A stretch of 64,000 bases of DNA from Thermococcus sp. AM4 (lineage in GTDB: Archaea; Methanobacteriota_B; Thermococci; Thermococcales; Thermococcaceae), in assembly GCF_000151205.2 (NCBI RefSeq), contig NC_016051.1, positions 1,922,001 through 1,986,000 of the forward strand, given 5' to 3'. Positions 1 through 64,000 of this stretch are shown here, one piece after another. Under the pieces are notes generated by a model. That model made no database searches, had not been told where the DNA came from, and worked only from the letters and a program-made list of their open reading frames with translations. The translations under genes were made by a program, and so were the position numbers. How positions within the stretch are numbered: position 1 is the stretch's first letter; every line of letters starts with the position of its first letter.

Positions 1-419
1 CGGGGCTACCATTTACATGGGCTCCAGACGAAATTCGAACCCCATGTTTTACTCCCATTCCTAATTTTAACATCTGGACATTCAACCGCATTTTCTCTGT
101 ATCATTCTCGTGGAATTAACATGTCTTCAAAATATGGGTTATTTTCCAATCCTTTTCCCGAGCGGGATTCTTTCAACGTTGTCCGCTGGCATCGTCTATT
201 CTGATTTCCCCACGAGATACCGTGTTTTAGATCGTTGGTTTTTATCCATCCATTTCTGGCCAATTTGAGAAATTTCAATGTCGAAAATTCAAATTCAAAC
301 TCTCTCGGAAGCTTTTTAAGGAGAGGAACGCAGAATAGGTGAGTGGGAAGTTATTCAAGGGGCTGGTAACATGTCCAATAAAGATTGCTCTAATCTGAGA
401 GGTACCGGGAGGTTTGGTA
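1..419. other. Intergenic region at window start, no gene recognised
   Basis: No convincing open reading frame occupies these bases on either strand. Bases 60-300 are rather AT-rich. A TATA-like element with purines before it lies near 311-320 and could serve the gene at 420. A TTCGAA hexamer near 33-38 looks superficially like a tRNA T-loop, but no matching stems surround it. Confidence 0.6.
311..320 (+). promoter_or_regulatory. Candidate TATA box for the regulator pair
   Basis: A GCTTTTTAAG stretch preceded by GGAA fits an archaeal BRE/TATA element. It would leave a leader of about 75 bases before the start at 420, which is long for this genome, so this call is weak. Confidence 0.35.
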
Positions 420-641
420 ATGAACGAAAATCTGAATTTGGAGTGCGAGATCAGGAACCTCCTGCGATTGAAGGGACCGTTGAGCGTCGCTTTTATCACC
501 AGGTTCTTGAACGAGAGGGGGCTTGAATGCACCCGGCAGAAGGTTGAGAGGGTTCTCAGGGACCTCGTCTCGAGGGGAATCGTTGAGGCGTCCCTCCATC
601 ACAACAGGCGGAAGCAGTACCGGCTGAGGTGGCGGGAGTGA
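420..641 (+). CDS. Small winged-helix DNA-binding protein
   Basis: This 73-residue protein reads as a single winged helix-turn-helix domain: a helical N-terminus, a recognition-helix region around residues 30-50, and a basic C-terminal wing ending RKQYRLRW. ATG at 420 is preferred over TTG at 414 because GGGAGGT ends six bases before it. The stop overlaps the next start (TGATG), so the two genes are probably co-translated. It lies directly upstream of the TasA-like fibre operon and is a natural candidate for its regulator. That role is inferred from position only. No ligand-binding domain is visible. Confidence 0.75.
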   Translation: MNENLNLECEIRNLLRLKGPLSVAFITRFLNERGLECTRQKVERVLRDLVSRGIVEASLHHNRRKQYRLRWRE

Positions 642-1132
642 TGGTTTCATCAACGTCCTCGAGCGTTATCCTCGGCAACAAGAGACGCATGCTCATGATA
701 GAGTTCCTCCAGATGAAGAACGGAAGGGCCGAGCTCAGGGATATAGTCGAGTACATCGCGGAAAAGGAGGGCAACACGGACAGGAGGCACAGAAAGAGCG
801 TTTACGTCAGTTTGATGCAGACCCACATTCCGAAGCTTGAGAGGGAAGGCGTGGTTGCCTTTGAGCGGGGAGTAATAACCCTTCTCCAGGTGCCCGATAA
901 CGTTACCCTCTACATGGAGGTCGTCCAGAGGAACGATATAAGCTGGAGTACTTTTTACGCCGGCCTGTCGGTGATATTCCTCGTTACCGCGCTGTGGTTT
1001 GGAAACCTGCTCCTGGTTTTCGCCTCAGTCACGTATCTCATCGTGGCTATCCTCCAGCATATGAAGATGTACCGGGTTCTTCAGCCGAGGGACTCAAAGA
1101 AGGAAGATAATTCCCGTAGAAATGAGCGGTAA
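641..1132 (+). CDS. Membrane-anchored DUF7344-type winged-helix protein
   Basis: The protein has 163 residues. Residues 10-85 resemble DUF7344, an archaeal winged-helix family, including the early LGNKRR motif and a conserved region near IPKLEREGV. Two hydrophobic segments follow at about 100-140, and then a charged tail. It therefore looks like a DNA-binding domain tethered to the membrane, which could sense envelope or surface state. ATG at 641 is chosen because it overlaps the stop of the upstream regulator; GTG at 629 is the alternative. Its stop codon lies inside an inverted repeat (1126-1146) just before the fibre operon promoter. Function is inferred. Confidence 0.7.
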   Translation: MVSSTSSSVILGNKRRMLMIEFLQMKNGRAELRDIVEYIAEKEGNTDRRHRKSVYVSLMQTHIPKLEREGVVAFERGVITLLQVPDNVTLYMEVVQRNDISWSTFYAGLSVIFLVTALWFGNLLLVFASVTYLIVAILQHMKMYRVLQPRDSKKEDNSRRNER

Positions 1133-1153
1133 TGTCCCGTTACCGCCCGGTAA
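1126..1153. promoter_or_regulatory. Operator-like repeat ahead of fibre operon
   Basis: GCGGTAA (1126-1132) is followed after seven bases by its inverted copy TTACCGC (1140-1146), then immediately by CCGGTAA (1147-1153). The three GGTAA/TTACC units end about ten bases before the TATA-like element at 1164. The first unit overlaps the stop codon of the upstream regulator gene. A dimeric winged-helix regulator binding here is plausible; the two small regulators encoded just upstream are the obvious candidates. Confidence 0.45.
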
Positions 1154-1162
1154 TTTCCAACT

Positions 1163-1173
1163 TCATATATATC
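1163..1173 (+). promoter_or_regulatory. TATA box of the TasA-like fibre operon
   Basis: TCATATATATC is the best TATA-like element between the regulators and the first DUF1102 gene. Transcription from it would start near 1195 and give a leader of about 145 bases before ATG 1340. That is unusually long for Thermococcales and contains two GGATCC palindromes near 1275-1290. Confidence 0.55.
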
Positions 1174-1339
1174 GAAACGGGCAACTGTTCTTGGGTGCGA
1201 CCGTATGGTTGCCCTGATCTGGGGCATCCGTGGTGGCAGTTGATTTCAGTGTTGAGTGGTGTGGAAGGGCCGCGGATCCGCATGGATCCCGCACTCACAG
1301 TACGGCCTGTTCCACGGTGCCTCGTATGGAGGCGAAAAA

Positions 1340-1936
1340 ATGAGAAAGAATCTTGCCTTGGGAATTTTTGGCCTGATAGTGGCCTTTGGTCTTGTTCTGG
1401 GAGCAGGGGCTAACTTCAGGGACTACAGTGCGTCAAGAAGTGTCCATTGGGACATCGTTACCGACGACAACGAGTTAATAGACCTGACCCCTCTCCAGCC
1501 CTACGCGTACATTGACAACGAGACTGGGGTTCTAGTTGTGGACATAAGCCCGGACAACCCGAACTATCCGGGTTACGGTATGGGCCTCAGCCCGAACTCG
1601 GAGTACAACTTCGACGAGGTCTTTGAGGTAAGCAACGACCTTTGGGAGGAGAACATGACCATAGTCGTCATGATAACCAGCGACAACGATGAAATACAGC
1701 TTTACGGTGCGGATGGAGACATCCACGATGCCACCAACGGCGACGTAGTTAGGTACTCGGACACCGCCGTTAACTCAGTCTGCTTCGTCGTTGAGTCTGG
1801 AGATGCCGTTAAGGTGGGTATGGACTTTGACGCTGGGAACCACGCGCCCGGCACCAGCCAGAACGCCACGCTCCACATAGAGGCCTGGAGACTCGGAACC
1901 GAGCCCAGCAGCCTTGTTGGGAAGTGCGGTCAGTGA
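1340..1936 (+). CDS. DUF1102 secreted protein, TasA-like fibre subunit 1
   Basis: This 198-residue protein starts with a signal peptide (hydrophobic residues 5-22, GAGA before the mature part). The mature N-terminus NFRDYSASR is shared in form by the next DUF1102 protein and by the protein at 3591. The rest is predicted beta-rich, with sequons such as NMT and NAT. There are two cysteines, one internal and one four residues from the C-terminus, that may form a disulfide. DUF1102 proteins beside a SipW-type peptidase resemble the TasA/archaeal bundling pilus arrangement, in which the peptidase matures the subunit before assembly on the cell surface. ATG 1340 follows GGAGG at 1328. Confidence 0.75.
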   Translation: MRKNLALGIFGLIVAFGLVLGAGANFRDYSASRSVHWDIVTDDNELIDLTPLQPYAYIDNETGVLVVDISPDNPNYPGYGMGLSPNSEYNFDEVFEVSNDLWEENMTIVVMITSDNDEIQLYGADGDIHDATNGDVVRYSDTAVNSVCFVVESGDAVKVGMDFDAGNHAPGTSQNATLHIEAWRLGTEPSSLVGKCGQ

Positions 1937-1949
1937 GGGGGAATGAGAG

Positions 1950-2486
1950 ATGAACAAACTATTCGGATTGGCATTGCTTATGATTGGAATGGTTCTGGCC
2001 GTTGGAGCCGGGGCAAACTTCAGGTACTACTCCGCCGACAGGCACGCGAGCTTTGACATCGTTTCCGACGACAACGAGCTCATAGACCTAACCGCGATGC
2101 AGCCCTACGTCAAGTACAGCAACGGCAAGCTCTACGTGGACATCAGCGATAGCAACAGCAACAGACCCAGCGGCGGAGGCGCCGGCCTGAGCCCGAACAC
2201 CACCTACGTTTTCGAGGAGATGTTTGAGGTAAGCAACGAACTCTGGGAGAACAACGAGACGGACTTCCCAATCTGCGTCAAGATAAACACCAACCACGAG
2301 CAGGTTATGGTGTTCGCGGGGAACTATACCAGCCCAGTAGCTGGACCGGCTCAGAACATCCAGTTCACCGTTTACCACGGAGACCCCGTCAAGGTCGGCA
2401 TGATATTTGACACGACAAACGCAACCCTCGGATCTGAGCAGTTTACTATGACAATAACTGCAGACAGAGGTGCATGCGAACGGTGA
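1950..2486 (+). CDS. DUF1102 secreted protein, TasA-like fibre subunit 2
   Basis: A paralogue of the preceding protein, 178 residues long, with the same signal peptide design (VGAGA then NFRYYSADR). It keeps the DDNELIDLT block and the FEVSNELWE motif, so the duplication is clear from the sequence. It also has two cysteines, one internal and one three residues from the C-terminus. A gap of 13 bases containing GGGGG separates it from gene 1. Two near-equal major subunits suggest a heteropolymer or alternative subunits of one fibre. The fibre role is inferred from family and from the peptidase next door. Confidence 0.75.
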   Translation: MNKLFGLALLMIGMVLAVGAGANFRYYSADRHASFDIVSDDNELIDLTAMQPYVKYSNGKLYVDISDSNSNRPSGGGAGLSPNTTYVFEEMFEVSNELWENNETDFPICVKINTNHEQVMVFAGNYTSPVAGPAQNIQFTVYHGDPVKVGMIFDTTNATLGSEQFTMTITADRGACER

Positions 2487-2487
2487 T

Positions 2488-2521
2488 TTCTTTTTTCGGG
2501 GCTCTGCCCCCTTTTAGGGGG
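2488..2521 (+). terminator. T-run and hairpin masking the sipW ribosome site
   Basis: Right after the stop of the second DUF1102 gene comes a T-rich run (2488-2497), a possible archaeal termination signal. Then a hairpin can form from CCCCC (2507-2511), TTTTA loop, GGGGG (2517-2521). The GGGGG arm is part of the ribosome-binding site for the signal peptidase at 2530. Partial termination plus masking would lower peptidase expression relative to its substrates. Confidence 0.4.
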
Positions 2522-2529
2522 AGTGAAAA

Positions 2530-3588
2530 ATGAAGAGATTGATCGAGTACACATTCACTTTCATCGTCCTCGTGTTTCTCATGGGTTCGTTAGCCGGCTT
2601 CTTCTTGGACAGGCCCGTTTTTGTGTCCTACGCATACTCCGACAGCATGACCCCCACGATAGACAAGGGGGATCTGTTCTTCGTTAACCCATTTGCCAGG
2701 AACTTTGACGTTGGTGATATCATAGTCTTTCACCGGAGGAGCGGCTGGACGGTCCACAGGATCTTTGCGGTCACCGATGAGGGGTACATCACCAAGGGTG
2801 ATCACAACGTGGCAACGGACCAGCAGGACGGCAAGTTCCCGGACGTGAAGAGGTCGGACATAGCCGGGAAGGTGGTAACACTTTTCGGGAAACCCCTGGT
2901 TATCAGGGGGGCGGGCGCGTTTCTCCAGTCGGTTAAGTTAAAACTCACAAACCCTTACGCAATAGCCCTGTTGCTTGTGCTGGGGGCAGTTCTGACGTTT
3001 TCTGGCGGTTCTGGGAGGAGACATCGCCGCGTGAAGTACTACAGGATAAGCCTCAGGACGGTTTACGCGATAGTTTCCGTCCTGATCATCGGCGGCTTTC
3101 TCTTCGTTACCGTCGCATCGTGGGGGACTCTGGCCTTTACCTACTCCTCGACGCTCGCCGGGGGTCAGAGACCCGGCTGGTACCTTCCAGGTTCAACCTT
3201 CGAGAAGAACATCACGGTCGAAAACAAGGCACTCTACCCGTTCTACTATTTCGTTGAAGGAAGCAGCACGAGGGCCCAGCTCATGGATCCAGCTTTCTTC
3301 TACCTAAGGGGCGGCTCCAGGAAAAACCTGACCGTCCACGTCACCGTTCCAAAGGACACCAGGATATACCGCGAGGAGTTCCAGGTTCGCTCTTATCCGG
3401 CCATTATCCCCGCCTCGGTCGTTGTTTATCTCTACTCAATCAGTCCGTACCTTCCACTCCTCGCCTACGCCCTGTTCCTGTCAGCGCTTTTGGTTTTCTT
3501 CTACCGCCTCGCTGGGATTTCCAAGGGGGACGTGGTCAGGATACGGAAACGGAGGGGTTTCCTCTCAAAAGTACTGGGGGATGGTTAG
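2530..3588 (+). CDS. SipW-type signal peptidase I (S26B) with C-terminal membrane extension
   Basis: This 352-residue membrane protease has an N-terminal membrane segment (about 9-26) and then the S26 core. The nucleophile is Ser39 in SDSMTP and His76 in TVHR is the general base; a His here rather than Lys marks the SipW/Sec11 subtype. A GDH motif follows near residue 96. After the core (about residue 135) come a second membrane segment, a further one near 180-200, an extracellular beta-rich domain with NIT and NLT sequons, a last membrane segment near 305-325 and a basic tail. The peptidase core alone is much shorter, so the extension may hold or pass substrates during assembly. It sits among three likely substrates. 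Confidence 0.85.
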   Translation: MKRLIEYTFTFIVLVFLMGSLAGFFLDRPVFVSYAYSDSMTPTIDKGDLFFVNPFARNFDVGDIIVFHRRSGWTVHRIFAVTDEGYITKGDHNVATDQQDGKFPDVKRSDIAGKVVTLFGKPLVIRGAGAFLQSVKLKLTNPYAIALLLVLGAVLTFSGGSGRRHRRVKYYRISLRTVYAIVSVLIIGGFLFVTVASWGTLAFTYSSTLAGGQRPGWYLPGSTFEKNITVENKALYPFYYFVEGSSTRAQLMDPAFFYLRGGSRKNLTVHVTVPKDTRIYREEFQVRSYPAIIPASVVVYLYSISPYLPLLAYALFLSALLVFFYRLAGISKGDVVRIRKRRGFLSKVLGDG

Positions 3589-3590
3589 TT

Positions 3591-4508
3591 ATGAGAAGGC
3601 TTGTGTTGTTTTTTGTAATGTTCCTCGGTCTGCTCCTCGTGGTAGGCTCGAGCGGAAACTTCAGGGAATACGGGGCGGACAGGATAGTAAAGCTGGCCAT
3701 CGTCGATGGCAACGATTCCTACGTCTCCTACTCCTGCAGCGGCAGCATCGTGTACATGAACAGGAGCTCAAGCGTCCAGTTCACGGCAATAACGCTGTTC
3801 AACTCGATGAACGAAACGATGTCCGTTAGAGTTGAGGGGGACTTCTCGGGCTTACCTGATGGGCTTTCGGGGAACGTGGACGATTCGTGGCACACCCTCG
3901 ATGCCGGTGACGGCGTTGTTATCGAGGGCAATTTCTCGGCCGATGCGGATGCCGTCAGCGGAACCTACACGGTGCCCCTTACAGTCTACGCTGAATGGAA
4001 CGGGGGAAGCGCCGAACTAAAGGACTGCTCCATCAGGGTCAGCCTGAGCTCGCCGGAATACGTGCTCAGGAAGGGAATCGTTGGAGGTGTCTACAACTAC
4101 ACCTCCGGGAACCACACGATAGTCCTCCAGCTTAACTTCACCAACAACGGGCCGAGCGGTGATTTTGTGATATGGGACAGGGTTCCACCTTATCACTGCT
4201 TCCGTTGTCCCGGGACGTGCAACCATTCGAGTGCTCACGTGACGATAAAAAGCACGAGTGCAAGCCTAGGGACAGTTATTCTGAACCCCCCGGCGGGCTT
4301 CTCATGCTGCAACTGCCACGCCAGGAACTGTGTCGTGTGGAGGGTCCACGTGCCCCACGGTGAGACCGTAACGCTGGAGATAACGCTCGACGTTTCCTTC
4401 GATGTTCCGTCCGGATGCGTCGCCAGGTTCACCCTGAACAAGGGGGCCCATCTCTGCGGAACCAATGTCAGGTCAAATAAAGTAATCGTTACCGTTAATG
4501 GAGGTTGA
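3591..4508 (+). CDS. Cysteine-rich secreted protein of the fibre locus
   Basis: The protein has 305 residues. The signal peptide is followed by NFREYGADR, the same mature N-terminal motif as the two DUF1102 proteins, so it is probably processed by the adjacent peptidase. Residues 35-150 are beta-rich with many N-glycosylation sequons. The C-terminal half contains an NNGPSGDF block resembling DUF11-type adhesin repeats. It carries 11 cysteines, including CFRC and a cluster of four in eleven residues, unusual for an archaeal surface protein and suggesting disulfide staples. It may be a tip, adhesin or minor subunit. It begins two bases after the peptidase stop. Confidence 0.65.
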   Translation: MRRLVLFFVMFLGLLLVVGSSGNFREYGADRIVKLAIVDGNDSYVSYSCSGSIVYMNRSSSVQFTAITLFNSMNETMSVRVEGDFSGLPDGLSGNVDDSWHTLDAGDGVVIEGNFSADADAVSGTYTVPLTVYAEWNGGSAELKDCSIRVSLSSPEYVLRKGIVGGVYNYTSGNHTIVLQLNFTNNGPSGDFVIWDRVPPYHCFRCPGTCNHSSAHVTIKSTSASLGTVILNPPAGFSCCNCHARNCVVWRVHVPHGETVTLEITLDVSFDVPSGCVARFTLNKGAHLCGTNVRSNKVIVTVNGG

Positions 4509-4512
4509 GAAG

Positions 4513-5484
4513 ATGAAGGATGTTAAGTTCGACAGAAGGCATCTGCTCCTCGCGGGGATTGCCGTTTCGATTGTCCTCGCGGTTCTTTTTGGAGCGTATT
4601 CAAGTGCCGCCTATTCGAGAGCGCCCATATCCACGAGCGCCAAGTACTCCACTCTATACAAGGAGGAGGGGCGTTTCGTGCACTTCGGGGTGTTCTCCAA
4701 CAACAGCATCTATGAAAGCGGCAGTACACACGATTACTATCCGTCCAGGATAACGAGGCTGATAAGTGGAAACTACACCTTCCGCACGAGCCCATCATCT
4801 CCCGGAACCTATATGGCCACGATGCACCTTGACTACTACGTCTCCACCGGGAGGAAGAAAGTCTACGTATACCGGGAGGAGATCCCCCTTGGAAGCGGCT
4901 CCTTTGAGGGGTCCTTCACCCTGCCCGTGACCTTCAACATGAGCCTCCTGAGCGAGAAACTCAAGCGGGTCCGGGAGGGAACCGGGCTTTATCGGGCGGA
5001 GCAGGAAGTTTACGTCACGGTTGAGGTTAGGCCTGAGGGCAGGGACTCCTTCACCCAGAGGATCGGGCTGAGCAAGGATTCGGCGAGCATGCTCTACCTG
5101 ACCGGGACAGAGAAGGATTATAAAAAGGTCACCAGGAGTGTAAGCACGACAACGAACTCCCTCTCCTTCGCGGGTTCCGACGTTAAGGTCTCCACCGCCA
5201 GGGCCCTGTTCCCGGCGATGGCCATAATCTTTGCCATACCGCCGATCGGGCTGGCCTACTCCCGGCGGGAGAAGAAAGCGAAGCCGAAGGCACTCAAATC
5301 GCTCGGGAAGTACACTGTTGAGGGGACGCCTCCGGCCGGAAGGCGCGTGGAACTGAAGTCGGCCGAGGACCTTGAGCGCGCCTTTGAGCTGGTGGACAGG
5401 CCCATAGTCCACTACCGCGACGGCGATACCGACGTCTACGCGATAGCGGACGGCGAGACCGTTTATGAGTACCGGGCTTCCTAG
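4513..5484 (+). CDS. DUF5305 membrane protein of the fibre locus
   Basis: This 323-residue protein matches the DUF5305 layout: an N-terminal membrane anchor (about 12-30), an extracellular beta-rich domain of some 200 residues with sequons, a second membrane segment near 230-250, and a charged cytoplasmic domain that includes the conserved YTVEGTPP region. DUF5305 proteins commonly sit beside SipW-type peptidases, so it is likely an assembly or anchoring partner. ATG 4513 is favoured over ATG 4498 because GGAGGTTGAG, overlapping the upstream stop, precedes it properly. It is the last gene of the operon and ends in a strong hairpin. Confidence 0.7.
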   Translation: MKDVKFDRRHLLLAGIAVSIVLAVLFGAYSSAAYSRAPISTSAKYSTLYKEEGRFVHFGVFSNNSIYESGSTHDYYPSRITRLISGNYTFRTSPSSPGTYMATMHLDYYVSTGRKKVYVYREEIPLGSGSFEGSFTLPVTFNMSLLSEKLKRVREGTGLYRAEQEVYVTVEVRPEGRDSFTQRIGLSKDSASMLYLTGTEKDYKKVTRSVSTTTNSLSFAGSDVKVSTARALFPAMAIIFAIPPIGLAYSRREKKAKPKALKSLGKYTVEGTPPAGRRVELKSAEDLERAFELVDRPIVHYRDGDTDVYAIADGETVYEYRAS

Positions 5485-5489
5485 CCCGG
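5472..5489 (+). terminator. Hairpin at the end of the fibre operon
   Basis: CCGGGCT (5472-5478) and AGCCCGG (5483-5489) form a perfect seven-pair stem with a four-base loop that includes part of the DUF5305 stop codon. No long T-run follows, so it may protect the 3' end rather than terminate transcription. Confidence 0.4.
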
Positions 5490-5497
5490 CACCAACA

Positions 5498-5507
5498 ACT
5501 TTAAAAG
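5498..5507 (+). promoter_or_regulatory. TATA box for pyrophosphatase gene
   Basis: ACTTTAAAAG lies 53 bases before the start at 5560, with GTTAGAGGTGGTTAG as the ribosome site. It shows that ppa is transcribed separately from the fibre operon. Confidence 0.55.
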
Positions 5508-5559
5508 GGCAAGCGGAAAGCCACCTTAGGAGTTCTAAAAGGGTTAGAGGTGGTTAGAG

Positions 5560-6093
5560 ATGAACCCGTTCCACGAGCTTGAGCCCGGACCGGACGTTCC
5601 GGAGGTTGTGTACGCTCTCATAGAGATCCCTAAGGGAAGCAGGAACAAGTACGAGCTCGACAAGAAGACCGGCCTCATAAAGCTTGACAGGGTCCTTTAC
5701 AGCCCGTTCTTCTACCCGGTGGACTACGGAATAATCCCGCAGACCTGGTACGATGACGGCGATCCCTTCGACATAATGGTCATAATGCGCGAGCCGGTTT
5801 ACCCGCTCACCCTCATCGAGGCCAGGCCGATAGGCATCATGAAGATGAACGACTCCGGCGACAAGGACTGGAAGGTCTTAGCGGTTCCGGTCGAGGACCC
5901 GTACTTCAAGGACTGGAAGGACATCGACGACGTTCCAAAGGCCTTCCTCGACGAGATCGCCCACTTCTTCCAGAGGTATAAGGAGCTCCAGGGCAAGGTC
6001 ACCGAGATAGAGGGCTGGGGCAACGCCGAGGAAGCGAAGAAGGAAATCCTTCGTGCCATAGAGCTCTACAAGGAGAAGTTTGGGAAGGAGTGA
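5560..6093 (+). CDS. ppa: Inorganic pyrophosphatase
   Basis: A 177-residue family I soluble pyrophosphatase that hydrolyses pyrophosphate to two phosphates in the cytoplasm, driving biosynthetic reactions. Visible family motifs are [10 protein letters not shown] near residue 23, the FYPVDYG block near 51, and the metal-binding DGDPFDIMV signature with acidic residues near 67-72, followed by D and K residues around GDKDWKVLA. Length is normal for the prokaryotic hexameric enzyme. It has its own promoter and lies just before the rpo7 cluster. Confidence 0.95.
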
Positions 6094-6126
6094 GCCTTCC
6101 CCCAATCTCTTTTCGGAGGTCAGGCC

Positions 6127-6687
6127 ATGTACAAGCTGCTGAAGGTTAAGGACGTCGTCAGGATTCCGCCCAGGATGTTCACGATGGATCCAAGGGAGGC
6201 GGCAAAGCTGGTCCTCCGCGAGACCTACGAGGGCATCTACGACAGGGACGAGGGCGTTGTGCTGGCCGTTCTCGACGTGGAGGAAGTGAGCGAGGGCGTC
6301 ATCGTTCCGGGAGACGGGGCTACCTACCACGAGGTCGTCTTCAACGTTCTCGTGTGGCAGCCTTTCATGCACGAGGTTGTTGAGGGAGAGGTAATCGACG
6401 TGGCCCCGTACGGAGCCTTCGTCAGGATCGGCCCGATGGACGGCCTGGTCCACATCAGCCAGCTCATGGACGACTACGTCGTGTTCGATGAAAAGAACAA
6501 GCAGTTCCTCGGTAAGGAAACCAAGAGGATCCTCAAGCTCGGCGACGAGGTCAGGGCGAGGGTGATAGCGATAAGCGTCAAGAGCAGGGTCATAAGGGAG
6601 AACAAGATAGGCCTAACAATGCGCCAGCCGGGTCTCGGAAAGTTCGAGTGGATTGAGAAGGAGAAGAGAAAGGCAGAGGAGGCGTGA
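6127..6687 (+). CDS. rpoE1: DNA-directed RNA polymerase subunit Rpo7 (E')
   Basis: A 186-residue subunit of the polymerase stalk. The N-terminal half (1-80) is the RPB7-like domain that docks on the core. Residues 82-165 form an S1 RNA-binding domain (GEVIDVAPYGAFVRIGPMDGLVHIS). The stalk binds nascent RNA and helps open-complex formation together with Rpo4. GGAGG precedes ATG 6127. It is followed by spt4 with a short gap, the usual archaeal order. Confidence 0.95.
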   Translation: MYKLLKVKDVVRIPPRMFTMDPREAAKLVLRETYEGIYDRDEGVVLAVLDVEEVSEGVIVPGDGATYHEVVFNVLVWQPFMHEVVEGEVIDVAPYGAFVRIGPMDGLVHISQLMDDYVVFDEKNKQFLGKETKRILKLGDEVRARVIAISVKSRVIRENKIGLTMRQPGLGKFEWIEKEKRKAEEA

Positions 6688-6689
6688 GC

Positions 6690-6878
6690 ATGGTCAAGGA
6701 GAGGGCCTGCAGGCACTGCCACTACATAACGACCGAGGACCGCTGTCCCGTCTGCGGGAGCAGGGATCTCAGCGATGAGTGGTTCGACCTCGTCATAATC
6801 ATAGACCCCGAGAAGAGCAGAATAGCAAAGAAGCTCGGTGCAACCGTGCCCGGCAAATACGCAATCCGTGTGAGATGA
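6690..6878 (+). CDS. spt4: Transcription elongation factor Spt4 (RNA polymerase subunit E'')
   Basis: A 62-residue zinc protein. Two cysteine pairs, CRHC and CPVC, form the zinc ribbon. The tail SRIAKKLG...PGKYAIRV is the typical archaeal Spt4 end. It pairs with Spt5 to form the clamp-bridging processivity factor. ATG 6690 is chosen over GTG 6684; the GGAGG of the rpo7 tail serves as its ribosome site. The start lies two bases after the rpo7 stop. Confidence 0.92.
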   Translation: MVKERACRHCHYITTEDRCPVCGSRDLSDEWFDLVIIIDPEKSRIAKKLGATVPGKYAIRVR

Positions 6879-6879
6879 C

Positions 6880-7422
6880 ATGTGCGACGACTTCTACTTT
6901 TACCTGCCCCCCGCCTTACGGGACGAGCTCAAAGAGCCCTTAGGAGAACTGGTTAGGGGGGAGATTCCGGAGCCCTACCTCAGGGTTCTACCCCTCCTTC
7001 GGGAGGCGCCCTTTCTGATAACCGTCGGCGACGTCGTGACCGAAAACGTCATCAGGCTCGGGGTGTATCCATCGGTGGCCATATACGACCACCGGACAAA
7101 GAGAAAAGCCTACAATCCCTCCGTCGGCTCCGAGGCCGTGTTTTTGACCGTCAAGAACCCTCCTGGAACCATAACGAAAGCTTTATTAAACGCCGTCAGA
7201 AAGGGAGTCGAGATCGCCGGCAGGGGAAGGAGGGTCCATATCAAGGTCAACGGCGAGGAAGACCTCGCGGCGATCCCTGCGGTGCTCTACGCCCCCCTCG
7301 GCTCGATGGTGCTCTACGGCCAGCCCGACGAGGGGGTAGTGCTTATAAAGGTAACACCCGAATGCAAGCGCAGGTGCGCGCGAATCTTAGCGAAGATGGA
7401 GGTGGTTCGTGATGGAGATTAA
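6880..7422 (+). CDS. GTP-dependent dephospho-CoA kinase (DUF359)
   Basis: This 180-residue member of DUF359 carries out the last step of coenzyme A synthesis in archaea, phosphorylating dephospho-CoA with GTP. Family features visible are VGDVVTENV near 48, the central YDHRTKRK, the VKNPPGTIT block near 90, and NGEEDLA near 124, where acidic residues are thought to act. It has no P-loop, as expected for this family. It starts one base after spt4 and overlaps the S24e gene by 11 bases, a conserved Thermococcales arrangement. Confidence 0.9.
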
Positions 7423-7708
7423 GGTGACCGAGATAAAGGAGAACAAGCTCCTCGGAAGAAAGGAGATATACTTCGACATCATCCACGAGGGCGAGCCTAC
7501 CCCGAGCAGGGAAGCGGTGAAGGGCAAGCTCGCCGCGATGCTTGACCTCGACCCGAACACGATGGTTCTTCAGTACATCAGGAGCTACTTCGGAAGCCAC
7601 GTTTCCAAGGGCTACGCCAAGGTCTACGAGACCAGGGAGAGGATGCTCTACATCGAGCCCGACTACATCCTCCTCCGCGATGGTCTGATCCAGAAGGAGG
7701 AAGAGTGA
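7412..7708 (+). CDS. rps24e: Ribosomal protein S24e
   Basis: A 98-residue small-subunit protein of the archaeal/eukaryotic S24e family: [16 protein letters not shown] start, HEGEPTPSR in the first third and KGYAKVYE near residue 70. The ribosome site GGAGGTGG lies in the end of the DPCK gene, which overlaps it. ATG 7412 is preferred to GTG 7409. Confidence 0.95.
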
Positions 7709-7718
7709 GGTGGTGTAG

Positions 7719-7889
7719 ATGGCCAAGAAGAAAAAGACCAGCCAGAAGTGGAAGCTCTACGAGGTTAAGGGTGGAAAGGTCGTCAGGAAGAACAGGTTCT
7801 GCCCGCGCTGCGGGCCCGGAGTCTTCATGGCCAACCACAAGGACCGCTGGGCCTGCGGAAGGTGCGGCTACACCGAGTGGAAGAAGTGA
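7719..7889 (+). CDS. rps27ae: Ribosomal protein S27ae
   Basis: A 56-residue zinc-ribbon ribosomal protein. It begins [16 protein letters not shown] and contains CPRC and CGRC knuckles about 18 residues apart. It follows S24e after ten bases (GAGGTGGTGTAG as ribosome site), the standard archaeal pair. In eukaryotes the homologue is fused to ubiquitin; here it stands alone. Confidence 0.93.
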
Positions 7890-7920
7890 TCTCCCTTTTC
7901 TTTCCCCTCTGGCGGTGACG

Positions 7921-8502
7921 ATGCCCCTTTATTACGGCCTCAGGATCCTGCTCGACGATAGCGTTTATGAACCTGCCGAGGATACCTTTCTCCTCGCCGA
8001 GACCGTTGATGTCAAGCCCGGTGAGATAGCCCTCGACATTGGCACGGGGACCGGGATTATAGCACTCCTCATGGCGCGGAAGGCTAAACACGTTCTTGGC
8101 GTTGATGTGAACCCTAAGGCAATAGAACTCGCCCGAAAGAACGCCCTGCTCAACGGAATTGAAAACGTGAAGTTTCGCCTGAGCGACCTCTTCGAGAACG
8201 TTGAGGGGGAATTCGACGTCGTAACCTTCAACGCCCCCTATCTTCCCGGTGAGCCTGAAGAGCCCATCGACCTGGCCCTTGTAGGAGGCGAAACGGGGAG
8301 GGAAGTGATAGACCGCTTTATACGGGAAGTTCCGGATTACCTGACCGAGAACGGTCGGGTATACCTCGTTCAGAGCTCCATAACAGGGATTGAGGAAACG
8401 CTGGAGATGTTCCAGAAAGCCGGTCTGAGAGCGAGGGTCCTCGCAAAGAGGCACCTCTTCTTTGAGGACATCGTTGTCGTTCTGGCGGAAAAGAAAAAGT
8501 AG
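7921..8502 (+). CDS. HemK2/Mtq2-type release-factor glutamine methyltransferase
   Basis: A 193-residue SAM-dependent methyltransferase. Motif I is [13 protein letters not shown] near residue 37, the acidic motif II is VDVNPKA, and the substrate-binding motif reads NAPYLPG near residue 105. Classical members have NPPY here, so the second position is changed from Pro to Ala. The archaeal family methylates the GGQ glutamine of aRF1. An alternative, less likely reading is a related ribosomal or tRNA methyltransferase. It follows S27ae by 31 bases. Confidence 0.8.
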
Positions 8503-8503
8503 C

Positions 8504-9172
8504 TCAGTCGAGCATTGCGAGGACCTTATCGACCTCGTTCGAGACCTCCACGTCGAAGAGGTGTATCGTGGGCAGGAGCCACCAGAGGCGGTAATTGTGG
8601 GTCTTGTCTTCCTCACCGTAGTACTGGAAGACGAACCTTCCAAAGCCGGTCAAATCTCTGTGAACGTCCCTGACCTCCCTCAGAACCCTCCTCACCTTCG
8701 GCGGGTACTCCTCGAAGGGCAGAGGAAGGCTCTTGATGAAAACCCTGTCCTTGAAGAAGTCCGTCGTCAGGCCGACGCTGCCAACGTGCTTCTCGAGCTG
8801 GTTGAACTTCTTGGCCGTCCAGAAGCGGTGCAGGATTAGCCTCGGGTCCTCCTTGGCGAGCGGGTAGTTGGCTTCCTCCGTATCGAGCCAGAACTCAAGG
8901 TAGGGCTGGCCGCGCTCTATAACGATTCTTGCAAGCAACCTCGCGTTCTTCGGTATCTCCTTCTGGGTCTCGCTGATGTGGTACTCCCTGCCGTCCTGAG
9001 TGTAGGTCTCGCCCTCTTCCCTAGTTCCGGTTCTTGAGACGAAGTAGGCCTCCTTTCCGTCTATGGTTCCGAGATGTAGATCGTAGCCCCACGCCTTCAG
9101 ATCCTTGAACTTGAACCTCCTCTCGGCCGGGACTATTCCGGTGTTCTCGACTATGTAGTAGCCCTCGAGCAT
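8504..9172 (-). CDS. Conserved Thermococcales protein of unknown function
   Basis: A 222-residue soluble protein with no membrane segment and no catalytic motif that I recognise. It is rich in charged and aromatic residues, with a GEEDKTHNYRLWWLLP stretch near the end. ATG at 9172 follows GGTGATCA; an upstream GTG at 9181 is the alternative. It converges on the methyltransferase gene with one base between the stops. Function unknown. Confidence 0.7.
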   Translation of the reverse strand: MLEGYYIVENTGIVPAERRFKFKDLKAWGYDLHLGTIDGKEAYFVSRTGTREEGETYTQDGREYHISETQKEIPKNARLLARIVIERGQPYLEFWLDTEEANYPLAKEDPRLILHRFWTAKKFNQLEKHVGSVGLTTDFFKDRVFIKSLPLPFEEYPPKVRRVLREVRDVHRDLTGFGRFVFQYYGEEDKTHNYRLWWLLPTIHLFDVEVSNEVDKVLAMLD

Positions 9173-9265
9173 TTTGATCACCTTTTGTAATTAAAAATCG
9201 GCCCTTTTAAGCTTTTCTCCCAAAAGGTCTTAAGGGTGAGGGAGTAAAGGGAGTGGGGTGCTTTC

Positions 9266-10090
9266 GTGGTTAAGGTGGCCGCTCTGATCGCTGGTCTTGT
9301 ATCCCTGCTGGTGTATTCTGTTCTCTTGGTCATGGCTTACCTCTACTCAAGGAGGATCGTGGCACCTCTATCCAGGAAGTTCTCCGTGAACGTCATTCTT
9401 TCCGGAATCCTCGCGGTGATTGCAAGCGTTGTCGTCATAGTCGATGCCGTAACTGGCAAGGCTCTCTGGTGGCTTGAGGCTGCCCTGTTCCTCGTTTCTT
9501 ACGTCCTCCTCATGGTGTCGGCGATCCATTACCTTCGCCTCTCTTCCCGGGTTCTTCACGAGTCCGGGAAAGGGGAGGAGGGAGGTGAGCAGAGCCCCCT
9601 CGTTGGCGGCTTCAGTGTCACCCCCGAGGAGCTTCCAAAGCTCGGCCCCCTCTGCGGGATGTTTAAGACCCGGATCTACATAGGCAGATCTCAGAACCCC
9701 ACGGTGTGCGACTTTGACAGGCGCATATGGCTGAGCCGAATCGAGGCTCCGGATTCCGTTGATCCATCGAAGCTTCACGTTATCCTCGAATCCGTTATAA
9801 GGACGATCTCCGAGGGCGGTGGAAGCGGGCTCGTTCTCCTCGACGGGCTGGAGTTCCTGCTCCTTCACAACGACTTCAGGAGCGTCGTTAAGTTCCTCGC
9901 CTCCCTCAAGGACTACATGCTCCTCTCGAACTCCGCCGTTGTCGTGGTTCTCGATGAGGAAACCCTTGGAAAGAGGGAGATCTCGGTCATCAGAAGGGAG
10001 TTCCCGCCCCTTGAAATCGAAAGGCTCCTCTCAAGCCTTGAAAAGCACGCCCTCTTCGGGGCCCTTTCGAGGGAGGATCTGGAGGGATGA
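9266..10090 (+). CDS. DUF835 membrane protein
   Basis: A 274-residue protein with three N-terminal membrane segments (about 5-27, 42-62, 68-88). A cytoplasmic domain follows whose second half (about 115-255) matches DUF835: GLVLLDGLEFLLLHND, then a KDYMLLSN stretch and VVVLDEE. DUF835 is widespread in Thermococcales and resembles signalling or regulatory modules, but its biochemical role is unknown. GTG start at 9266. Divergent from the gene at 9172. Confidence 0.75.
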   Translation: MVKVAALIAGLVSLLVYSVLLVMAYLYSRRIVAPLSRKFSVNVILSGILAVIASVVVIVDAVTGKALWWLEAALFLVSYVLLMVSAIHYLRLSSRVLHESGKGEEGGEQSPLVGGFSVTPEELPKLGPLCGMFKTRIYIGRSQNPTVCDFDRRIWLSRIEAPDSVDPSKLHVILESVIRTISEGGGSGLVLLDGLEFLLLHNDFRSVVKFLASLKDYMLLSNSAVVVVLDEETLGKREISVIRREFPPLEIERLLSSLEKHALFGALSREDLEG

Positions 10091-10549
10091 TCAGAGGATC
10101 CTCAGCTCGATTACCGCCTTCGTTTTGGGATCTCTAAGGCGGTTTATCAGTCTTCGGTCTATGTCCTTTGCCGCCTTGTTGGCCCTTATTGCGAGCGTTC
10201 TCGCGTCGATGTATTCGCTCTTCCTCACGACGATGGAGTGGGGATGATCGAGTATTAACCCCGGGCTCCCCCAGGCGACGACCTCGTCAACGAGCTCTCC
10301 CACCCTTATCTTTATGAGCAGCTTCCTCCCCTCCCTCAGAGCCGCTTTGAACTCCTCACTGAGGTCGTTTATTCCCTTGTCGGCTTCGATGCAGATTATG
10401 CAGTCACCCCTGGGCGTGAGGTAGTCTTCCTTCGTGAACTCCAGCGTCGATCTGTGGGTTGCCCTAACGTTTTCGTGGCCCCGGCATCTTATGATCTCGA
10501 CGAGTTCATTCCTCGGGGACGATGTGGTGCTCCCGGCACCTCGCCTCAT
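10091..10549 (-). CDS. DUF371 family protein
   Basis: About 152 residues as called; the DUF371 core starts near residue 16 (EIIRCRGH) and includes the family motif THRSTLE...TPRGDCIICIEADKG. The function of DUF371 is unknown. The only in-frame usual start codon before the core is ATG 10549, preceded by GGGAGGGAGAG, and it lies inside the thymidine kinase gene with a 44-base overlap. ATG at 10509 is out of frame. The start is therefore uncertain, but the core is solid. Confidence 0.75.
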   Translation of the reverse strand: MRRGAGSTTSSPRNELVEIIRCRGHENVRATHRSTLEFTKEDYLTPRGDCIICIEADKGINDLSEEFKAALREGRKLLIKIRVGELVDEVVAWGSPGLILDHPHSIVVRKSEYIDARTLAIRANKAAKDIDRRLINRLRDPKTKAVIELRIL

Positions 10550-11090
10550 AGCTCTCCCTCCCGCCGACGAGGATAACCGGCGAGTTCCTCGGCGCGGGCT
10601 TTCCGTCGATGAGCCTCTGGCTTCTGGTTGCCGGCCTTCCGCAGACCGTGCACACCGCCGTCAGGTAGACTATGTTGTCTGCCCTCACGAGGAGCTCTTT
10701 CATTACGGGGAAGGGATCCCCTTTAAAGTCGAGGTTGAGGCCGCTCGCTATGACGTAAACGCCATCGTCCGCAAGTTTGTCGAGCACTTCAACGATCTCC
10801 ATCGGAAAGAACTGAACCTCATCGACGCCGATTACCTCGTACTTCTCACGAATCGTCGTTTCCATTATGCTCGCCACTCCGTCCCCGTTGGTGGGCACGA
10901 CGAAGGCCTCGTAGCGAAGCCCGTTGTGGGCAACGACTTCCTCAGTAGAATAGCGGGTGTCTATCGAGGGCTTGAAGAGGGCAACCTTCCTCCTGGCGAA
11001 GGCCTGCCTCTCGATCCTCTTTATGAGCTCGGTGGTTTTACCCGCGAACATCGGGCCGGTTATTACCTCTAAGAAGCCACCCGGATGCAT
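10506..11090 (-). CDS. tdk: Thymidine kinase
   Basis: A 194-residue type II thymidine kinase that phosphorylates thymidine with ATP for nucleotide salvage. The P-loop is GPMFAGKTTEL near residue 12, the Walker B region is VIGVDEVQFF near 87, and a CxxC zinc site (CTVCGR) sits near 146, with a second Cys in the ARCREHH tail. ATG 11090 is used in preference to GTG 11099. It overlaps the downstream DUF371 gene. Confidence 0.92.
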   Translation of the reverse strand: MHPGGFLEVITGPMFAGKTTELIKRIERQAFARRKVALFKPSIDTRYSTEEVVAHNGLRYEAFVVPTNGDGVASIMETTIREKYEVIGVDEVQFFPMEIVEVLDKLADDGVYVIASGLNLDFKGDPFPVMKELLVRADNIVYLTAVCTVCGRPATRSQRLIDGKPAPRNSPVILVGGRESYEARCREHHIVPEE

Positions 11091-11129
11091 TGACAACACC
11101 GGAGAAAAATGGAGGGGGAAGTTAAAACG

Positions 11130-11558
11130 TTAGCGCTCCACCCGTTTCACCATGAGCTTAACCCCGTCCACCGCTGTAACTTCCACGATGTCCCCAACCT
11201 TGAGTTCGTCGTCGCTGAACGCGATCCACCTGTCCCCCTCGAGCTCGACTAGGTAGTGATCCTCCGCGACCTTGACGACCTTTCCCCGCTTTCCTACGAG
11301 GTCGAAGGTGTACTTTCCCTCCCTCCTGCCAACGTCCTCCACGTCCCGCCGTATGTACCGGCCGATTATTATGTAGGAAACCACCGCGGCTATAAGCGCG
11401 ATGACGAAGCTCTCGGTGAAGTTCATGCCGAACCCGAGGAGCAGTCCGAGGGTGGCGAAGGCCACGCCTATGGGGGTTATGAAGGCCGTGACCATCATGT
11501 CGAGCAGGATTATCAGCAGGCCCAAAATCAAGAGGGAAACGGCGAGGGCAATGCCCAT
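11130..11558 (-). CDS. NfeD-family membrane protein
   Basis: A 142-residue short NfeD. Membrane segments lie at about 5-25, 28-45 and 50-70. A C-terminal OB-fold domain follows (about 82-140), starting at the GKRGKV block. It lacks the ClpP-like protease domain of long NfeD. It partners with the stomatin gene immediately upstream, with whose stop the reading nearly overlaps; the pair is thought to act in membrane microdomains. ATG 11558 has GGAG at good spacing. Confidence 0.88.
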
Positions 11559-11563
11559 AGCCC

Positions 11564-12511
11564 TCACTCCATCATGTTCTTGAGCTTCTCAACGTCTTCG
11601 TCCTTGAGCCCGGTGCTTTCTTTCTCCTTCGGTGGCTCCGGCGGCTTTGGAAGCGGCGTGTCCTTCACCTTCTGGAGGACGCGGAGGAGGCCTATGAGCG
11701 CCTCGGTGTCGTAGGGCACGATGAGGTTTCCGTACTTGGCGAGGTCGGGCAGCTTCTCGATGTACTGGAGCGTCAGGTACTTCTCGTCAGCCATCTTAAG
11801 GGCCTCGAGGACCTTCTTTATGGCCTGGGCCTGGCCCTCCGCGATGAGTATCTGCCTCTGCTTCTCACCCTCGGCCTTCAGTATGGCCGCCTGCTTCTGT
11901 CCCTCCGCCTCCCTGATCGCGGCTTCCTTCTTACCTTCTGCAAGGAGTATCATGGCCCTCTTCTCCCTCTCCGCCGTCATCTGCTTGGCCATTGCCTCCT
12001 GGATGTCCTTCGGTGGATCTATGCGCTGGATCTCAACGCGGGTTATCTTGACACCCCAGCGGTCGGTTATCTTGTCGAGCTCTTCCCTAAGGCGGGCGTT
12101 GATTATGTCCCTTCCGCTCAGCGTCTCGTCGAGTTCCATCTCGCCTATTATCGCACGGAGGTTGGTCTGGGCGAGCTTGATTATCGCCATCAGGAAGTTG
12201 CTCACGTTGTAAACGGCCTTGACCGGATCGAGGATCTGGTAGTAGACAACCGCATCCACCGTAACGACGACGTTGTCCTTACAGATGACCTCCTGGGGAG
12301 GGACGTCTATGACGTGTTCGCGCATGTCAACCTTCTTGACGCGCTCCATGAAGGGGATTATGAAGTGTATTCCCGGGTCGAGTATTCTGTTGAACTTTCC
12401 GAGCCTCTCAACGAGACCCTTCTGGTAGGGCCTTATGACCTTCACTCCCAGGAGCAGCAGCAAAAGGAGAAAGCCGCCGAGTGTTACTAGGGCAACTGTG
12501 GCAAACCCCAT
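11564..12511 (-). CDS. Stomatin/prohibitin (SPFH) family protein
   Basis: A 315-residue membrane-associated scaffold. An N-terminal hairpin membrane segment (about 5-25) precedes the SPFH domain (25-180, with [12 protein letters not shown] and the [10 protein letters not shown] region). Then comes a long coiled coil with AEGEKQ-like repeats (about 190-250), and a proline-rich charged tail. It forms ring-like oligomers in the membrane and operates with NfeD. A TATA element lies about 45 bases upstream. Confidence 0.92.
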
Positions 12512-12556
12512 TACGATCGCCTCCGGTGAGTGTTCAAACTCCGATTGGTAAAACTC

Positions 12557-12566
12557 CTTATAAACC
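12557..12566 (-). promoter_or_regulatory. TATA box for the stomatin-NfeD operon
   Basis: On the minus strand this reads GGTTTATAAG, about 45 bases before the ATG at 12511. Confidence 0.5.
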
Positions 12567-12586
12567 TTCTGGGGACCCGTTTCACT

Positions 12587-13924
12587 TCACCGCTCAATTT
12601 CAATGGGTTCCGCCTCCAGGGGGATGTTTTGGAGTTCAAGCTTCACGGGCAGAACCTTCACTTTGAGCGTCTCCACCTTAAGTCCCAGCCCTTCCGCCTT
12701 TAGGTGAATTTCCCGAACGTGGTAGCTTGGTGTGATCCCCATATCCGGAGCGCTGCCGTTCCACCTGATCCTTGAGAGGAAGGGTTTGCTCTCGTTCCCC
12801 GAGAGGAAGGTGCCACCTACGAGGATCGAATCACCATCCTGGATGAGGAAGCTTGGAATACCAGCCCAGTACGCCTTCTCCCATAGGACTTTTCCTTCTC
12901 CATCAAGGTTGAGGATCCACATGCTGTAGTTCTCGATTGTGATGGGGATCCTGGGTACCAGTTTTCCCCCGTATATCCCCGCAACTACAATGCTACCGTC
13001 GATGAGCTCCGCCGCACCTGCGGAATCAATTCCATCGCCCCCATAAGTCTTGGCCCAGCTGACGTTCCCCCTCTCGTCGAAAACGGCAACAAACACGTCG
13101 CTGGTGGATCCCTCCGCCAGAATATTCCCAACTTCGCCGGCAACGACTATCCTCTTGCCGTCCGTCAGGACGACACTTCCGTAGACATCCTCCTGTGACG
13201 TGTAAATCTTGGCCCACTTCACGTTTCCGTTCCCGTCGATGTCGATGAGGCTCATCTGAGAGAAACCATGCTCGAGGTCCAATCCGAGGAGCAAGAAGCC
13301 GCCCTCACCATCGGATGTGATTTCAGCCGGGCCCAGAAACTCGTTGCTTGCGTTTGTGTAGCGCTTTGCCCAGAGCACCTCTCCCCGGTGGTTCAGCTTC
13401 ATAACGAAGGGCCCCACTTTCTCTCTGCTCATCATCAATCCGGCCACCAATATCCCATCGTCGGTGGTTTTGACCGCCCTCACAACCAGGGACACGCTGA
13501 GATTAAAGGTCTCGGCCCATAGCGGTCTCATATCCTGGTCAATTCCGGCTATCAGAAGTTTGTTTTCTATGGAGGTTTCGTTGAAGAGAACCCCCGCGAC
13601 TATTATGCTCTTTCCCGTGGCAAGGCCCCCCTCGAATATGCACTCTAAACCCTCTACTCCGTACGCGACTGCCCTTGAAACGTTCCCGTCTTCGGATAGC
13701 CGTGCTACGAGGCCTTTCCTTGAGTTCGAGATGTTAACCCATCCAACGAGGTAAGTTCCATCGTCGCTCTTAACGAGGCTGGATGCCCCACCCCTCACGT
13801 GATCTCCCGTGTAGACCTTTGCCCAGTATCCCCTCAGTGAGTTTTCCTTGCCCTCGTGCGTCACACCCGAGAGCAGAAGGGCCGCAATCAGAACGACTGC
13901 AATTAGGAAAGATAGTCTCTTCAT
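12587..13924 (-). CDS. Secreted beta-propeller protein
   Basis: A 445-residue protein with a signal peptide (hydrophobic 5-20, then a Ser-Gly before the mature part). The body has about seven repeats of roughly 50 residues built on the pattern VVAG..NxSWAKTYG, similar to delta-60 repeats, which fold as a beta-propeller. The C-terminal 70 residues are not repeat-like and hold repeated xLKVExLxVK strands. The same repeat type forms the N-terminal half of the kinase encoded at 17399, only 3.5 kb away, so the two may be functionally related. Its ligand is unknown. ATG 13924 follows GGTGATCC. Confidence 0.75.
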   Translation of the reverse strand: MKRLSFLIAVVLIAALLLSGVTHEGKENSLRGYWAKVYTGDHVRGGASSLVKSDDGTYLVGWVNISNSRKGLVARLSEDGNVSRAVAYGVEGLECIFEGGLATGKSIIVAGVLFNETSIENKLLIAGIDQDMRPLWAETFNLSVSLVVRAVKTTDDGILVAGLMMSREKVGPFVMKLNHRGEVLWAKRYTNASNEFLGPAEITSDGEGGFLLLGLDLEHGFSQMSLIDIDGNGNVKWAKIYTSQEDVYGSVVLTDGKRIVVAGEVGNILAEGSTSDVFVAVFDERGNVSWAKTYGGDGIDSAGAAELIDGSIVVAGIYGGKLVPRIPITIENYSMWILNLDGEGKVLWEKAYWAGIPSFLIQDGDSILVGGTFLSGNESKPFLSRIRWNGSAPDMGITPSYHVREIHLKAEGLGLKVETLKVKVLPVKLELQNIPLEAEPIEIER

Positions 13925-13991
13925 TCGGATCACCGCTATTACCAACTCCCGAAGATTAAAAGGTTTTTGCCTTCCCGGGTTTGACCCGTCT

Positions 13992-14001
13992 CCTTTATAA
14001 A
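13992..14001 (+). promoter_or_regulatory. TATA box for the PP-loop/ferredoxin gene
   Basis: CCTTTATAA lies about 35 bases before the ATG at 14033, giving a short leader that carries GGTGA. Confidence 0.55.
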
Positions 14002-14032
14002 CCCCTCCCCCATTTCAGCCTCAGGTGAGAGC

Positions 14033-15928
14033 ATGGGGAGACCGGTTTTCCTCGGAAAGGCTTACATAAACTGGTGCGAGAAGTGCAACGTCCCGCTCAT
14101 CGGCGATAGCTGTGCCGTTCACGGGAAGGAAAGCACCTTCAGGCTGAACATAACCCCTCCCGGCGATTTGAGGTTCGCCTTTGAGAAGGATTTGGAGTTC
14201 ATAAAATCGGTCTTCAATGAGCACTTTGGCGTTGACGTTGGGGAGATCCTCGATGGAAAGGTCGTCCTCCTCAACAAGCTCCCGAGCGAAGATGAAGCCT
14301 ACGAAATCATAGTTGACGGCTACGTCTTCGGCTACGTCAAGTTTGACCCCGTTAAACTGAGCTGGAGGGCCGGCCTGAAGGTTGAGGGCGCCATAGCGCT
14401 CTGGAAGCGCTTCGGAAAGAAGATGAGGAAGTGGGTTATAGTCGACAAAGGTGCCGTCGAGCCGATAAAGAACGGTGCGAACCTCCTGGCCGTTGGCGTT
14501 CTTGACGCTGACCCGAGCATAAGGGTGAACGACGACGTGATTCTCGTCTCGGAGGACGGCGAGGTCTTTGCGACGGGAATAGCGAAGAAGGACTACGAGG
14601 CCCTAATACGGGGCGAGCGCGGAACGGGGGTCAAGCCCAAGAGGCAGAAAGGCGTCAACTACCGCGAGGGAAGAAAGGCAACGATGGAGGACGTTCTCAG
14701 GGCGAACGCGATAGCGCTTGAGGAAAAAGTCATGAAAAGCAGGGAGTTCATGCGGAGGGTTGCCAGCAAATACTCAGACCTACCGGTGGCCGTTGCCTTC
14801 TCCGGCGGAAAGGACAGCCTGGCCGTTCTCGGGCTGGCCCTGGAGGAGTTCGGCAATGACTTTACGGTGTTCTTCAACAACACGGGAATCGAGTTTCCGG
14901 AAACGGTGGAGTACGTGGAGAAGCTGAGGAAGGAGCTTGAGCCGAAGGGTATAAAGTTCGTGGTTGCGGACGCTGGAGACGCCTTCTGGAGGGCGCTCTA
15001 CGTTTTCTCACCGCCGGGTCGCGACTACCGCTGGTGCTGTAAGGTCACGAAGCTCGGTCCGATAACTCTGGCGATAAAGGAGAACTACCCGAAAGGAGTG
15101 CTCATGTTCGTCGGTCAGAGGAAGTACGAGAGCATAAAGAGGTTTAAGCAACCCCGCGTGTGGAGGAACGAGTGGGTGCCAAACGAGATAGGTGCGTCGC
15201 CGATATTCCACTGGCGCGCGATTGAGGTGTGGCTCTACATCTTCAGCAGGAAACTGCCCTACAACCCGCTCTACGAGAGGGGCTTCGACAGGATAGGCTG
15301 TTTCCTCTGCCCGAGCGCTTCGCTGGCTGAATTCGAGAGGCTCAAGAGGGAAAAGCCCGAGCTCTGGGAGAAGTGGAGAAAGGCCTTAGAGCACTGGAGG
15401 AAGCGCTTTGGCCTTCCGGAGGAGTGGATTACCTACGGCTTCTGGCGCTGGAAGAAGCTGAGCAAGGGTGAAAAGGCCATAGCGAGGAAGCTTGGCGTTG
15501 ATATTCCCGAGGAGCGCTCCTGGGAGCCGGTTAAGGTTAAAATTGAAGAGACAGGCGAAGGCTATGAACTGGAGTTTAACACAATCCTCAACAAGAAGCG
15601 CCTCCTGCAGGTCGCGCCGATACTCGGCGAGGTGAGCGTTGAAGGGGATGTGGTAAGGGCTGGCGAGGTCGAGTTCTTCACGGGAACGAGGAGAGCCAAA
15701 GCCCCGGACGAGAGGGAAGCGATTAGCGCCTACCACCTCGTCAAGCGTGCCTACGAGTGCGTCGGCTGCGGCGTCTGCGTCGGCAAGTGTCCCGAGGAAG
15801 CTTTGAGCATAGACCCGCTCAGCAGGAAGATAGTTGTGGACTGGAACCGCTGTACGCACTGCAGGGAGTGTATGGAAGTCTGCCCGCTGTTGAAGATTAA
15901 GAACCCCGAGGAGGGAAGCCAGCTCTGA
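14033..15928 (+). CDS. PAPS-reductase-family PP-loop protein with PUA domain and ferredoxin tail
   Basis: A 631-residue multidomain protein. Residues 14-30 hold a zinc-ribbon-like CxxC. A PUA RNA-binding domain spans about 135-200. The PP-loop ATP-binding motif SGGKDS is at 257-262, in a PAPS/APS-reductase-type domain. Cys335-Cys336 and Cys423/Cys426 form a CC...CxxC pattern with the spacing used to hold the [4Fe-4S] cluster in assimilatory APS reductase. The C-terminal 60 residues carry two CxxCxxCxxxCP ferredoxin motifs. The catalytic Cys of APS reductase was not found. A PUA domain plus a PP-loop suggests sulfur chemistry on RNA rather than on sulfate. That last point is inference. Confidence 0.8.
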   Translation: MGRPVFLGKAYINWCEKCNVPLIGDSCAVHGKESTFRLNITPPGDLRFAFEKDLEFIKSVFNEHFGVDVGEILDGKVVLLNKLPSEDEAYEIIVDGYVFGYVKFDPVKLSWRAGLKVEGAIALWKRFGKKMRKWVIVDKGAVEPIKNGANLLAVGVLDADPSIRVNDDVILVSEDGEVFATGIAKKDYEALIRGERGTGVKPKRQKGVNYREGRKATMEDVLRANAIALEEKVMKSREFMRRVASKYSDLPVAVAFSGGKDSLAVLGLALEEFGNDFTVFFNNTGIEFPETVEYVEKLRKELEPKGIKFVVADAGDAFWRALYVFSPPGRDYRWCCKVTKLGPITLAIKENYPKGVLMFVGQRKYESIKRFKQPRVWRNEWVPNEIGASPIFHWRAIEVWLYIFSRKLPYNPLYERGFDRIGCFLCPSASLAEFERLKREKPELWEKWRKALEHWRKRFGLPEEWITYGFWRWKKLSKGEKAIARKLGVDIPEERSWEPVKVKIEETGEGYELEFNTILNKKRLLQVAPILGEVSVEGDVVRAGEVEFFTGTRRAKAPDEREAISAYHLVKRAYECVGCGVCVGKCPEEALSIDPLSRKIVVDWNRCTHCRECMEVCPLLKIKNPEEGSQL

Positions 15929-15958
15929 GCCGGCCTGTTCTCGCTTCTCTTTTGGGTT

Positions 15959-16040
15959 TTGGTAAACTTGACTTTACAATTTTTGCACGATTTGGTAAAG
16001 TTGAGTTGACCAAAATCCTTAAATCTTGGAAAGTTGAGTT
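15959..16040 (+). promoter_or_regulatory. Three phased operator-like repeats and TATA of the AAA ATPase gene
   Basis: Three near-identical copies of TTGGTAAAGTTGAGTT occur at 15959-15974, 15992-16007 and 16026-16040. Start-to-start spacing is 33 and 34 bases, about three helical turns. Copy 2 is also the arm of a larger inverted repeat (TTTGGT...ACCAAA). A TATA-like CCTTAAAT lies at 16017-16024, between copies 2 and 3, and copy 3 ends six bases before the ATG. The mRNA would be leaderless or nearly so, and copy 3 would cover the start site. Confidence 0.6.
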
Positions 16041-16046
16041 TCACAC

Positions 16047-17357
16047 ATGGCGGGTATGATGGAGGTCCTTGAGGAAGTCATAGGCGAGTTTCACGAGTTC
16101 GGGGTTCCTGAGGTCAGGGAAAGGGAACTTAGCCTCCCCACAGATGTGGATGTCGCGGTCTCTGTTTACGGTCTTCGAAGGACTGGAAAAACTCATCTCC
16201 TTTATTTGACCATGAAGAAGCTAATCGGGAACGGCCTGCCAATCCAGAGGATTTTTTACATGAACTTCGAGGATGAAAGACTCGCCGGGCTCTCGGCTGG
16301 AGACTTATCGGCCATAGTCCAGCTCTACTATAAGCACAACCCCAATGCGGACGTGATGTACCTCTTCCTCGACGAGGTTCAAGTCGTTGAGGGCTGGGAG
16401 AGATTCGTGAGGCGTTTGATTGAGGGAAAGAGGGCAAAGGTTTTCATAACGGGCTCGTCCTCAAAACTGCTCTCCAAAGAGATAGCGAGTTCCCTTCGGG
16501 GAAGGACGCTGAGCTTTCAGCTGTTTCCGCTCTCGTTCCGTGAGTTTCTGGGGTTCAAAGGATTCGAGCCGGAAAAGCCCCTAACCGAGAGGAGACGTGG
16601 AATTCTCCTGCGCCTTCTTGAGGAGTACGTCGAGTATGGCGGTTTTCCGGGAATCGTGGACTATTCGCCCCCTCTGAAGATTAGAACCCTGCAGGAGTAC
16701 CTCGACCTGATAGTTTACAGGGACCTCGTTGAGCGCTACGGGGTGGGGAAGGTCTCAGCTTTGAAGGCCCTGATAAGGGTTCTGGCCAGGAACTTCGCGA
16801 GAAAGGCTTCAATCAGGAAGCTCCACTCCCTCGTCTCTTCAACTGGCGTTAAGGTCAGCAGGCCGACACTTGCTGAGTACCTCGCCTACCTTGAGGACAT
16901 CGGCTTCGTTCTCCCTGTCAGAAAATACCATCCGAGCGACGTTGAGTCATTGAGAAGCCAGCCGAAGCTCTACATAGTAGATATTGGCTTCGCAACGGCC
17001 CTTGGAGTCGAAGACACCGGTTACAGGATTGAGAACATCGTCGCCATCGAGCTCCTGAGGAGAAAGCACTACTTCGAGCCGAGGCTTGAGGTTCATTACT
17101 GGGAAGATGGGAGGGGAGAGGTGGACTTCGTGGTTTCGCTTGGGGGGAAGGTTAAGGAATTGATACAGGTCAGCTATGCCCTTGATGAACCTCAAACCCG
17201 TGAGAGGGAACTCCGGGCACTCCTAAGGGCATCAGAGGCACTCCACTGTCGGAATCTGACGGTCGTAACGTGGGGGGAAGAAGGGGTTGAGGAAATCGGC
17301 GGAAAGAGGATTCGCTTTATCCCCCTCTGGCGGTGGCTCCTCGGGGTATACCGATAG
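16047..17357 (+). CDS. AAA_14/DUF4143 ATPase
   Basis: A 436-residue member of the archaeal P-loop ATPase group. Walker A is GLRRTGKT at 42-49, Walker B is LFLDEVQ near 108-114, and a sensor-like TGSSSKLL follows near 135. The C-terminal half has a winged-helix region (about 260-300) and a DUF4143 domain with a PD-(D/E)XK-like core (EVDFVVS near 353). Members are common, patchily distributed and of unknown function; links to mobile elements or stress have been suggested for the family. It is monocistronic behind three phased repeats, which points to tight, perhaps self, regulation. Confidence 0.85.
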   Translation: MAGMMEVLEEVIGEFHEFGVPEVRERELSLPTDVDVAVSVYGLRRTGKTHLLYLTMKKLIGNGLPIQRIFYMNFEDERLAGLSAGDLSAIVQLYYKHNPNADVMYLFLDEVQVVEGWERFVRRLIEGKRAKVFITGSSSKLLSKEIASSLRGRTLSFQLFPLSFREFLGFKGFEPEKPLTERRRGILLRLLEEYVEYGGFPGIVDYSPPLKIRTLQEYLDLIVYRDLVERYGVGKVSALKALIRVLARNFARKASIRKLHSLVSSTGVKVSRPTLAEYLAYLEDIGFVLPVRKYHPSDVESLRSQPKLYIVDIGFATALGVEDTGYRIENIVAIELLRRKHYFEPRLEVHYWEDGRGEVDFVVSLGGKVKELIQVSYALDEPQTRERELRALLRASEALHCRNLTVVTWGEEGVEEIGGKRIRFIPLWRWLLGVYR

Positions 17358-17358
17358 A

Positions 17359-17369
17359 GATAAATATTT
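17359..17369 (+). promoter_or_regulatory. TATA box of the propeller-kinase gene
   Basis: GATAAATATTT begins two bases after the ATPase stop. Transcription would start near 17390, almost at the ribosome site AGGTGA, which supports the TTG start at 17399. Confidence 0.55.
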
Positions 17370-17398
17370 TCCCACCATTTTTCCTTCAGGTGACTCCA

Positions 17399-20215
17399 TT
17401 GGCATACTGGGCCAAGACGTACGGGCCGGGCGTGGCTAATGCGGTGGCGGTTGATAAGAACGGGGATATTATTGTGGCCGGGTATGTTGAAAAAGACAAG
17501 CAGAAAGACGGCTTCGTGGCTCGGCTTGACAGGGACGGGAACGTGAAGTGGTTCAAAGCCTATGGAGGAAAAAGCACAGATGTGTTCAACGACGTTAAGA
17601 TTGCCCCCAATGGGGACGTTATAGTGGTAGGCTATACTGACAGCTTTGGTACTATCGAAAGAGATGTCTGGGTTCTCAGGCTTGACAAGAAGGGTAATGT
17701 AAGATGGCAGAAGACCTACGGGGGAAGCGACTGGGATGAGGCTTACGCGGTTGCCGTAGCGCCAAACGGAGACATCATCGTGGCCGGCATCACTGAAAGC
17801 TTCGGTGCTGGTAGAGAGGATGTTTGGGTTCTCAGACTTGATGGGAATGGTGATGTAAAATGGCAGAAGACTTACGGTGGTAAAGCTTGGGATGAGGCTT
17901 ACGCGGTTGCAATAGCTGAAAATGGGGACATCATCGTTGCTGGTGCTACTAAAAGCTTTGGCACCGGGAGAAGTGACGTTTGGGTTCTTAGGCTTGATAG
18001 CGAGGGCAACGTGAAATGGCAGAAGACTTACGGTGGAAGCTATGATGATGAGGCTAACGCTGTTGCTATCGCACCAAACGGGGACATTATTGTCGCAGGC
18101 GTAATTATTGTCGACATCAATACTGATGATAGTCGGGATGCTTGGATTTGGGTTCTTAGGCTTGATAGCGAGGGCAACGTGAAATGGCAGAAAGTTTACG
18201 GGGGAACATATTGGGATAAGACTAACGCGGCTGTCATTGTCCCAAACGGGGACATTATAGTAGTTGGAGAGACTTGGAGCTTCGGCGCTGGGAGAAGTAA
18301 CTTTTGGATTCTTAGGCTTGACCCTAATGGGGACGTTAAATGGCAGAAAACTTACGGCGGGAGCGGCTACGAGGAGGCATGTGCGGTTGCCATTGCCCCA
18401 AACGGAGACATTATCGTTGCTGGTGCCACTAACAGCTTTAGCGCTGATGATAGTGACGTTTGGGTTCTCAGGCTTCCGCCTAGTGGAAGCTTGCCGGGCT
18501 GTGACTTCTGTGGCAACTCGAACGCCCAAGTAGCAGATACAAGTGCCGTTGTTTATGATACAAATTGTGAAGTCCTGAGTGGAGTCAGGACGTATTATGG
18601 TAAAGTCGGGTTAATCCGCAAGAGATGGGAGTGGCGCACCGAGAAAGTATCTCTTGTTGTAATGGGTTCAAACGCCATAGTCAGATCCCTCAACGTAACA
18701 CCCAAAGTCCAGTGTTATCTCGACCGGAAACTCCTCAAACAAAACATCCAGAACTCCCTCTCAATCAAAATCTCCCAGCTCGTCAAAGAACTTGACTCAG
18801 TTCTCAAGCTCACGGTTAGTAATAACTTTTCAAACTACCTAAAGCTAACCCTCGACTTCTCGTCCAACGACTTCCTCGAAATTGAGTCATCGGTTTTGAA
18901 ACTTCCAGCCCTGAGCAGGGGCAAAAAGGTCACGAAAACGCTGACAGTCACTCCAAAGTACGCTGGAAACTTCGACCTCAGAGTCAAAATCAATGCCATA
19001 GTAGATGGGATAGGAGTCAAGGACGAGAGAGTCATTCCGGTGGAAGTCAGGGAGAAGACGGTAACGCCTCAACCTGTAACTCCTGTCACGCCCGCAACAC
19101 CGGTAACGCCTTCCCAGTCTTACCCGTCCCTAACGGCATTCCCGGCGGAGCTGTTGAGCGTTTACGAGCCGCTGGAGGAGCTCGGCAAGGGCGGCTTTGC
19201 AAGAGTTTTCAAGGTCAAACGCAAGAGGGATGGCGAAATTGTCGCAGTAAAAATCCCGCTCAGCCTTGACCCGGCAACTGGCAAATCCTTCCTGAGGGAG
19301 ATAGAGAACTGGACTAAGCTCAAGCACCCGAACATCGTCAGGGTTTACGACTACAACATTCTGCCAGTGCCGTTCTTCGAAATGGAGTACTGCGAGAGCT
19401 CGCTTGAGAAGCTGCCCAAACCGATGGAACCGAGGGAGGTGGCTTTGCTTATCTTTAACATCGCCGAAGGCCTCAAATACGCTCATTCCAAGGGCATTAT
19501 CCACAGGGATTTGAAGCCGAGCAACATTCTACTCAAAGCCGGAATTCCCAAGATTTCAGACTGGGGGCTCAGCAAGGTCATTAAAGAAACTCGGTCCACG
19601 ACGCTAACGAGCTTCACTCCGTTCTACGCCTCGCCCGAACAGATAAGCCGCTCGAAGTTCGGCAAGACCGACGAGAGGACTGACATCTGGCAGCTGGGAG
19701 TTATCTTCTACGAGCTCCTCACTGGGAAACTACCCTTCGAGGGGGACGACCTAGTAGAACTGAGCTTCGCCATAATCCGGGAGGACCCTTCAAAGCCCAG
19801 CGAGCTCAGCTCCCAAGCAGAACCCTTCGATGACATCGTTATGCGCTGTCTGGCGAAGCGGAAGGAAGACCGCTATCAGAACGTCGGCGAGCTTCAGGCC
19901 GAGCTTGCGTTAATCCTCGGGATGGAGTACAAGGAAGAGCTGAAGAAGTCGATAACGACCAATGACCTTTCAAGAAGCGCCTACTACGCCGGCGAGCTCG
20001 TTCTCATCAACATGAAGATTGGGGATTTGGTGGGGGCTTATAAGTACCTCGGCGACCTTGAGGTCTACGCGCGCTCTGAAGTGAAGGGCGAGATAAGCGC
20101 GCTGAAGGAGCAGGTCAGGCTCAGGCTGGAGGAAAGACTTCCGCTCCCTGTGGAACTGATTGAAAAGGCCGAGATTCTCGTTCACAAGGTTAAACTCGGC
20201 TATGGGAAACTCTAA
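17399..20215 (+). CDS. Beta-propeller/Ser-Thr protein kinase fusion
   Basis: A 938-residue protein. The TTG start follows AGGTGA by five bases. Residues 1-360 are seven repeats of about 50 residues (pattern WVLRLDxxGNVKWQKTYGG...APNGDIIVAG), which should close into a seven-bladed propeller. A spacer with several cysteines follows, then a beta-sandwich-like region (about 440-550) and a linker of TP repeats. The eukaryotic-type kinase domain runs from about 590: GKGGFA at 596, Lys618, HRD at 702-704, DWG (for DFG) at 721-723, then SPEQ. All core catalytic residues are present, so it should be active. A helical tail ends it. No signal peptide or membrane segment is visible. Confidence 0.88.
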   Translation: MAYWAKTYGPGVANAVAVDKNGDIIVAGYVEKDKQKDGFVARLDRDGNVKWFKAYGGKSTDVFNDVKIAPNGDVIVVGYTDSFGTIERDVWVLRLDKKGNVRWQKTYGGSDWDEAYAVAVAPNGDIIVAGITESFGAGREDVWVLRLDGNGDVKWQKTYGGKAWDEAYAVAIAENGDIIVAGATKSFGTGRSDVWVLRLDSEGNVKWQKTYGGSYDDEANAVAIAPNGDIIVAGVIIVDINTDDSRDAWIWVLRLDSEGNVKWQKVYGGTYWDKTNAAVIVPNGDIIVVGETWSFGAGRSNFWILRLDPNGDVKWQKTYGGSGYEEACAVAIAPNGDIIVAGATNSFSADDSDVWVLRLPPSGSLPGCDFCGNSNAQVADTSAVVYDTNCEVLSGVRTYYGKVGLIRKRWEWRTEKVSLVVMGSNAIVRSLNVTPKVQCYLDRKLLKQNIQNSLSIKISQLVKELDSVLKLTVSNNFSNYLKLTLDFSSNDFLEIESSVLKLPALSRGKKVTKTLTVTPKYAGNFDLRVKINAIVDGIGVKDERVIPVEVREKTVTPQPVTPVTPATPVTPSQSYPSLTAFPAELLSVYEPLEELGKGGFARVFKVKRKRDGEIVAVKIPLSLDPATGKSFLREIENWTKLKHPNIVRVYDYNILPVPFFEMEYCESSLEKLPKPMEPREVALLIFNIAEGLKYAHSKGIIHRDLKPSNILLKAGIPKISDWGLSKVIKETRSTTLTSFTPFYASPEQISRSKFGKTDERTDIWQLGVIFYELLTGKLPFEGDDLVELSFAIIREDPSKPSELSSQAEPFDDIVMRCLAKRKEDRYQNVGELQAELALILGMEYKEELKKSITTNDLSRSAYYAGELVLINMKIGDLVGAYKYLGDLEVYARSEVKGEISALKEQVRLRLEERLPLPVELIEKAEILVHKVKLGYGKL
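17402..18480 (+). repeat. Seven intragenic propeller repeats
   Basis: Each unit is about 50-57 codons. Some copies are nearly identical at DNA level: a 44-base stretch beginning TGGGTTCTTAGGCTTGATAG is identical at about 17981 and 18149. This indicates recent duplication or gene conversion between blades. Confidence 0.8.
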
Positions 20216-20223
20216 GGGAGCAC

Positions 20224-20232
20224 CTTTATAAA
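20224..20232 (+). promoter_or_regulatory. TATA box for the zinc-ribbon gene
   Basis: CTTTATAAA lies about 35 bases before ATG 20264, with GGTGA in the short leader. Confidence 0.5.
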
Positions 20233-20263
20233 CGTCTTCCCTTTTCTCCCTCTGGTGAGAGAC

Positions 20264-20887
20264 ATGGAGGAGTACTTCATCTGTCCCGAGTGCGGTAGCG
20301 ATGACGTTGAGGTCATCAAGGAGCGCGGAAGGGAGCTTACCCTTCGCTGTAATGAGTGCGGCAACGTCTGGCACGTGACGCTTCCGAAGCTCGTCAGGGT
20401 CCCGCTCATCGTCAGCAAGCACGAGAGGAGCTTCAAGAGCGAGGCGGAGCTTCCGGAGGGCGAGGAGATTAGGGTCGGCGACATCGTCGAGACCGAGGAG
20501 GACGAGGTAAGGATTACCGGGATTGAGCTCGAAGGCGGAAAGAGGGTGAACCGGGCGAAGGTCGGAGAGATAGTGACGCTCTGGGGCGAGAGCCTGACCT
20601 ATCCGAAGGTCATCAAGGTGTCGGTCTACATGCCGAAGGGAATAACCCAGTCCTTCCGCGTGAAAGTGCTGAGGAACGAGGAGTTCGCGGTCGGAGAGGT
20701 CGTGGAGGTTGGGGGCTACACCTTCAGGATTGAGAAGATTAAGACCGAGCGCAAGATGCTCCACCACGGAAAGGCTAAAGCCGACGAGATAGTCGCCCTC
20801 ATGGGCCACCACATTCCCCGCGCGAGGGCGAGGAGGAGCCTCACGCTATACCGGGGCTATGAGGAGGAGAATAAGGCTGAGGAGTGA
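20264..20887 (+). CDS. HVO_0476-type zinc-ribbon protein
   Basis: A 207-residue protein. The N-terminal zinc ribbon has CPECGSDD and CNECGN. The rest is a beta-rich archaeal domain of the HVO_0476 family with several GDIVE/VGEVVE turns like OB or KOW folds. Found across Euryarchaeota; probably a nucleic-acid-binding protein, but its function has not been settled. ATG 20264 is favoured over GTG 20255. Confidence 0.8.
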   Translation: MEEYFICPECGSDDVEVIKERGRELTLRCNECGNVWHVTLPKLVRVPLIVSKHERSFKSEAELPEGEEIRVGDIVETEEDEVRITGIELEGGKRVNRAKVGEIVTLWGESLTYPKVIKVSVYMPKGITQSFRVKVLRNEEFAVGEVVEVGGYTFRIEKIKTERKMLHHGKAKADEIVALMGHHIPRARARRSLTLYRGYEEENKAEE

Positions 20888-20922
20888 TGAGCTTGGCCGC
20901 TCCCGAGCCCGGGGTGAGCACG

Positions 20923-21102
20923 ATGGAGAGAAAGACTGTTTATCGTCTCCTCCTCATCCTCGTTCTCGTTCTGACGGTTTTCTACACCCTCGGACTCGTG
21001 GGGGTTGTCCCGTTCAGGGTGAGCTACTACATCACCGTTTTCATGATAATCCTCTTCGTCGTCCTGAGGTGGGACTACCACAGGGGGAAGGGTCGTGGGT
21101 GA
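20923..21102 (+). CDS. Small two-span membrane protein
   Basis: A 59-residue protein with two hydrophobic spans (about 6-24 and 30-48) and a basic tail RWDYHRGKGRG. ATG 20923 follows GGGGTGAGCA. A longer reading from 20887 exists but its N-terminus is not hydrophobic. No family recognised. It lies between the zinc-ribbon gene and cbiZ on the same strand, probably in one transcript. Confidence 0.6.
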   Translation: MERKTVYRLLLILVLVLTVFYTLGLVGVVPFRVSYYITVFMIILFVVLRWDYHRGKGRG

Positions 21103-21112
21103 GGGCTTTGTG

Positions 21113-21688
21113 ATGCACTTCCCCAGGCCGATGCTCGCCCTCAGCAACGCCCCTCACAGGGGTGGACTGGCAAGGGCCAACGGCTTCTTCTTTATGAAGG
21201 TTCCCAAGAACTACTCGGGTGATTACAGGAAGGACTGCCTCGCCTTCGAGCGGGAAAACGGCCTGAAGAACTTCGTGGGCTTCATGACCGCCGCGGACAT
21301 TGGCAAAGTTCTGTCGATTTCGAGGAGCGGGAGCGTTACTGCCTACGTTACTGCCGGAATCACAAATCCGGCCATAGCCGGAGAAGAGCCACCTCCCTGG
21401 GAACCGGGAACGATAAACATCGTCCTCGTCATCGATGAGGGCCTTACCGTCGGCGCGATGGCCAACGCGATAATGACCGCAACCGAAGCGAAGACCTACA
21501 CCCTCCTGAGCCTCGGCTACAACGCGACCGGGACTACGAGCGATGGAATTGGGATCTTTGCCTTTAAGGGAGAAAAGGAGTGGGCCGGAACCGCGACGGA
21601 GCTCGGGATAAGCATAGGGAAGGCCGTGAGGGATGCCCTCGCCGAGAGCCTGAGAAAGTGGGAGATTGCCAGGGTTAATGGCAGTTAG
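21113..21688 (+). CDS. cbiZ: Adenosylcobinamide amidohydrolase CbiZ
   Basis: A 191-residue enzyme that removes the aminopropanol side chain of adenosylcobinamide, letting salvaged corrinoids re-enter the archaeal path as adenosylcobyric acid. Family features seen are the SNAPHRGG start, the FMTAADI region, the AYVTAGITNPA motif near 78 and the GTTSDG near 143. ATG 21113 is used; GTG 21095 and GTG 21110 are alternatives. It complements cbiB, cobY, cobS and cobT further along the window. Confidence 0.9.
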   Translation: MHFPRPMLALSNAPHRGGLARANGFFFMKVPKNYSGDYRKDCLAFERENGLKNFVGFMTAADIGKVLSISRSGSVTAYVTAGITNPAIAGEEPPPWEPGTINIVLVIDEGLTVGAMANAIMTATEAKTYTLLSLGYNATGTTSDGIGIFAFKGEKEWAGTATELGISIGKAVRDALAESLRKWEIARVNGS

Positions 21689-21690
21689 TA

Positions 21691-22494
21691 TCATACCCCA
21701 TCATCCGACCTCACCGTGAGGAGCCTGTAAAAGCCCAGGCCCATCATCGCCAGAAAGCCGAAGAGAACGTAGTTTATCGAGCTCGCCGAAATGGAGCCGA
21801 TGTTGTAGAGGAGCACCGCGATGAACACCATCACCAGGCCGGCGCTCATGATTGTGTTGAACTCGAACCAGCCCCTCCGGGTTACGCCCGCGCTTACCCT
21901 CGCGAAGAAGCCCGGATCTTTGGCGAGGAAAGTCAGTGAGAAGGGAAGCAGCCAGCCGAGGACTGGAAACACGATTAACCCCGAGAATTTGTCCATGTAG
22001 CCGTTCGGCTCTCCGCTCGCGCTGAAGTGCACCGCCACCCGCTCAGGGAGCCTATCCCAAAAAAGGGCAACCAGCAGGAGATAGAACCCCAAAAGGCCGA
22101 GCTGGACGAGGAGGTAGGGCCTTATGCCTGTTCTCTCCACTTCCCCCTTTGCCGGCGGCTTCTCGGGGGCCTCTACCGAGAGTTCCTCAAGCTCGTACTC
22201 CCTTTTCGCCATCCACGTCCCGATTATAACTTCGGAAAGCACGAAGACCAGCATCGTCAGGATGAACGGCGTGAGGGGAAAGCCGTGAAGGGCCAGAACA
22301 AGCAGGAGAAGCGAGTATGCGACGGAGTAGAGCCCGGTAAAGGTGTTCACCTTCCTCCAAACCCTGTCCGAGTGCCACGTGTAGCCGACGCGGAAGCCTA
22401 TCATCCTGTTCCTCCTGTTCCTGAAGGCGAGGGTTACCAGCCCCGACCCAAGCAGGAGGAGCGACACAAAAATCTCGAAGGCCTTTTCGCTCAT
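21691..22494 (-). CDS. SdpI/DUF1648 membrane protein
   Basis: A 267-residue protein with about seven membrane spans. The N-terminal half shows the SdpI signature (RNRMIGFRVGYTW followed by VWRKVN); the second half holds a DUF1648 domain (PERVAVHFSASGEPNGY). In Bacillus, SdpI is an immunity and signalling protein paired with the repressor SdpR. Here the upstream partner is a PadR repressor with a four-base overlap, so the two form a comparable pair. What the archaeal protein senses is unknown. Confidence 0.8.
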   Translation of the reverse strand: MSEKAFEIFVSLLLLGSGLVTLAFRNRRNRMIGFRVGYTWHSDRVWRKVNTFTGLYSVAYSLLLLVLALHGFPLTPFILTMLVFVLSEVIIGTWMAKREYELEELSVEAPEKPPAKGEVERTGIRPYLLVQLGLLGFYLLLVALFWDRLPERVAVHFSASGEPNGYMDKFSGLIVFPVLGWLLPFSLTFLAKDPGFFARVSAGVTRRGWFEFNTIMSAGLVMVFIAVLLYNIGSISASSINYVLFGFLAMMGLGFYRLLTVRSDDGV

Positions 22495-22847
22495 TTTGAT
22501 CCCTCCATCCTCTCAAGGGTGATCTCAATAATCCTTATTTCATCATTCAGCTCCAGCAGAACTTCCTTCCCGAGGTTCGTGAGGCGGTAGTACTTCCTCG
22601 GCCTTCCGCTCACCTCGACCCAGAAGTCCTCCACCAGCTTGTACCTTTTTAAGCTCTTCAGGATGTCGTAGAGAGCTCCTTCGCTCGGGACAAGCTTTCC
22701 GTCGCTCAGCTCTCCGAGCTTTTTCCTTATCGCGTAGCCGTGGAGCTCCCCCTCTCTCTCAAGGAGCGAGAGGACTAGGTAGGAGTACAGTCCAGAACGC
22801 AGGTCCTTCCTGAGCTTTTTGAGCGCCTTTTCCCTGCCGCCGAGCAA
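22491..22847 (-). CDS. PadR-family transcriptional regulator
   Basis: A 118-residue PadR winged-helix repressor: YLVLSLLEREGELHGYAI, then SEGALYDILKSLKRYKLV and the RKYYRLT wing. The C-terminal dimer helix is short. The TTG start at 22847 follows GAGGAGGT, which supports it. The stop overlaps the start of the SdpI-like gene (ATGA), so expression is coupled, and the regulator probably controls its own operon. Confidence 0.88.
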   Translation of the reverse strand: MLGGREKALKKLRKDLRSGLYSYLVLSLLEREGELHGYAIRKKLGELSDGKLVPSEGALYDILKSLKRYKLVEDFWVEVSGRPRKYYRLTNLGKEVLLELNDEIRIIEITLERMEGSK

Positions 22848-22865
22848 CTAACGACCTCCTCTGGC

Positions 22866-23843
22866 TTACCACCGTACGGGGAGCTCTTCGTTCTCGGACT
22901 TCGCGGCCGGGAGGAGCTTCCAGAGCAGAACCAGAGATACAGCTGACATTATCCCGTACCCGGTCACCAGAACGGCCATCGATGGATTGATGTGCCAGTA
23001 GGCCGCTACGCTGTCGATGAGCCCGTGAACGGCGATCATCGCGAACAGGGCCTCCCTCCCCCAGCCGTTTCTGTAAGAGTAGGCGAAGAGTACCGTGGTG
23101 GAAGCGTGGAAGATCAGCGCGAGGGTTCTCTCGACGAGGCCCAGAACCGAACCTCCGAGAACGGACGAGAGCACCGCAACGTAAAGGGACTCCCCGAGCC
23201 CAAAACCGGCCCCGACGTAGAGGGCCCTTCCGAGGGTTTTATCGCGGGAGAGGTAGTACTTGAGGGGTTCCTGAACGAGTCCTGCCACAAAACCCGTCCA
23301 GAGGATCATGAATGCGGTGTTATCCGCTCCCAAGTACCGGGGGAGCATCTGAAGGAGGGGCTGGATTATGAGGATGGGAACGAGCAGAACCGCCCCGAGA
23401 ATGAGTTCTCCTGCGTGGAACCTCCTAAGGTAGGCCCAGATGAGGAGCAGGCCGAGCAGACCGCCGAGAACCGGGTAGATGGCGCTTCTCGGATTGAAAC
23501 TCGGGACGAGGTGAAATCCCTCCACCCTGCCATCCTTCACGGCCACGCTCACAGTGTAGCTCCCCCTCTCCGCGGTGACGCGGTAGTAGTAGATCGTGTA
23601 GTCGCCTTTCCTCTCGACCTTTTCGAGGCTGTACCCCCTGATCTCCCCGTACTGTCCCACCATCTCGGCCCGGACCGCGCTTAGGGTCTTCTCCACGATG
23701 TCGCTTCTCATAGCGGGGCTGAGGTACGGCTCGACTATCGAGTAGTTTCCGGTCTTCCAGGCTTCCATCATCGCGTCCTGCGGCGTCAGTGCCGAGACGT
23801 AGCCCAGGAAAAGCAGGAAAACGAGAAAAGCCAAATACCTCAT
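22866..23843 (-). CDS. DUF3887 plus YhfC/PrsW-like intramembrane metalloprotease
   Basis: A 325-residue protein. After a signal-type N-terminus, residues 20-115 form an extracytoplasmic DUF3887-like domain. Seven or so membrane spans follow, with the metalloprotease-like motifs VQEPLKYY, GLGESLYV, FHASTTV and VHGLIDS in the order seen in PrsW/YhfC families. It may cleave membrane regulators. Whether it acts on the neighbouring SdpI or PadR system is not shown. ATG 23843 (after GGAGTG) is preferred; an ATG at 23849 overlaps the upstream stop. Confidence 0.75.
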   Translation of the reverse strand: MRYLAFLVFLLFLGYVSALTPQDAMMEAWKTGNYSIVEPYLSPAMRSDIVEKTLSAVRAEMVGQYGEIRGYSLEKVERKGDYTIYYYRVTAERGSYTVSVAVKDGRVEGFHLVPSFNPRSAIYPVLGGLLGLLLIWAYLRRFHAGELILGAVLLVPILIIQPLLQMLPRYLGADNTAFMILWTGFVAGLVQEPLKYYLSRDKTLGRALYVGAGFGLGESLYVAVLSSVLGGSVLGLVERTLALIFHASTTVLFAYSYRNGWGREALFAMIAVHGLIDSVAAYWHINPSMAVLVTGYGIMSAVSLVLLWKLLPAAKSENEELPVRW

Positions 23844-23848
23844 CTGCA

Positions 23849-24169
23849 TCACTCCGGCTCGACCCTGACGGCCGTTCCGTAGGCGTAGACCTCGGCCATC
23901 CTCTGGCCAACGTTCGAGGTCATGAAGCGCACTCCAATTACGGCGTTTGCGCCCATCTCCTCCGCGCTCTGTATCATCCTCTGCAGGGCTATTTCCCTCG
24001 CCTGGGCCATCATCTCGGTGTACTCCTTGACTTCACCCCCGACGAGGTTTCTGAGCCCTGCTAAGATGTCCCTGCCAAGGTGAGTTGCCATGACGACCCC
24101 GCCCCTGGCGAGGCCCTTGACCTCAACAATTCGGTAGCCCGGAATCTTTTCGGTCGTGACGACTATCAT
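23849..24169 (-). CDS. YbjQ/UPF0145 family protein
   Basis: A 106-residue protein with the YbjQ pattern: TTEKIPGYRIVEVKG at the start, LVGGEVKEYTEM near 43 and ANAVIGVRF near 75. The family forms pentamers and is sometimes called heavy-metal-binding, but its role is not established. The start at 24169 matches family length; the open frame continues upstream only by chance. Confidence 0.85.
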   Translation of the reverse strand: MIVVTTEKIPGYRIVEVKGLARGGVVMATHLGRDILAGLRNLVGGEVKEYTEMMAQAREIALQRMIQSAEEMGANAVIGVRFMTSNVGQRMAEVYAYGTAVRVEPE

Positions 24170-24252
24170 ACCATCGCCCCCATACCTCGAAGTTCGAGGT
24201 ATTGTTGAGAAAAACTCCCTAAAAACTTTGCGCCGGAAAAGAAAAGAAGGGA

Positions 24253-24867
24253 TCAGGCCTTGTGGTAGTAGATGGTGTAGGTCATCGGGTCGTCGTAGAC
24301 CTCCTGCGGGGCGACGGAGTAGAAGTATTTCCAGCTCCAGGCCCCGTCGTTCTCGTCCAGGTTGACGGTGAAGTTGCTCGCCACGAGGTACGCCGCCCAT
24401 ACGAGCTGGGAGCAGTAGTATTTGTCGGAGTAGACCTTCGGCTTTCCGAAGTAGTTGTAGTTGTAGGGCTTTCCGAGCTGCTGGTATGCGAACTGAACCG
24501 CCCTGAGCCTCACGTCATCGCTTACGCGAACCCTCTGGAGGGCGACCACGTCGTATCTGCTGAGGAACTCCCTGAGGGGAGTGATTATGATGCCCTTGCC
24601 TATCTTAGCCTCTATAACCATCCAGTCGTCAATGCTCTCGTTGTACCAGGCTATTATCGCAACGTGTATCCAGTAGCCGGGGATAATCGCGTTGAAGAGA
24701 TCAGGGCTGTGGCCGTAAACGAGGTCTCCAGGCCTTACGTCGGTCGGGTAGGGGTGCTGGTAGGTTCTCGTGTCCCAGAAGTAGTTCAGCAGGTTGCCGG
24801 CGCTGACCCCGGGAACCGTCGCTCCGAGGAAGAGAAGGGCAACGAAGATTGCACCGAGCCTCTTCAT
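24253..24867 (-). CDS. Secreted YiiX/NlpC-P60-like cysteine hydrolase
   Basis: A 204-residue protein with a signal peptide (1-23, ending VSA). The rest follows the permuted papain-like YiiX pattern: PGDLVYGHSP, then the catalytic His in IHVAIIAW, and the Cys in YYCSQLVWAAY. In bacteria this fold cleaves amide bonds in cell-wall peptides or acts on lipids; an archaeon without murein must use another substrate. GGGTGATCA precedes the start. Confidence 0.75.
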   Translation of the reverse strand: MKRLGAIFVALLFLGATVPGVSAGNLLNYFWDTRTYQHPYPTDVRPGDLVYGHSPDLFNAIIPGYWIHVAIIAWYNESIDDWMVIEAKIGKGIIITPLREFLSRYDVVALQRVRVSDDVRLRAVQFAYQQLGKPYNYNYFGKPKVYSDKYYCSQLVWAAYLVASNFTVNLDENDGAWSWKYFYSVAPQEVYDDPMTYTIYYHKA

Positions 24868-24939
24868 TTGATCACCCCCGAAGAGCGAAGGATGATGGAG
24901 CGGTCGTTAATAAACCTTTCCCGATGGTCTTTCCCGATT

Positions 24940-24948
24940 GTTTATAAA
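24940..24948 (+). promoter_or_regulatory. TATA box for the dph2 operon
   Basis: GTTTATAAA lies about 33 bases before ATG 24978 and gives a short leader carrying GGTGGTGA. Confidence 0.55.
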
Positions 24949-24977
24949 CCCAGTCCGGAACTTTCAGTGGTGGTGAA

Positions 24978-26012
24978 ATGCACGAGGTTCCCCACGGCGA
25001 GATACTGAAGGAGCTGAGGAAACTCCACGCTCATTGCATCCTCATCCAGTCGCCCGAAGGCTTAAGGAGGGAAGCAGAAGAGCTCGCACGCTTTTTGGAG
25101 GAGAACGGTTTAACCGTCATCCTGCACGGCGAGGTAAACTACGGGGCCTGCGACCCCGCCGATTCAGAAGCAAAGAGGCTCGGCTGCGACGCCCTAATCC
25201 ACCTCGGGCACAGCTACATGCGCCTGAACCTCGAGGTGCCGACGATATTCGTCCCGGCCTTCGCGAGGGTCGAACTCGTCCCTGCCCTGGAGAAGAACCT
25301 CGGAGAGATTCGGAAGCTTGGAAAGCGAATAGCGCTCGTAACCACCGCCCAGCACGTTCACAGGCTTGACGAAGTGAGGGAGTTCCTGGAGAAGAACGGT
25401 TTCGAGGTGCTCATCGGGAAAGGCGACTCAAGGGTGAGCTGGCCGGGACAGGTGCTCGGGTGCAACTTCTCCAGCGCGAGGGTTGAGGCAGATGGCGTTC
25501 TCTTCATCGGGGCCGGCTACTTCCACCCGCTTGGCGTTGCGCTGGCGGTTAAGAAGCCCGTGCTCGCGATAAACCCCTACTCCGGCGACGCTCTCTGGAT
25601 GGATGAGGAAGCGGAGAGACTGATAAGGAAGCGCTGGGCCCAGATAGCCAAAGCTATGGACGCGAAGAGCTTTGGGGTCGTGGTGAGCACCAAGAAGGGT
25701 CAGCTCAGGCTTGCCGAGGCCAAACGGATGGTTGAGCTCCTTAGGGAGCACGGTAGGGGGGCGAGGCTCATAGCGATGGACCACATAAGCTATCCGAAGC
25801 TGGAGGGCTTTCCCTTTGATGCGTACGTCGTCGTTGCCTGTCCGAGGGTTCCTGTCGATGATTACGAGAACTGGCGCAAGCCCGTTCTGACGCCGAGGGA
25901 AGTGGAGCTCCTCCTTGGCCTGAGAGAGGAGTACGAGTTCGATGAAATCCTTGGCGTCGAGCGAGACCGGGACGAGCCCTTTGGCATAGCGGTTCACAGG
26001 GTGAGGGGATGA
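24978..26012 (+). CDS. dph2: Diphthamide synthase Dph2 (radical 3-amino-3-carboxypropyl transferase)
   Basis: A 344-residue enzyme that uses SAM and an unusual [4Fe-4S] cluster to attach 3-amino-3-carboxypropyl to the histidine of elongation factor 2, the first step of diphthamide synthesis. Cluster cysteines are visible in each of the three repeated domains: YGACDPAD near 58, VLGCNFSSA near 159 and VVACPRV near 283. Archaeal Dph2 works as a homodimer. It overlaps the next gene by four bases. Confidence 0.93.
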   Translation: MHEVPHGEILKELRKLHAHCILIQSPEGLRREAEELARFLEENGLTVILHGEVNYGACDPADSEAKRLGCDALIHLGHSYMRLNLEVPTIFVPAFARVELVPALEKNLGEIRKLGKRIALVTTAQHVHRLDEVREFLEKNGFEVLIGKGDSRVSWPGQVLGCNFSSARVEADGVLFIGAGYFHPLGVALAVKKPVLAINPYSGDALWMDEEAERLIRKRWAQIAKAMDAKSFGVVVSTKKGQLRLAEAKRMVELLREHGRGARLIAMDHISYPKLEGFPFDAYVVVACPRVPVDDYENWRKPVLTPREVELLLGLREEYEFDEILGVERDRDEPFGIAVHRVRG

Positions 26013-26641
26013 AGAAGAAGCACCTCGCAATGCTCCTCTCAAAGCTCCAGGGCTTTCCCGAGCCGAAACCAGAGCTGGAGCAGTACAGAACGCCAGGAAA
26101 CGTCGCTTCGGAGCTCCTCTGGCTGGCCCACTCCGCGGGAGACATCGCTGGAAAGGTCGTTGCCGACCTTGGAACCGGGACCGGCGTCTTAGCGATAGGC
26201 GCGAAGCTCCTCGGAGCGGAGAAGGTCTACGCGGTCGAGATCGATGAAAAAGCTCTTGAGGTCGCGAGAAGGAACGCTGAGAGGGCAGGTGTTGACGTGG
26301 AGTTCATAAACGCCGACGTCTCGGAGTTCAACGAGAGGGTCGATACCGTCATCATGAACCCCCCCTTCGGGAGCCAGAGGAGGCACGCGGACCGGCCGTT
26401 CCTGCTCAAGGCCTTCGAGATAGCGGACAGGATTTATTCGATCCACCTCGCGAAGCCCGAGGTTAGGAGCTTTATCGAGAGGTTCTCGGCCGACAACGGG
26501 TTCACCCCGGTTCGGCTGGCGACAGTTCCCTTTGAGATTCCCGCCCAGTTCTTTTTCCACAGGAAGAGACTGGAGCGCATTCTCGTTGATATTTACCTCT
26601 TCGGGAGGGTCCTTGATGGGAAAGCTCAAGCTCTCAGATAG
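26009..26641 (+). CDS. METTL5-like RNA methyltransferase
   Basis: A 210-residue SAM enzyme. Motif I is VADLGTGTGVLAIGA near 48, motif II VEIDEKA near 77, and the catalytic motif is NPPFGSQ near 116, as in METTL5, which forms N6-methyladenosine in rRNA. The N-terminal LEQYRTPG block is also typical. The likely target is small-subunit rRNA, though tRNA cannot be excluded. ATGA overlap with dph2 and 26-base overlap with the following methyltransferase. Confidence 0.85.
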   Translation: MKKKHLAMLLSKLQGFPEPKPELEQYRTPGNVASELLWLAHSAGDIAGKVVADLGTGTGVLAIGAKLLGAEKVYAVEIDEKALEVARRNAERAGVDVEFINADVSEFNERVDTVIMNPPFGSQRRHADRPFLLKAFEIADRIYSIHLAKPEVRSFIERFSADNGFTPVRLATVPFEIPAQFFFHRKRLERILVDIYLFGRVLDGKAQALR

Positions 26642-27947
26642 ACAGCTCTACGCCCTCATCGAGGCTGTTAAGCTCGGCGAGGTGATCAAGCCGAGTCAAA
26701 GCGCCAAGAGGAAGGCCTTCTCGCGCTACAAAATCGAGGGCTGGGAGAACTCCAAGCTGACTGGAATCTTTTACTCCATTCAGAGGAGGCTCGGGCTGAT
26801 AGACGAGGTAATCGAGGAACTCGTGGGAGTTTCTCCCCTAATTCTCGACCCCTGGCTGAGAGCAACGCTAAGGGTCGCGGTTGAGGTGGCCGTTTTTAGG
26901 AACCCTAACGAGAAAACCCTTCAGCACCTCAAGGGCCTCGCCAAGTTCCTCTCGGGTAAAACGCATCCTTATGTGGGCTATTACTACTACGAGCTCCTGC
27001 CCAGAATCATAAACTACGTCCCAAAGCTCGACTCCGAGGAGAAGAGGCTGAAGTGGGAGTACCTCTTCCCCGAGTGGTTCATAGCGAAGATGCGCGGGCT
27101 TCTGGGGGAAGAGGCCGAGGAACTGCTGAAGGCCCTCAACGAGACCCTTCCGGTCAGCCTTCGCGTCAATCGCCTTAAGGCGAGCGTTGAAGACGTTGAG
27201 AACTACCTGAAGAGAAAAAACCTCCGCTTCGAGAGGAGCGAGCGCGTTGAAACCGTAATCCGCGTTCTGGACCCATTTAACCCCGGAAAGCTGATGGAGA
27301 AGGGCCTCGCTCTGCCCCAGGAGGAGGCCTCTGTCGTCGCTTCCCTGATACTCTCTCCCGAACCCGGTGAGACTGTGGTTGATTTGGCAGCGGCACCCGG
27401 CGGAAAGACCGCCCACATGGCCGAGCTCATGGGAAACGAGGGAAAAATCTACGCCTTTGACATCGATTCCGAGAGGATTAAGCGCATGAGGCAAATCCTC
27501 CGCTGGGCCGGCGTCGAGATTGCTGAAGTTAGGAAGCTCGACGGCAGGAAGGCCCCGGAAGTTTTGGGCGAGGAAATTGCCGACAGGGTTCTGTTAGATG
27601 CCCCCTGCACGAGCGACGGAACCATCGCCAAAAACCCCGAGCTGAGGTGGCGCCTCCGCGAGAAGAACATACCGAAGGTCGTCGCGCTTCAAAAAGAACT
27701 GATAGAGAGCGCCTGGAGGCTTTTAAAGCCCGGCGGGAGGTTGCTCTACTCAACCTGCTCGATGCTCCCGGAGGAGAACGAGGAAGTCGTGAGGTGGTTC
27801 CTTTCGAGACACGACGACGCGAGACTCGTCCCGCTCAGCGGGCCATACGATGAGGGCTTCCTGCCCGGCACTATGAGGGCCTGGCCCCACAGGCATAAGA
27901 CCATAGGCTTCTTCTACGCTCTGATTGAGAAAGCTAGGGTTAAATAA
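26616..27947 (+). CDS. RsmB/NOP2-type RNA cytosine-5 methyltransferase
   Basis: A 443-residue SAM enzyme. A NusB-like helical domain occupies about 1-130, then an RNA-binding region with RVNRLK, and the catalytic domain from about 240: DLAAAPGGKTAHMAE (motif I), LLDAPCTSDG with the release cysteine, and the catalytic cysteine in STCSMLPEENE. It methylates C5 of cytosine in tRNA or rRNA. ATG 26616 has GGGAGGG before it; the frame is open further upstream but only inside the previous gene. Confidence 0.88.
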   Translation: MGKLKLSDRQLYALIEAVKLGEVIKPSQSAKRKAFSRYKIEGWENSKLTGIFYSIQRRLGLIDEVIEELVGVSPLILDPWLRATLRVAVEVAVFRNPNEKTLQHLKGLAKFLSGKTHPYVGYYYYELLPRIINYVPKLDSEEKRLKWEYLFPEWFIAKMRGLLGEEAEELLKALNETLPVSLRVNRLKASVEDVENYLKRKNLRFERSERVETVIRVLDPFNPGKLMEKGLALPQEEASVVASLILSPEPGETVVDLAAAPGGKTAHMAELMGNEGKIYAFDIDSERIKRMRQILRWAGVEIAEVRKLDGRKAPEVLGEEIADRVLLDAPCTSDGTIAKNPELRWRLREKNIPKVVALQKELIESAWRLLKPGGRLLYSTCSMLPEENEEVVRWFLSRHDDARLVPLSGPYDEGFLPGTMRAWPHRHKTIGFFYALIEKARVK

Positions 27948-27977
27948 CTCGTTGCCCCTATTAGTGCCGGTAAGAGA

Positions 27978-28115
27978 ATGGAAGACGTTGAGGCTCAGGT
28001 CGAGAGGCTGTTCCTCGACGCACAGAACCTCCTGCTGAAAACACGGTTAAAGGAAATTCGAAAGGGCAGGGTAACCCTTGAGGACCTAATTCGACTAGCT
28101 GAGGAGGGACTATGA
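27978..28115 (+). CDS. Orphan antitoxin-like peptide
   Basis: A 45-residue helical peptide beginning MEDVEAQVERLFLDAQ and ending LEDLIRLAEEGL. It looks like the small antitoxins that precede PIN-type toxins. The stop overlaps an ATG (ATGA) exactly as in a toxin-antitoxin pair, but that second frame stops after five codons. It may be the remnant of a module that lost its toxin. No family is firmly recognised. Confidence 0.45.
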   Translation: MEDVEAQVERLFLDAQNLLLKTRLKEIRKGRVTLEDLIRLAEEGL

Positions 28116-28191
28116 GTTTTGAGTACTGACGTTTCTAACCTTGCAAAACCGGAAAGCTGGAATAGATAAAAGCCGAACTCCCCCCGGGAGC

Positions 28192-29193
28192 TCACCTCAT
28201 CTCCATGAGCCTTCTGTACAGCTCCTCGACCTTCGCGCTGACTTCTTCCGGCGAGAAGCCTGCCTTAACGGCCAGCCACGTCGCCCCTCCCGCTCCAACG
28301 CCTTCCTTGACGTAGCCCCTTTCGTAGTCCCTCAGGCCCTTGAACTCACTCTTCGAGAAGTCAAGGTCGGCGGCGTAGCTCACAACTCCAATTTCCTTCG
28401 CCGTCTCGAGGAAGGTTGCGCTCTTATCGTTGGCGACCCACTTGGTTGTGGCAATCATGAACCTGCTTAAATCCTCGCCGAGGGCATTGAGAAGCGCCGA
28501 AACTGCCAGCATCTGCGTCCCGCCCGCTAAAACGATATCCCTCCTAAAGCCGAGCGCGATGCCGATTACCGTCGCCATCATAGGGTCTCCAAACTGCCTG
28601 AGAGCCTCGAGGGGGTTGTCCCTCAGCTGACCCTTCTCAATTCCAGCCCTTTCGAACGCCTCGGCGATGACCTTCTCCTTCAAGCTCTGGGGATTGTCTG
28701 GTGAGGCGGAACTGGTTCTCGCCTCGTAGCCGAGCGCCCAGAGGACAGCCTGAGCGGTTGTCGTTCCCCCCGGTGTTGACTCGCCGATTACGAGTTCTTT
28801 TATTGGCGTCTTGCTCAGCTCCTCGCCGAAGAGCTTGGCGCGCTTGATTATATCGCCAAACTCGGGAAGTGCCGGCTCCTTCCTGAAGTCCCGCCCGACG
28901 GCGTCGCTGATGTGGACGTGCGGGACGAGAGGGGCTAAGTATGTTCCTCCCCTGACGACGAGAACCGGAAAGTTGGCGAGCTCCCTCGCGGCCTTGGTGA
29001 TTATGGCCGGCGTTGGGTGGCCTTCGGGCGTTACGGGAATCACGTCAATCGTCAGGGGCTTCTCGTGGAAGAGGTATTCAGCGTCGGCCACCGGCGTCAG
29101 CTTTGTCAGCTCTGGCGTCGCTCCGGCAACGCTTATTCCCGGCACGGTGCTTATCTCCGTGTTGCCCAGGACGAGAAGGAAGAGGCTCTCCAT
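28192..29193 (-). CDS. cobT: Nicotinate-nucleotide--dimethylbenzimidazole phosphoribosyltransferase family (CobT)
   Basis: A 333-residue archaeal CobT-type protein. It activates the lower-ligand base as its riboside phosphate for attachment to the corrinoid. Visible blocks are LGNTEIS at the start, the [13 protein letters not shown] motif near 140, FGDPMM near 204, LAGGTQMLA near 222 and GAGGA near the end. ATG 29193 follows GGTGG; GTG 29202 is the alternative. Divergent from cobQ. Confidence 0.9.
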
Positions 29194-29247
29194 TCCAACC
29201 ACCGTGGAGTTTTTATCCAGTCGGTTTTATAGGCTTTGGGGTTGGAG

Positions 29248-30690
29248 ATGGGAAAAGCGCTAATGGTCCTCGGAACGTCCTCGGGAGCAGGCAAGTCGCT
29301 CCTCGTTACGGCATTATGCAGGATTTTCTCGAACCTCGGATACGACGTCGTTCCCTTCAAGAGCCAGAACATGAGCCTGAACTCGGCCCCGAGCATCGAG
29401 GGCGGTGAGATAAGCAGGGCGCAGTATTTACAGGCGATAGCGTGCCGAAAGAAACCCAGCGTGAAGTTCAACCCGATTCTGCTTAAGCCCGAAGGAAATA
29501 TGAGGAGCCAGGTCGTCTTCATGGGGAAGCCGATTGGGAGCGTTTCCGCTCGAGAATACATGCTCTCGCGGAAGGAAGAACTCTTCAGGAAGGCGATGAC
29601 CGTTCTGGATGAGCTAAAGGAGAACCACGACCTCGTCATAATCGAGGGGGCCGGCAGTCCGGTCGAGATTAATCTGAAAGACTACGACATAGCCAACACG
29701 CGCGTTATGCTTCACGCAAGGGCGAAGGGAATCCTCGTTACCGACATAGACCGGGGAGGGAGCTTCGCGAGCATAGTCGGCACGATGGGGCTTCTGAAAC
29801 CTGAGGAGAGGGAAACAATAATCGGCTTCGTCTTCAACAAGTTTCGGGGAGATAAGTCCCTCCTAAAGCCGGGCTTTGATTACCTTGAGAAGCACTACGG
29901 GAAGCCGACACTCGGCGTTATCCCCTACGTCGAGCACCGCCTTCCTGAGGAGGACTCCCTGACGGAGTTCCCAAAGGTGAGGGGCGAGCTTCACATTCAG
30001 ATAATCAAGCTCCCCCACATGAGCAACTTTACTGACTTCGAGCCCCTGCACTGGGCGAACGGCGTTGACTACGTAACGAAGCCCGAAGAGCTCAAGGGAG
30101 ACGTAATAATAATCCCCGGGAGCAAGAACACTGTCGAGGATTTGCTCTGGTTGAGGAGAGAGGGCTTTGAGGATGCGATAATCGAGGCCCACCGCGAGGG
30201 AGCGTTCATCGTCGGAATCTGCGGTGGCTTCCAGATGCTTGGGGAAAAGATTATAGACACCGTCGAGTCCAAGCGTGGAACCGTTAGGGGAATCGGACTT
30301 CTTCCAGCCAAGACCGTCTTCGAGAAAACCAAGAGGACGAACCACCTGAATGCCGAGGTTCTCTGGGGACCTGCTAAAGGAATGGCCGTCGAGGGCTACG
30401 AGATACGCTTCGGAAGAAGCGTCTCGGAGAGGCCGTTCTCGGTGATTAGGGCAATCAACGGCGTCAGAGCCTTCGAGCCGGAGGGGGCAATAGGTGAGAG
30501 GTCCTTCGGGACTTACCTGCACGGAATATTCCACAACTTCGCCTTCACGGAGCGCTTCCTCAACTTCCTGAGGGCGGAGAAGGGCCTTGAGCCTGTCTCG
30601 ATTGAACGCTGGAGCATCGAGGAGGATATAGAGAGGTTTGCAAAGGTTGTTGAGGAGAACCTCGATGTCGAGAGGATCATACCTCTTTAG
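29248..30690 (+). CDS. cobQ: Cobyric acid synthase CobQ/CbiP
   Basis: A 480-residue amidase-synthetase that amidates the b, d, e and g side chains of the corrin ring with glutamine and ATP. The N-terminal ATP-binding domain has [11 protein letters not shown] and the [10 protein letters not shown] block; the C-terminal class I glutamine amidotransferase domain has the nucleophile in [10 protein letters not shown] near 323 and the late His in YLHGIFHN. Length is typical. The gene is followed by an AT-rich foreign gene on the other strand. Confidence 0.93.
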
Positions 30691-30715
30691 ATTGATTAAA
30701 ACTTATAAATTAAAC

Positions 30716-32251
30716 TTATAATAATTCTTCTATCACCTTATCTTTATTTCTCCTATTGCATTTTCTATGTGCAAGTACTACATTAAATATCGAACTAGTT
30801 CTTGTTTTTTTGTAAGGTACAATGTGGGCAAGATCACAAGTATTAAGTTGTTTTATTTCCGCTTTGCAATAGGGACAATAGGGATTACCAGATTTTGCTT
30901 CTTTGAATTTATCCCACAGTAACTGTTTAAGTTCTGAAGGGGATCTTTCATAAAATGTTTTACTTATGTCATTAGATAGATCCAAAACTAATTCTCTTGC
31001 AACTTTGAGTGCTATTTCGAAATCTCCAAGGGTTCTAGATGAAATTTTATCAAGATCCGTTAATGCACGAACAATTATTTCATGTTTAAACTCTTCCACT
31101 CTATTACCATAAATAAGTTCTTCATTATTATCCATTGCGAGTTTAATGGCCAATACTTCAAAAACAAATATCAATGGTGAATACTGTTTGTAATTGAATG
31201 TTAGAGCTGCACATTTAACATTTCCTCTGCAGTCTCTACCAACTTTGGGTTTTCTAAAAGCATCTTCTCCAAACATTTCATATGCCCTCTCTATGGTTTC
31301 AGAAATTTGCTCTTTGAATGTATTAATCATATTTTTAGCTTCTGAGGGGGTTCTCCTAAGAAACTGTGCGCGATCTTTAAGAATCCACTCAATAACATCA
31401 TTAATTTTATTTGTATTGCTAGGCTCAAAATCTGTTCTTACTTTAAATCCGTTAAGAAAGTATTCAATTAGTATCAATGCTTTTTCTATCCTAATATATT
31501 GCTCATAATTAAGTTCTGCTTCATCGGGCAATATCGGGAAGTTTTCATCGATTATAGATTCGATGGCATCTAGATACTCCTTTGCATCTTTGTAATGAAG
31601 TGCACGAATCATATCAAACTCATTGAGCCTCATCGATCCTCTATTTATCCGAATAAAGATATCAGATATGAGATTTTTAATTGTATCAATATCGTCTCTT
31701 GTACCTCTAAATTTTATTGTAGTAACAGGAATTGGTTTGTCCAATATCCAATTTCTCAAATGGTTATGATTGTTTTTACTAAATGCTTTTCGTACATCCT
31801 CCTCACGTAATTCTAGCCCAGTATCTTTAACTAACTGCTTTACTATATCTGGCGTTAATCTTGGAGATCCTAATCTTTTATTAACCACTGGATCATCAAT
31901 TTTCCCGTTTTTTATAAACCATAGTATAGTTTTTAATCTCTGCTGTCCATCTAATACATAATATTCGTCTCCAATTTGGAATAAAAATAGGGGAGGTAAA
32001 GGATAGTTTTGGATTAGTGACATCAAAAAAAGTAATCCTCTATTTCTATCCCAAACAAAACCTCTTTGAATCTTAGGAATAATGAGCTTTCCATTGTCAT
32101 ATTTCTGAACCAGCTCATGGACGGTTAAGTTAACATTATCAACATCAACGATACTATCAATTTCAAGGCGACTAAATACTATTGTCGGATTATCAAAATT
32201 GAAATCTCTCCTTCTTGCCATCTCGGTTCCCCAATTCTTAGTTGTTTTCAT
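30716..32251 (-). CDS. DUF262-HNH protein, putative defence nuclease
   Basis: A 511-residue protein. The N-terminal DUF262 (ParB/GmrS-like) domain shows IPKIQRGFVWD near 59 and YVLDGQQRLKT near 97. The C-terminal 60 residues form an HNH nuclease with CPYC, DLAHIVPYKK and AHRKCNRRNKD. DUF262 with HNH occurs in type IV restriction systems that cut modified DNA. Here both lie on one chain. Base composition is strikingly AT-rich with many AAA and ATT codons, unlike all neighbours, which indicates recent transfer. It interrupts the cobamide cluster between cobQ and cobY. ATG 32221 is a possible later start. Confidence 0.82.
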   Translation of the reverse strand: MKTTKNWGTEMARRRDFNFDNPTIVFSRLEIDSIVDVDNVNLTVHELVQKYDNGKLIIPKIQRGFVWDRNRGLLFLMSLIQNYPLPPLFLFQIGDEYYVLDGQQRLKTILWFIKNGKIDDPVVNKRLGSPRLTPDIVKQLVKDTGLELREEDVRKAFSKNNHNHLRNWILDKPIPVTTIKFRGTRDDIDTIKNLISDIFIRINRGSMRLNEFDMIRALHYKDAKEYLDAIESIIDENFPILPDEAELNYEQYIRIEKALILIEYFLNGFKVRTDFEPSNTNKINDVIEWILKDRAQFLRRTPSEAKNMINTFKEQISETIERAYEMFGEDAFRKPKVGRDCRGNVKCAALTFNYKQYSPLIFVFEVLAIKLAMDNNEELIYGNRVEEFKHEIIVRALTDLDKISSRTLGDFEIALKVARELVLDLSNDISKTFYERSPSELKQLLWDKFKEAKSGNPYCPYCKAEIKQLNTCDLAHIVPYKKTRTSSIFNVVLAHRKCNRRNKDKVIEELL

Positions 32252-32274
32252 GCTTAAAAAACTTCTGGTTAGAC

Positions 32275-32487
32275 TTAGAAATAATCCTCCGGCTCCTCAA
32301 GTTCCTTCGGCGGGTGTCTCCTCGCCCACCAGAGCTTCAGGCGAATGTAGATGTAGAACCCGAGGAAGACCACTAGGCCGACCGCGATTAAAACCACCGC
32401 GAAGAGCAGGAAGCCGAAGAGGAACAGTCCGGCGAGTATCAGGAATAGGACGAACGCCACCGCCCCTTTAACCTCGCTCCCCCTCAT
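32275..32487 (-). CDS. Small membrane protein next to cobY
   Basis: A 70-residue protein with one long or two short hydrophobic spans (about 8-48), then a basic segment and an acidic tail. Its ATG overlaps the cobY stop (ATGA), so it is co-translated with cobY. No family recognised; a role in corrinoid salvage is only suggested by position. Confidence 0.6.
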   Translation of the reverse strand: MRGSEVKGAVAFVLFLILAGLFLFGFLLFAVVLIAVGLVVFLGFYIYIRLKLWWARRHPPKELEEPEDYF

Positions 32488-33023
32488 CTTCCCACCAGCA
32501 TCGCTATCCTCTCAGCGAGCTTTAACTCTTCCAGCGTGTTGACGTTCAAAGCGAGCAACGGGTTACTCAGCTCGAAGAACCGCTCGCCCTCGGTTCCAAC
32601 GGCGTTAAGGCCAACTATCACGTAGCCCCTGTAAACGACGGGCTTCAAATCCTTCGGAACCAGCTTTAGCGGTAGAACTCCCGTCAGGCTCGTTTTCCCG
32701 TCAAAGGCCTCCGAAATCCCCGCTATGTCGCTCGCCTTAACGAAGGGCAAATCTGCGGAGACGCTGATGAACGGCCCGAACTCGCGGAGGAGCCACTTAA
32801 CGTCCTCAACGTAGCCCCTTCCCGGCGTCTCGACGAAGGGAATCCCTTTGCGGAGGCACAGCTCCCTCGTCTTTGGCGCATTTTTTGAGAGGGCAACGAC
32901 CGTCTCACCGACCTTTTCGGCCTCGCTATAAACGCGGAGTAGCATCGGCACTCCGCCGACCTTCAGAACGGGCTTTTCCCGCCCCATTCTGCTCGAGCGC
33001 CCGCCGGCCATGATGATTATCAT
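32484..33023 (-). CDS. cobY: Adenosylcobinamide-phosphate guanylyltransferase CobY
   Basis: A 179-residue archaeal enzyme that transfers GMP to adenosylcobinamide phosphate, in place of bacterial CobU. The nucleotidyltransferase signature MAGGRSSRMGREKPVLKVGG opens the protein, and SADLPF near 92 supplies the metal-binding aspartate. It works between CbiB and CobS, both encoded in this cluster. It shares a short divergent promoter region with the lipoprotein at 33073. Confidence 0.92.
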   Translation of the reverse strand: MIIIMAGGRSSRMGREKPVLKVGGVPMLLRVYSEAEKVGETVVALSKNAPKTRELCLRKGIPFVETPGRGYVEDVKWLLREFGPFISVSADLPFVKASDIAGISEAFDGKTSLTGVLPLKLVPKDLKPVVYRGYVIVGLNAVGTEGERFFELSNPLLALNVNTLEELKLAERIAMLVGR

Positions 33024-33043
33024 ATCTCAACATTCGGACAAGC

Positions 33044-33051
33044 GTTAAAAG
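33044..33051 (+). promoter_or_regulatory. TATA box of the GH114-like lipoprotein gene
   Basis: GTTAAAAG lies about 25 bases before ATG 33073, and no clear ribosome site intervenes. The transcript is probably leaderless. Confidence 0.5.
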
Positions 33052-33072
33052 ACCTTGCGCCCAAGATTGGAC

Positions 33073-34251
33073 ATGCGCTACATAGCCATCTTTGTCCTGC
33101 TCGTGTTCCTCTCCGCCTGCATCTCCCCCGGAAGCGATACTCAACCTCACCCTACGACTCCTGCCATGACTCAAAATATTACACCAGACGAACACTCCAC
33201 GACCCCTGCCTTGGAGAGCACTTCAACGGTTCCCGGAACCGAGCGGGCTGAAAATTTCACCTCAACTTCCTCAAGCCCAAATATCGGTGCGAACACTTCG
33301 TCTCCGGGCGGTTCATGGGGCAAAACCCGGAACGAGACATCTAATCCGAGTTCAACGGGATATCCGAACCTGCCAGGTAGTTCCGAAAACCTCTCGCTTT
33401 CCTCCGTGAGGAGCTGGGCCTACTGGCTCCAGAACGCGAGTCCGGAGGTTATAGCCGAGAGCGGGTTTGATCTGGTCGTGATGGACTACTCGCGGGACGG
33501 GAGCGACGAGACGGCCTATACAAGGGAGGAGATAGAGGGGATTAAACGGGCCGGCGTGATTCCGATTGCCTACATCAGCATTGGCGAGGCCGAGGACTAC
33601 CGCTTTTACTGGAACGAGAGCTGGAAGGAGAACCCTCCGGCGTGGCTCGGCCCGGAGAACCCAGACTGGGAGGGCAACTACGCCGTCAGGTACTGGGACG
33701 GGGAATGGAAGGAAATCGTCTTCCGCTACCTCGACAGAATAATCGCCCAGGGCTTTGCAGGGGTTTACCTCGACAAGGTCGATGAGTACTGGTTCTGGGC
33801 GGAGCGGGGGTACAATGAGAGCTGGACGGCGGAGCAGATGATTGAATTCATTCTCGAAATCGCCAACTACACGCGCTCCAAAGCCGGACGGGATTTCATA
33901 ATAATCCCCCAGAACGGTGAGTATCTGCTTGAATACGACAACGGGACACTCCTTGCCACCGTTTCAGGCTGGGCAAGCGAGGACGTCTTCTACGACGGTC
34001 TTGAGCCGAGTCCATGGACGGCCGAGAAGGTTCCCATCCTCGAAAAGGTCGTCAACGCTGGAAAGCCCGTCTTCGTGGTTGATTACGTCGATGACGGCAC
34101 GGGAAGTCAGGAAAACCTCGCTAGAATCCTCGACTTCATAGAGAAGGCCAGAAGAGCTGGATTTATCCCATACGCAACCTTTGAGGACAGGGAACTGGAC
34201 AGTCTCGACGTGATTCCGGGGATTCAGCCTCCTACAGAAAAACAACCTTAA
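33073..34251 (+). CDS. GH114-like glycosidase lipoprotein
   Basis: A 392-residue secreted protein. A signal peptide ends in a lipobox (LSAC), followed by a Ser/Thr/Pro-rich linker (about 25-100). The catalytic region follows, a TIM-barrel of the GH114/TM1410 type: VVMDYSRDGS, IAYISIGEAEDYR, YLDKVDEYW. GH114 enzymes act on polygalactosamine, so an extracellular polysaccharide is the likely substrate. Its 3' end overlaps the convergent vapC by 20 bases. Confidence 0.78.
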   Translation: MRYIAIFVLLVFLSACISPGSDTQPHPTTPAMTQNITPDEHSTTPALESTSTVPGTERAENFTSTSSSPNIGANTSSPGGSWGKTRNETSNPSSTGYPNLPGSSENLSLSSVRSWAYWLQNASPEVIAESGFDLVVMDYSRDGSDETAYTREEIEGIKRAGVIPIAYISIGEAEDYRFYWNESWKENPPAWLGPENPDWEGNYAVRYWDGEWKEIVFRYLDRIIAQGFAGVYLDKVDEYWFWAERGYNESWTAEQMIEFILEIANYTRSKAGRDFIIIPQNGEYLLEYDNGTLLATVSGWASEDVFYDGLEPSPWTAEKVPILEKVVNAGKPVFVVDYVDDGTGSQENLARILDFIEKARRAGFIPYATFEDRELDSLDVIPGIQPPTEKQP

Positions 34252-34612
34252 CCGAGTAGGGAGCCTTTCTGAAGTCTTCGTCCATGGTTACGATTGTTAG
34301 ACCATGAGTCGTTGCGACTGCGCACTGGTAAGCATCATCGAAGTCGAGTCCATACTTTTCGTAAAATTCAACAACGCGGGGATAGTCGAGAGTTGGAAGC
34401 GTTACAACTTCGATATTGGGCAGTGTGTCGTTGATGAACTCCAAAAATAACTCTGGCCTCTTGAGCCTGAAAAGAATCACTCCAATGGAATGAAGCGTGA
34501 AATCGCTCATTGCAAGGTCTCCAACGTGCGAACTCAAAAACCGCTTTGCAACCTCGGATTTTTCCTGACCCAACAGGATTTCAAGGAAAACGTTGGTGTC
34601 AATCAGGTACAT
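34232..34612 (-). CDS. VapC-type PIN-domain toxin
   Basis: A 126-residue PIN ribonuclease. Acidic active-site residues sit in YLIDTNVF (residue 5), DFDDAYQ near 94 and TMDEDF near 112. It follows its antitoxin with a 14-base overlap, in the usual antitoxin-first order. The module lies between the lipoprotein and cobS. Confidence 0.85.
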   Translation of the reverse strand: MYLIDTNVFLEILLGQEKSEVAKRFLSSHVGDLAMSDFTLHSIGVILFRLKRPELFLEFINDTLPNIEVVTLPTLDYPRVVEFYEKYGLDFDDAYQCAVATTHGLTIVTMDEDFRKAPYSVKVVFL

Positions 34613-34808
34613 CGCTCCGCCACTCCAAGGCCCTGTGCTGAAGCTCCACTGAGGTCATTTTAACGTCCTTCAGCTTCCCCGCCCAGGTAAAGCTAAACCC
34701 CTTTCTTTTCCTTGCCCCGTACTTTGCGAGCAGGAACTCGGCGTAATCCAACAGCTCTTTTCTCGCCTCTGGGGGGAGTTTTGTGAATATCCTCTCTATG
34801 TCCTCCAT
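34599..34808 (-). CDS. Antitoxin of VapBC module (first cob-cluster module)
   Basis: A 69-residue protein. It begins MEDIERIFTKLPPEARKELLDYAEFLL, a helical pattern typical of DUF2281-like antitoxins, and ends with a short toxin-binding tail. ATG 34808 follows GGTGGGAG. It overlaps the PIN toxin gene by 14 bases. Confidence 0.75.
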   Translation of the reverse strand: MEDIERIFTKLPPEARKELLDYAEFLLAKYGARKRKGFSFTWAGKLKDVKMTSVELQHRALEWRSDVPD

Positions 34809-34840
34809 TCTCCCACCGTTCAACCTTTAGTGTCTTTCCT

Positions 34841-35536
34841 TTAAATCACTTGCCAAACCACCGCCATGCCTAAAAGCGTTCCGGCCCTCGTTATCTCAGC
34901 AACCGCTCCGATGCAGTCCCCGTTCAGCCCGCCGAAGTTTTTTAGCGAGAGGTGAATGGTGTATGCTCCAGCAAGGAGGCCGAAGAGAGACGCGAGAGAG
35001 CGGGGTTCGAGGTAAGCAAATGGCAAGAGCAGGAGGAGGTAGAGGGCCGTTCCGATGGCCAGTTGCCTTCCGTTCATGCCTTCCATGAAGTACGCTCCAA
35101 GGCCCTGGCCGAGGGGCTTCTTCGTTGCGAGGGCGAGGAGCATGGCGAACTTGGAGTTCAGCTCGGCCAGGTAGAGGGCGTAGAACGGGAGGAAGGGAAG
35201 GGAGTAAACCTGTAGGAAGAGAACCATAACGACGGCAAAAACCCCGGCTATGCCCGTGTTTAAGTCCTTCATCGCCTTAACCTTCCTCTCGCGGTCGCCC
35301 TTGACCATAACTCCGTCAGCCCAGTCTGCCAGACCGTCGAGGTGGAGGAGGCCTATCGTGAGGTAGAGTGCGAGGAGGGCGAGAACGTTGCTCAGAGGAA
35401 GTCCCAGGTAAAGGACGAGCGTCGCCAGGGCCGAAGTTACCGGTGCGAGAATGGGAAGTGCCCAGAGCTCATTTCTAACCCTCTCGAAGTCGCCTTTGAC
35501 CGGAATCCGCGTGAAGAAGGGTAAGAGATTCCGCAC
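34841..35536 (-). CDS. cobS: Adenosylcobinamide-GDP ribazoletransferase CobS
   Basis: A 231-residue integral membrane enzyme that joins GDP-activated cobinamide to the lower-ligand nucleoside (or its phosphate). The family signature [12 protein letters not shown] near 66 and the FTRIPVKG start are present, as are six or so membrane spans. GTG start at 35536 with GAGGGGGTG, which is the end of cobZ two bases upstream. Together with cobZ it forms a coupled pair. Confidence 0.92.
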
Positions 35537-35538
35537 CG

Positions 35539-35949
35539 CTACACCCCCTCGAACAGCCTCGTCATACAGCCCGCTATAAAGCCCCCTATCGCATCGTCGA
35601 GGAAGGGCGGAAGCTCGGCTAAAATACCGGGCTTTCTGGTGTCGTAGTAGAAGAAGTTGAAGAGCGCCATCTTCCCGCCTATGAGCTCGGCGATGTTCAT
35701 GCCGATGAGTTCATCGGCCACAAGGTTCACGGGGTCGCCCTCAACCTTGAAGTTTTCCTCCAGCAGGAGAGCCGAAAAGAGCAGAGCTTGAACGTTGATG
35801 TCGCCCAGATACCTCAGCATCAGCTCTCTCAGCCTTTCTCGAACTTTCTCGCGCTCGTCGCCGATGTAGAGCTCTAACGCGGTATTGAGCATCTTTTCGA
35901 GCGTTACCCCTTTGGATTCAAGCTTAGAGAGGAGTTCTTCGGGGGTCAT
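35539..35949 (-). CDS. cobZ: Alpha-ribazole phosphatase CobZ (PgpA-like)
   Basis: A 136-residue protein of the PgpA-like group. Archaeal CobZ removes the phosphate from adenosylcobalamin 5'-phosphate or from alpha-ribazole phosphate. Family features are [16 protein letters not shown] near 78 and the acidic DDAIGG near the end. Position directly before cobS supports the cobamide role rather than lipid metabolism. Its ATG overlaps the stop of a vapC (35946-35949), an odd coupling between a toxin and a vitamin gene. Confidence 0.8.
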
Positions 35950-36377
35950 ATTGAGCCACCCATGAGCTTTAACAGCTCTGATGGGGAATAGACGACGATT
36001 CTATCTTTGATTGCGTTTTTCAACTTTAAATCACCCGTAACAAGAGGGAGACTCAGGGCGAGTGCAAGGGCAACGTAAGGGACGTCTTTTGGGTCGGGAG
36101 ACAGGGAAAGGGCCTCTTCTATGCCTGTCTTAATCACGTGCTCCGGCATCGTTATCGTCTGGGACTTGATAACCGCGAGAACGAATTCGAAGTCCTCCTC
36201 TGTTAGGCGGGTTAATCTGGCGAGGCGGTCTTTTTTTCTTTCGACTTCTTCCCAGAAGTATCCTGGAACTAAAAATTCAACGTCCCTCGTCACGTGGTTC
36301 AGCATGAAAAGTTTGTAGGCAACACCTCTGTTGTAGAGAGCCGAAAAAACGACGTTGTAGTCCAGCACCACTTCCAT
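35946..36377 (-). CDS. PIN-domain toxin (second cob-cluster module)
   Basis: A 143-residue PIN protein. Acidic residues are in VVLDYNVVF (residue 6), the central SPDPKDVPYVALA near 95 and VTGDLKLK near 115. ATG 36377 abuts the antitoxin stop, and its own stop overlaps the cobZ start, so toxin and CobZ translation may be linked. Confidence 0.82.
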   Translation of the reverse strand: MEVVLDYNVVFSALYNRGVAYKLFMLNHVTRDVEFLVPGYFWEEVERKKDRLARLTRLTEEDFEFVLAVIKSQTITMPEHVIKTGIEEALSLSPDPKDVPYVALALALSLPLVTGDLKLKNAIKDRIVVYSPSELLKLMGGSI

Positions 36378-36611
36378 TCAGACCACTCCGTAGCGTCTGG
36401 CTATCTCCCTCGCAATCTCGTCTTCAAGCGCCTTGGCCTCTTCTTCGTCCTCTATCTTGATGCTCCTCACGATTTCCTCGAACCGCTTTGCCTCTTCAAC
36501 CCTCTTCTGGAGCTCCCGCGCAACGTCCACGACAAGCCTTCTCTCCAGGGCCTTTCTCATCTCTTCACTCCAACCCTCCGGGACGGTTATCCTGAGCACT
36601 ATCTCACCCAT
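36378..36611 (-). CDS. Antitoxin of second cob-cluster module
   Basis: A 77-residue protein. Its start GEIVLRITVPEGW suggests a short beta strand, then long charged helices rich in Glu, Arg and Lys. This is the common layout of Thermococcales antitoxins paired with PIN toxins. ATG 36611 follows GGTGATAGA; ATG 36623 is an alternative. Confidence 0.7.
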   Translation of the reverse strand: MGEIVLRITVPEGWSEEMRKALERRLVVDVARELQKRVEEAKRFEEIVRSIKIEDEEEAKALEDEIAREIARRYGVV

Positions 36612-36645
36612 TCTATCACCCACAATATTTTAGCCCCGCCCATAT

Positions 36646-37293
36646 TTACCTTTTCTCCTTTCTTAGCTCGAACCTAACCCAGTGATATCTCTCGCTCTCC
36701 TCGGTCGAGAGGATTTCAAGGACGAAGCGTCCCTCGAAGAGAGGAGATGCTAAAACAACGGTGTGGAACTCCGCGAACTCGCCGACCGGGTCAACGCCGG
36801 GATTCCTCTCGAGGAAAAGCTCCAGGTCGGCGACCGAGCGGAAGGTGTAGCCGAGCCACTCTTTGCCGAGCTTTTCACGGTTCACGGCTGTTATCGCGTA
36901 CTCGAAGCCGGTATTCAGGATTTCCTCGGCGAGCTCCTTAGTGTTTCGTCCCCAGAGCGGTTCGAGGGGTTTGACTCCAGCCTCTTCAGCGAGGCGCTCA
37001 ATCCACCCCAGGTGGTCCTCAAGCAGAACGTCGCCCGCTATCAGGTAGTCAACGTCCAGCGAAGCTATAAATTCCGCCAGTGCCTGGCTTCCCCGGTTCA
37101 TGTCGAAGGTTAGCAGTTCCTTCCCCATCGCATCGGCGAGCGTTTTGAGGGCTGAGAAGTTCTCCCAGTGGGGCGAGAGTCCTATGGTCGTTTTGAGCGC
37201 GAGAAGGTAGGGGACCTCGATTCCGTTTCTTTCAGCAAGGTGAACCGCATAGAGGCCGTCCTTGCCACCTGAGAAAAAGGCGACTCCCTTCAT
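36646..37293 (-). CDS. DUF71 PP-loop ATPase, B12-linked or diphthine--ammonia ligase
   Basis: A 215-residue ATP pyrophosphatase. The PP-loop is FFSGGKDGLYAV at 7-18, and conserved residues follow in WGRNTKELAEEIL near 113. Dph6, which completes diphthamide, usually has SGGKDS and an EGGEYHT-type motif. Here the equivalents are SGGKDG and GEFAEFHT. The family also has a subgroup that comparative genomics has linked to B12 salvage. The deviant motif and the location between cobZ/cobS and cbiB favour that subgroup, while dph2 lies 12 kb away. Confidence 0.75.
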   Translation of the reverse strand: MKGVAFFSGGKDGLYAVHLAERNGIEVPYLLALKTTIGLSPHWENFSALKTLADAMGKELLTFDMNRGSQALAEFIASLDVDYLIAGDVLLEDHLGWIERLAEEAGVKPLEPLWGRNTKELAEEILNTGFEYAITAVNREKLGKEWLGYTFRSVADLELFLERNPGVDPVGEFAEFHTVVLASPLFEGRFVLEILSTEESERYHWVRFELRKEKR

Positions 37294-37305
37294 CCAACCA
37301 CCAAG

Positions 37306-37314
37306 CCTATAAAG
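37306..37314 (+). promoter_or_regulatory. TATA box of the UDG-cbiB-cobD operon
   Basis: CCTATAAAG lies about 26 bases before ATG 37336, so the message is probably leaderless. Confidence 0.5.
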
Positions 37315-37335
37315 GGTTTGGAGCTTTTATCCATT

Positions 37336-38082
37336 ATGCTGATTCGAATTGGTGAGCTTCGGAGGGTCGGCGACGTCTACGTTAACCCGGGAAACCTTCT
37401 GGCCAGGCCACTTTCGCTGAAAACCTGGCGCGATTTCCTGAGTCTGGATGAGAAAACCTACGGAACCTACGCCCGGACGATTTACAACCCTAAGGAAAGG
37501 TTTTTGGTGACCGATGAGTCCTCTGAGGCCCGGGCGATAGAGCTTTCTGCCCTATACTGCTCCCTTCTGACGGACCCCGAGTACTTCTGTGGTAGAGAGA
37601 ACCTGCGCTACCAGCTCCAGGTCGGCGAGTTCGATGGACTGCCCTTTGCCAACGGCTGGACGGGTTCCAGGGTCGTCCTCGTGGGCGAAGCGCCGGGAAG
37701 GAGAGGTTGCGGAAAAACCGGCGTGTGCTTCTACCGCGACGCCTCCGGAAGCTTACTCAGGAAGGTTCTCTTTCACCTCGGCATCAACCCGGACTTCGTT
37801 TACATAACCAACGTCGTGAAGTGCAACCCTCCGAGCAACAGGCTGTCCCGCGTTCCAGAAGGCGCCTACGAGCTCCTCGCGAGGGAACTCGAAATCCTCG
37901 AGCCGGAAGCCGTCTTTGCCCTCGGCAGAACCGCCGAAAGGGCCTTGAGGGAGCTCGGCTTTGAGGTGGAGTACCTGAGACATCCGGCCTGGTACGTGCG
38001 TCGCGGAGTCCGCGAGCCGAATGATGAGATGCTCGCCGAGTACGCTAAAATCAGGGAGGCCTTCGGGGGATGGACGCCCTAA
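37336..38082 (+). CDS. Uracil-DNA glycosylase superfamily protein
   Basis: A 248-residue protein. The UDG fold motifs are [13 protein letters not shown] near 118 (family 4/5-like first motif), [11 protein letters not shown] near 157 and the terminal HPAWYVR near 215. It is longer at the N-terminus than standard family 4 enzymes. The cysteines for the family 4 Fe-S cluster appear only partly conserved, so the substrate may differ. It overlaps cbiB by 13 bases. Confidence 0.78.
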
Positions 38083-38954
38083 TCGTTTTTCTCCTCGCGC
38101 TCCTCTGGGACCTCCTCCTCGGGGAACCACTGGTTAAGCTCCACCCCGTGGTCTGGTTCGGAAGCATAGCTGGCTTTCTCGACGGGAAGTGGAAAAGAAA
38201 AGGCCCCCTTCCAGATTTTCTCGCAGGGATCCTAACGGCCCTCACCGTCATTGCCTTCGCTTTGGTCCTCTCGCTCATTCCCAGTTACCTCCCCTTCCCG
38301 CTGGACTACGCCCTCGCGGTTTACCTCCTGAAAAGCTCCTTCGCGGTTAGGAGCCTCCACGAGCACATAGCAAGAACGATAACCGAGGACATCGAAGCAA
38401 AGAGAAGGGCCGTCTCGATGATAGTGAGCAGGGACGTTAAAAATCTGGACGAGGCCCATCTCAACTCCGCCTCGATAGAGAGCCTCGCCGAGAACCTCAA
38501 CGACTCCGTAATCGCTTCGCTGTTCTACTTTCTCCTCTTCGGCCTCCCCGGTGCTCTGCTCTACCGCGCGGTGAACACGCTCGATGCCATGCTCGGCTAC
38601 TGGAGCGAGCGCTACGAGTTCTTCGGCAAGTTTTCAGCGAGGCTGGACGATGTCCTTAACTTCGTTCCCGCTCGCTTGACCGTTCTCCTATACCTCCCGC
38701 TCGGAGGAAGGAGGGTTCTCAGGCACTACCGCCTTGCAAAGTTCAAGATAAACTCCGACAAGCCGATGTCGGCCATGAGCGCCGTTCTCGGAGTCTGGCT
38801 CGAGAAGCCCGGCGTTTACCGCTTCCCGGGGAGGGAGCCGAAAAACGAGGACATAAAACGGGCCCTAAAGGTTTACTGGTTCGTCGTTGCCGAATGGATT
38901 GGAATCGTCCTTCTACTCCTCGCAACGGGGGTGTGTCCATGCTTGAGCCCGTGA
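38070..38954 (+). CDS. cbiB: Adenosylcobinamide-phosphate synthase CbiB
   Basis: A 294-residue membrane enzyme that couples adenosylcobyric acid to aminopropanol phosphate. The family start WDLLLGEP and HPVVWFG, the [13 protein letters not shown] region near 145 and NTLDAMLGY near 170 are all visible, with about four spans. It overlaps both neighbours (13 bases with UDG, 16 with cobD), so the three are one operon. Confidence 0.92.
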
Positions 38955-39901
38955 AGTTCTCGACCTATCATGGAGGCGCGAGGGAGGAAGGCTTGCTCGA
39001 CTTCTCGGCGTCGCTCAATCCATACCCGCCGGAGTGGCTCGACGAAATGTTCAAACGCGCGAGAGAAATCAGCAACCGCTACCCCTACTACGAGAGGTTT
39101 GAGGAAGAGCTGGAAGGGCTTGTTGGCGAGCCTCTAACCGTAACGGCCGGCATCACTGAGGCGCTCTATTTGCTCGGAATCCTCGCGCTCCGCGGGCGGA
39201 GAGTTGTTATTCCGCGCCACACCTACGGCGAGTACGAGAGAACAGCGAGAATTTTTGGAGCGAGAGTCGTCAAAGGCCCGAACGAACCAGGGAAGCTTGC
39301 CGAACTCGTTGAGAGAGGCTCGGTCGTCTTCTTCTGCAACCCCAACAACCCGGACGGAAAGTTCTACCGCGTTAGGGAGCTCAAGCCACTCCTCGATACT
39401 GTGGAAGACAGAGGGGCGCTCCTCGTTCTGGATGAAGCGTTCATAGACTTCGTGAAAAAGCCGGAGAGTCCAGAGGGAGAGAACATTGTAAAGCTCAGGA
39501 CCTTCACCAAGAGCTACGGTTTGCCGGGAATAAGGGTCGGCTACGTCCTCGGTTTTGAAGAGGCGTTCAGGAGCGTTAGGATGCCCTGGAGCATAGGCTC
39601 GACAGGGGTGGCTTTCCTCGAATTCCTCATTGAAGACAGCTTCGGGCACCTCAGGAAGACGATGCCCCTAATCTGGCGCGAGAAGGAGAGGATTGAAAGG
39701 GAGTTAGACGTTAAAAGCGATGCAAACTTCTTCATCAAGCGCGTTGGGAACGCTGAGGAGTTTGTTGAGGCCATGAAGAAGCGCGGAATCCTCGTGCGGA
39801 GCTGTGCTAGCTTTGGACTGCCGGAGTACGTGCGCTTTTCGGTGAGGAAGCCGGAGGAGAACAAAACGCTCGTCCGGGCCTTTAAATCCGTCGAGGTGTA
39901 G
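38939..39901 (+). CDS. cobD: Threonine-phosphate decarboxylase CobD (PLP aminotransferase fold)
   Basis: A 320-residue PLP-dependent enzyme. The protein opens with YHGGAREE and [11 protein letters not shown], typical of CobD. NPNNPDG near 140 and the lysine in FTKSYGLPG near 190 form the PLP site. It makes aminopropanol phosphate for CbiB, the adjacent gene. Histidinol-phosphate aminotransferase is a close relative, but the neighbourhood favours CobD. ATG 38939 follows GGGGTGTG. Confidence 0.88.
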
Positions 39902-39964
39902 GGGTTGCTCTCTCTGTCTCCTTCGAATATTTTTGTTTGCTTTCCTCGAATTAGCTAAACAAAC

Positions 39965-39981
39965 GATGTAAACCTTTGGTT
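39965..39981 (+). promoter_or_regulatory. SurR-like site before the hydrogenase operon
   Basis: GATgtaAACctttgGTT matches the SurR consensus GTTn3AACn5GTT at all but one defined base. It also contains the inverted repeat AAACC/GGTTT. SurR is the redox-responsive regulator that activates hydrogenase operons in Thermococcales when sulfur is absent. The site ends 13 bases before the TATA element, which suits activation. Confidence 0.5.
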
Positions 39982-39994
39982 TAGAATTCTCGGG

Positions 39995-40002
39995 TTTAAA
40001 AA
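39995..40002 (+). promoter_or_regulatory. TATA box of the hyh operon
   Basis: TTTAAAAA lies about 90 bases before the TTG start, predicting a leader near 60 bases that carries GGAGGTGG. Confidence 0.5.
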
Positions 40003-40085
40003 CGCTTTTTTAGGCTCCGGGTAAGTCCCTATTGAGGGAACAAAAATGGTCGTGTGTACCTTTATGTTCATCGGAGGTGGTGGGG

Positions 40086-41189
40086 TTGAGATACGTTAAA
40101 CTGCCAAGGGAAAACACCTACGCCTTCCTTGAAAGGCTCAAGGAGTGGGGCAAGCTCTACGCCCCGGTCAAGATATCGGAGAAGTTCTACGACTTCCGCG
40201 AAGTTGACGACGTCAGGAAGGTGGAGTTCCACTACAACAGGACGATAATGCCCCCGAAGAAGTTCTTCTTCAGGCCAAGGGAGAAGCTCTTCGAGTTCGA
40301 CCTCAGCAAGCCGGAGTACAGGGAGACCATTGAGGACGTTGAGCCCTTCGTGCTCTTCGGCGTTCACGCCTGCGACATCTTCGGTCTCAAGATACTCGAC
40401 ACCGTTTACCTCGACGAGCTCCCCGACAAGTACTACAAGGTTCGCAGGGAGAAGGGAATCATAATAGGAATCAGCTGTATGCCCGACGAGTACTGCTTCT
40501 GCAACCTCCGCGAGACTGACTTCGCCGATGACGGCTTCGACCTGTTCTTCCACGAGCTCCCCGACGGCTGGCTGGTCAGGGTTGGCTCGCCCAAGGGACA
40601 CAGGATAGTTGACAAGAACATCAAGCTCTTCGAGGAGGTAACCACTGAGGACATCTGCGCCTTCAGGGAGTTCGAGAGGAAGAGGAGTCAAGCGTTTAAG
40701 TACCACGAGGACTGGGGAGACCTGCGCTACCTGCTCGAGCTTGAGATGCAGCACCCGATGTGGGAGGAGGAGAGCGAGAAGTGTCTCGCCTGCGGAATCT
40801 GCAACACGACCTGCCCGACCTGCCGTTGCTATGAGGTTCAAGATATCGTAAACCTTGACGGCGTAACCGGCTACCGCGAGAGGCGCTGGGATTCCTGCCA
40901 GTTCAGGAGCCACGGCCTCGTTGCCGGAGGCCACAACTTCAGACCCACCAAAAAGGACCGCTTTATGAACCGTTACCTCTGTAAGAACTCCTACAATGAG
41001 AAGCTCGGGTTAAGCTTCTGCGTCGGTTGCGGTCGCTGTACCGCCTTCTGCCCGGCAGGCATAAGCTTCGTTCGCAACCTGCGCGTTATCCTCGGCCTTG
41101 AGGAGCGCTCCTGCCCGGCCAAGATAGCCGAGGAGATACCGAAGAAGGGCTTCGCCTACGCCGAAAACATAAGGGGTGAGGACGTATGA
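40086..41189 (+). CDS. hyhB: Cytosolic [NiFe] hydrogenase (sulfhydrogenase) beta subunit
   Basis: A 367-residue electron-transfer subunit. It begins [12 protein letters not shown] as in Pyrococcus HydB, so TTG 40086, seven bases after GGAGGTG, is chosen; the open frame back to 40032 is not homologous. Residues 240-345 carry two [4Fe-4S] motifs ([14 protein letters not shown] and [14 protein letters not shown]). It links the gamma subunit to the delta-alpha core. First gene of the operon; its stop overlaps hyhG. Confidence 0.93.
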
Positions 41190-42070
41190 GCGAGGTCGTT
41201 CCCAAGGAGATTATGATGCCCGACGATAACCCCTACGCCCTCCACAGGGTTAAGGTCCTCAGGGTTTACAAGCTCACCGAGAAGGAGAAGCTCTTCCTCT
41301 TCCGCTTCGAGGACCCCGAGATAGCCGAGACCTGGACGTTCAAGCCCGGCCAGTTCGTCCAGCTCACGATTCCGGGAGTTGGAGAGGTTCCAATAAGCAT
41401 CTGCTCCTCGCCGATGAGGAGGGGCTTCTTCGAACTGTGCATCAGGAAGGCTGGAAGGGTCACCACCGTCGTCCACAGGCTCCAGCCCGGCGATACAGTT
41501 CTCGTCCGTGGGCCGTACGGCAACGGCTTCCCGGTCGATGACTGGGAGGGCATGGACCTGCTCCTCATAGCGGCGGGTCTCGGAACGGCACCGCTGAGGA
41601 GCGTCTTCCTCTACGCGATGGACAACCGCTGGAAGTACGGCAACATAACCTTCATCAACACCGCCCGCTACGGAAAGGACCTGCTCTTCTACAAGGAGCT
41701 GGAGGCCATGAAGGACCTCGCCGAGGCTGAGAACGTCAAGATAATCCAGAGCGTAACCAGAGACCCCGACTGGCCAGGAAGGCACGGAAGGCCCCAGAAG
41801 TTCATAGTCGAGGCCAACACCAACCCGAAGAAGACGGCAGTGGCTATCTGCGGTCCGCCGAGGATGTACAAGTCGGTCTTCGAGTCGCTCATCAACTACG
41901 GGTACAGGCCGGAGAACATCTACGTGACGCTGGAGAGGAAGATGAAGTGCGGAATAGGAAAATGTGGCCACTGCGTTGCCGGAACGAGCACGAGCTGGAA
42001 GTACATCTGCAAAGATGGCCCGGTCTTTGGCTACTTCGACATAATATCAACGCCCGGCCTGCTGGACTGA
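41186..42070 (+). CDS. hyhG: Hydrogenase gamma subunit, FAD/NAD(P)H-binding
   Basis: A 294-residue flavoprotein. FAD-binding region near 50-110 ([10 protein letters not shown], then PISICSSP), NAD(P)-binding GPYGNG and [11 protein letters not shown] near 112-135, and a C-terminal CGIGKCGHC cluster motif for [2Fe-2S]. It passes electrons between NADPH and the iron-sulfur chain. ATGA overlap with hyhB. Confidence 0.93.
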
Positions 42071-42080
42071 GGTGGTGGCG

Positions 42081-42875
42081 ATGGAGGAGAAGAAAGTCAG
42101 GATTGGGTTTTACGCTCTAACGAGCTGTTACGGCTGTCAGCTCCAGCTGGCGATGATGGACGAACTGCTCAAGCTCCTTCCCAGGGCCGAGATAGTCTGC
42201 TGGTACATGCTCGACAGGAACAGCGTCGAGGATGAGCCCGTCGATATCGCGTTCATCGAGGGTAGCGTCTCGACGGAGGAAGAGGTTGAGCTCGTCAAGA
42301 AAATCCGCGAGAACGCGAAGATTGTGGTGGCTGTCGGTTCCTGTGCCGTTCAGGGCGGAGTTCAGAGCTGGGAGAAGGACAAACCCCTCGAAGAGCTCTG
42401 GAAGACAGTCTACGGCGACGGAAAGGTCAAGTTCCAGCCCAAGATGGCCGAACCCGTCTCGAAGTACATCAAGGTAGACTACAACATCTACGGCTGTCCG
42501 CCGGAGAAGAAGGACTTCCTCTACGCCCTTGGAACGTTCCTCGTCGGCTCGTGGCCAGAAGATATAGACTACCCGGTCTGCCTTGAGTGCAGGCTGAAGG
42601 GCAACCCGTGCGTACTCCTTGAGAGGGGCGAGCCCTGCCTCGGCCCGATAACGAGGGCCGGCTGTGACGCGAGGTGTCCGGGCTTTGGAATAGCGTGCAT
42701 CGGTTGCAGAGGTGCGATAGGCTACGACGTTGCCTGGTTCGACTCCCTCGCGAGGGTCTTCAAGGAGAAGGGCCTGACCAAGGAGGAAATCCTCGAGAGG
42801 ATGAAGATTTTCAACGCCCACAACGAGAAGCTTGAGGAGATGGTTGAGAAAATCTTCGGAGGGGAGAGCGGATGA
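42081..42875 (+). CDS. hyhS: Hydrogenase delta (small) subunit
   Basis: A 264-residue small subunit. Cysteines for the proximal cluster are in SCYGCQLQ near 16, GSCAVQGG near 88, and YGCPPEK; further cysteine motifs near 170-215 fit additional [4Fe-4S] clusters. It carries electrons to and from the nickel site of the alpha subunit. ATG 42081 follows GAGGTGG. ATGA overlap with hyhL. Confidence 0.93.
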
Positions 42876-44156
42876 AGAACGTTTACCTGCCAATCACCGT
42901 TGACCACATAGCAAGGGTAGAGGGCAAGGGTGGCGTCGAGATAGTCATCGGCGACGATGGGGTTAAGGAGGTCAAGCTCAACATCATAGAGGGGCCGCGC
43001 TTTTTCGAGGCCATAACCCTCGGCAAGAAGCTCGACGAGGCTCTCGCAGTTTACCCGAGGATATGCTCCTTCTGTTCAGCGGCGCACAAGCTCACCGCCG
43101 TGGAGGCGGCCGAGAAGGCGGTAAACTTTGAGCCGCGCGAGGAGATTCAGGCCCTGAGGGAGGTCCTCTACATCGGCGACATGATTGAGAGCCACGCTTT
43201 GCATCTCTACCTACTCGTCCTGCCGGACTACCTCGGTTACTCCGGACCGCTCCACATGGTTGATAAGTACAAAGGAGATAGGCATAGCGCTCGACCTCAA
43301 GAACCTTGGAAGCTGGATGATGGACGAGCTTGGCGCGCGGGCCATACACCAGGAGAACGTCGTTCTCGGAGGCTTTGGAAAGCTCCCAAGCAGGGAAATC
43401 CTCGAGAAGATGAAGGATAAACTTAAGGAGGCCCTTCCGAAGGCCGAATACACCTTCGAGCTGTTCGCCAAGCTTGAGCAGTACGAGGAGGTTGAGGGGC
43501 CGATAACGCACCTCGCCGTGAAGCCGAGGAACGACGTCTACGGAATCTACGGCGACTACATAAAGGCCAGCGACGGAAACGAGTTCCCGAGCGAGAGTTA
43601 TAGGGAGCACATAAAGGAGTTCGTAGTTGAGCACAGCTTCGCCAAGCACTCCCACTACCACGGAAAGCCCTTCATGGTCGGTGCCATCTCGCGCGTCGTC
43701 AACAACTGGAAGCTCCTCTACGGCAGGGCCAGGGAGCTTTACGATGCTCATAAGGAGCTTCTCCGCCCAACGAACCCCTTCGCCAACAACCTGGCTCAGG
43801 CCCTTGAGCTCGTCTACTTCATCGAGCGCGGAATCGATTTGCTTGACGAGGCCCTCGCGAAGTGGCCGATAAGGCCGAGGGACGAGGTAGCGGTGAAAGA
43901 CGGCTTCGGCGTCAGCACGACCGAGGCACCGCGCGGCGTTTTAGTGTACGCGCTCGAAGTAAAGGGCGGAAAGGTCGCCTACGCCGACATCATAACGCCA
44001 ACGGCCTTCAACCTCGCCATGATGGAGGAGCACGTCAGGATGATGGCCGAGAAGCACTACAACGACGACCCCGAGAGGATTAAGTTCCTCACCGAGATGG
44101 TGGTAAGGGCTTACGACCCATGCATCTCCTGTTCCGTGCACGTCGCGAAGCTCTGA
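42872..44156 (+). pseudogene. hyhL: Hydrogenase alpha (large) subunit, frameshifted as sequenced
   Basis: The first frame (42872 to about 43270) gives the N-terminal 133 residues with nickel ligands Cys65 and Cys68 (RICSFC). The second frame, one base later, gives the remaining 294 residues from KEIGIALD to the C-terminal ligands DPCISC. Joining them restores a normal subunit of about 427-428 residues. The break lies at TACAAAGGAG (43268-43277). It is either one extra A or two bases missing from a Lys-Lys pair. All other sequence looks intact, so sequencing error, a very recent mutation and recoding remain open. As read, the protein stops early at 43420 without half of the active site. Confidence 0.88.
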
Positions 44157-44212
44157 GCTCTTCTCAAATTTTTTTAAGGTATTTACCGAAACTACGTATA
44201 GGTGAAGGGGTA

Positions 44213-44428
44213 GTGGGAAAGATAACCATTCAGGTTGAAGTCCCTGATGAGTACGCAGAGACGTTTAGAAAAGAAGTGGAAGAAATCGCCCGCTTCTTAA
44301 GGAATAAAAAACGGCTTATGAAGAACATGAAAAAGCTTGAAGGGATTTTAAAGACAGACAAAACGTGGAAAGAGCTAAAGGAGGAGTATTATGAGGCACA
44401 CGTTGGTAGATACCTCCGTTCTGGTTGA
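44213..44428 (+). CDS. Antitoxin of hydrogenase-linked VapBC module
   Basis: A 71-residue protein. A short beta strand (ITIQVEVPDEY) precedes a charged helix, the pattern seen in other antitoxins here. GTG 44213 follows GGTGAAGGGG. It overlaps vapC by 38 bases. Confidence 0.65.
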   Translation: MGKITIQVEVPDEYAETFRKEVEEIARFLRNKKRLMKNMKKLEGILKTDKTWKELKEEYYEAHVGRYLRSG

Positions 44429-44819
44429 GTACCTGAAAGGCAACAAGAGAGCCGTTTCGTTAATATCCAACCTCCTTCAGAGTGGCGCTATCCTCTATAT
44501 TAATCCGATAATCTTCAGCGAAGTTGTTTACGTTGCGATGGGTTTCCTGTCAGGTAGGGCACCCAGAACGATTAAAGGAAACCCCGAAAGGCTCCCAGAT
44601 GGCCTCGATACGGTATTTATGATTCTCTCTGATTACGCGTTCATGGAAATTACCAGAGAAAGCATTACTATTGCCAAAAGGTTGATTAAGGAGTACGCCA
44701 TGCTCCCGAACGATGCACTAATCCTCGCGACATACATCGAGCACGGCTTTGCCTTAGCTACGCTCGACGAGGACTTCTTCGAACCGGCAAAGAAAGAAAA
44801 AGTTGAGCTGATTTCCTGA
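44391..44819 (+). CDS. VapC-type PIN-domain toxin
   Basis: A 142-residue PIN ribonuclease. LVDTSVLVEYL at the start gives the first aspartate and glutamate, LPNDALILA near 106 and ATLDEDF near 122 give the others. The module sits between hyhL and a convergent lipoprotein. Confidence 0.85.
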   Translation: MRHTLVDTSVLVEYLKGNKRAVSLISNLLQSGAILYINPIIFSEVVYVAMGFLSGRAPRTIKGNPERLPDGLDTVFMILSDYAFMEITRESITIAKRLIKEYAMLPNDALILATYIEHGFALATLDEDFFEPAKKEKVELIS

Positions 44820-44820
44820 A

Positions 44821-45537
44821 TCACTTTCCCGCCATCTTCTCGCAGGGGAAGTACACCTTCCCGACGAATCCCTCCCCAGCCGGACCAACGACGTAAACGT
44901 CGCCGACTGAGTACTTGTAGATTGCCGTAACGCTTCCGCTCTTTATTTTGCATATCTCCGGCAGGACGTAGGTGCCGTTCTTGAATTCAACAGTGGGAGC
45001 GTTGGCGATCTGAATGGGCCTCTGAATCATTATGGTGACGTTGAAGGTCTCGTTCCAGAGGGTTATCCTTTTCGGAGACCAACCAATGGGCCTGACGATG
45101 TAGTGCGTCCCGTTCTTCTCAACATCGTAGTTGACGACCATGTCAATGCTTTTCTCCGGTGTGCCCTCAATCCTGATGTCAACGCTCGTCGTTGAGCCGT
45201 TTTTCATGCGCACCAGTATTGACGCGAGGTTCTCGGGGTTATTGAAGCTGTAGTACGGGAGCATGTACACGTCGTCCGAGAGCCTGAATGCGGAGACGTT
45301 GAGAACGTCCGGGCTCGTCTTGATCAGTATCGCAGGATAGGAGTAATCCACGGCAACGTGTTTGTACCCGTTGAATTCAGCGTGAACGTGGAACATAACG
45401 GCGGTTACGTTGAGGCGGGGGTTGAAGGGAACCGCGTTGATCTTTACGGCGAAGTTCGTCTTGGTTTCCTCGTGCCCGAGGCATCCGGTCGACAGAACCA
45501 CGAACAGAAGCAGTAATGGAACGATTTTCCTGATCAT
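44821..45537 (-). CDS. Lipoprotein of unknown function
   Basis: A 238-residue secreted protein with a lipobox LSTGC at about 15-19. The mature part is beta-rich with many N-glycosylation sequons and no recognisable enzyme motif. Two cysteines near the C-terminus may pair. ATG 45537 follows AAGGGG; it is transcribed from a TATA element at 45585-45592. It ends one base from vapC, converging. Confidence 0.65.
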   Translation of the reverse strand: MIRKIVPLLLLFVVLSTGCLGHEETKTNFAVKINAVPFNPRLNVTAVMFHVHAEFNGYKHVAVDYSYPAILIKTSPDVLNVSAFRLSDDVYMLPYYSFNNPENLASILVRMKNGSTTSVDIRIEGTPEKSIDMVVNYDVEKNGTHYIVRPIGWSPKRITLWNETFNVTIMIQRPIQIANAPTVEFKNGTYVLPEICKIKSGSVTAIYKYSVGDVYVVGPAGEGFVGKVYFPCEKMAGK

Positions 45538-45584
45538 AACTATACGCCCCTTGCTGTGAAGACGACCATGACTATGTTCCTTAG

Positions 45585-45592
45585 TATATAAA
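45585..45592 (-). promoter_or_regulatory. TATA box of the lipoprotein gene
   Basis: On the minus strand this reads TTTATATA, about 50 bases before ATG 45537. The divergent maturation-protease gene has its own weaker element near 45608. Confidence 0.5.
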
Positions 45593-45644
45593 CGTTTTGG
45601 CAAGGCTCATAAACCCCCGGCGCAACTGTACTTTGTGAGGAAAG

Positions 45645-46088
45645 ATGGGAAGCCTTATCCTTGCCCTTGGGAACGAGCTGATGAAGGACGATGGAGCCGG
45701 CCTTAAAATCGGCAGAATCCTCGCGGAGAAGGGCTACAACGTTCTTGAGGTTGGGACAGACATCTTCATGCTTTCGAACCACTACAACGGCGAGGAGAGG
45801 CTGATAATCGTCGATGCGATACTGAGCGAGAAGTTCAAGCCGGGAGAGGTAATACACCTCAAAGGTGAGGAGGTCTTCGAGAAGCTGAGGGCGGAGATAA
45901 GGAGCGCACACTTCATGGGGGCGATAGACGGCCTCAAGCTTCTCATGAAGCTCGACGAGAGGCTCGCTAGGGCGGAGGTTCACTTCGTGGGAATAGTTGC
46001 GAAGGAGATCGACCTTGGAACCGAGCTCAGCGAAGAGGTTCGGGATGCGATACCAAGGGCCGTTAAGCTGATCGAGGAGCTTTATTAA
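45645..46088 (+). CDS. Hydrogenase maturation protease
   Basis: A 147-residue HycI/HybD-type endopeptidase that clips the C-terminal extension of a [NiFe] hydrogenase large subunit after nickel insertion. ALGNELMKDDGAG near 5 gives the first metal-binding acid, and IIVDAILSE near 55 the second; a conserved His follows near 93. Its location after the hyh operon suggests HyhL as the substrate, although other hydrogenases probably exist in the genome. Confidence 0.88.
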   Translation: MGSLILALGNELMKDDGAGLKIGRILAEKGYNVLEVGTDIFMLSNHYNGEERLIIVDAILSEKFKPGEVIHLKGEEVFEKLRAEIRSAHFMGAIDGLKLLMKLDERLARAEVHFVGIVAKEIDLGTELSEEVRDAIPRAVKLIEELY

Positions 46089-46118
46089 CTCGGGGGATAA
46101 CTTCAATTGGGTGATTCC

Positions 46119-46859
46119 ATGCTCCTGAAGGTTATCAAACACAGGGCACTGGAGCTCTCGTCAGGGCTTGAGCTTGTTGATTTTGGCTTCGCCCTGCCTT
46201 ACACGTGGATTCTCGTTGAAGGAGAAAGGGGCAGAGCCCTCGGGGTTGCGATGACCCTTCCCGAGGAAATTCAGCGCTACACGAACTCGATAGGTGAGCC
46301 CTCGATTGAGGCGTTCATCGAAAGGGCCGACAGTATGAACGTCATCGAGAGAACCCTTGGGCTCGCAGCGATTAATGCTATTTCTCAGTACCATATTGAC
46401 CTAAGCAACGCTGAAAAAACCGATGTTCTGGAGCTCCTGCCCGAAAGGCCCGGAAAGGTGGCCTTAATCGGCAACATGCCTCCTCTGGCGAAGGAGCTTC
46501 GGGAAAGGGGTTATGAGCTCTACGTCTTTGAGAGGAATCCCAAGCTGTGGGACAGGGAGACGCTCAGCGACACCCTCGAGTACCACCTGCTTCCCGAAAT
46601 GGACGTTGTGATAGCGAGCGCGAGCTGTCTCGTGAACGGAACGATAGACCTTCTCCTCGACAGGGCAAAACGGGCGGAACTCTTCGTCCTGACCGGGCCG
46701 ACGGGACAGCTTTTACCGGAGTTCCTCAGTGGAACGCGCGTTACCCATCTGGCTTCTATGAAGGTGATCGATATCGGAAAGGCCCTCCTCGGCCTCAAGC
46801 TCGGCTCCTTCAGGGGCTTTGAGAAGGGGAACGTCAAGTACGTGGTCGAGGTCGAATGA
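46119..46859 (+). CDS. DUF364 family protein
   Basis: A 246-residue protein. The N-terminal 90 residues are an uncharacterised domain (LPEEIQRYTN), followed by the Rossmann-like DUF364 core with ALIGNMPPLAKEL near 108, VVIASASCLVNGT near 167 and LTGPTGQLLPE near 192. Proposed for the family: heavy-metal chelation or cofactor chemistry. ATG 46119 follows GGTGATTCC. Its end overlaps the convergent trmO by 26 bases. Confidence 0.8.
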   Translation: MLLKVIKHRALELSSGLELVDFGFALPYTWILVEGERGRALGVAMTLPEEIQRYTNSIGEPSIEAFIERADSMNVIERTLGLAAINAISQYHIDLSNAEKTDVLELLPERPGKVALIGNMPPLAKELRERGYELYVFERNPKLWDRETLSDTLEYHLLPEMDVVIASASCLVNGTIDLLLDRAKRAELFVLTGPTGQLLPEFLSGTRVTHLASMKVIDIGKALLGLKLGSFRGFEKGNVKYVVEVE

Positions 46860-47331
46860 ACCTCCCGTCGTCCCTCGTTTTTTCGAGCCTGTGAACCCTC
46901 TCCTCAAGCCAGCCGATTCTCTCAACTTCCCTGACGTCGAACTCGGGCACGTAGGGCTTTATGTCGAGGACAGGGGTTCCATCGACGATATCAACGTCCT
47001 CAATGTGCAGAACGTTCCCCTCGACGCGGACGAGCCTCACCACAGAAATCCCAATCGGGTTCGGCCTGCTCGGTGCCCTCGTCGCGAAGACGCCGTGTTC
47101 TTCCTCGTCCATGTACGGCCTGACGAGTAACTTCCCCTTCCCCGCTAGGTGGAAGTGGTAGACCAGGATTATGTGTGAGAATCCATCGAGGTCTTTCAGT
47201 CCCGCGGCGTACTCGGGGAAGACCTCAACCCATCCCTTAATCCCCTTTGCGGCCGAGGCCTGAATAGGAACGCCCTTCGGCTCCTTAAACGGGCTGTGTA
47301 TCACTCCAATCGCTCGATATTTGAACTCCAT
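46834..47331 (-). CDS. trmO: tRNA N6-threonylcarbamoyladenosine methyltransferase TrmO
   Basis: A 165-residue beta-barrel SAM enzyme of the TsaA/YaeB family. It shows IGVIHSPFKEPKGVP at the start, the LDGFSHIILVYHFH block near 48, FATRAPSRPNPIG near 82 and the DGTPVLDIKPY motif near 116. It adds a methyl group to t6A37 of certain tRNAs. Length is typical for archaea, without the bacterial C-terminal extension. Confidence 0.9.
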   Translation of the reverse strand: MEFKYRAIGVIHSPFKEPKGVPIQASAAKGIKGWVEVFPEYAAGLKDLDGFSHIILVYHFHLAGKGKLLVRPYMDEEEHGVFATRAPSRPNPIGISVVRLVRVEGNVLHIEDVDIVDGTPVLDIKPYVPEFDVREVERIGWLEERVHRLEKTRDDGRFIRPRPRT

Positions 47332-47372
47332 TTCAAATCCCCATCGAATTTGGGAATTAGCTTAAAAAGGCT

Positions 47373-47903
47373 TTACTTGAGGAACTCCCACAGCCTCTTG
47401 AGGAACTCCGTTTTTCTGCCCTTTTCAGTTATGAAGCGCAGGATTTTGAGTTCCTCGATGGTGGCGTCGCTTATTGGGACTTTCCTGCACGCTTCCCTCA
47501 CATCCCTGCTTTCTGCAAGGGCGTTAACGACCTTCCAGCCGTCGGGAAAGAGGGCGTTGAAGTACCTCTTAAGCCACCTCCCGTCAATCGAGCGGACGAA
47601 GAGCTCACCCTCTCGCGAAAGGCGGTAGTAGGTGTGGTGCTTGTGAACCTCGAAGGCCTTCTTGAAGCGCGCCTTACTTCTTTTTATCGCGCTCCCAGAG
47701 TCGCGCTCAATCAAACGAAGCTCGAGGAGGTCGTTTATCGCGTCTTCGATGAGCTCAAGGGGTAAACCGCTCACCTTCGCCATCATCTTGGCGTAGTCAA
47801 CCCCTGCTTTCTTCAGATGGACGAGAACGTAGAGGTGAACAGGCAGGAGCTCAAGGCCTCGGTATGAACCGAGGTGTTCTCCTCGCGTATTTCCGCCACC
47901 CAT
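47373..47903 (-). CDS. DUF2250 winged-helix protein
   Basis: A 176-residue protein with a DUF2250-type winged helix (about 20-115: LLPVHLYVLVHL, LELIEDAINDLLELRLIER, then TYYRLSREGE). A helical tail follows with IEELKILRFI, as in a coiled or dimer domain. Probably a transcriptional regulator. The start is uncertain; ATG 47903 overlaps the upstream methyltransferase gene by 53 bases. Confidence 0.7.
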   Translation of the reverse strand: MGGGNTRGEHLGSYRGLELLPVHLYVLVHLKKAGVDYAKMMAKVSGLPLELIEDAINDLLELRLIERDSGSAIKRSKARFKKAFEVHKHHTYYRLSREGELFVRSIDGRWLKRYFNALFPDGWKVVNALAESRDVREACRKVPISDATIEELKILRFITEKGRKTEFLKRLWEFLK

Positions 47904-48282
47904 CGCCGAACCGCTCCTCAAGGACCTTCTCCTCATCGCCTATAAACTTCACCACGGCGAACCAGTAAACCATGGGTAAGCCGAGCATGAAGCCTCCTAT
48001 GGTGAGGGAGAAGCCGGGGATTATCAGGAGGCCCCAGATTGAGTATATCGGGTGCCTGACGCGGGAATAACAGCCTTCAGTCAGCAGTTCGCCTTTTCGG
48101 TAAGCCCTTGAAACCTGAAGGTAGCAGATGAGCCACAGTGCGACTCCGACGATAACGAGAAAGGCCCCAACTTCCGGGAATCGCAGAGTCTGGAGCCCAA
48201 GGGCGGAGTTCAGGTAGAAGGAGATGAGCGCGTAGGGAAAAGCGAAAAGCGCCACCTTCGGCTCTATCCCGAGGAACTTCAT
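47851..48282 (-). CDS. Isoprenylcysteine/phospholipid methyltransferase family protein
   Basis: A 143-residue membrane protein with about four spans. The ICMT-type motif RHPIYSIWGLL near 75 and a C-terminal DEEKVLEERFG...YARRTPRF are typical of the SAM-dependent membrane methyltransferases in this family. The substrate in archaea is unknown, perhaps a lipid or prenylated molecule. Start three bases after the upstream stop. Confidence 0.8.
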   Translation of the reverse strand: MKFLGIEPKVALFAFPYALISFYLNSALGLQTLRFPEVGAFLVIVGVALWLICYLQVSRAYRKGELLTEGCYSRVRHPIYSIWGLLIIPGFSLTIGGFMLGLPMVYWFAVVKFIGDEEKVLEERFGDGWRKYARRTPRFIPRP

Positions 48283-48285
48283 CGC

Positions 48286-48696
48286 TCACTCCTCGATTGG
48301 GGGCTTTTCGGCCTTCTTCGCCTGCACCTGCTCCCAGAGGTCGTCGAAGTTCTCAATGAGCCTCTGCAGGGCGAGCTTCAAATCTCTCGTCCTCGTGAAG
48401 AAGGCGACCTTGTTGGTCTTGTCGCGAATCCTCAGGAAGTTCGGCCCCATCCTGAAAGCCGCAAGAACGTCAACGTCAAGGAGCTGGCTTACGACGGCCT
48501 TGAACTTTCTCGGGTCGCCGTGGCCTTCGTCGTGCTCTTCTTCAAAATCTTTAGCTTTGTTCGGCCTCTTCTCGATGAGCCTCACGCTTCCATCTTCGCA
48601 GACTTCATAGATTGCGAAGAACTCCGAATCTCCGTAGTGGGCATCAATAAGGTGTTCATCGTCCTCCATTCCGAACGCGACTTTGAGGCACCTCAT
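48286..48696 (-). CDS. NifX/NafY-like protein 3
   Basis: A 136-residue protein that resembles the NifB/NifX/NafY fold: an early acidic loop (DAHYGDSEFFAIYE), then a strand-helix core with VSQLLDVDVLAAF and a helical tail. It lacks the Gly-Arg tail seen in the two relatives at 49415 and 53095. It may bind an iron-sulfur or molybdenum-type cofactor. GGTGATGCTT precedes ATG 48696. No palindrome of the 49375 type precedes it. Confidence 0.65.
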   Translation of the reverse strand: MRCLKVAFGMEDDEHLIDAHYGDSEFFAIYEVCEDGSVRLIEKRPNKAKDFEEEHDEGHGDPRKFKAVVSQLLDVDVLAAFRMGPNFLRIRDKTNKVAFFTRTRDLKLALQRLIENFDDLWEQVQAKKAEKPPIEE

Positions 48697-48751
48697 AAGC
48701 ATCACCGCTGAAAGCTCGCGGGGCCCTTTAAAAAGATTTAGGGGAGCCTAA

Positions 48752-49228
48752 TCACAGGTCGATGTCCTCGAACCACTGCTCGATTAAATCCTCTGGAATC
48801 TCTTCCTCTTCAACGCTCTCCTGCATGAACTCCCACATCTCGAGGTGCCTCCTCAGGATTTCGGCGTGCTCCCTGCTTATCTCTGCCAGCCAGCGGAAGA
48901 GCCTCCTCGTCTTCTCGGATTTGGCCTTCATGCTCAGCTCCGAGTAAAGCCTTGCCGTCGCTTCCTCCGCGTCGATGGCGTAGCGGTAGTAGTCCTCGAC
49001 GGTCGCTTCCGGGTCTGTGAGGGCTTTCTCAAGGAACCCCAGTGCGACTTCAACTTCCTTCATCCCCTTGGTGTTGGGCGGCACGTCCACTTCCCTGAGC
49101 AGCTTTGCGTTCCTCTCCGCGTGGTTCGCTAGCAGTTTGAGGTCGTCTTTGAAGTCCCTCGGGACGAGCGGGAGCAACGCCCTGTAAACCTCGGCCTTCC
49201 GGATCTCTATCCTCTCCAGAGCCTTCAT
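48752..49228 (-). CDS. Ferritin-like/rubrerythrin-family protein
   Basis: A 158-residue four-helix-bundle protein. Helix motifs with possible metal ligands are EVYRALLPL near 14, LLANHAERN near 35, IDAEEATARLYSEL near 90, and EISREHAEILRRH near 118, like the E...ExxH pairs of di-iron ferritin-like proteins. The rubredoxin tail of true rubrerythrin is absent; the C-terminus is acidic. It may handle iron or oxidative stress. Its promoter carries a match to the Fe-S palindrome. Confidence 0.78.
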   Translation of the reverse strand: MKALERIEIRKAEVYRALLPLVPRDFKDDLKLLANHAERNAKLLREVDVPPNTKGMKEVEVALGFLEKALTDPEATVEDYYRYAIDAEEATARLYSELSMKAKSEKTRRLFRWLAEISREHAEILRRHLEMWEFMQESVEEEEIPEDLIEQWFEDIDL

Positions 49229-49275
49229 GACCACCACCGATAATTTAATAACGAAAGGTTATATAAACTTTTTTG

Positions 49276-49289
49276 CGTGCTTATGCAGG
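49276..49289. promoter_or_regulatory. Palindrome copy A (11/14) before the ferritin-like gene
   Basis: CGTGCTTATGCAGG matches TGTGCATATGCACA at 11 of 14 positions. It lies just upstream (on the minus strand) of the TATA element TTTATATAAC at about 49259-49268, which serves the ferritin-like gene. Confidence 0.45.
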
Positions 49290-49362
49290 TGAAAGGGCGG
49301 GATGGCTTTTCTGGGCTGTTCTTGTGATTGGGCATAGGGCTTTCTCAAACCGCATCGAAAAG

Positions 49363-49388
49363 CTTTTAAATGTATGTGCATATGCACA
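49363..49388 (+). promoter_or_regulatory. TATA box and perfect palindrome copy B before NifX-like 1
   Basis: CTTTTAAAT (49363-49371) is followed after three bases by the perfect 14-base palindrome TGTGCATATGCACA (49375-49388). The palindrome falls between TATA and the predicted transcription start near 49392, a position that suits repression. Confidence 0.65.
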
Positions 49389-49414
49389 GAATAGAATGTG
49401 AGGAGGTGGTTGAG

Positions 49415-50011
49415 ATGAGGATCGCGGTGCCGACGAACGGTGGCGGGCTCGAGGACACGGTTGCACCGGTCTTCGCAAGGGCCCCGGCCTTCGCAATCAT
49501 TGACGTTGAGGGAGAGGAGATCAAGAACGTGAGGGTGATCCAGAATCCAGCCGCAAACGCGGCCGGCGGAGCGGGACCGCTCGCAGTTCAGACACTCATA
49601 AACGAGGGCGTCGAGGCCATAGTCGCTCCGCAGGTCGGGCCGAATGCCCTCGGAGCCATCCAGGCCGCGGGAATAAGGCTCTACCAGGTCGCCCCGGGAA
49701 CCCCCGTTGAGGAGGCCGTCAAGGTCGTGACCAGCGGAACTGCCCAGACAACGGCGACGGCCCCGGTTGCTCCGGCCTACGGACCGTATCCTGCCGCTCC
49801 GACGGTTGCTCCTGTTACTCCAGCGTACCCGGCTTATCCGGCCTACGGCTTCGGCCCTGGAAGGGGTTGGGGCCGCGGCTGGGGAAGAGGACGCGGATGG
49901 GGCCGTGGATGGGGCAGAGGCGGAAGAGGCTGGGGAGCGAGGCTCGGCTACTGCCCCTGGACAGGCCAGCCCAGCAGGAGAGCCCTTCGCTGGCTCTACG
50001 GCTGGTGGTGA
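49415..50011 (+). CDS. NifX-like protein 1 with Gly-Arg-Trp-rich tail
   Basis: A 198-residue protein. Residues 1-110 form a NifX/NifB-like domain: RIAVPTNGGGLEDTVAPVFARAP, then the GAGPLAVQTLINEGVEAIV block. A proline/alanine/tyrosine-rich linker follows, and then a tail of GRGWGRG repeats ending in CPWTGQPSRRALRWLYGWW. Such proteins accompany Mrp/NBP35-type ATPases and DUF134 regulators in archaea and are thought to bind iron-sulfur or molybdenum cofactors. ATG 49415 follows GAGGAGGTGG. The frame is open to 49370, but that covers the operator. Confidence 0.8.
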   Translation: MRIAVPTNGGGLEDTVAPVFARAPAFAIIDVEGEEIKNVRVIQNPAANAAGGAGPLAVQTLINEGVEAIVAPQVGPNALGAIQAAGIRLYQVAPGTPVEEAVKVVTSGTAQTTATAPVAPAYGPYPAAPTVAPVTPAYPAYPAYGFGPGRGWGRGWGRGRGWGRGWGRGGRGWGARLGYCPWTGQPSRRALRWLYGWW

Positions 50012-50042
50012 GTCCTTTCTTTTAAATTTTGGAGGGTGAACG

Positions 50043-50279
50043 ATGCCGCGCGGTATGGGCAGGGGCTATGGCAGGCGTTTTGGCGGGCCGTATCCTGGCT
50101 ATCGGTTCTTTCCGTTCTGGGGTTTCTACGGGCTAATCGATTTGATCCTGCTTTTGCTCATGCTCTACGTTCTGTTCAAGCTCTTCCTCGTGGCCTCGGT
50201 CTACGTCGTGGCCCTCGTGGTGCTGTGGCTCATCAGGAGCGCACTCAGACCGGGCAGGGGTTTCTTTGGCCCCTGGTGA
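50043..50279 (+). CDS. Small Gly-Arg-rich membrane protein
   Basis: A 78-residue protein. The first 20 residues (MPRGMGRGYGRRFGG) repeat the Gly-Arg theme of the preceding protein, then two hydrophobic spans follow (about 28-46 and 48-66) and a basic end. It starts 31 bases after NifX-like 1 with GGAGGGTGA, so it is probably co-transcribed. A membrane anchor for the Gly-Arg-tailed partner is a guess. Confidence 0.65.
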   Translation: MPRGMGRGYGRRFGGPYPGYRFFPFWGFYGLIDLILLLLMLYVLFKLFLVASVYVVALVVLWLIRSALRPGRGFFGPW

Positions 50280-50346
50280 TACCTTTTCATTTCCATGCGA
50301 TCGAAACATTAAAGTACTTTAAAACAGAGAAAGACTTGGTGGTCTT

Positions 50347-50535
50347 ATGCGCGGGCCATTCCCGGATCAGGTTACCGTTAAGAGGTCTGAGATGCTTGCC
50401 GAAGAGAAGCAGAAAAGGTTTCTGCGTGAGAGCGAAGAACCCGGAGGGGAGTCAATCCTGGAAACCGCTGTGGTTGTCATACTCGGACTGCTCGTTTTCG
50501 GGTTCGTGATCTTCGTCCTGAAGAACTACCTGTGA
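50347..50535 (+). CDS. Small single-span membrane protein
   Basis: A 62-residue protein with a charged N-terminal half and one membrane span near 38-58. ATG 50347 follows GGTGGTCTT. TATA-like sequence ATTAAAGTACTTTAAAA lies just upstream (near 50310-50326), so it may have its own promoter. No family recognised. Confidence 0.55.
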   Translation: MRGPFPDQVTVKRSEMLAEEKQKRFLRESEEPGGESILETAVVVILGLLVFGFVIFVLKNYL

Positions 50536-50575
50536 GTTCCTTCCCCTTCTCGATTTGTCTGACTGGGGTGGTTTC

Positions 50576-50884
50576 ATGGCGGTTATGAGGCTCTGGCATG
50601 GGAAGGTTCCATTGGACAAGGCCGATGAGTACGAGCGTTTCCTGATCGAGAGGGCCCTTCCGGATTACGGCTCCGTCGAGGGCCTGCTGAAGCTCTACTT
50701 CACGCGGAGGAATGAAGGGAGCATAGCCCACTTCCTCCTCGTCACTGTGTGGGATTCTATGGAATCTATAAAGCGCTTTGCTGGGGACAGGCCCGAGCTG
50801 GCGAAGTACTACCCGGAGGACGACGAATTCCTGCTGGAAAAGGAAAAGTACGTCCAGCACTACGAGATCTTCTACGAGAAATGA
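50576..50884 (+). CDS. ABM-type dimeric alpha-beta barrel protein
   Basis: A 102-residue protein of the antibiotic biosynthesis monooxygenase-like fold: VMRLWHGKV at the start, DEYERFLIERALPDY, then HFLLVTVWDSMESIKRFAG, ending FYEK. Such proteins are often heme-degrading or quinone monooxygenases, but the active-site residues are not diagnostic here. ATG 50576 follows GGGGTGG. Convergent with sufB. Confidence 0.75.
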   Translation: MAVMRLWHGKVPLDKADEYERFLIERALPDYGSVEGLLKLYFTRRNEGSIAHFLLVTVWDSMESIKRFAGDRPELAKYYPEDDEFLLEKEKYVQHYEIFYEK

Positions 50885-50892
50885 AGAGGGGC

Positions 50893-52233
50893 TCACATGC
50901 CCCCGCTGACCGCTAGCTCTATTATCTTCCTTATCTCGACGAGGAACTCCATCGGAATGTCCTTGAGCATTGGCTCGAGGAAGCCCTTCACTATGAGCTG
51001 TGTCGCCTTCTCCTCGTCGAGTCCCCTGCTCATGAGGTAGAACAGCTCCTCCTCGCGTATCTTGCCTATCGCTGCCTCGTGGCTCAGCTCGGCGTCGTCA
51101 ACCTTGCTGACCAGCCCGGGGTAGGTCTCCATCGTGGCCCTGTCGCTGAGGAGAAGGGCATCACAGCTTATGTGGCCCTTCGTCTTTGGCGCCTCAGCCC
51201 TTATGATTCCGCGCGTTATGACGGTGCTCTCGTCCATTATGACGGCCTTGCTCGCGTTTATTCCCCCGGCGCCTTTGCCCTGGAGATACATCTCGCCACC
51301 CAGGTCCACGAACCAGTCCTTCTGGCCGAGCAAGATACCGTTCAGCTCGACGTAGCCGTTCTCATCAACCCAGTACTTTGGATTGGCGACGTTGCTCCTT
51401 CCGGTTCCGAGGCCGACGGTGGTGTTGATGAAGCGCGCCCCCTTTCCAATCTTCGCCCTCGTCATGGGCCTCGTGTGGACGTACTCCGGCCAGTTCTGCA
51501 GGACGGTCAGCTGGCCTTTGGCGTTCTCGTGGAAGTACGCCTCGGTCATGTCAAGGTGGAGTGAGTGCTTGACGAGTATCGGAGCCGTACAGCCCTCTAT
51601 GAGATGGAACTCCGTGTTCTTCTCCGCGATTATGATGATGTGCGGAGCCTGAGCAAGGGCGCTCTCCTGTATCAGGAAGAACAGGTGAAGCGGGAACGGA
51701 ACCTTAAGGCCTTCCTTGACGTAGAGGAAGATTCCCCCGTTCCAGACTGCCGTATGGTAGGCCGTAAGCTTGCTCTCGTCAACGCGGAAGAGCTTGAGGA
51801 AGTGCTCCTTGACGAGGTCGGGATACTTTCTCACCGCCTCCTCGGTCGGAAGGACTATCAGGCCCTTCTTGGCCCACTCCTTGAGGAACTCGTTGTAGAT
51901 GACTCCGGTGTCGGTCTGAACCGCTAAGCCGGCTATGTACTTCTGCTCGACCTCAGAGATGCCGAGCCTGTCGAGGAGAGCCTTCATCTCCGGTGGCAAA
52001 TCGTCGAGGCTCTCGACCTTCTCGGGCAGGCCCTCGATTTCGGGCTTCGCTATGAACTGGAGCAGTTCCTCCTCGCTTATGACCGGGTCGTTCAGCGGGG
52101 CCCTCTCGAACGCTTCTAACGCCTTGTACCTTATCCTCGTCATCCACTCCGGTTCCCTGTTCCTCTTTGCAAGTTCTTCAATCTGGTTCTCGATTATAGC
52201 CTTGGCATCGCTCATGGTTATCGTCTCGGTCAT
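50893..52233 (-). CDS. sufB: Fe-S cluster assembly protein SufB
   Basis: A 446-residue scaffold of the SUF system. The N-terminal helical region (to about 110) precedes a right-handed beta-helix domain rich in short strands, with conserved RGIIRAEAPKTKGHISCDALLLSD and DDAELSHEAAIGKI; His and Cys in these blocks are cluster or interface residues. With SufC it forms the minimal archaeal Fe-S assembly complex. The start overlaps the sufC stop (ATGA). No sufD follows in this window. Confidence 0.93.
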   Translation of the reverse strand: MTETITMSDAKAIIENQIEELAKRNREPEWMTRIRYKALEAFERAPLNDPVISEEELLQFIAKPEIEGLPEKVESLDDLPPEMKALLDRLGISEVEQKYIAGLAVQTDTGVIYNEFLKEWAKKGLIVLPTEEAVRKYPDLVKEHFLKLFRVDESKLTAYHTAVWNGGIFLYVKEGLKVPFPLHLFFLIQESALAQAPHIIIIAEKNTEFHLIEGCTAPILVKHSLHLDMTEAYFHENAKGQLTVLQNWPEYVHTRPMTRAKIGKGARFINTTVGLGTGRSNVANPKYWVDENGYVELNGILLGQKDWFVDLGGEMYLQGKGAGGINASKAVIMDESTVITRGIIRAEAPKTKGHISCDALLLSDRATMETYPGLVSKVDDAELSHEAAIGKIREEELFYLMSRGLDEEKATQLIVKGFLEPMLKDIPMEFLVEIRKIIELAVSGGM

Positions 52234-52970
52234 GCTCCCACCTCCTCAAAGATTCCGGCGAAGCCTTCCCTGTCTATCCTGTCGACGAGCTCTCCCCCGC
52301 CGGTCCGAACGATCCTGCCGTCCTTCATGACGTGGACGGTTATCTTTTCCCTGTCGATATGCTCAAGGATTCTGCCGTAGTGGGTTATCAGGAGTATCGC
52401 AGTTCCCTTGCTGTGGAGCTCCTCAATCTTCCTGCTGATTACGCTGAGCGAGTCAACGTCAACACCGCTGTCGGGCTCGTCCAGAATCAGCAACTTTGGC
52501 TCGATGAGAACCGCCTGGAGAAGCTCAAGCCTCTTCCTCTCGCCACCGGAGAAGCCGACGTTCACGTAGCGGTGTAGATCCTCCTCATTGAACCACAGCT
52601 CCTTCGCCTTTTCCACTATAAGGTCGTAGGCCTCCACCGGGTCGAGTCCCTTGAGCTCGACCAGAACCTGCTGGAGGAACTCGATGATCTTAACGCCCTC
52701 GACCTCGGGCGGAACCTGAAAGGCCAGCATAATGCCCCGCTTTGCCCTCTCGTCCGGGCTCAGCTCGGTTATGTCTTCGCCCTCGAAGAGAATCCTCCCG
52801 TCCCTGACCTCGTACTTGGGATGACCGGCAATGGTTAAGGCGAGCGTTGATTTTCCAGATCCGTTCGGGCCCATTACCACGTGCAGCTCGCCGGGTTTCA
52901 CCTCCAGGTCGACCCCCTTGAGTATCTCCCTGTCCTCGACGTTCACGTGAAGGTTCTCAACTTTGAGCAT
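52230..52970 (-). CDS. sufC: Fe-S cluster assembly ATPase SufC
   Basis: A 246-residue ABC-type ATPase. Walker A is GPNGSGKSTL near 34, the signature motif GFSGGERKRLELLQ near 140, Walker B LLILDEPDSGVD near 160, with the H-loop in LITHYGRI. It drives the conformational changes of SufB during cluster assembly. ATG 52970 follows GGAGGTGA. The open frame runs 78 bases upstream but covers the divergent promoter. Confidence 0.94.
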   Translation of the reverse strand: MLKVENLHVNVEDREILKGVDLEVKPGELHVVMGPNGSGKSTLALTIAGHPKYEVRDGRILFEGEDITELSPDERAKRGIMLAFQVPPEVEGVKIIEFLQQVLVELKGLDPVEAYDLIVEKAKELWFNEEDLHRYVNVGFSGGERKRLELLQAVLIEPKLLILDEPDSGVDVDSLSVISRKIEELHSKGTAILLITHYGRILEHIDREKITVHVMKDGRIVRTGGGELVDRIDREGFAGIFEEVGA

Positions 52971-53035
52971 TAGCTCACCTCCGTGGGTAACGTGATTGGG
53001 ATCTTTTTTAAGCATTTTGGAACAGGTCTGGGTAG

Positions 53036-53060
53036 TGAGCATATGCACAAGCCTTTTAAC
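53036..53060. promoter_or_regulatory. Palindrome copy C (13/14) in the divergent sufC/NifX-like 2 promoter
   Basis: TGAGCATATGCACA (53036-53049) matches 13 of 14 positions. It is followed after two bases by the TATA-like CCTTTTAAC (53052-53060) for the gene at 53095. In the other direction a TATA-like element near 53005-53013 serves sufC. Confidence 0.6.
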
Positions 53061-53094
53061 TTAGGCTTTCCTAACCCGGATGGAGGTGGTGTGA

Positions 53095-53523
53095 ATGAGG
53101 ATAATAGTCTCAACCGTGAACGGAGGGCTCGACGACAGGGTAAACCCCGCCTTCGGCAGGACTCCGACCTTCACGATAGTCGACGTTGAGAACGGGGAGA
53201 TAGTGAACGTCCAGGTCGTTCCGAACCCGGGCTACAGCCAGCCGAGGGGAGCGGGGGTAACCGCGGCCCAGTTCGCCATAGACCAGGGCGCCGACGTCGT
53301 CATAGCCGGCCAGTTCGGGCCGAACTCATCGGGCGTCCTCCAGGCGGCGGGCATAAGAATGCACTCCGCACCGCCAACGATGACTGTGAGGGAGGCGGTC
53401 GAAGCGCTTCTTCGCGGGGAGCTGGGCCCGGCTGTCTTCGGTTCGGAAGGAGGCATGGGCGGAAGAGGACGCGGAAGGGGAATGGGTAGAGGAATGGGCC
53501 GGGGTATGAGGGGCGGATGGTGA
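53095..53523 (+). CDS. NifX-like protein 2 with GRGM tail
   Basis: A 142-residue protein that matches NifX-like 1 over its first 105 residues (IIVSTVNGGLDDRVNPAFGRTP and a FGPNSSGVLQAAGI block) and ends in GRGRGMGRGMGRGMRGG. The domain probably binds a metal cofactor. It starts divergent from sufC and shares the palindromic control element. Confidence 0.8.
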   Translation: MRIIVSTVNGGLDDRVNPAFGRTPTFTIVDVENGEIVNVQVVPNPGYSQPRGAGVTAAQFAIDQGADVVIAGQFGPNSSGVLQAAGIRMHSAPPTMTVREAVEALLRGELGPAVFGSEGGMGGRGRGRGMGRGMGRGMRGGW

Positions 53524-53527
53524 TCCC

Positions 53528-54340
53528 GTGCGCCTCACAATTATTTTTGAAAACCACGCAGGCTACAGGAAGGGCTTGCTCGGCTACCACGGCTTCTCCG
53601 CCTTAGTTGAGCACCGCGGTAAGAAGGTTCTCGTGGATACGGGCACGGACGGAAAGGTTCTGCTGGGAAACATGACAGAACTCGGCTTTTCTCCCGATGA
53701 AATCGACGCCATCTTCCTTACCCACGGTCACTACGATCACACGGGTGGATTGAGGGCCTTCCTCGAAAGCAGGAACTCGGGGATCGATGTCTACGCCCAC
53801 CCGGGAATCTTCGCGAGGAGGATAGCCCTGAAGCCGTACAGGCGGGAGATTGGGATACCCTTCGGAAGGGAGGAACTTGAAAGCCTGGGCGCAAGGTTTC
53901 ACCTCTCCCCGAAACCCGCTGAGTTCCTGCCCGGGTTCGTGAGTTCAGGCGAGATAGAGAGAATAACCTGGGACCGGGCAGTGGGCCATCTCGTTCTGGA
54001 CGGAAAGACCGTTCCCGACCCGGTTCTCGATGACATCGCCCTCATCGTCGATCTCGGCGATAGTGTGGCGGTTATCACCGGCTGCGGTCACAGCGGGGTG
54101 ATCAACATAGCGAGGCACGCCGTGGAACTCACGGGAAAGCCTGTGCTGGCTTTGATAGGCGGGTTCCACCTGAGGGGCGCCGGGAGGGCTCTCCTGGAGG
54201 ATGCCGCCAGGAAACTTGCTGAGCTCGGCGTTGAAAAGCTCTACGCCGGCCACTGCACCGGCCTGGAGGAGTTCGCCTTCCTCGCCTCTGCCCTCGGCAA
54301 CGTCGAGGGCCTTTACGTCGGCAAGGTCATCGAGCTCTAG
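53528..54340 (+). CDS. MBL-fold metallohydrolase
   Basis: A 270-residue metallo-beta-lactamase-fold enzyme. The metal site is in FLTHGHYDHTGG near 64, with further His in GCGHSG and HCTG. It resembles the group annotated as dihydropterin-related phosphate synthase, but that name is not diagnostic. GTG start at 53528 lies four bases after the NifX-like 2 stop, so the two are co-transcribed. Its end overlaps the convergent gene by 14 bases. Confidence 0.82.
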   Translation: MRLTIIFENHAGYRKGLLGYHGFSALVEHRGKKVLVDTGTDGKVLLGNMTELGFSPDEIDAIFLTHGHYDHTGGLRAFLESRNSGIDVYAHPGIFARRIALKPYRREIGIPFGREELESLGARFHLSPKPAEFLPGFVSSGEIERITWDRAVGHLVLDGKTVPDPVLDDIALIVDLGDSVAVITGCGHSGVINIARHAVELTGKPVLALIGGFHLRGAGRALLEDAARKLAELGVEKLYAGHCTGLEEFAFLASALGNVEGLYVGKVIEL

Positions 54341-54608
54341 CGAATCCCTTTTCCTCAAGCTCCTTAGCCAGGAGTGCAACGGTCAAGATGCCCTCGAAGA
54401 TGCTCCCAAAGTTCGGAACCTCGCCGAACTGGGCGAAGAGCGTTCCGTAGCGCGGGTGCCACGCATCGACCTGCTTCCTGTTTTTGGCCGTTATGATGTA
54501 GACGACCCACTCTCTTTCCTCGAGCCACTCAACGAGCCTCCAGGCATCGGCCATGTCTTTGACCTCAAAGCCGAACTTCTCACGCACCTTCCCGATGAGC
54601 TCGTCCAT
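54327..54608 (-). CDS. Conserved protein of unknown function
   Basis: A 93-residue protein, mostly helical, with DELIGKVREKFGFEVKD at the start and VVYIITAKNRKQVDAWHPR in the middle. No catalytic motif is recognised. ATG 54608 follows GGTGAGGA; GTG 54617 is the alternative. Confidence 0.6.
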   Translation of the reverse strand: MDELIGKVREKFGFEVKDMADAWRLVEWLEEREWVVYIITAKNRKQVDAWHPRYGTLFAQFGEVPNFGSIFEGILTVALLAKELEEKGFARAR

Positions 54609-54649
54609 TGTCCTCACCGCTTCGGTTTCTTTCGGCGGTTAATAAACCT

Positions 54650-55381
54650 TCACAGGAGCATCTTGAGCGCGACGAGGATTAAAACCCCCGCAAAAGCCTT
54701 CCTCAGAACTTCCGGCCTGACCCTGTGTGCCGCTAAAGCGCCGAGCCTGCCGCCGATTATGAGCCCCGGAGCAAGGAGAAGGGCCATGTGTAAATCAACC
54801 TGTCCGAGGCGGTAGTGCTCGAAGGCTCCGGCTAAAGCCGTGAAGAACAGCGCGAAGCTCGACGTTCCCACGGCATAGCGCATGGGTATGCCCACGAAGG
54901 TGTGAAAGAGCGGGACGTTGAGAACGCCGCCGCTTATGCCCAAAAGCCCGCTCACGAGGCCCGAGAGGATGCCCACAAGGGGGACGCGGGAGTAATGAAC
55001 GGTTCCGTTGTTCTCATGTCCGCCGTTCTTTCCCCGTGCCATCGTGTACGCGAGGTAAAGGAGGAGCAGCGCAAAGATCAGCCTGAGCTCTCTGCCCGGA
55101 AGCATGGAGGACAGGTAAGCACCGAGAACGGCGAAGGGAACCGAAAAGACCTCCTTAAGGAGAACGACGCGATAAAGAACCGCACCCCTTCGAATGTGGG
55201 TCAGCGATGCCGAGAGCGAGCTGAGGACTATGCATGTCAAACTCGTGCCGATGGCGAGGTGTATCGGCTCTCCGAGGAGGACGAGGGCGGGCACAATGAG
55301 AAACCCCCCACCTAAGCCGAACAATCCCGCCACGAGGCCTATTCCGAGGCCGAGGACAAAATCGAAGAGATACTGGAGCAT
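54650..55381 (-). CDS. TauE/SafE-family membrane transporter 1
   Basis: A 243-residue permease with about eight spans. Both halves repeat the family motif: GLFGLGGGFLIVP near 20 and GLLGISGGVLNVPLF near 140. The family is linked to export of sulfite, sulfonates or organic acids, but the substrate cannot be told from sequence. Tandem paralogue of the next gene. Confidence 0.85.
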   Translation of the reverse strand: MLQYLFDFVLGLGIGLVAGLFGLGGGFLIVPALVLLGEPIHLAIGTSLTCIVLSSLSASLTHIRRGAVLYRVVLLKEVFSVPFAVLGAYLSSMLPGRELRLIFALLLLYLAYTMARGKNGGHENNGTVHYSRVPLVGILSGLVSGLLGISGGVLNVPLFHTFVGIPMRYAVGTSSFALFFTALAGAFEHYRLGQVDLHMALLLAPGLIIGGRLGALAAHRVRPEVLRKAFAGVLILVALKMLL

Positions 55382-55412
55382 GGAAAAAAGTTAAAGGGGT
55401 CTCTTAAAAACC

Positions 55413-56177
55413 TCACGGAACCGCGAAGCCAAGCCCCTTGAGGATCATTCTTAACGCCAGAAGGAACATCACGACGGCAAAGGCCTTTTTCAGAGAGGAA
55501 GCCTTCGTTCTCTTGGCTATTCCTGCCCCGAGCTGGGCCCCTATTATCAGCCCGGGCACGAGGAGGACGAGCCAGTGGAGTTCCACGTTGCCCATCATGT
55601 AGTGCTTTATCGCCCCGGAAGCTGCGGTGAACACTATGGCAAAGCTTGAGGTCGCTACCGCGTAGTGAATTGGCAGTCCGAGGTATGTAAGGAAGGGCAC
55701 GTTGATGATTCCTCCGCCAACTCCGAGCAGACCGCTCGCGATTCCCGCGAAGAAGCCACCGACCGGGACGAGCTTGTAGTTCACCCTAACGTCCTCAAGC
55801 TTGACCTCGCTCGGCTCTGCCGTTTTCTTCCTGTATATCCTTACCGCAACGACGATTAGCGCCAGCCCGAAGATGACCTTCAGCCCGGAGGCGCTGATGA
55901 ACGATGTGAGCCATGCCCCTATGTAGGCGCCTATAACAGCGGTCGAGGCCAGCAGAAGTCCGACCTTGTAGTGTATTCTCCTCTGCCTTGAGTATGCAAT
56001 AGCCGAGCTGAGCGATGTAAACACGACGGCCGCGCTCGAGGTTCCTACCGCGTGGTGCATCTCGACGCCGAGCAGGTTGAGAGTTGGCACTATCAGGAAG
56101 CCCCCTCCGAGGCCGAACAGCGCCGCGAGGATTCCGATGAAGACACCGACAGCGAAGTAGCCGAGGTATTTCAGCAC
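55413..56177 (-). CDS. TauE/SafE-family membrane transporter 2
   Basis: A 254-residue paralogue of the preceding transporter with the same motif repeated (GLGGGFLIVP, GVGGGIINVPFL). The two genes are 31 bases apart and probably co-transcribed. Its ATG directly abuts the vapC stop upstream. Confidence 0.85.
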   Translation of the reverse strand: MLKYLGYFAVGVFIGILAALFGLGGGFLIVPTLNLLGVEMHHAVGTSSAAVVFTSLSSAIAYSRQRRIHYKVGLLLASTAVIGAYIGAWLTSFISASGLKVIFGLALIVVAVRIYRKKTAEPSEVKLEDVRVNYKLVPVGGFFAGIASGLLGVGGGIINVPFLTYLGLPIHYAVATSSFAIVFTAASGAIKHYMMGNVELHWLVLLVPGLIIGAQLGAGIAKRTKASSLKKAFAVVMFLLALRMILKGLGFAVP

Positions 56178-56609
56178 TCAATCACCTCCAAGGAGCGTTT
56201 TTATTGCCCTGCTTATGCTCCAAACCTCAATAATGCCCGCACGGGAAACCTTCTCAAAGTGCCTGTCGTTGGTAACGAGGATTGCCCCGCTTTTCAGGCA
56301 CGTTGCCGCATGGACGGCATCCGCAAGCTGTGTCTCCGGAAAATACGGGAGAACGCGGAGCACTTCCTCCCTGCTTGGGTTCACAATCGTAACCCTCCTC
56401 CTAATGAACTCATAGAAGTCCAGCGCGTTGAGCTTTTCGGCGTATTTTCGGTATTCGGCCATCAAGACGTCGTTTGCCACCAGAGTGTAGCGTTTACCGG
56501 TTAAAAAATGGAGTAAAAGCTCGGTCGTGTCAGTCCAGCCCCGTTTAACCGCCGCTATGAAGACGTTCGTGTCGAGGAGAAATTTAGAGCCCGTATAGTT
56601 CCTTCGCAA
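56178..56609 (-). CDS. VapC-type PIN-domain toxin
   Basis: A 143-residue PIN ribonuclease with active-site acids in LLDTNVFI near 12 and LADAVHAA near 97. TTG 56609 is chosen because it follows GAGGGGAAC and keeps family length; ATG 56642 would add a non-homologous basic stretch. It overlaps its AbrB-type antitoxin by 26 bases. Confidence 0.8.
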   Translation of the reverse strand: MRRNYTGSKFLLDTNVFIAAVKRGWTDTTELLLHFLTGKRYTLVANDVLMAEYRKYAEKLNALDFYEFIRRRVTIVNPSREEVLRVLPYFPETQLADAVHAATCLKSGAILVTNDRHFEKVSRAGIIEVWSISRAIKTLLGGD

Positions 56610-56850
56610 CCCTGTTCCCCTCTTCCTCGGTTTCAGCCTCAAGCTCCTCTAAATCCACTCCCATCGAGTTCCTGACGAGCTTTTCTAGCATCTTTTTGAC
56701 GTTGAAGCGCCTCATGACTATCGTATCGCCGTCTATCTCCGTAACGAGGAACTCCTCGCCGGGCTTGATGTTGAGCCTTCTCCGGACGTCCTTCGGGATT
56801 ACGACCCTGCCCTTGGAGTCTACCTTTGTTATTCCCACTTTTCCCACCAT
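56584..56850 (-). CDS. AbrB-type antitoxin
   Basis: An 88-residue protein. The SpoVT/AbrB swapped-hairpin DNA-binding domain is clear (VGITKVDSKGRVVIPKDVRRRL, then GEEFLVTEIDGD), followed by a helical toxin-binding tail. ATG 56850 sits near the likely transcription start, since TTAAATA lies about 25 bases upstream. It probably represses its own operon with VapC. Confidence 0.85.
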   Translation of the reverse strand: MVGKVGITKVDSKGRVVIPKDVRRRLNIKPGEEFLVTEIDGDTIVMRRFNVKKMLEKLVRNSMGVDLEELEAETEEEGNRVAKELYGL

Positions 56851-56880
56851 TCCCACTACTGCATCGAGGTATTTAAGGGT

Positions 56881-57873
56881 TTACATTTCCAGCGCTATCG
56901 CCTCAATCAGCTTTATCAGGGCCTCGAGGTCGCCGAGATGGAGCGTCTCGACCTCGCTGTGGAGGTACTTAATCGGGACGCTCAAGGCTAAGACCTCGCT
57001 CTTGTGCTGGAAGATGGAGGCATCGGTTCCACCACCCGTAACCCCTACCTGAAGGGGAATCGCGTTGCGCGAGGCTATCTCAGCGACCTTTCTCGCCAGC
57101 TTTCTCGTGTAGATGGCCGAGTTGTCCACGGCCCTTATCACCGCTCCCCCGCCGAGGCGAACGTCGCCAGTAAGCTCTGCACAGCAGGCGAAAGAGTCAA
57201 CCGCGAAGGCGTACTTCGGCGAGTAGCGCTCCGCGAGGAATTTGGCTCCCTTGAGCCCGACCTCCTCCTGAACGGTGAAGGCGAAAATCCACCTGCCGTC
57301 CAAATCGTGGTCGACTAGGTCCTTTATAGCCTCAACAAGTGCCACAACCCCGAAGCGGTCGTCGAGGGAGCGGGTTGAGACGTAGCGGTCGTTGAGAACC
57401 GCGAAGTGCTTCTTGAAGACCGCATAATCGAGGACCTTAACGCCGAGCCTCTCGGCCTCTTCCCTGCTTTCAGCCCCGATGTCTATGACGAGCTTGTTCC
57501 AAGGAACCGTGTCAAACTTCCTCTCGAGGTTGAGATGAACCGGAAGTGCTCCAATAACGCCGTCGAGCTTTCCGTTCTCGGTTACAACGTCGAGGTGCCT
57601 GCCGTAGAGCAGTCTGTCGTCTATCCCGCCAACTTTCCTGAAGGTGAGCTTCCCGTCGGGCCTTATTCCGGTAATCAGAAGCCCTATCTCGTCCATGTGG
57701 GCCATGAAAATGCCTTTCAGCTCGCCTTCGCCGAGTTCAACTATGAGGTTGCCGATTGTATCGACGGTGTAGTCGGCGTAGGGTTCGAGCCACTCACCTA
57801 CCTTCTCCCTGACATTCTCCTCGTAGCCGGAAATTCCAGGGATAGCTGTTATCTCCCTCAACTCGGTTATCAT
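56881..57873 (-). CDS. M42 family metallopeptidase
   Basis: A 330-residue TET-type aminopeptidase. The two-metal site is spread through AHMDEIGL near 58, STRSLDDRFG near 170, VQEEVGLKGA near 203 and AVDSFACC near 224; the final His is in YLHSEVE near 308. These enzymes form dodecameric tetrahedra that clear peptides released by the proteasome. Specificity (deblocking, Leu or Glu type) cannot be read here. Confidence 0.92.
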   Translation of the reverse strand: MITELREITAIPGISGYEENVREKVGEWLEPYADYTVDTIGNLIVELGEGELKGIFMAHMDEIGLLITGIRPDGKLTFRKVGGIDDRLLYGRHLDVVTENGKLDGVIGALPVHLNLERKFDTVPWNKLVIDIGAESREEAERLGVKVLDYAVFKKHFAVLNDRYVSTRSLDDRFGVVALVEAIKDLVDHDLDGRWIFAFTVQEEVGLKGAKFLAERYSPKYAFAVDSFACCAELTGDVRLGGGAVIRAVDNSAIYTRKLARKVAEIASRNAIPLQVGVTGGGTDASIFQHKSEVLALSVPIKYLHSEVETLHLGDLEALIKLIEAIALEM

Positions 57874-57883
57874 TCAAACCACC

Positions 57884-58885
57884 TCAGAGCATCTTTACCT
57901 CTTCCGGAGGGCGAACCTTAAGGACTTCGCGGTTCACGAGCGTCTCCGGAACCTCACCGCGCAGAACGGCCAGAAGGTTTCTTACGGCCTGGAACCCCAT
58001 GTCCTCCATAGCCTCCTTTGAGAGGCCGGCGTAGTGGGGCGTTAAAACAGTCTCCCACTCGTAGTCGAAAAGCTCGTGCTCCTGAACCGGCTCGTTCTCA
58101 AAGACGTCGGTCGCGTAGCCCTTCAGCTTACCATCTTTGAGGGCCTTAACGAGGGCCTCTTCATCGACGAGGGTTCCGCGCCCGATGTTCACCAGGTACT
58201 TGCCCTCAAGGAGCTCCAATCGCTCTTCGTTGATGATGTGGTAGGTTTCCTTCGTCGCTGGGAGAGCTAAAATCACTATGTCGCTCTCCCTCAGCACGTC
58301 GTCAAGGGGAAGGTACCTCGCACCAACTTCCTCCTCGATGTCTAACTTTCTCGAGCGCGACCAGTAGAGTATCTCCGTCCCCATCGCCTTCATTCTCCGC
58401 GCTATTGCCTTTCCTATCGCCCCCATACCGAGGATTCCAATCTTTTTGCCGTAAACCGTCTCGATGCCCTTGAAACCGCTCCAGACAGTCCTGTGGGAGT
58501 CCCACTTTCCAGCCCTTATGAACCTGTCGGCGTAGGCGATTTTTCTCAGAAGCGCTACCGTTAAGCCGACGGCGAACTCCGCTACCGCCTCGCTGAGAAC
58601 GCCGGCCACTTTGGTGACGTAGATTCCCTTCTTGGTTGCAGTCTCGACGTCAACGTGGTCGTAGCCTGCTGAATGACAGCTTATGACCTTCAGCCTTTCA
58701 GCTTTCTCAAGGACTTCGCCGGGAACCGGGTTGAGCGGGGAAACTATCAGCCCGTCGTACTTCCCAATGACCTCTTTAAGCTCCTCAACGCTCGGGTAGA
58801 GGATAACGTCAACGTCCGCCCATTTCTTGAGTTCCTCAAGGGGTTTGCTCTTCATCTTGAAGAGGACGGCCACATTCGGCCTCAT
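57884..58885 (-). CDS. D-isomer-specific 2-hydroxyacid dehydrogenase
   Basis: A 333-residue NAD(P)-dependent enzyme. The Rossmann motif is GILGMGAIGKAIARR near 150, catalytic Arg in NIGRGTLVDE near 237, Glu in ENEP near 266 and His in LTPHYAG near 285. Related to glyoxylate/hydroxypyruvate reductase and phosphoglycerate dehydrogenase; without the regulatory ACT domain, the former is more likely. Ten bases separate it from the peptidase gene. Confidence 0.88.
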   Translation of the reverse strand: MRPNVAVLFKMKSKPLEELKKWADVDVILYPSVEELKEVIGKYDGLIVSPLNPVPGEVLEKAERLKVISCHSAGYDHVDVETATKKGIYVTKVAGVLSEAVAEFAVGLTVALLRKIAYADRFIRAGKWDSHRTVWSGFKGIETVYGKKIGILGMGAIGKAIARRMKAMGTEILYWSRSRKLDIEEEVGARYLPLDDVLRESDIVILALPATKETYHIINEERLELLEGKYLVNIGRGTLVDEEALVKALKDGKLKGYATDVFENEPVQEHELFDYEWETVLTPHYAGLSKEAMEDMGFQAVRNLLAVLRGEVPETLVNREVLKVRPPEEVKML

Positions 58886-58931
58886 GATATCACCTTAAGA
58901 TCTTCATCGAAAAGTTAAAAATAGTTTTTGG

Positions 58932-59636
58932 TCACTCTTCGAGCCCCTTAACGATGTCGAGAACGTCCTTCAGGCGGGAAACCACGAAGTCGCAGTTGCC
59001 CCACAGCTCTCTCTTCCCGCCGCTTGGATCGAGGAGAACGCTCACCATCCCCACGTTTTTGGCCCCGGTGCAGTCCTTCGCCGGGTTGTCCCCGACGTAG
59101 AGCGCTTCCTCCGGGCGGATTCCGGCCTTCTCAAGGGCGAGCTGAAACGGCCTCGGGTGGGGCTTGTAGAACCCCGCCTCCTCGCTCGTCGTTACGCTGT
59201 CAAAGAGCTCGTAGATGCCCAAAGCCTTCAGGTGGTGCTCTATGTAATCGTTGTCCGAATCCGTGATTATGCCCACGTGAAGGCCGAGCTCTTTGAGGGC
59301 CTTTATCGTCTCGACCGCGTCGGGAAAGAGCTCGCCGTGCCGCGCGTGCATCTCAAGGCTTATCTCCCAGAAGTCCTCCGGAACCGCGAAGCCGTGCCGT
59401 TCAGCAACGCGCCTGAGGGCTTCCGTGTCCACTTCCCTTATTTTCACGTAGGGTTTGCCGGCCAGCTCCTTAAAGAGGGCCGAGCTTTCCCCCTCGTACT
59501 CCTCCCAGATCGCCACGGGATCGAGATCCTCCCTTCCGCTTCTCCTGAGGACTTCCCTGATGATGTTAAGGTGGGTTCTGTTTTCTCCAGCCTTCGTTAT
59601 GAGCGTGCCCACGAAGTCGAAGAACACAGCCTTCAT
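58932..59636 (-). CDS. HAD-superfamily hydrolase
   Basis: A 234-residue phosphatase-like protein. The nucleophile motif reads VFFDFVGTLI: the canonical DxD second Asp is replaced by Val, so chemistry may differ (typical motif DxDGT). Motif II is IITDSDN, motif III Lys in AGFYKPHPRPF, motif IV VGDNPAKD. Probably a phosphatase or dehalogenase-like member of unknown substrate. ATG 59636 follows GGTGAAGG. Confidence 0.85.
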   Translation of the reverse strand: MKAVFFDFVGTLITKAGENRTHLNIIREVLRRSGREDLDPVAIWEEYEGESSALFKELAGKPYVKIREVDTEALRRVAERHGFAVPEDFWEISLEMHARHGELFPDAVETIKALKELGLHVGIITDSDNDYIEHHLKALGIYELFDSVTTSEEAGFYKPHPRPFQLALEKAGIRPEEALYVGDNPAKDCTGAKNVGMVSVLLDPSGGKRELWGNCDFVVSRLKDVLDIVKGLEE

Positions 59637-59698
59637 GGCCTTCACCGATCGGCCTACGCTCCGTTCCTTAAAGGCCTTCCGTCACCGCGCCGGTTTTG

Positions 59699-59721
59699 GA
59701 TCGAAATTTGATCGAGAATTT
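59699..59721. repeat. Direct repeat in intergenic region
   Basis: GATCGAAATTT (59699-59709) is followed at once by GATCGAGAATTT (59710-59721), a near-identical pair of 11-12 bases. It lies in the 153-base divergent region between the HAD gene and the Lrp-like gene and may be a regulator site. Confidence 0.35.
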
Positions 59722-59789
59722 GGCATAAAGACGGAAAATCTTTAGAAAACGTTTTATTGGCGGTCTTCCTGCAATGGAGCGGTGGTGAC

Positions 59790-60002
59790 ATGGAGGCGAT
59801 ACTCCTCGTCTGGGGGGTTAGGGACGAGGTGCTGAGGAAGATCCCCGTTGAGGGGAGCTGGCTCTACGGAGAGTACGACTTCATAGCGAAGGTTGAATTT
59901 GAGGACGAGGCCGAGATGGAGAGCTTTGAGAGGTTCCTGCGCTCCCTCATTAACGGAAACACCTACAAGCTCCTACCGGTCATCGCGTCCTCTTCTCAGT
60001 GA
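59790..60002 (+). CDS. Stand-alone AsnC/Lrp ligand-binding (RAM) domain
   Basis: A 70-residue protein matching only the effector-binding half of Lrp-type regulators: a LLVWGVRDEVL strand-helix start, then the YGEYDFIAKVE block and LINGNTYKLLPV end. No helix-turn-helix is present. Such proteins can mix with full-length Lrp members and modulate them. ATG 59790 follows GGTGGTGAC. Confidence 0.72.
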   Translation: MEAILLVWGVRDEVLRKIPVEGSWLYGEYDFIAKVEFEDEAEMESFERFLRSLINGNTYKLLPVIASSSQ

Positions 60003-60049
60003 TTTCGTTAGGTTTATACGTTTTTAGGGCAACCTAATTCGGTGGTGGT

Positions 60050-61003
60050 ATGATAGCCTTCGGTCCAGTTCCTTCAAGGAGGCTTGGCAGGAGCCTCGGT
60101 GTCAACAACATTCCCGACAAGGTCTGCAGCTACGCCTGCGTTTACTGCCAGATCGGCAGAACCCTCAGGATGGAGATAGAGAGGAGGCCCTTCTACGATC
60201 CCGTCATCATCTTTGAAGAGGTCAGCGAAAAGGTTGATGAAGCCCGCGAAAGGGGAGAGAGGATAGACTACATCACGTTCGTTCCGGACGGTGAGCCAAC
60301 GCTCGATTCGAACCTCGGCGTCGAGGCGGAGCTCCTCCGCGATCTGGGCGTCCCCCTCGCAATACTGACCAACTCCTCCCTCCTCTGGCGCGAAGACGTT
60401 AGGAGCGACCTTCTTGCCTTTGATTTCGTCTCCCTCAAGCTCGATGCGGTAAGCGAACCCCTGTGGAGGAGGATAGACAGGCCCCACAAGGCGCTGGAAC
60501 TCGACGAGATCTTAGAGGGAATGCTGGAGTTCCGGGAGTCGTTCGACGGCAGGCTCGTGACGGAGACGATGCTCATCGATGGAGTTGAGTACGGGGACGA
60601 GCTCGAAAGGATCGCCGAGTTCCTGTCCCGGCTTAACCCGGACGTTGCGTACATAGCGGTCCCCACCAGGCCGCCTGCCGAGCCATGGGTCCGGCCCGCG
60701 AGTGAAGAGACCATAAACCGGGCCTTCCAGATATTCGCGGGGGCGCTGGGAGAGGACAGAGTTGAGTACCTCATCGGCTACGAGGGCAACGCCTTCGCCT
60801 TCACGGGGAACGTGGAAGAGGACATACTGAGCATAACCTCTGTCCACCCCATGAGGGAAGACGCGCTTAAAGAGCTCCTCAGGAAGGCGAACGCCGATTG
60901 GAGCGTCGTTGAGAAGCTAATCAACGAGGGGAAGCTCATAGAGCTTGAGTACAACGGCAGGAGATTTTACATGAGAAAGCTGAGGAGCAGGGAGTTCCGC
61001 TGA
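60050..61003 (+). CDS. Radical SAM protein
   Basis: A 317-residue radical SAM enzyme. The cluster motif is CxxxCxxC (CSYACVYC, Cys26, 30 and 33), with an FVPDGEPTLD glycine-rich motif near 85 and LTNSSLLW near 115. It resembles COG0731-type proteins; related members modify tRNA wybutosine precursors or are uncharacterised. The reaction cannot be assigned. It sits just upstream of the Mrp genes. Confidence 0.85.
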   Translation: MIAFGPVPSRRLGRSLGVNNIPDKVCSYACVYCQIGRTLRMEIERRPFYDPVIIFEEVSEKVDEARERGERIDYITFVPDGEPTLDSNLGVEAELLRDLGVPLAILTNSSLLWREDVRSDLLAFDFVSLKLDAVSEPLWRRIDRPHKALELDEILEGMLEFRESFDGRLVTETMLIDGVEYGDELERIAEFLSRLNPDVAYIAVPTRPPAEPWVRPASEETINRAFQIFAGALGEDRVEYLIGYEGNAFAFTGNVEEDILSITSVHPMREDALKELLRKANADWSVVEKLINEGKLIELEYNGRRFYMRKLRSREFR

Positions 61004-61007
61004 GGGC

Positions 61008-61032
61008 TGTGCTTATGCACAAACCTTAAAAG
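61008..61032 (+). promoter_or_regulatory. Palindrome copy D (13/14) and TATA before Mrp-type ATPase genes
   Basis: TGTGCTTATGCACA (61008-61021) is followed after two bases by CCTTAAAAG (61024-61032). This is the same order and spacing as at 53036, with GCACAA then CCTT. It serves the operon beginning at 61066. Confidence 0.65.
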
Positions 61033-61065
61033 CAATTCGGCTCCCCTAATTCCGGAGGTGAGAGC

Positions 61066-61947
61066 TTGCAGATAGCGGTTAGCGGAGGAAAAGGTGGCAC
61101 GGGGAAATCAACAGTTGCGGTAAACCTCGCGGTCGCCCTTAAATCCCTTGGAACTGACCTTACAATGGCGGATCTCGACGTGGAGGCACCGAACGATCAC
61201 CTTCTGCTCGGCGTTGAGCTGGCCAACGAAGAGCCGGTGAACCAGTTCATGCCGCGCTTTGATTACTCCAAGTGCACCAAGTGCAGGAAGTGCGCCGAGG
61301 TTTGCGAGGAGCACGCGATAATCACCCTGAAGGACGGAACGCCCTTCCTGATGCCGACCCTCTGCTCGGGCTGTCGGGCCTGCGAGATAGTCTGTCCGGT
61401 TCCGGGGGCAATACTCGAGGGCTCCAGGCTGATCGGCCACACCTACGTAACGGAAACGCCCTACGGCTTCACCCTCGTCACCGGGAAGCTGAGGGAAGGC
61501 GAGGAGCGCTCGATGCCCCTGGTCGTCGTTGCGAAGAGAAAAGCCCTTGAGATACAGCGGAGGAACGGTGGTCTTCTCCTCGTTGACACGGCCGCAGGAA
61601 CCGGGAACACGGTTTCAAAGGCGATCGAGGGGTCAAAGCTCCTGATAGCGGTTACCGAGCCAACCCCGCTCGGAATCCACGACACGGAGCTCATACTGAA
61701 GCTCGGAAAGCTGATGGGCCTCAAGACCTGGGTCGTGATCAACCGCTCCGACCTCGGCGACGTCGGGAAGGTCAGGGAGATAGCTGAAAGCTATGGTGCT
61801 GAGGTCGTCGCGGAGATCCCATACAGCGAGGCCATAGTGAAAAGCTACGTCTCGGGAAGGCCCATCGTTTTAGAAGATGCCCCCGAGGCGAGGATCTTCC
61901 GCGAGTTAGCTGAGAAGGTGGCCGAATTCCTCGGAGGTGGTGAGTGA
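61066..61947 (+). CDS. Mrp/NBP35-type P-loop ATPase with ferredoxin insert 1
   Basis: A 293-residue MinD-superfamily ATPase. The deviant Walker A is SGGKGGTGKST near 5-14. A two-cluster ferredoxin insert lies at about 65-115 (CTKCRKCAEVCE, CSGCRACEIVCP). The remaining ParA-like domain has VDTAAGTGN near 177. These proteins carry or transfer Fe-S clusters. TTG start at 61066 follows GGAGGTGAGAG. Its stop overlaps the paralogue downstream. Confidence 0.88.
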   Translation: MQIAVSGGKGGTGKSTVAVNLAVALKSLGTDLTMADLDVEAPNDHLLLGVELANEEPVNQFMPRFDYSKCTKCRKCAEVCEEHAIITLKDGTPFLMPTLCSGCRACEIVCPVPGAILEGSRLIGHTYVTETPYGFTLVTGKLREGEERSMPLVVVAKRKALEIQRRNGGLLLVDTAAGTGNTVSKAIEGSKLLIAVTEPTPLGIHDTELILKLGKLMGLKTWVVINRSDLGDVGKVREIAESYGAEVVAEIPYSEAIVKSYVSGRPIVLEDAPEARIFRELAEKVAEFLGGGE

Positions 61948-62837
61948 TGCAGCTGGCCATTGCGAGCGGCAAGGGCGGCGTTGGAAAGAGCACGATAACG
62001 GCTTCGCTCCTCTACTTCCTAAAGGATAAATACAGGCTCATCGCGGTGGATGCAGATGCCGAAGCGCCGAACCTCGGCCTGCTCCTCGGCGTTGAGGAGT
62101 GGGAGGAGGAGAGGGAGCACATAGGTGCCAAGGTCGCCAGGATAAACCCCGAAAGCTGCATCCGCTGTGGGATCTGCTATGAAAGATGCCCCTACGAGAG
62201 CATCTACATCGACGAGGACGGCAACTACGTTGTCAACGAGCTCACCTGCGAGGGCTGCAACGTCTGCGGTTTAGTTTGTCCGGTTCCGGGCACTATAACC
62301 CTTGAGCAGGCCCGCTCTGGAGTCATCAGAAAGGCAACCACCAAGTACGGCTTTCCGATAATCTCGGCCCAGCTCGACGTCGGCAGGCCCGAGAGCGGCA
62401 AGCTCGTCACCGAGGAGAAGGAGTGGGCGAAGAAGCTTATGGAAGAGCTCAACCTGGAACACATGATCGTTGATTCGGCCGCCGGCATAGGCTGTCAGGT
62501 CATAGCGAGCCTCGGAGGGGCGGACGTTGCGATACTCATCGCCGAACCGACGCCGGCATCGCTCAGCGACGTTCAGCGTGCCTACAAGGTCGTCCAGCAC
62601 TTCCGGGAGCCGGCTTACCTGATAATCAACAAGGCCGACCTGAACCCGGGCTTTACCGCCCTTAGGGAGTGGGCCGAGGCGGAGGGGATTCCGGTTATCG
62701 GCGAGGTCCCCTACGACAAAGCGATACCGAGGAGCATGGCGATGCTTAAACCTGTTGTCGAGGCCTTCCCCGACAGCCCTGCGAGCAAAGCGCTCAGGGA
62801 GATAGCCGAGAGAATAGCCCGGGAGATCCTTGGCTGA
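61947..62837 (+). CDS. Mrp/NBP35-type P-loop ATPase with ferredoxin insert 2
   Basis: A 296-residue paralogue of the preceding protein: SGKGGVGKST near 7-16, a ferredoxin insert with CIRCGICYERCP and CEGCNVCGLVCP (about 70-115), and VDSAAGIGC near 173. A tandem pair like this usually works as a heterodimer. ATG 61947 is used rather than GTG 61944. The ribosome site GGAGGTGGTGAG lies in the end of gene 1. Confidence 0.88.
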   Translation: MQLAIASGKGGVGKSTITASLLYFLKDKYRLIAVDADAEAPNLGLLLGVEEWEEEREHIGAKVARINPESCIRCGICYERCPYESIYIDEDGNYVVNELTCEGCNVCGLVCPVPGTITLEQARSGVIRKATTKYGFPIISAQLDVGRPESGKLVTEEKEWAKKLMEELNLEHMIVDSAAGIGCQVIASLGGADVAILIAEPTPASLSDVQRAYKVVQHFREPAYLIINKADLNPGFTALREWAEAEGIPVIGEVPYDKAIPRSMAMLKPVVEAFPDSPASKALREIAERIAREILG

Positions 62838-63176
62838 TCACTCCTCCATTTTTGGGGCCTCGTTTCCCTGGGGGAGGATTACGAGTTCCCTTCCTTCCAC
62901 TATCATCTGGGCGACCTTTTTTCTGGCCGAGCTGAGCGCTCTCCAGACGGTGCCCCTGGAAACGCCCATCCTCTTCCCAGCTTCCTCCTGGGTCAGTCCC
63001 TCGTAATCCACGAGCCTTAGGGCCTCGAACTCCTCGTAGCTCATGAATATGGGCGGTTTAGGGGGGACCATCGGTGGGAGGGCCGGGTAGAAGTGCTTGA
63101 CCTGCGGAATGAAGCCGATCATCCTCATCTTCCTTCTCCTTCCCCGTCCCCTGCCCCATCCCATTCCTCCGGGCAT
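62838..63176 (-). CDS. DUF134 (UPF0251) DNA-binding protein
   Basis: A 112-residue helix-turn-helix protein. It opens with the Gly-Arg-rich GWGRGRGRRRKMRMIGFIP, has FEALRLVDYEGLTQEEAG and an HTH recognition region GVSRGTVWRALSSARKKVA. DUF134 proteins typically sit beside NifX-like and Mrp-type genes and are thought to regulate them. It converges on the second Mrp gene with no gap. ATG 63176 gives the standard family N-terminus; upstream ATG 63248 is the alternative. Candidate regulator of the palindrome set. Confidence 0.8.
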   Translation of the reverse strand: MPGGMGWGRGRGRRRKMRMIGFIPQVKHFYPALPPMVPPKPPIFMSYEEFEALRLVDYEGLTQEEAGKRMGVSRGTVWRALSSARKKVAQMIVEGRELVILPQGNEAPKMEE

Positions 63177-63427
63177 CTCCTTCACCGCCTTTTTACGTTC
63201 ATTCTCGCCGGCCTTTATGAACTTTATCGTGCCCCGGAGGGGATTCATGGAAAGGGACGGGAATCTGGGAGTTGGGGTAGTACGGGCTTAATATGCTCAA
63301 TCCGTGTAATTGAAACGCCGTTCTGGGTATTTTGGGCAAATGGAACGATTTGAAACGTTTTTCCCTTCCCATTCCCGCCGCATCCCTCATATAGAACTTC
63401 CTCCAAACCCACAACAGGTGATGAGAT

Positions 63428-64000
63428 ATGATGGGGAAGCTGAAGGTGTGGTTCGTTATCATCCTGATAGTGCTTTCACTCGTTCCGGTCTACACTGTGA
63501 CGGCCGAGAGCTCCGGCACCGACTCCAGTGTCGTCACGAACTCCACGCTGAACCAGAGTGCAAACGCCACCCGGGTTGCCGCGGAGGTAATGCTCAGAAA
63601 CCTTGAGAGGCTTCAGAACTACACTGCCTCTCTGATCAACGGGACCGAGAACATCAGTGCCGAAACGATGGAGCTCTACGAGAGGGCCCTCAACCTCACG
63701 GACGAGGCCAGGACCCTTTACGCCGAGGGAAGATACAGGGAGTCCCTTCACACCGCGATACTGGCGATGAAGGCTTACAGAGACGTCATAAGGAGCGTAA
63801 GGTTCGGCATCGAACCCGAGCTGATGAGGGAAATGATCCGGATCAGGGCAGAGGTCATGAGGATGCACTGTTACTTCGGGCACGTCAGAATGCTCATCAG
63901 AGCTGCCGAGATGCACGGCCTGAACGTTTCCAACGTAACCGTGCTCCTGAACCAGACCCGCGCGGCCTATCTCAAGGTCCTCCGGGATCTGAGGACCAAC
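63428..64000 (+). CDS. Secreted helical protein, truncated at window end
   Basis: The reading frame starts ATG ATG at 63428 (GGTGATGAG before it) and is still open at base 64000, giving 191 codons. Residues 5-27 form a signal peptide (hydrophobic, then VTA before the mature part). The rest is helical with many N-glycosylation sequons (NST, NQS, NAT, NYT). No family recognised in the visible part. The 3' end lies outside the window. Confidence 0.7.
   Translation, partial: MMGKLKVWFVIILIVLSLVPVYTVTAESSGTDSSVVTNSTLNQSANATRVAAEVMLRNLERLQNYTASLINGTENISAETMELYERALNLTDEARTLYAEGRYRESLHTAILAMKAYRDVIRSVRFGIEPELMREMIRIRAEVMRMHCYFGHVRMLIRAAEMHGLNVSNVTVLLNQTRAAYLKVLRDLRTN

Follow-up and report, generated by a model that had tools for sequence, protein, structure and literature searches.

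A predicted cytosolic propeller-kinase of Thermococcus sp. AM4 related to the kinases of archaeal ESCRT loci

Few inputs of archaeal Hanks-type kinases are known. A gene in a 64,000-nucleotide stretch (hereafter the window) from the thermophilic archaeon Thermococcus sp. AM4 encodes such a kinase joined to an N-terminal beta-propeller, and it raises the question of where the protein resides and what its propeller may recognize. The original prediction, made from the letters of the window, was a soluble ligand-sensing kinase. We find that solubility is supported by a gene start common to relatives and by the joint loss of signal peptide and membrane span across the family, while ligand sensing is compatible with the variation seen on the propeller but unproven.

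Gene, domain order and predicted location

The open reading frame at positions 17399-20215 of the window (plus strand) begins with TTG, encodes 938 amino acids and was located in a complete genome of 2.09 Mb. Its product is ordered as a delta-60 propeller, a cysteine-bearing neck, an Ig-like domain, a TP-rich linker, a Hanks-type kinase and a helical C-terminus. The features of the locus are as follows.

12587-13924, minus strand: diverged propeller protein with a signal peptide and no kinase (hydropathy, profiles)
16047-17357, plus strand: AAA_14/DUF4143 ATPase (PF13173, PF13635), ending 41 bp 5' of the kinase start
17362-17370, plus strand: AT-rich AAATATTTT, a possible archaeal TATA element (read from the sequence; putative function)
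17389-17393, plus strand: GGTGA, resembling a ribosome-binding site, 5 nt 5' of the TTG start (sequence)
17399-20215, plus strand: propeller-kinase coding sequence, without signal peptide or membrane span (open reading frame, Pfam and NCBIfam profiles, hydropathy)
17399-18496, plus strand: seven-bladed delta-60 propeller, residues 1-366 (TIGR02608 and PF17164 above cut-off, strand pattern of the model)
18497-18730, plus strand: neck, C368-x2-C371-x18-C390 (cysteines conserved in alignment)
18731-19066, plus strand: Ig-like beta domain, residues 445-556 (AlphaFold strands, tblastn)
19052-19153, plus strand: TP-rich disordered linker, residues 552-585 (low pLDDT in both models)
19154-19888, plus strand: Hanks-type kinase with a full set of catalytic motifs, DWG replacing DFG (PF00069, residue check, PknB fold match)
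19883-20194, plus strand: C-terminal helical domain (model), corresponding to the part of ESCRT-locus kinases described as PCI-like (PMC10936438)

The propeller matched the TIGR02608 delta-60 repeat model at 116.6 bits (cut-off 76.5) and PF17164 at 39.4 bits (cut-off 27). An AlphaFold model built from ten sequences gave seven four-stranded blades, with an N-terminal strand (residues ~4-10) supplying the last strand of blade 7, and the regular blades are 52-79% identical to one another. Both profiles and the modelled blades thus bear out the seven delta-60-like repeats first proposed. The closest solved fold is CylK (PDB 7ron), an alkylating enzyme that shares only the propeller fold, at ~24% identity. 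In the neck, for which the model shows short strands, C368, C371 and C390 are invariant in the ten-sequence alignment (A2). The third cysteine is present in 14 of 21 signal-less propellers and in none of 27 with a signal peptide. A cysteine-bearing spacer and a TP-rich linker (~552-585) therefore do precede the kinase, as had been read from the letters.

Signal peptides and spans were called from hydropathy alone. By this measure neither was detectable in the protein, including between propeller and kinase; the maximum (1.91, residues 222-240) lies within blade 5 and is not a membrane span. The start falls on the same residue as that of other signal-less genes, immediately before YWxKxY, so that misannotation does not explain the soluble form, and a stronger GGAGGTGG occupies the equivalent upstream place in several signal-less relatives. 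A conserved upstream start that would add a membrane span was also sought: the frame stays open only as far back as a stop at 17288, and no clear signal peptide or span is encoded in between (best 17-residue hydropathy 1.15). It could be argued that the start is nonetheless wrong and that the cell makes a receptor kinase that is anchored or exported, as 27 of 48 propellers of this type carry a signal peptide; against the upstream frame, the conserved start, the separate lineage of signal-less propellers and the lack of a span in the propeller-kinase, we consider this extremely improbable, and a missed start was rejected as a candidate. The predicted cytosolic location is well supported by these criteria. 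N-glycosylation sequons were tried as a location marker and set aside, as they showed no difference and the automatic split misplaced several proteins. In four relatives (L048, L053, L055 and L056) a short N-terminal extension ending in SPVVVIV is possible, though it is not a clear signal peptide.

Signal-less and membrane-anchored relatives

The pairing of propeller and kinase among archaea was surveyed within the phylum, using 115 genomes, a set of equal size at phylum and class level, and named loci, one of them a Methanothermococcus contig. Orthologues and paralogues with the same architecture were recovered, and the signal-less module is carried by ~12 of the 115 genomes, counted as matches reaching the first query residues. 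Full propeller-kinases of Thermococcales have either both a signal peptide and a membrane span or neither. Among those with at least six blades, 14 lack both and 10 have a signal peptide, accompanied by a clear span in nine and a weak one in the tenth (L065). The association, counted over kinase rows, gave a Fisher value of 5e-6, which serves only as a guide since one two-kinase protein was entered twice and some sequences are near relatives.

Four signal-less propeller-kinase genes and two membrane-anchored relatives occur in the AM4 genome itself. These relatives, and the ~50% identity to ESCRT-locus kinases described below, are the wider context that the original prediction missed. The propeller-PEGA-kinases at 251342-255400 and 281469-286055 likewise carry a delta-60 propeller N-terminal to a related kinase, but differ in having a signal peptide, PEGA repeats and a membrane span, which put their propeller outside. 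One signal-less paralogue (266054-270166; L012:6057-10166, minus strand) has two kinases, the first with HGN and the second with HLD; the first is a pseudokinase in which the catalytic Asp is replaced by Asn.

The signal-less propellers form a separate lineage, and most have the first-blade sequence VARLD.DGNVKWFKTYGG...DVKIAPNGDIIVAG, which is absent from exported propellers. The kinases attached to them belong to several clades; in a quick tree, from which both clade support and this count were taken, well-supported branches forced at least six label changes. Two further fusions were seen. In another genome, a gene 47 bp from a Vps4 gene (L022:394-3225, minus strand) encodes a signal-less propeller, an Ig domain, the linker and a few kinase-start residues, followed by pentapeptide repeats and an Ion_trans_2 pore. 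In a frame of 523 aa (L058, minus strand, in G007), a shortened propeller runs on without a frame break into a C-terminal portion of an AlbA_2/HTH protein, and the counterparts of these two parts are separate neighbouring genes in the AM4 genome. Together with the several kinase clades, the two fusions indicate that the propeller module has been re-used.

The protein at 12587-13924 had been described as a signal peptide-bearing propeller paralogue. Its signal peptide was recovered (hydropathy 2.63), while as a delta-60 propeller it is weak and diverged, scoring 20 bits against TIGR02608, below the cut-off.

The kinase half and ESCRT-locus kinases

PF00069 matched residues 589-827 (E = 2.4e-49). 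The catalytic residues are K618, E634, H702-R703-D704, N709 and D721-W722-G723, placing Lys618, HRD and DWG at the residue numbers first assigned. The glycine loop, VAIK lysine, alpha-C glutamate, HRD, catalytic asparagine, Asp-x-Gly, F-helix aspartate and conserved arginine are all present; the departures are DWG for DFG and SPE for APE. In 123 relatives the equivalents of K618, E634, N709, P746, E747, D762 and R825 are invariant, while D704 is kept in 121 and the tryptophan of DWG in 122. DWG is thus the rule in this family. Casein kinase 2, an active enzyme, likewise has DWG, so the motif does not count against activity; a pseudokinase was rejected for this protein.

Pairs including this protein were near saturation. 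In four pairs of relatives with less saturation (kinase dS 0.3-0.75), dN/dS was 0.04-0.08 for the kinase and 0.16-0.32 for the propeller. By these ratios the kinase is under strong purifying selection, which with the intact residues supports the predicted activity; the kinase is probably active.

The kinase N-lobe was not folded in the first full-length AlphaFold model, built from ten sequences. A second model of residues 445-938, from 25 sequences, folded well (mean pLDDT 84.9), and the fold search returned mostly kinase matches, with TM-scores of up to 0.87 by target length for PknB kinases. PknB-type Hanks kinases are the best match in both sequence and fold, although PknB differs in having a span and, at its C-terminus, PASTA domains that are extracellular; against the NCBIfam PASTA-kinase model the protein scored 198 bits, far below the cut-off of 450. 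Ser/Thr kinases of Deinococcus and Streptomyces likewise combine a beta-propeller with a kinase, but their PQQ-type propellers are of another family (PMC1262709). The AfsK kinase model, far below its cut-off, matched only the kinase part.

Over residues 445-938 the protein shares ~50% identity with kinases of matching Ig-kinase-helical layout that also carry an N-terminal span, many of which adjoin Vps4-like genes; the tblastn alignment runs on through the Ig-like region into such membrane-anchored kinases (e.g. L028). These resemble the Ser/Thr kinases described for 'Main' ESCRT systems in Thermococcales and other euryarchaea; most of the kinases described have a transmembrane segment, Ig-like repeats, a kinase and a PCI-like helical domain (PMC10936438). 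The assignment of their C-terminal domain as PCI-like and of their Ig domain as adaptin-appendage-like comes from the same survey, which also published ESCRT loci with such kinases and phosphatases. The present protein has the Ig-like, kinase and C-terminal helical domains of this group, and its kinase is, by sequence, a well-supported homologue. Unlike the typically membrane-associated 'Main' kinases, it lacks the N-terminal membrane segment by hydropathy, has a signal-less propeller and has no ESCRT genes nearby. Kinases of the Ig-kinase-helical type were thus already known; the soluble propeller-bearing member is what the present comparison adds.

In the AM4 genome, an ESCRT-type locus at 249-286 kb of C1 (L011-L013) holds most of the kinases. 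Two Vps4-like ATPases encoded there score above the Vps4_C cut-off (1e-7 and 2e-8), whereas the match of a Snf7-like protein is weak and falls below cut-off (0.0039). A PP2C phosphatase and a coiled-coil protein complete a gene set that, judged by these matches, corresponds to the published 'Main' systems. Several soluble propeller relatives adjoin Vps4 in loci of this type: the soluble propeller-kinase at 260338-263208, in the AM4 locus, overlaps a Vps4 gene, and a soluble relative in another genome (G032) lies 52 bp from one. No Vps4, ESCRT-III or phosphatase gene was found near the window copy. Its kinase clusters with six other soluble kinases (98% support, quick tree), for which no ESCRT neighbours were seen within 4 kb or the shorter available flank. 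With no ESCRT neighbours at the gene, any ESCRT role of this copy is one that we infer from homology. Thermococcales were said to lack ESCRT-III in a 2021 review (PMC10117752) and were placed in the Main clade by the 2024 survey (PMC10936438). The review also cites an unpublished result that disruption of Vps4 homologues in T. kodakarensis had no effect on vesicle production (PMC10117752).

Variation of the propeller and its possible role

Across 55 regular blades the ten most variable positions were 8, 9, 10, 12, 14, 29, 31, 37, 38 and 47. When placed on the strands of the model, nine of these map to the DA and BC loops or next to them, usually the top face. A calculation by hand, done once the data had been seen, puts the probability that nine or more of the ten would land by chance among these 19 of the 52 positions at ~2e-4, and a test of mean entropy between top and bottom loops was borderline (p = 0.053). 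At the variable positions dN/dS was ~0.7-0.9, compared with 0.06-0.13 in the framework; the contrast suggests diversification, and the values, which do not exceed 1, do not show positive selection. Repeat number in the family ranges from 6 to 8. This concentration of variation on the top face is why ligand sensing fits.

We put the following reading at somewhat better than an even chance: the protein is a cytosolic Ser/Thr kinase belonging to the same Thermococcales family as the 'Main' ESCRT-locus kinases, and its propeller recognizes a protein or cargo inside the cell. Where those kinases have a membrane anchor at the N-terminus, it would carry the signal-less seven-bladed propeller instead. 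The most likely ligand of the propeller's top face is a protein within the cell, either cargo or a partner. Binding could be relayed through the neck, the Ig-like domain and the flexible TP linker, bringing kinase domains or substrates together, and this clustering may switch on phosphorylation. The C-terminal helical domain probably serves in oligomerization or docking. The window copy, in a clade without ESCRT neighbours, may have targets of its own. The lack of nearby ESCRT genes and the unpublished Vps4 result from T. kodakarensis weigh against this reading. Recognition by the propeller is the most likely mechanism, with about an even chance for its details. In haloarchaeal ESCRT systems, proteins with propeller and Ig domains have been described as likely cargo binders (PMC10936438). 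Vesicle-coat and adaptin-like proteins have a layout similar to this propeller-Ig arrangement, which makes cargo recognition a concrete, testable hypothesis.

The same variation could instead mark an intracellular recognition receptor, in which a fast-changing propeller detects foreign or self proteins and the kinase signals defence. Patchy presence in the phylum and changing blade number would suit such a role, published work connects highly repetitive propellers with innate immunity in prokaryotes (PMC9218822), and the adjoining ATPase (16047-17357) matches the PADLOC candidate profile PDC-S01 at 2e-108. ATPases of the AAA_14/DUF4143 or ATPase_2 type also flank several other orphan soluble kinases; the genome has ~45 of them, however, which makes the association only a lead. 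PADLOC otherwise returned generic kinase matches (mad6, PD-T4-6) that reflect the kinase fold, and membership of a defence system was rejected on that basis. As the same propeller also occurs in ESCRT-locus relatives, dN/dS stays below 1 and the loop test is borderline, we regard the defence reading as unlikely.

A small molecule or metal bound by the propeller, or a metal or redox signal at the neck cysteines, might alternatively set kinase activity. The confinement of the third cysteine to signal-less propellers and the relative that joins this propeller to a channel-like pore point that way, but the top loops are variable, no conserved pocket is kept and the three-cysteine motif is missing in the soluble relatives L053, L055 and L078; we give metabolite or ion sensing little credence. 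Alternatively, recombination in a large repetitive family may have shuffled this gene recently, leaving a paralogue that is mostly dispensable and has little function of its own. Identity does shift along the protein: the kinase N-lobe is 89-93% identical to those of L015, L048, L056 and L077 while the C-lobe is only 66-68% identical, and the neck and Ig domain are nearest to the ESCRT-locus paralogue L011 and its relative L017 in G007. Recombination among paralogues is the simplest reading of these shifts, and the patchy distribution and the truncated and fused relatives agree with dispensability; the low kinase dN/dS in the less saturated pairs and the intact motifs argue the other way and make a dispensable gene very unlikely.

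Recognition of an internal protein or cargo by a cytosolic kinase remains our preferred reading. A broader proposal, which we hold to be improbable, is that the signal-less, top-face-variable propeller is a portable cytosolic recognition module of Thermococcales, carried on ESCRT-family kinases and an ion channel, and that it forms a diversifying receptor system selecting cargo for, or guarding, membrane remodelling. In this family one receptor design exists as matched natural variants, some within the cell and others outside it. By homology and gene order, the family also connects a soluble propeller kinase with the ESCRT systems of euryarchaea, which are poorly understood. This protein may be an internal cargo or ligand sensor, an idea that the gene family makes testable.

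Other arrangements of the propeller were also noted in the family. Two exported proteins (L082 and L084) have 14 to 21 delta-60 blades, apparently as several propellers in tandem. A membrane-anchored propeller-kinase (L052) lies on a contig labelled Methanothermococcus from a single-cell genome, and may reflect transfer or contamination.
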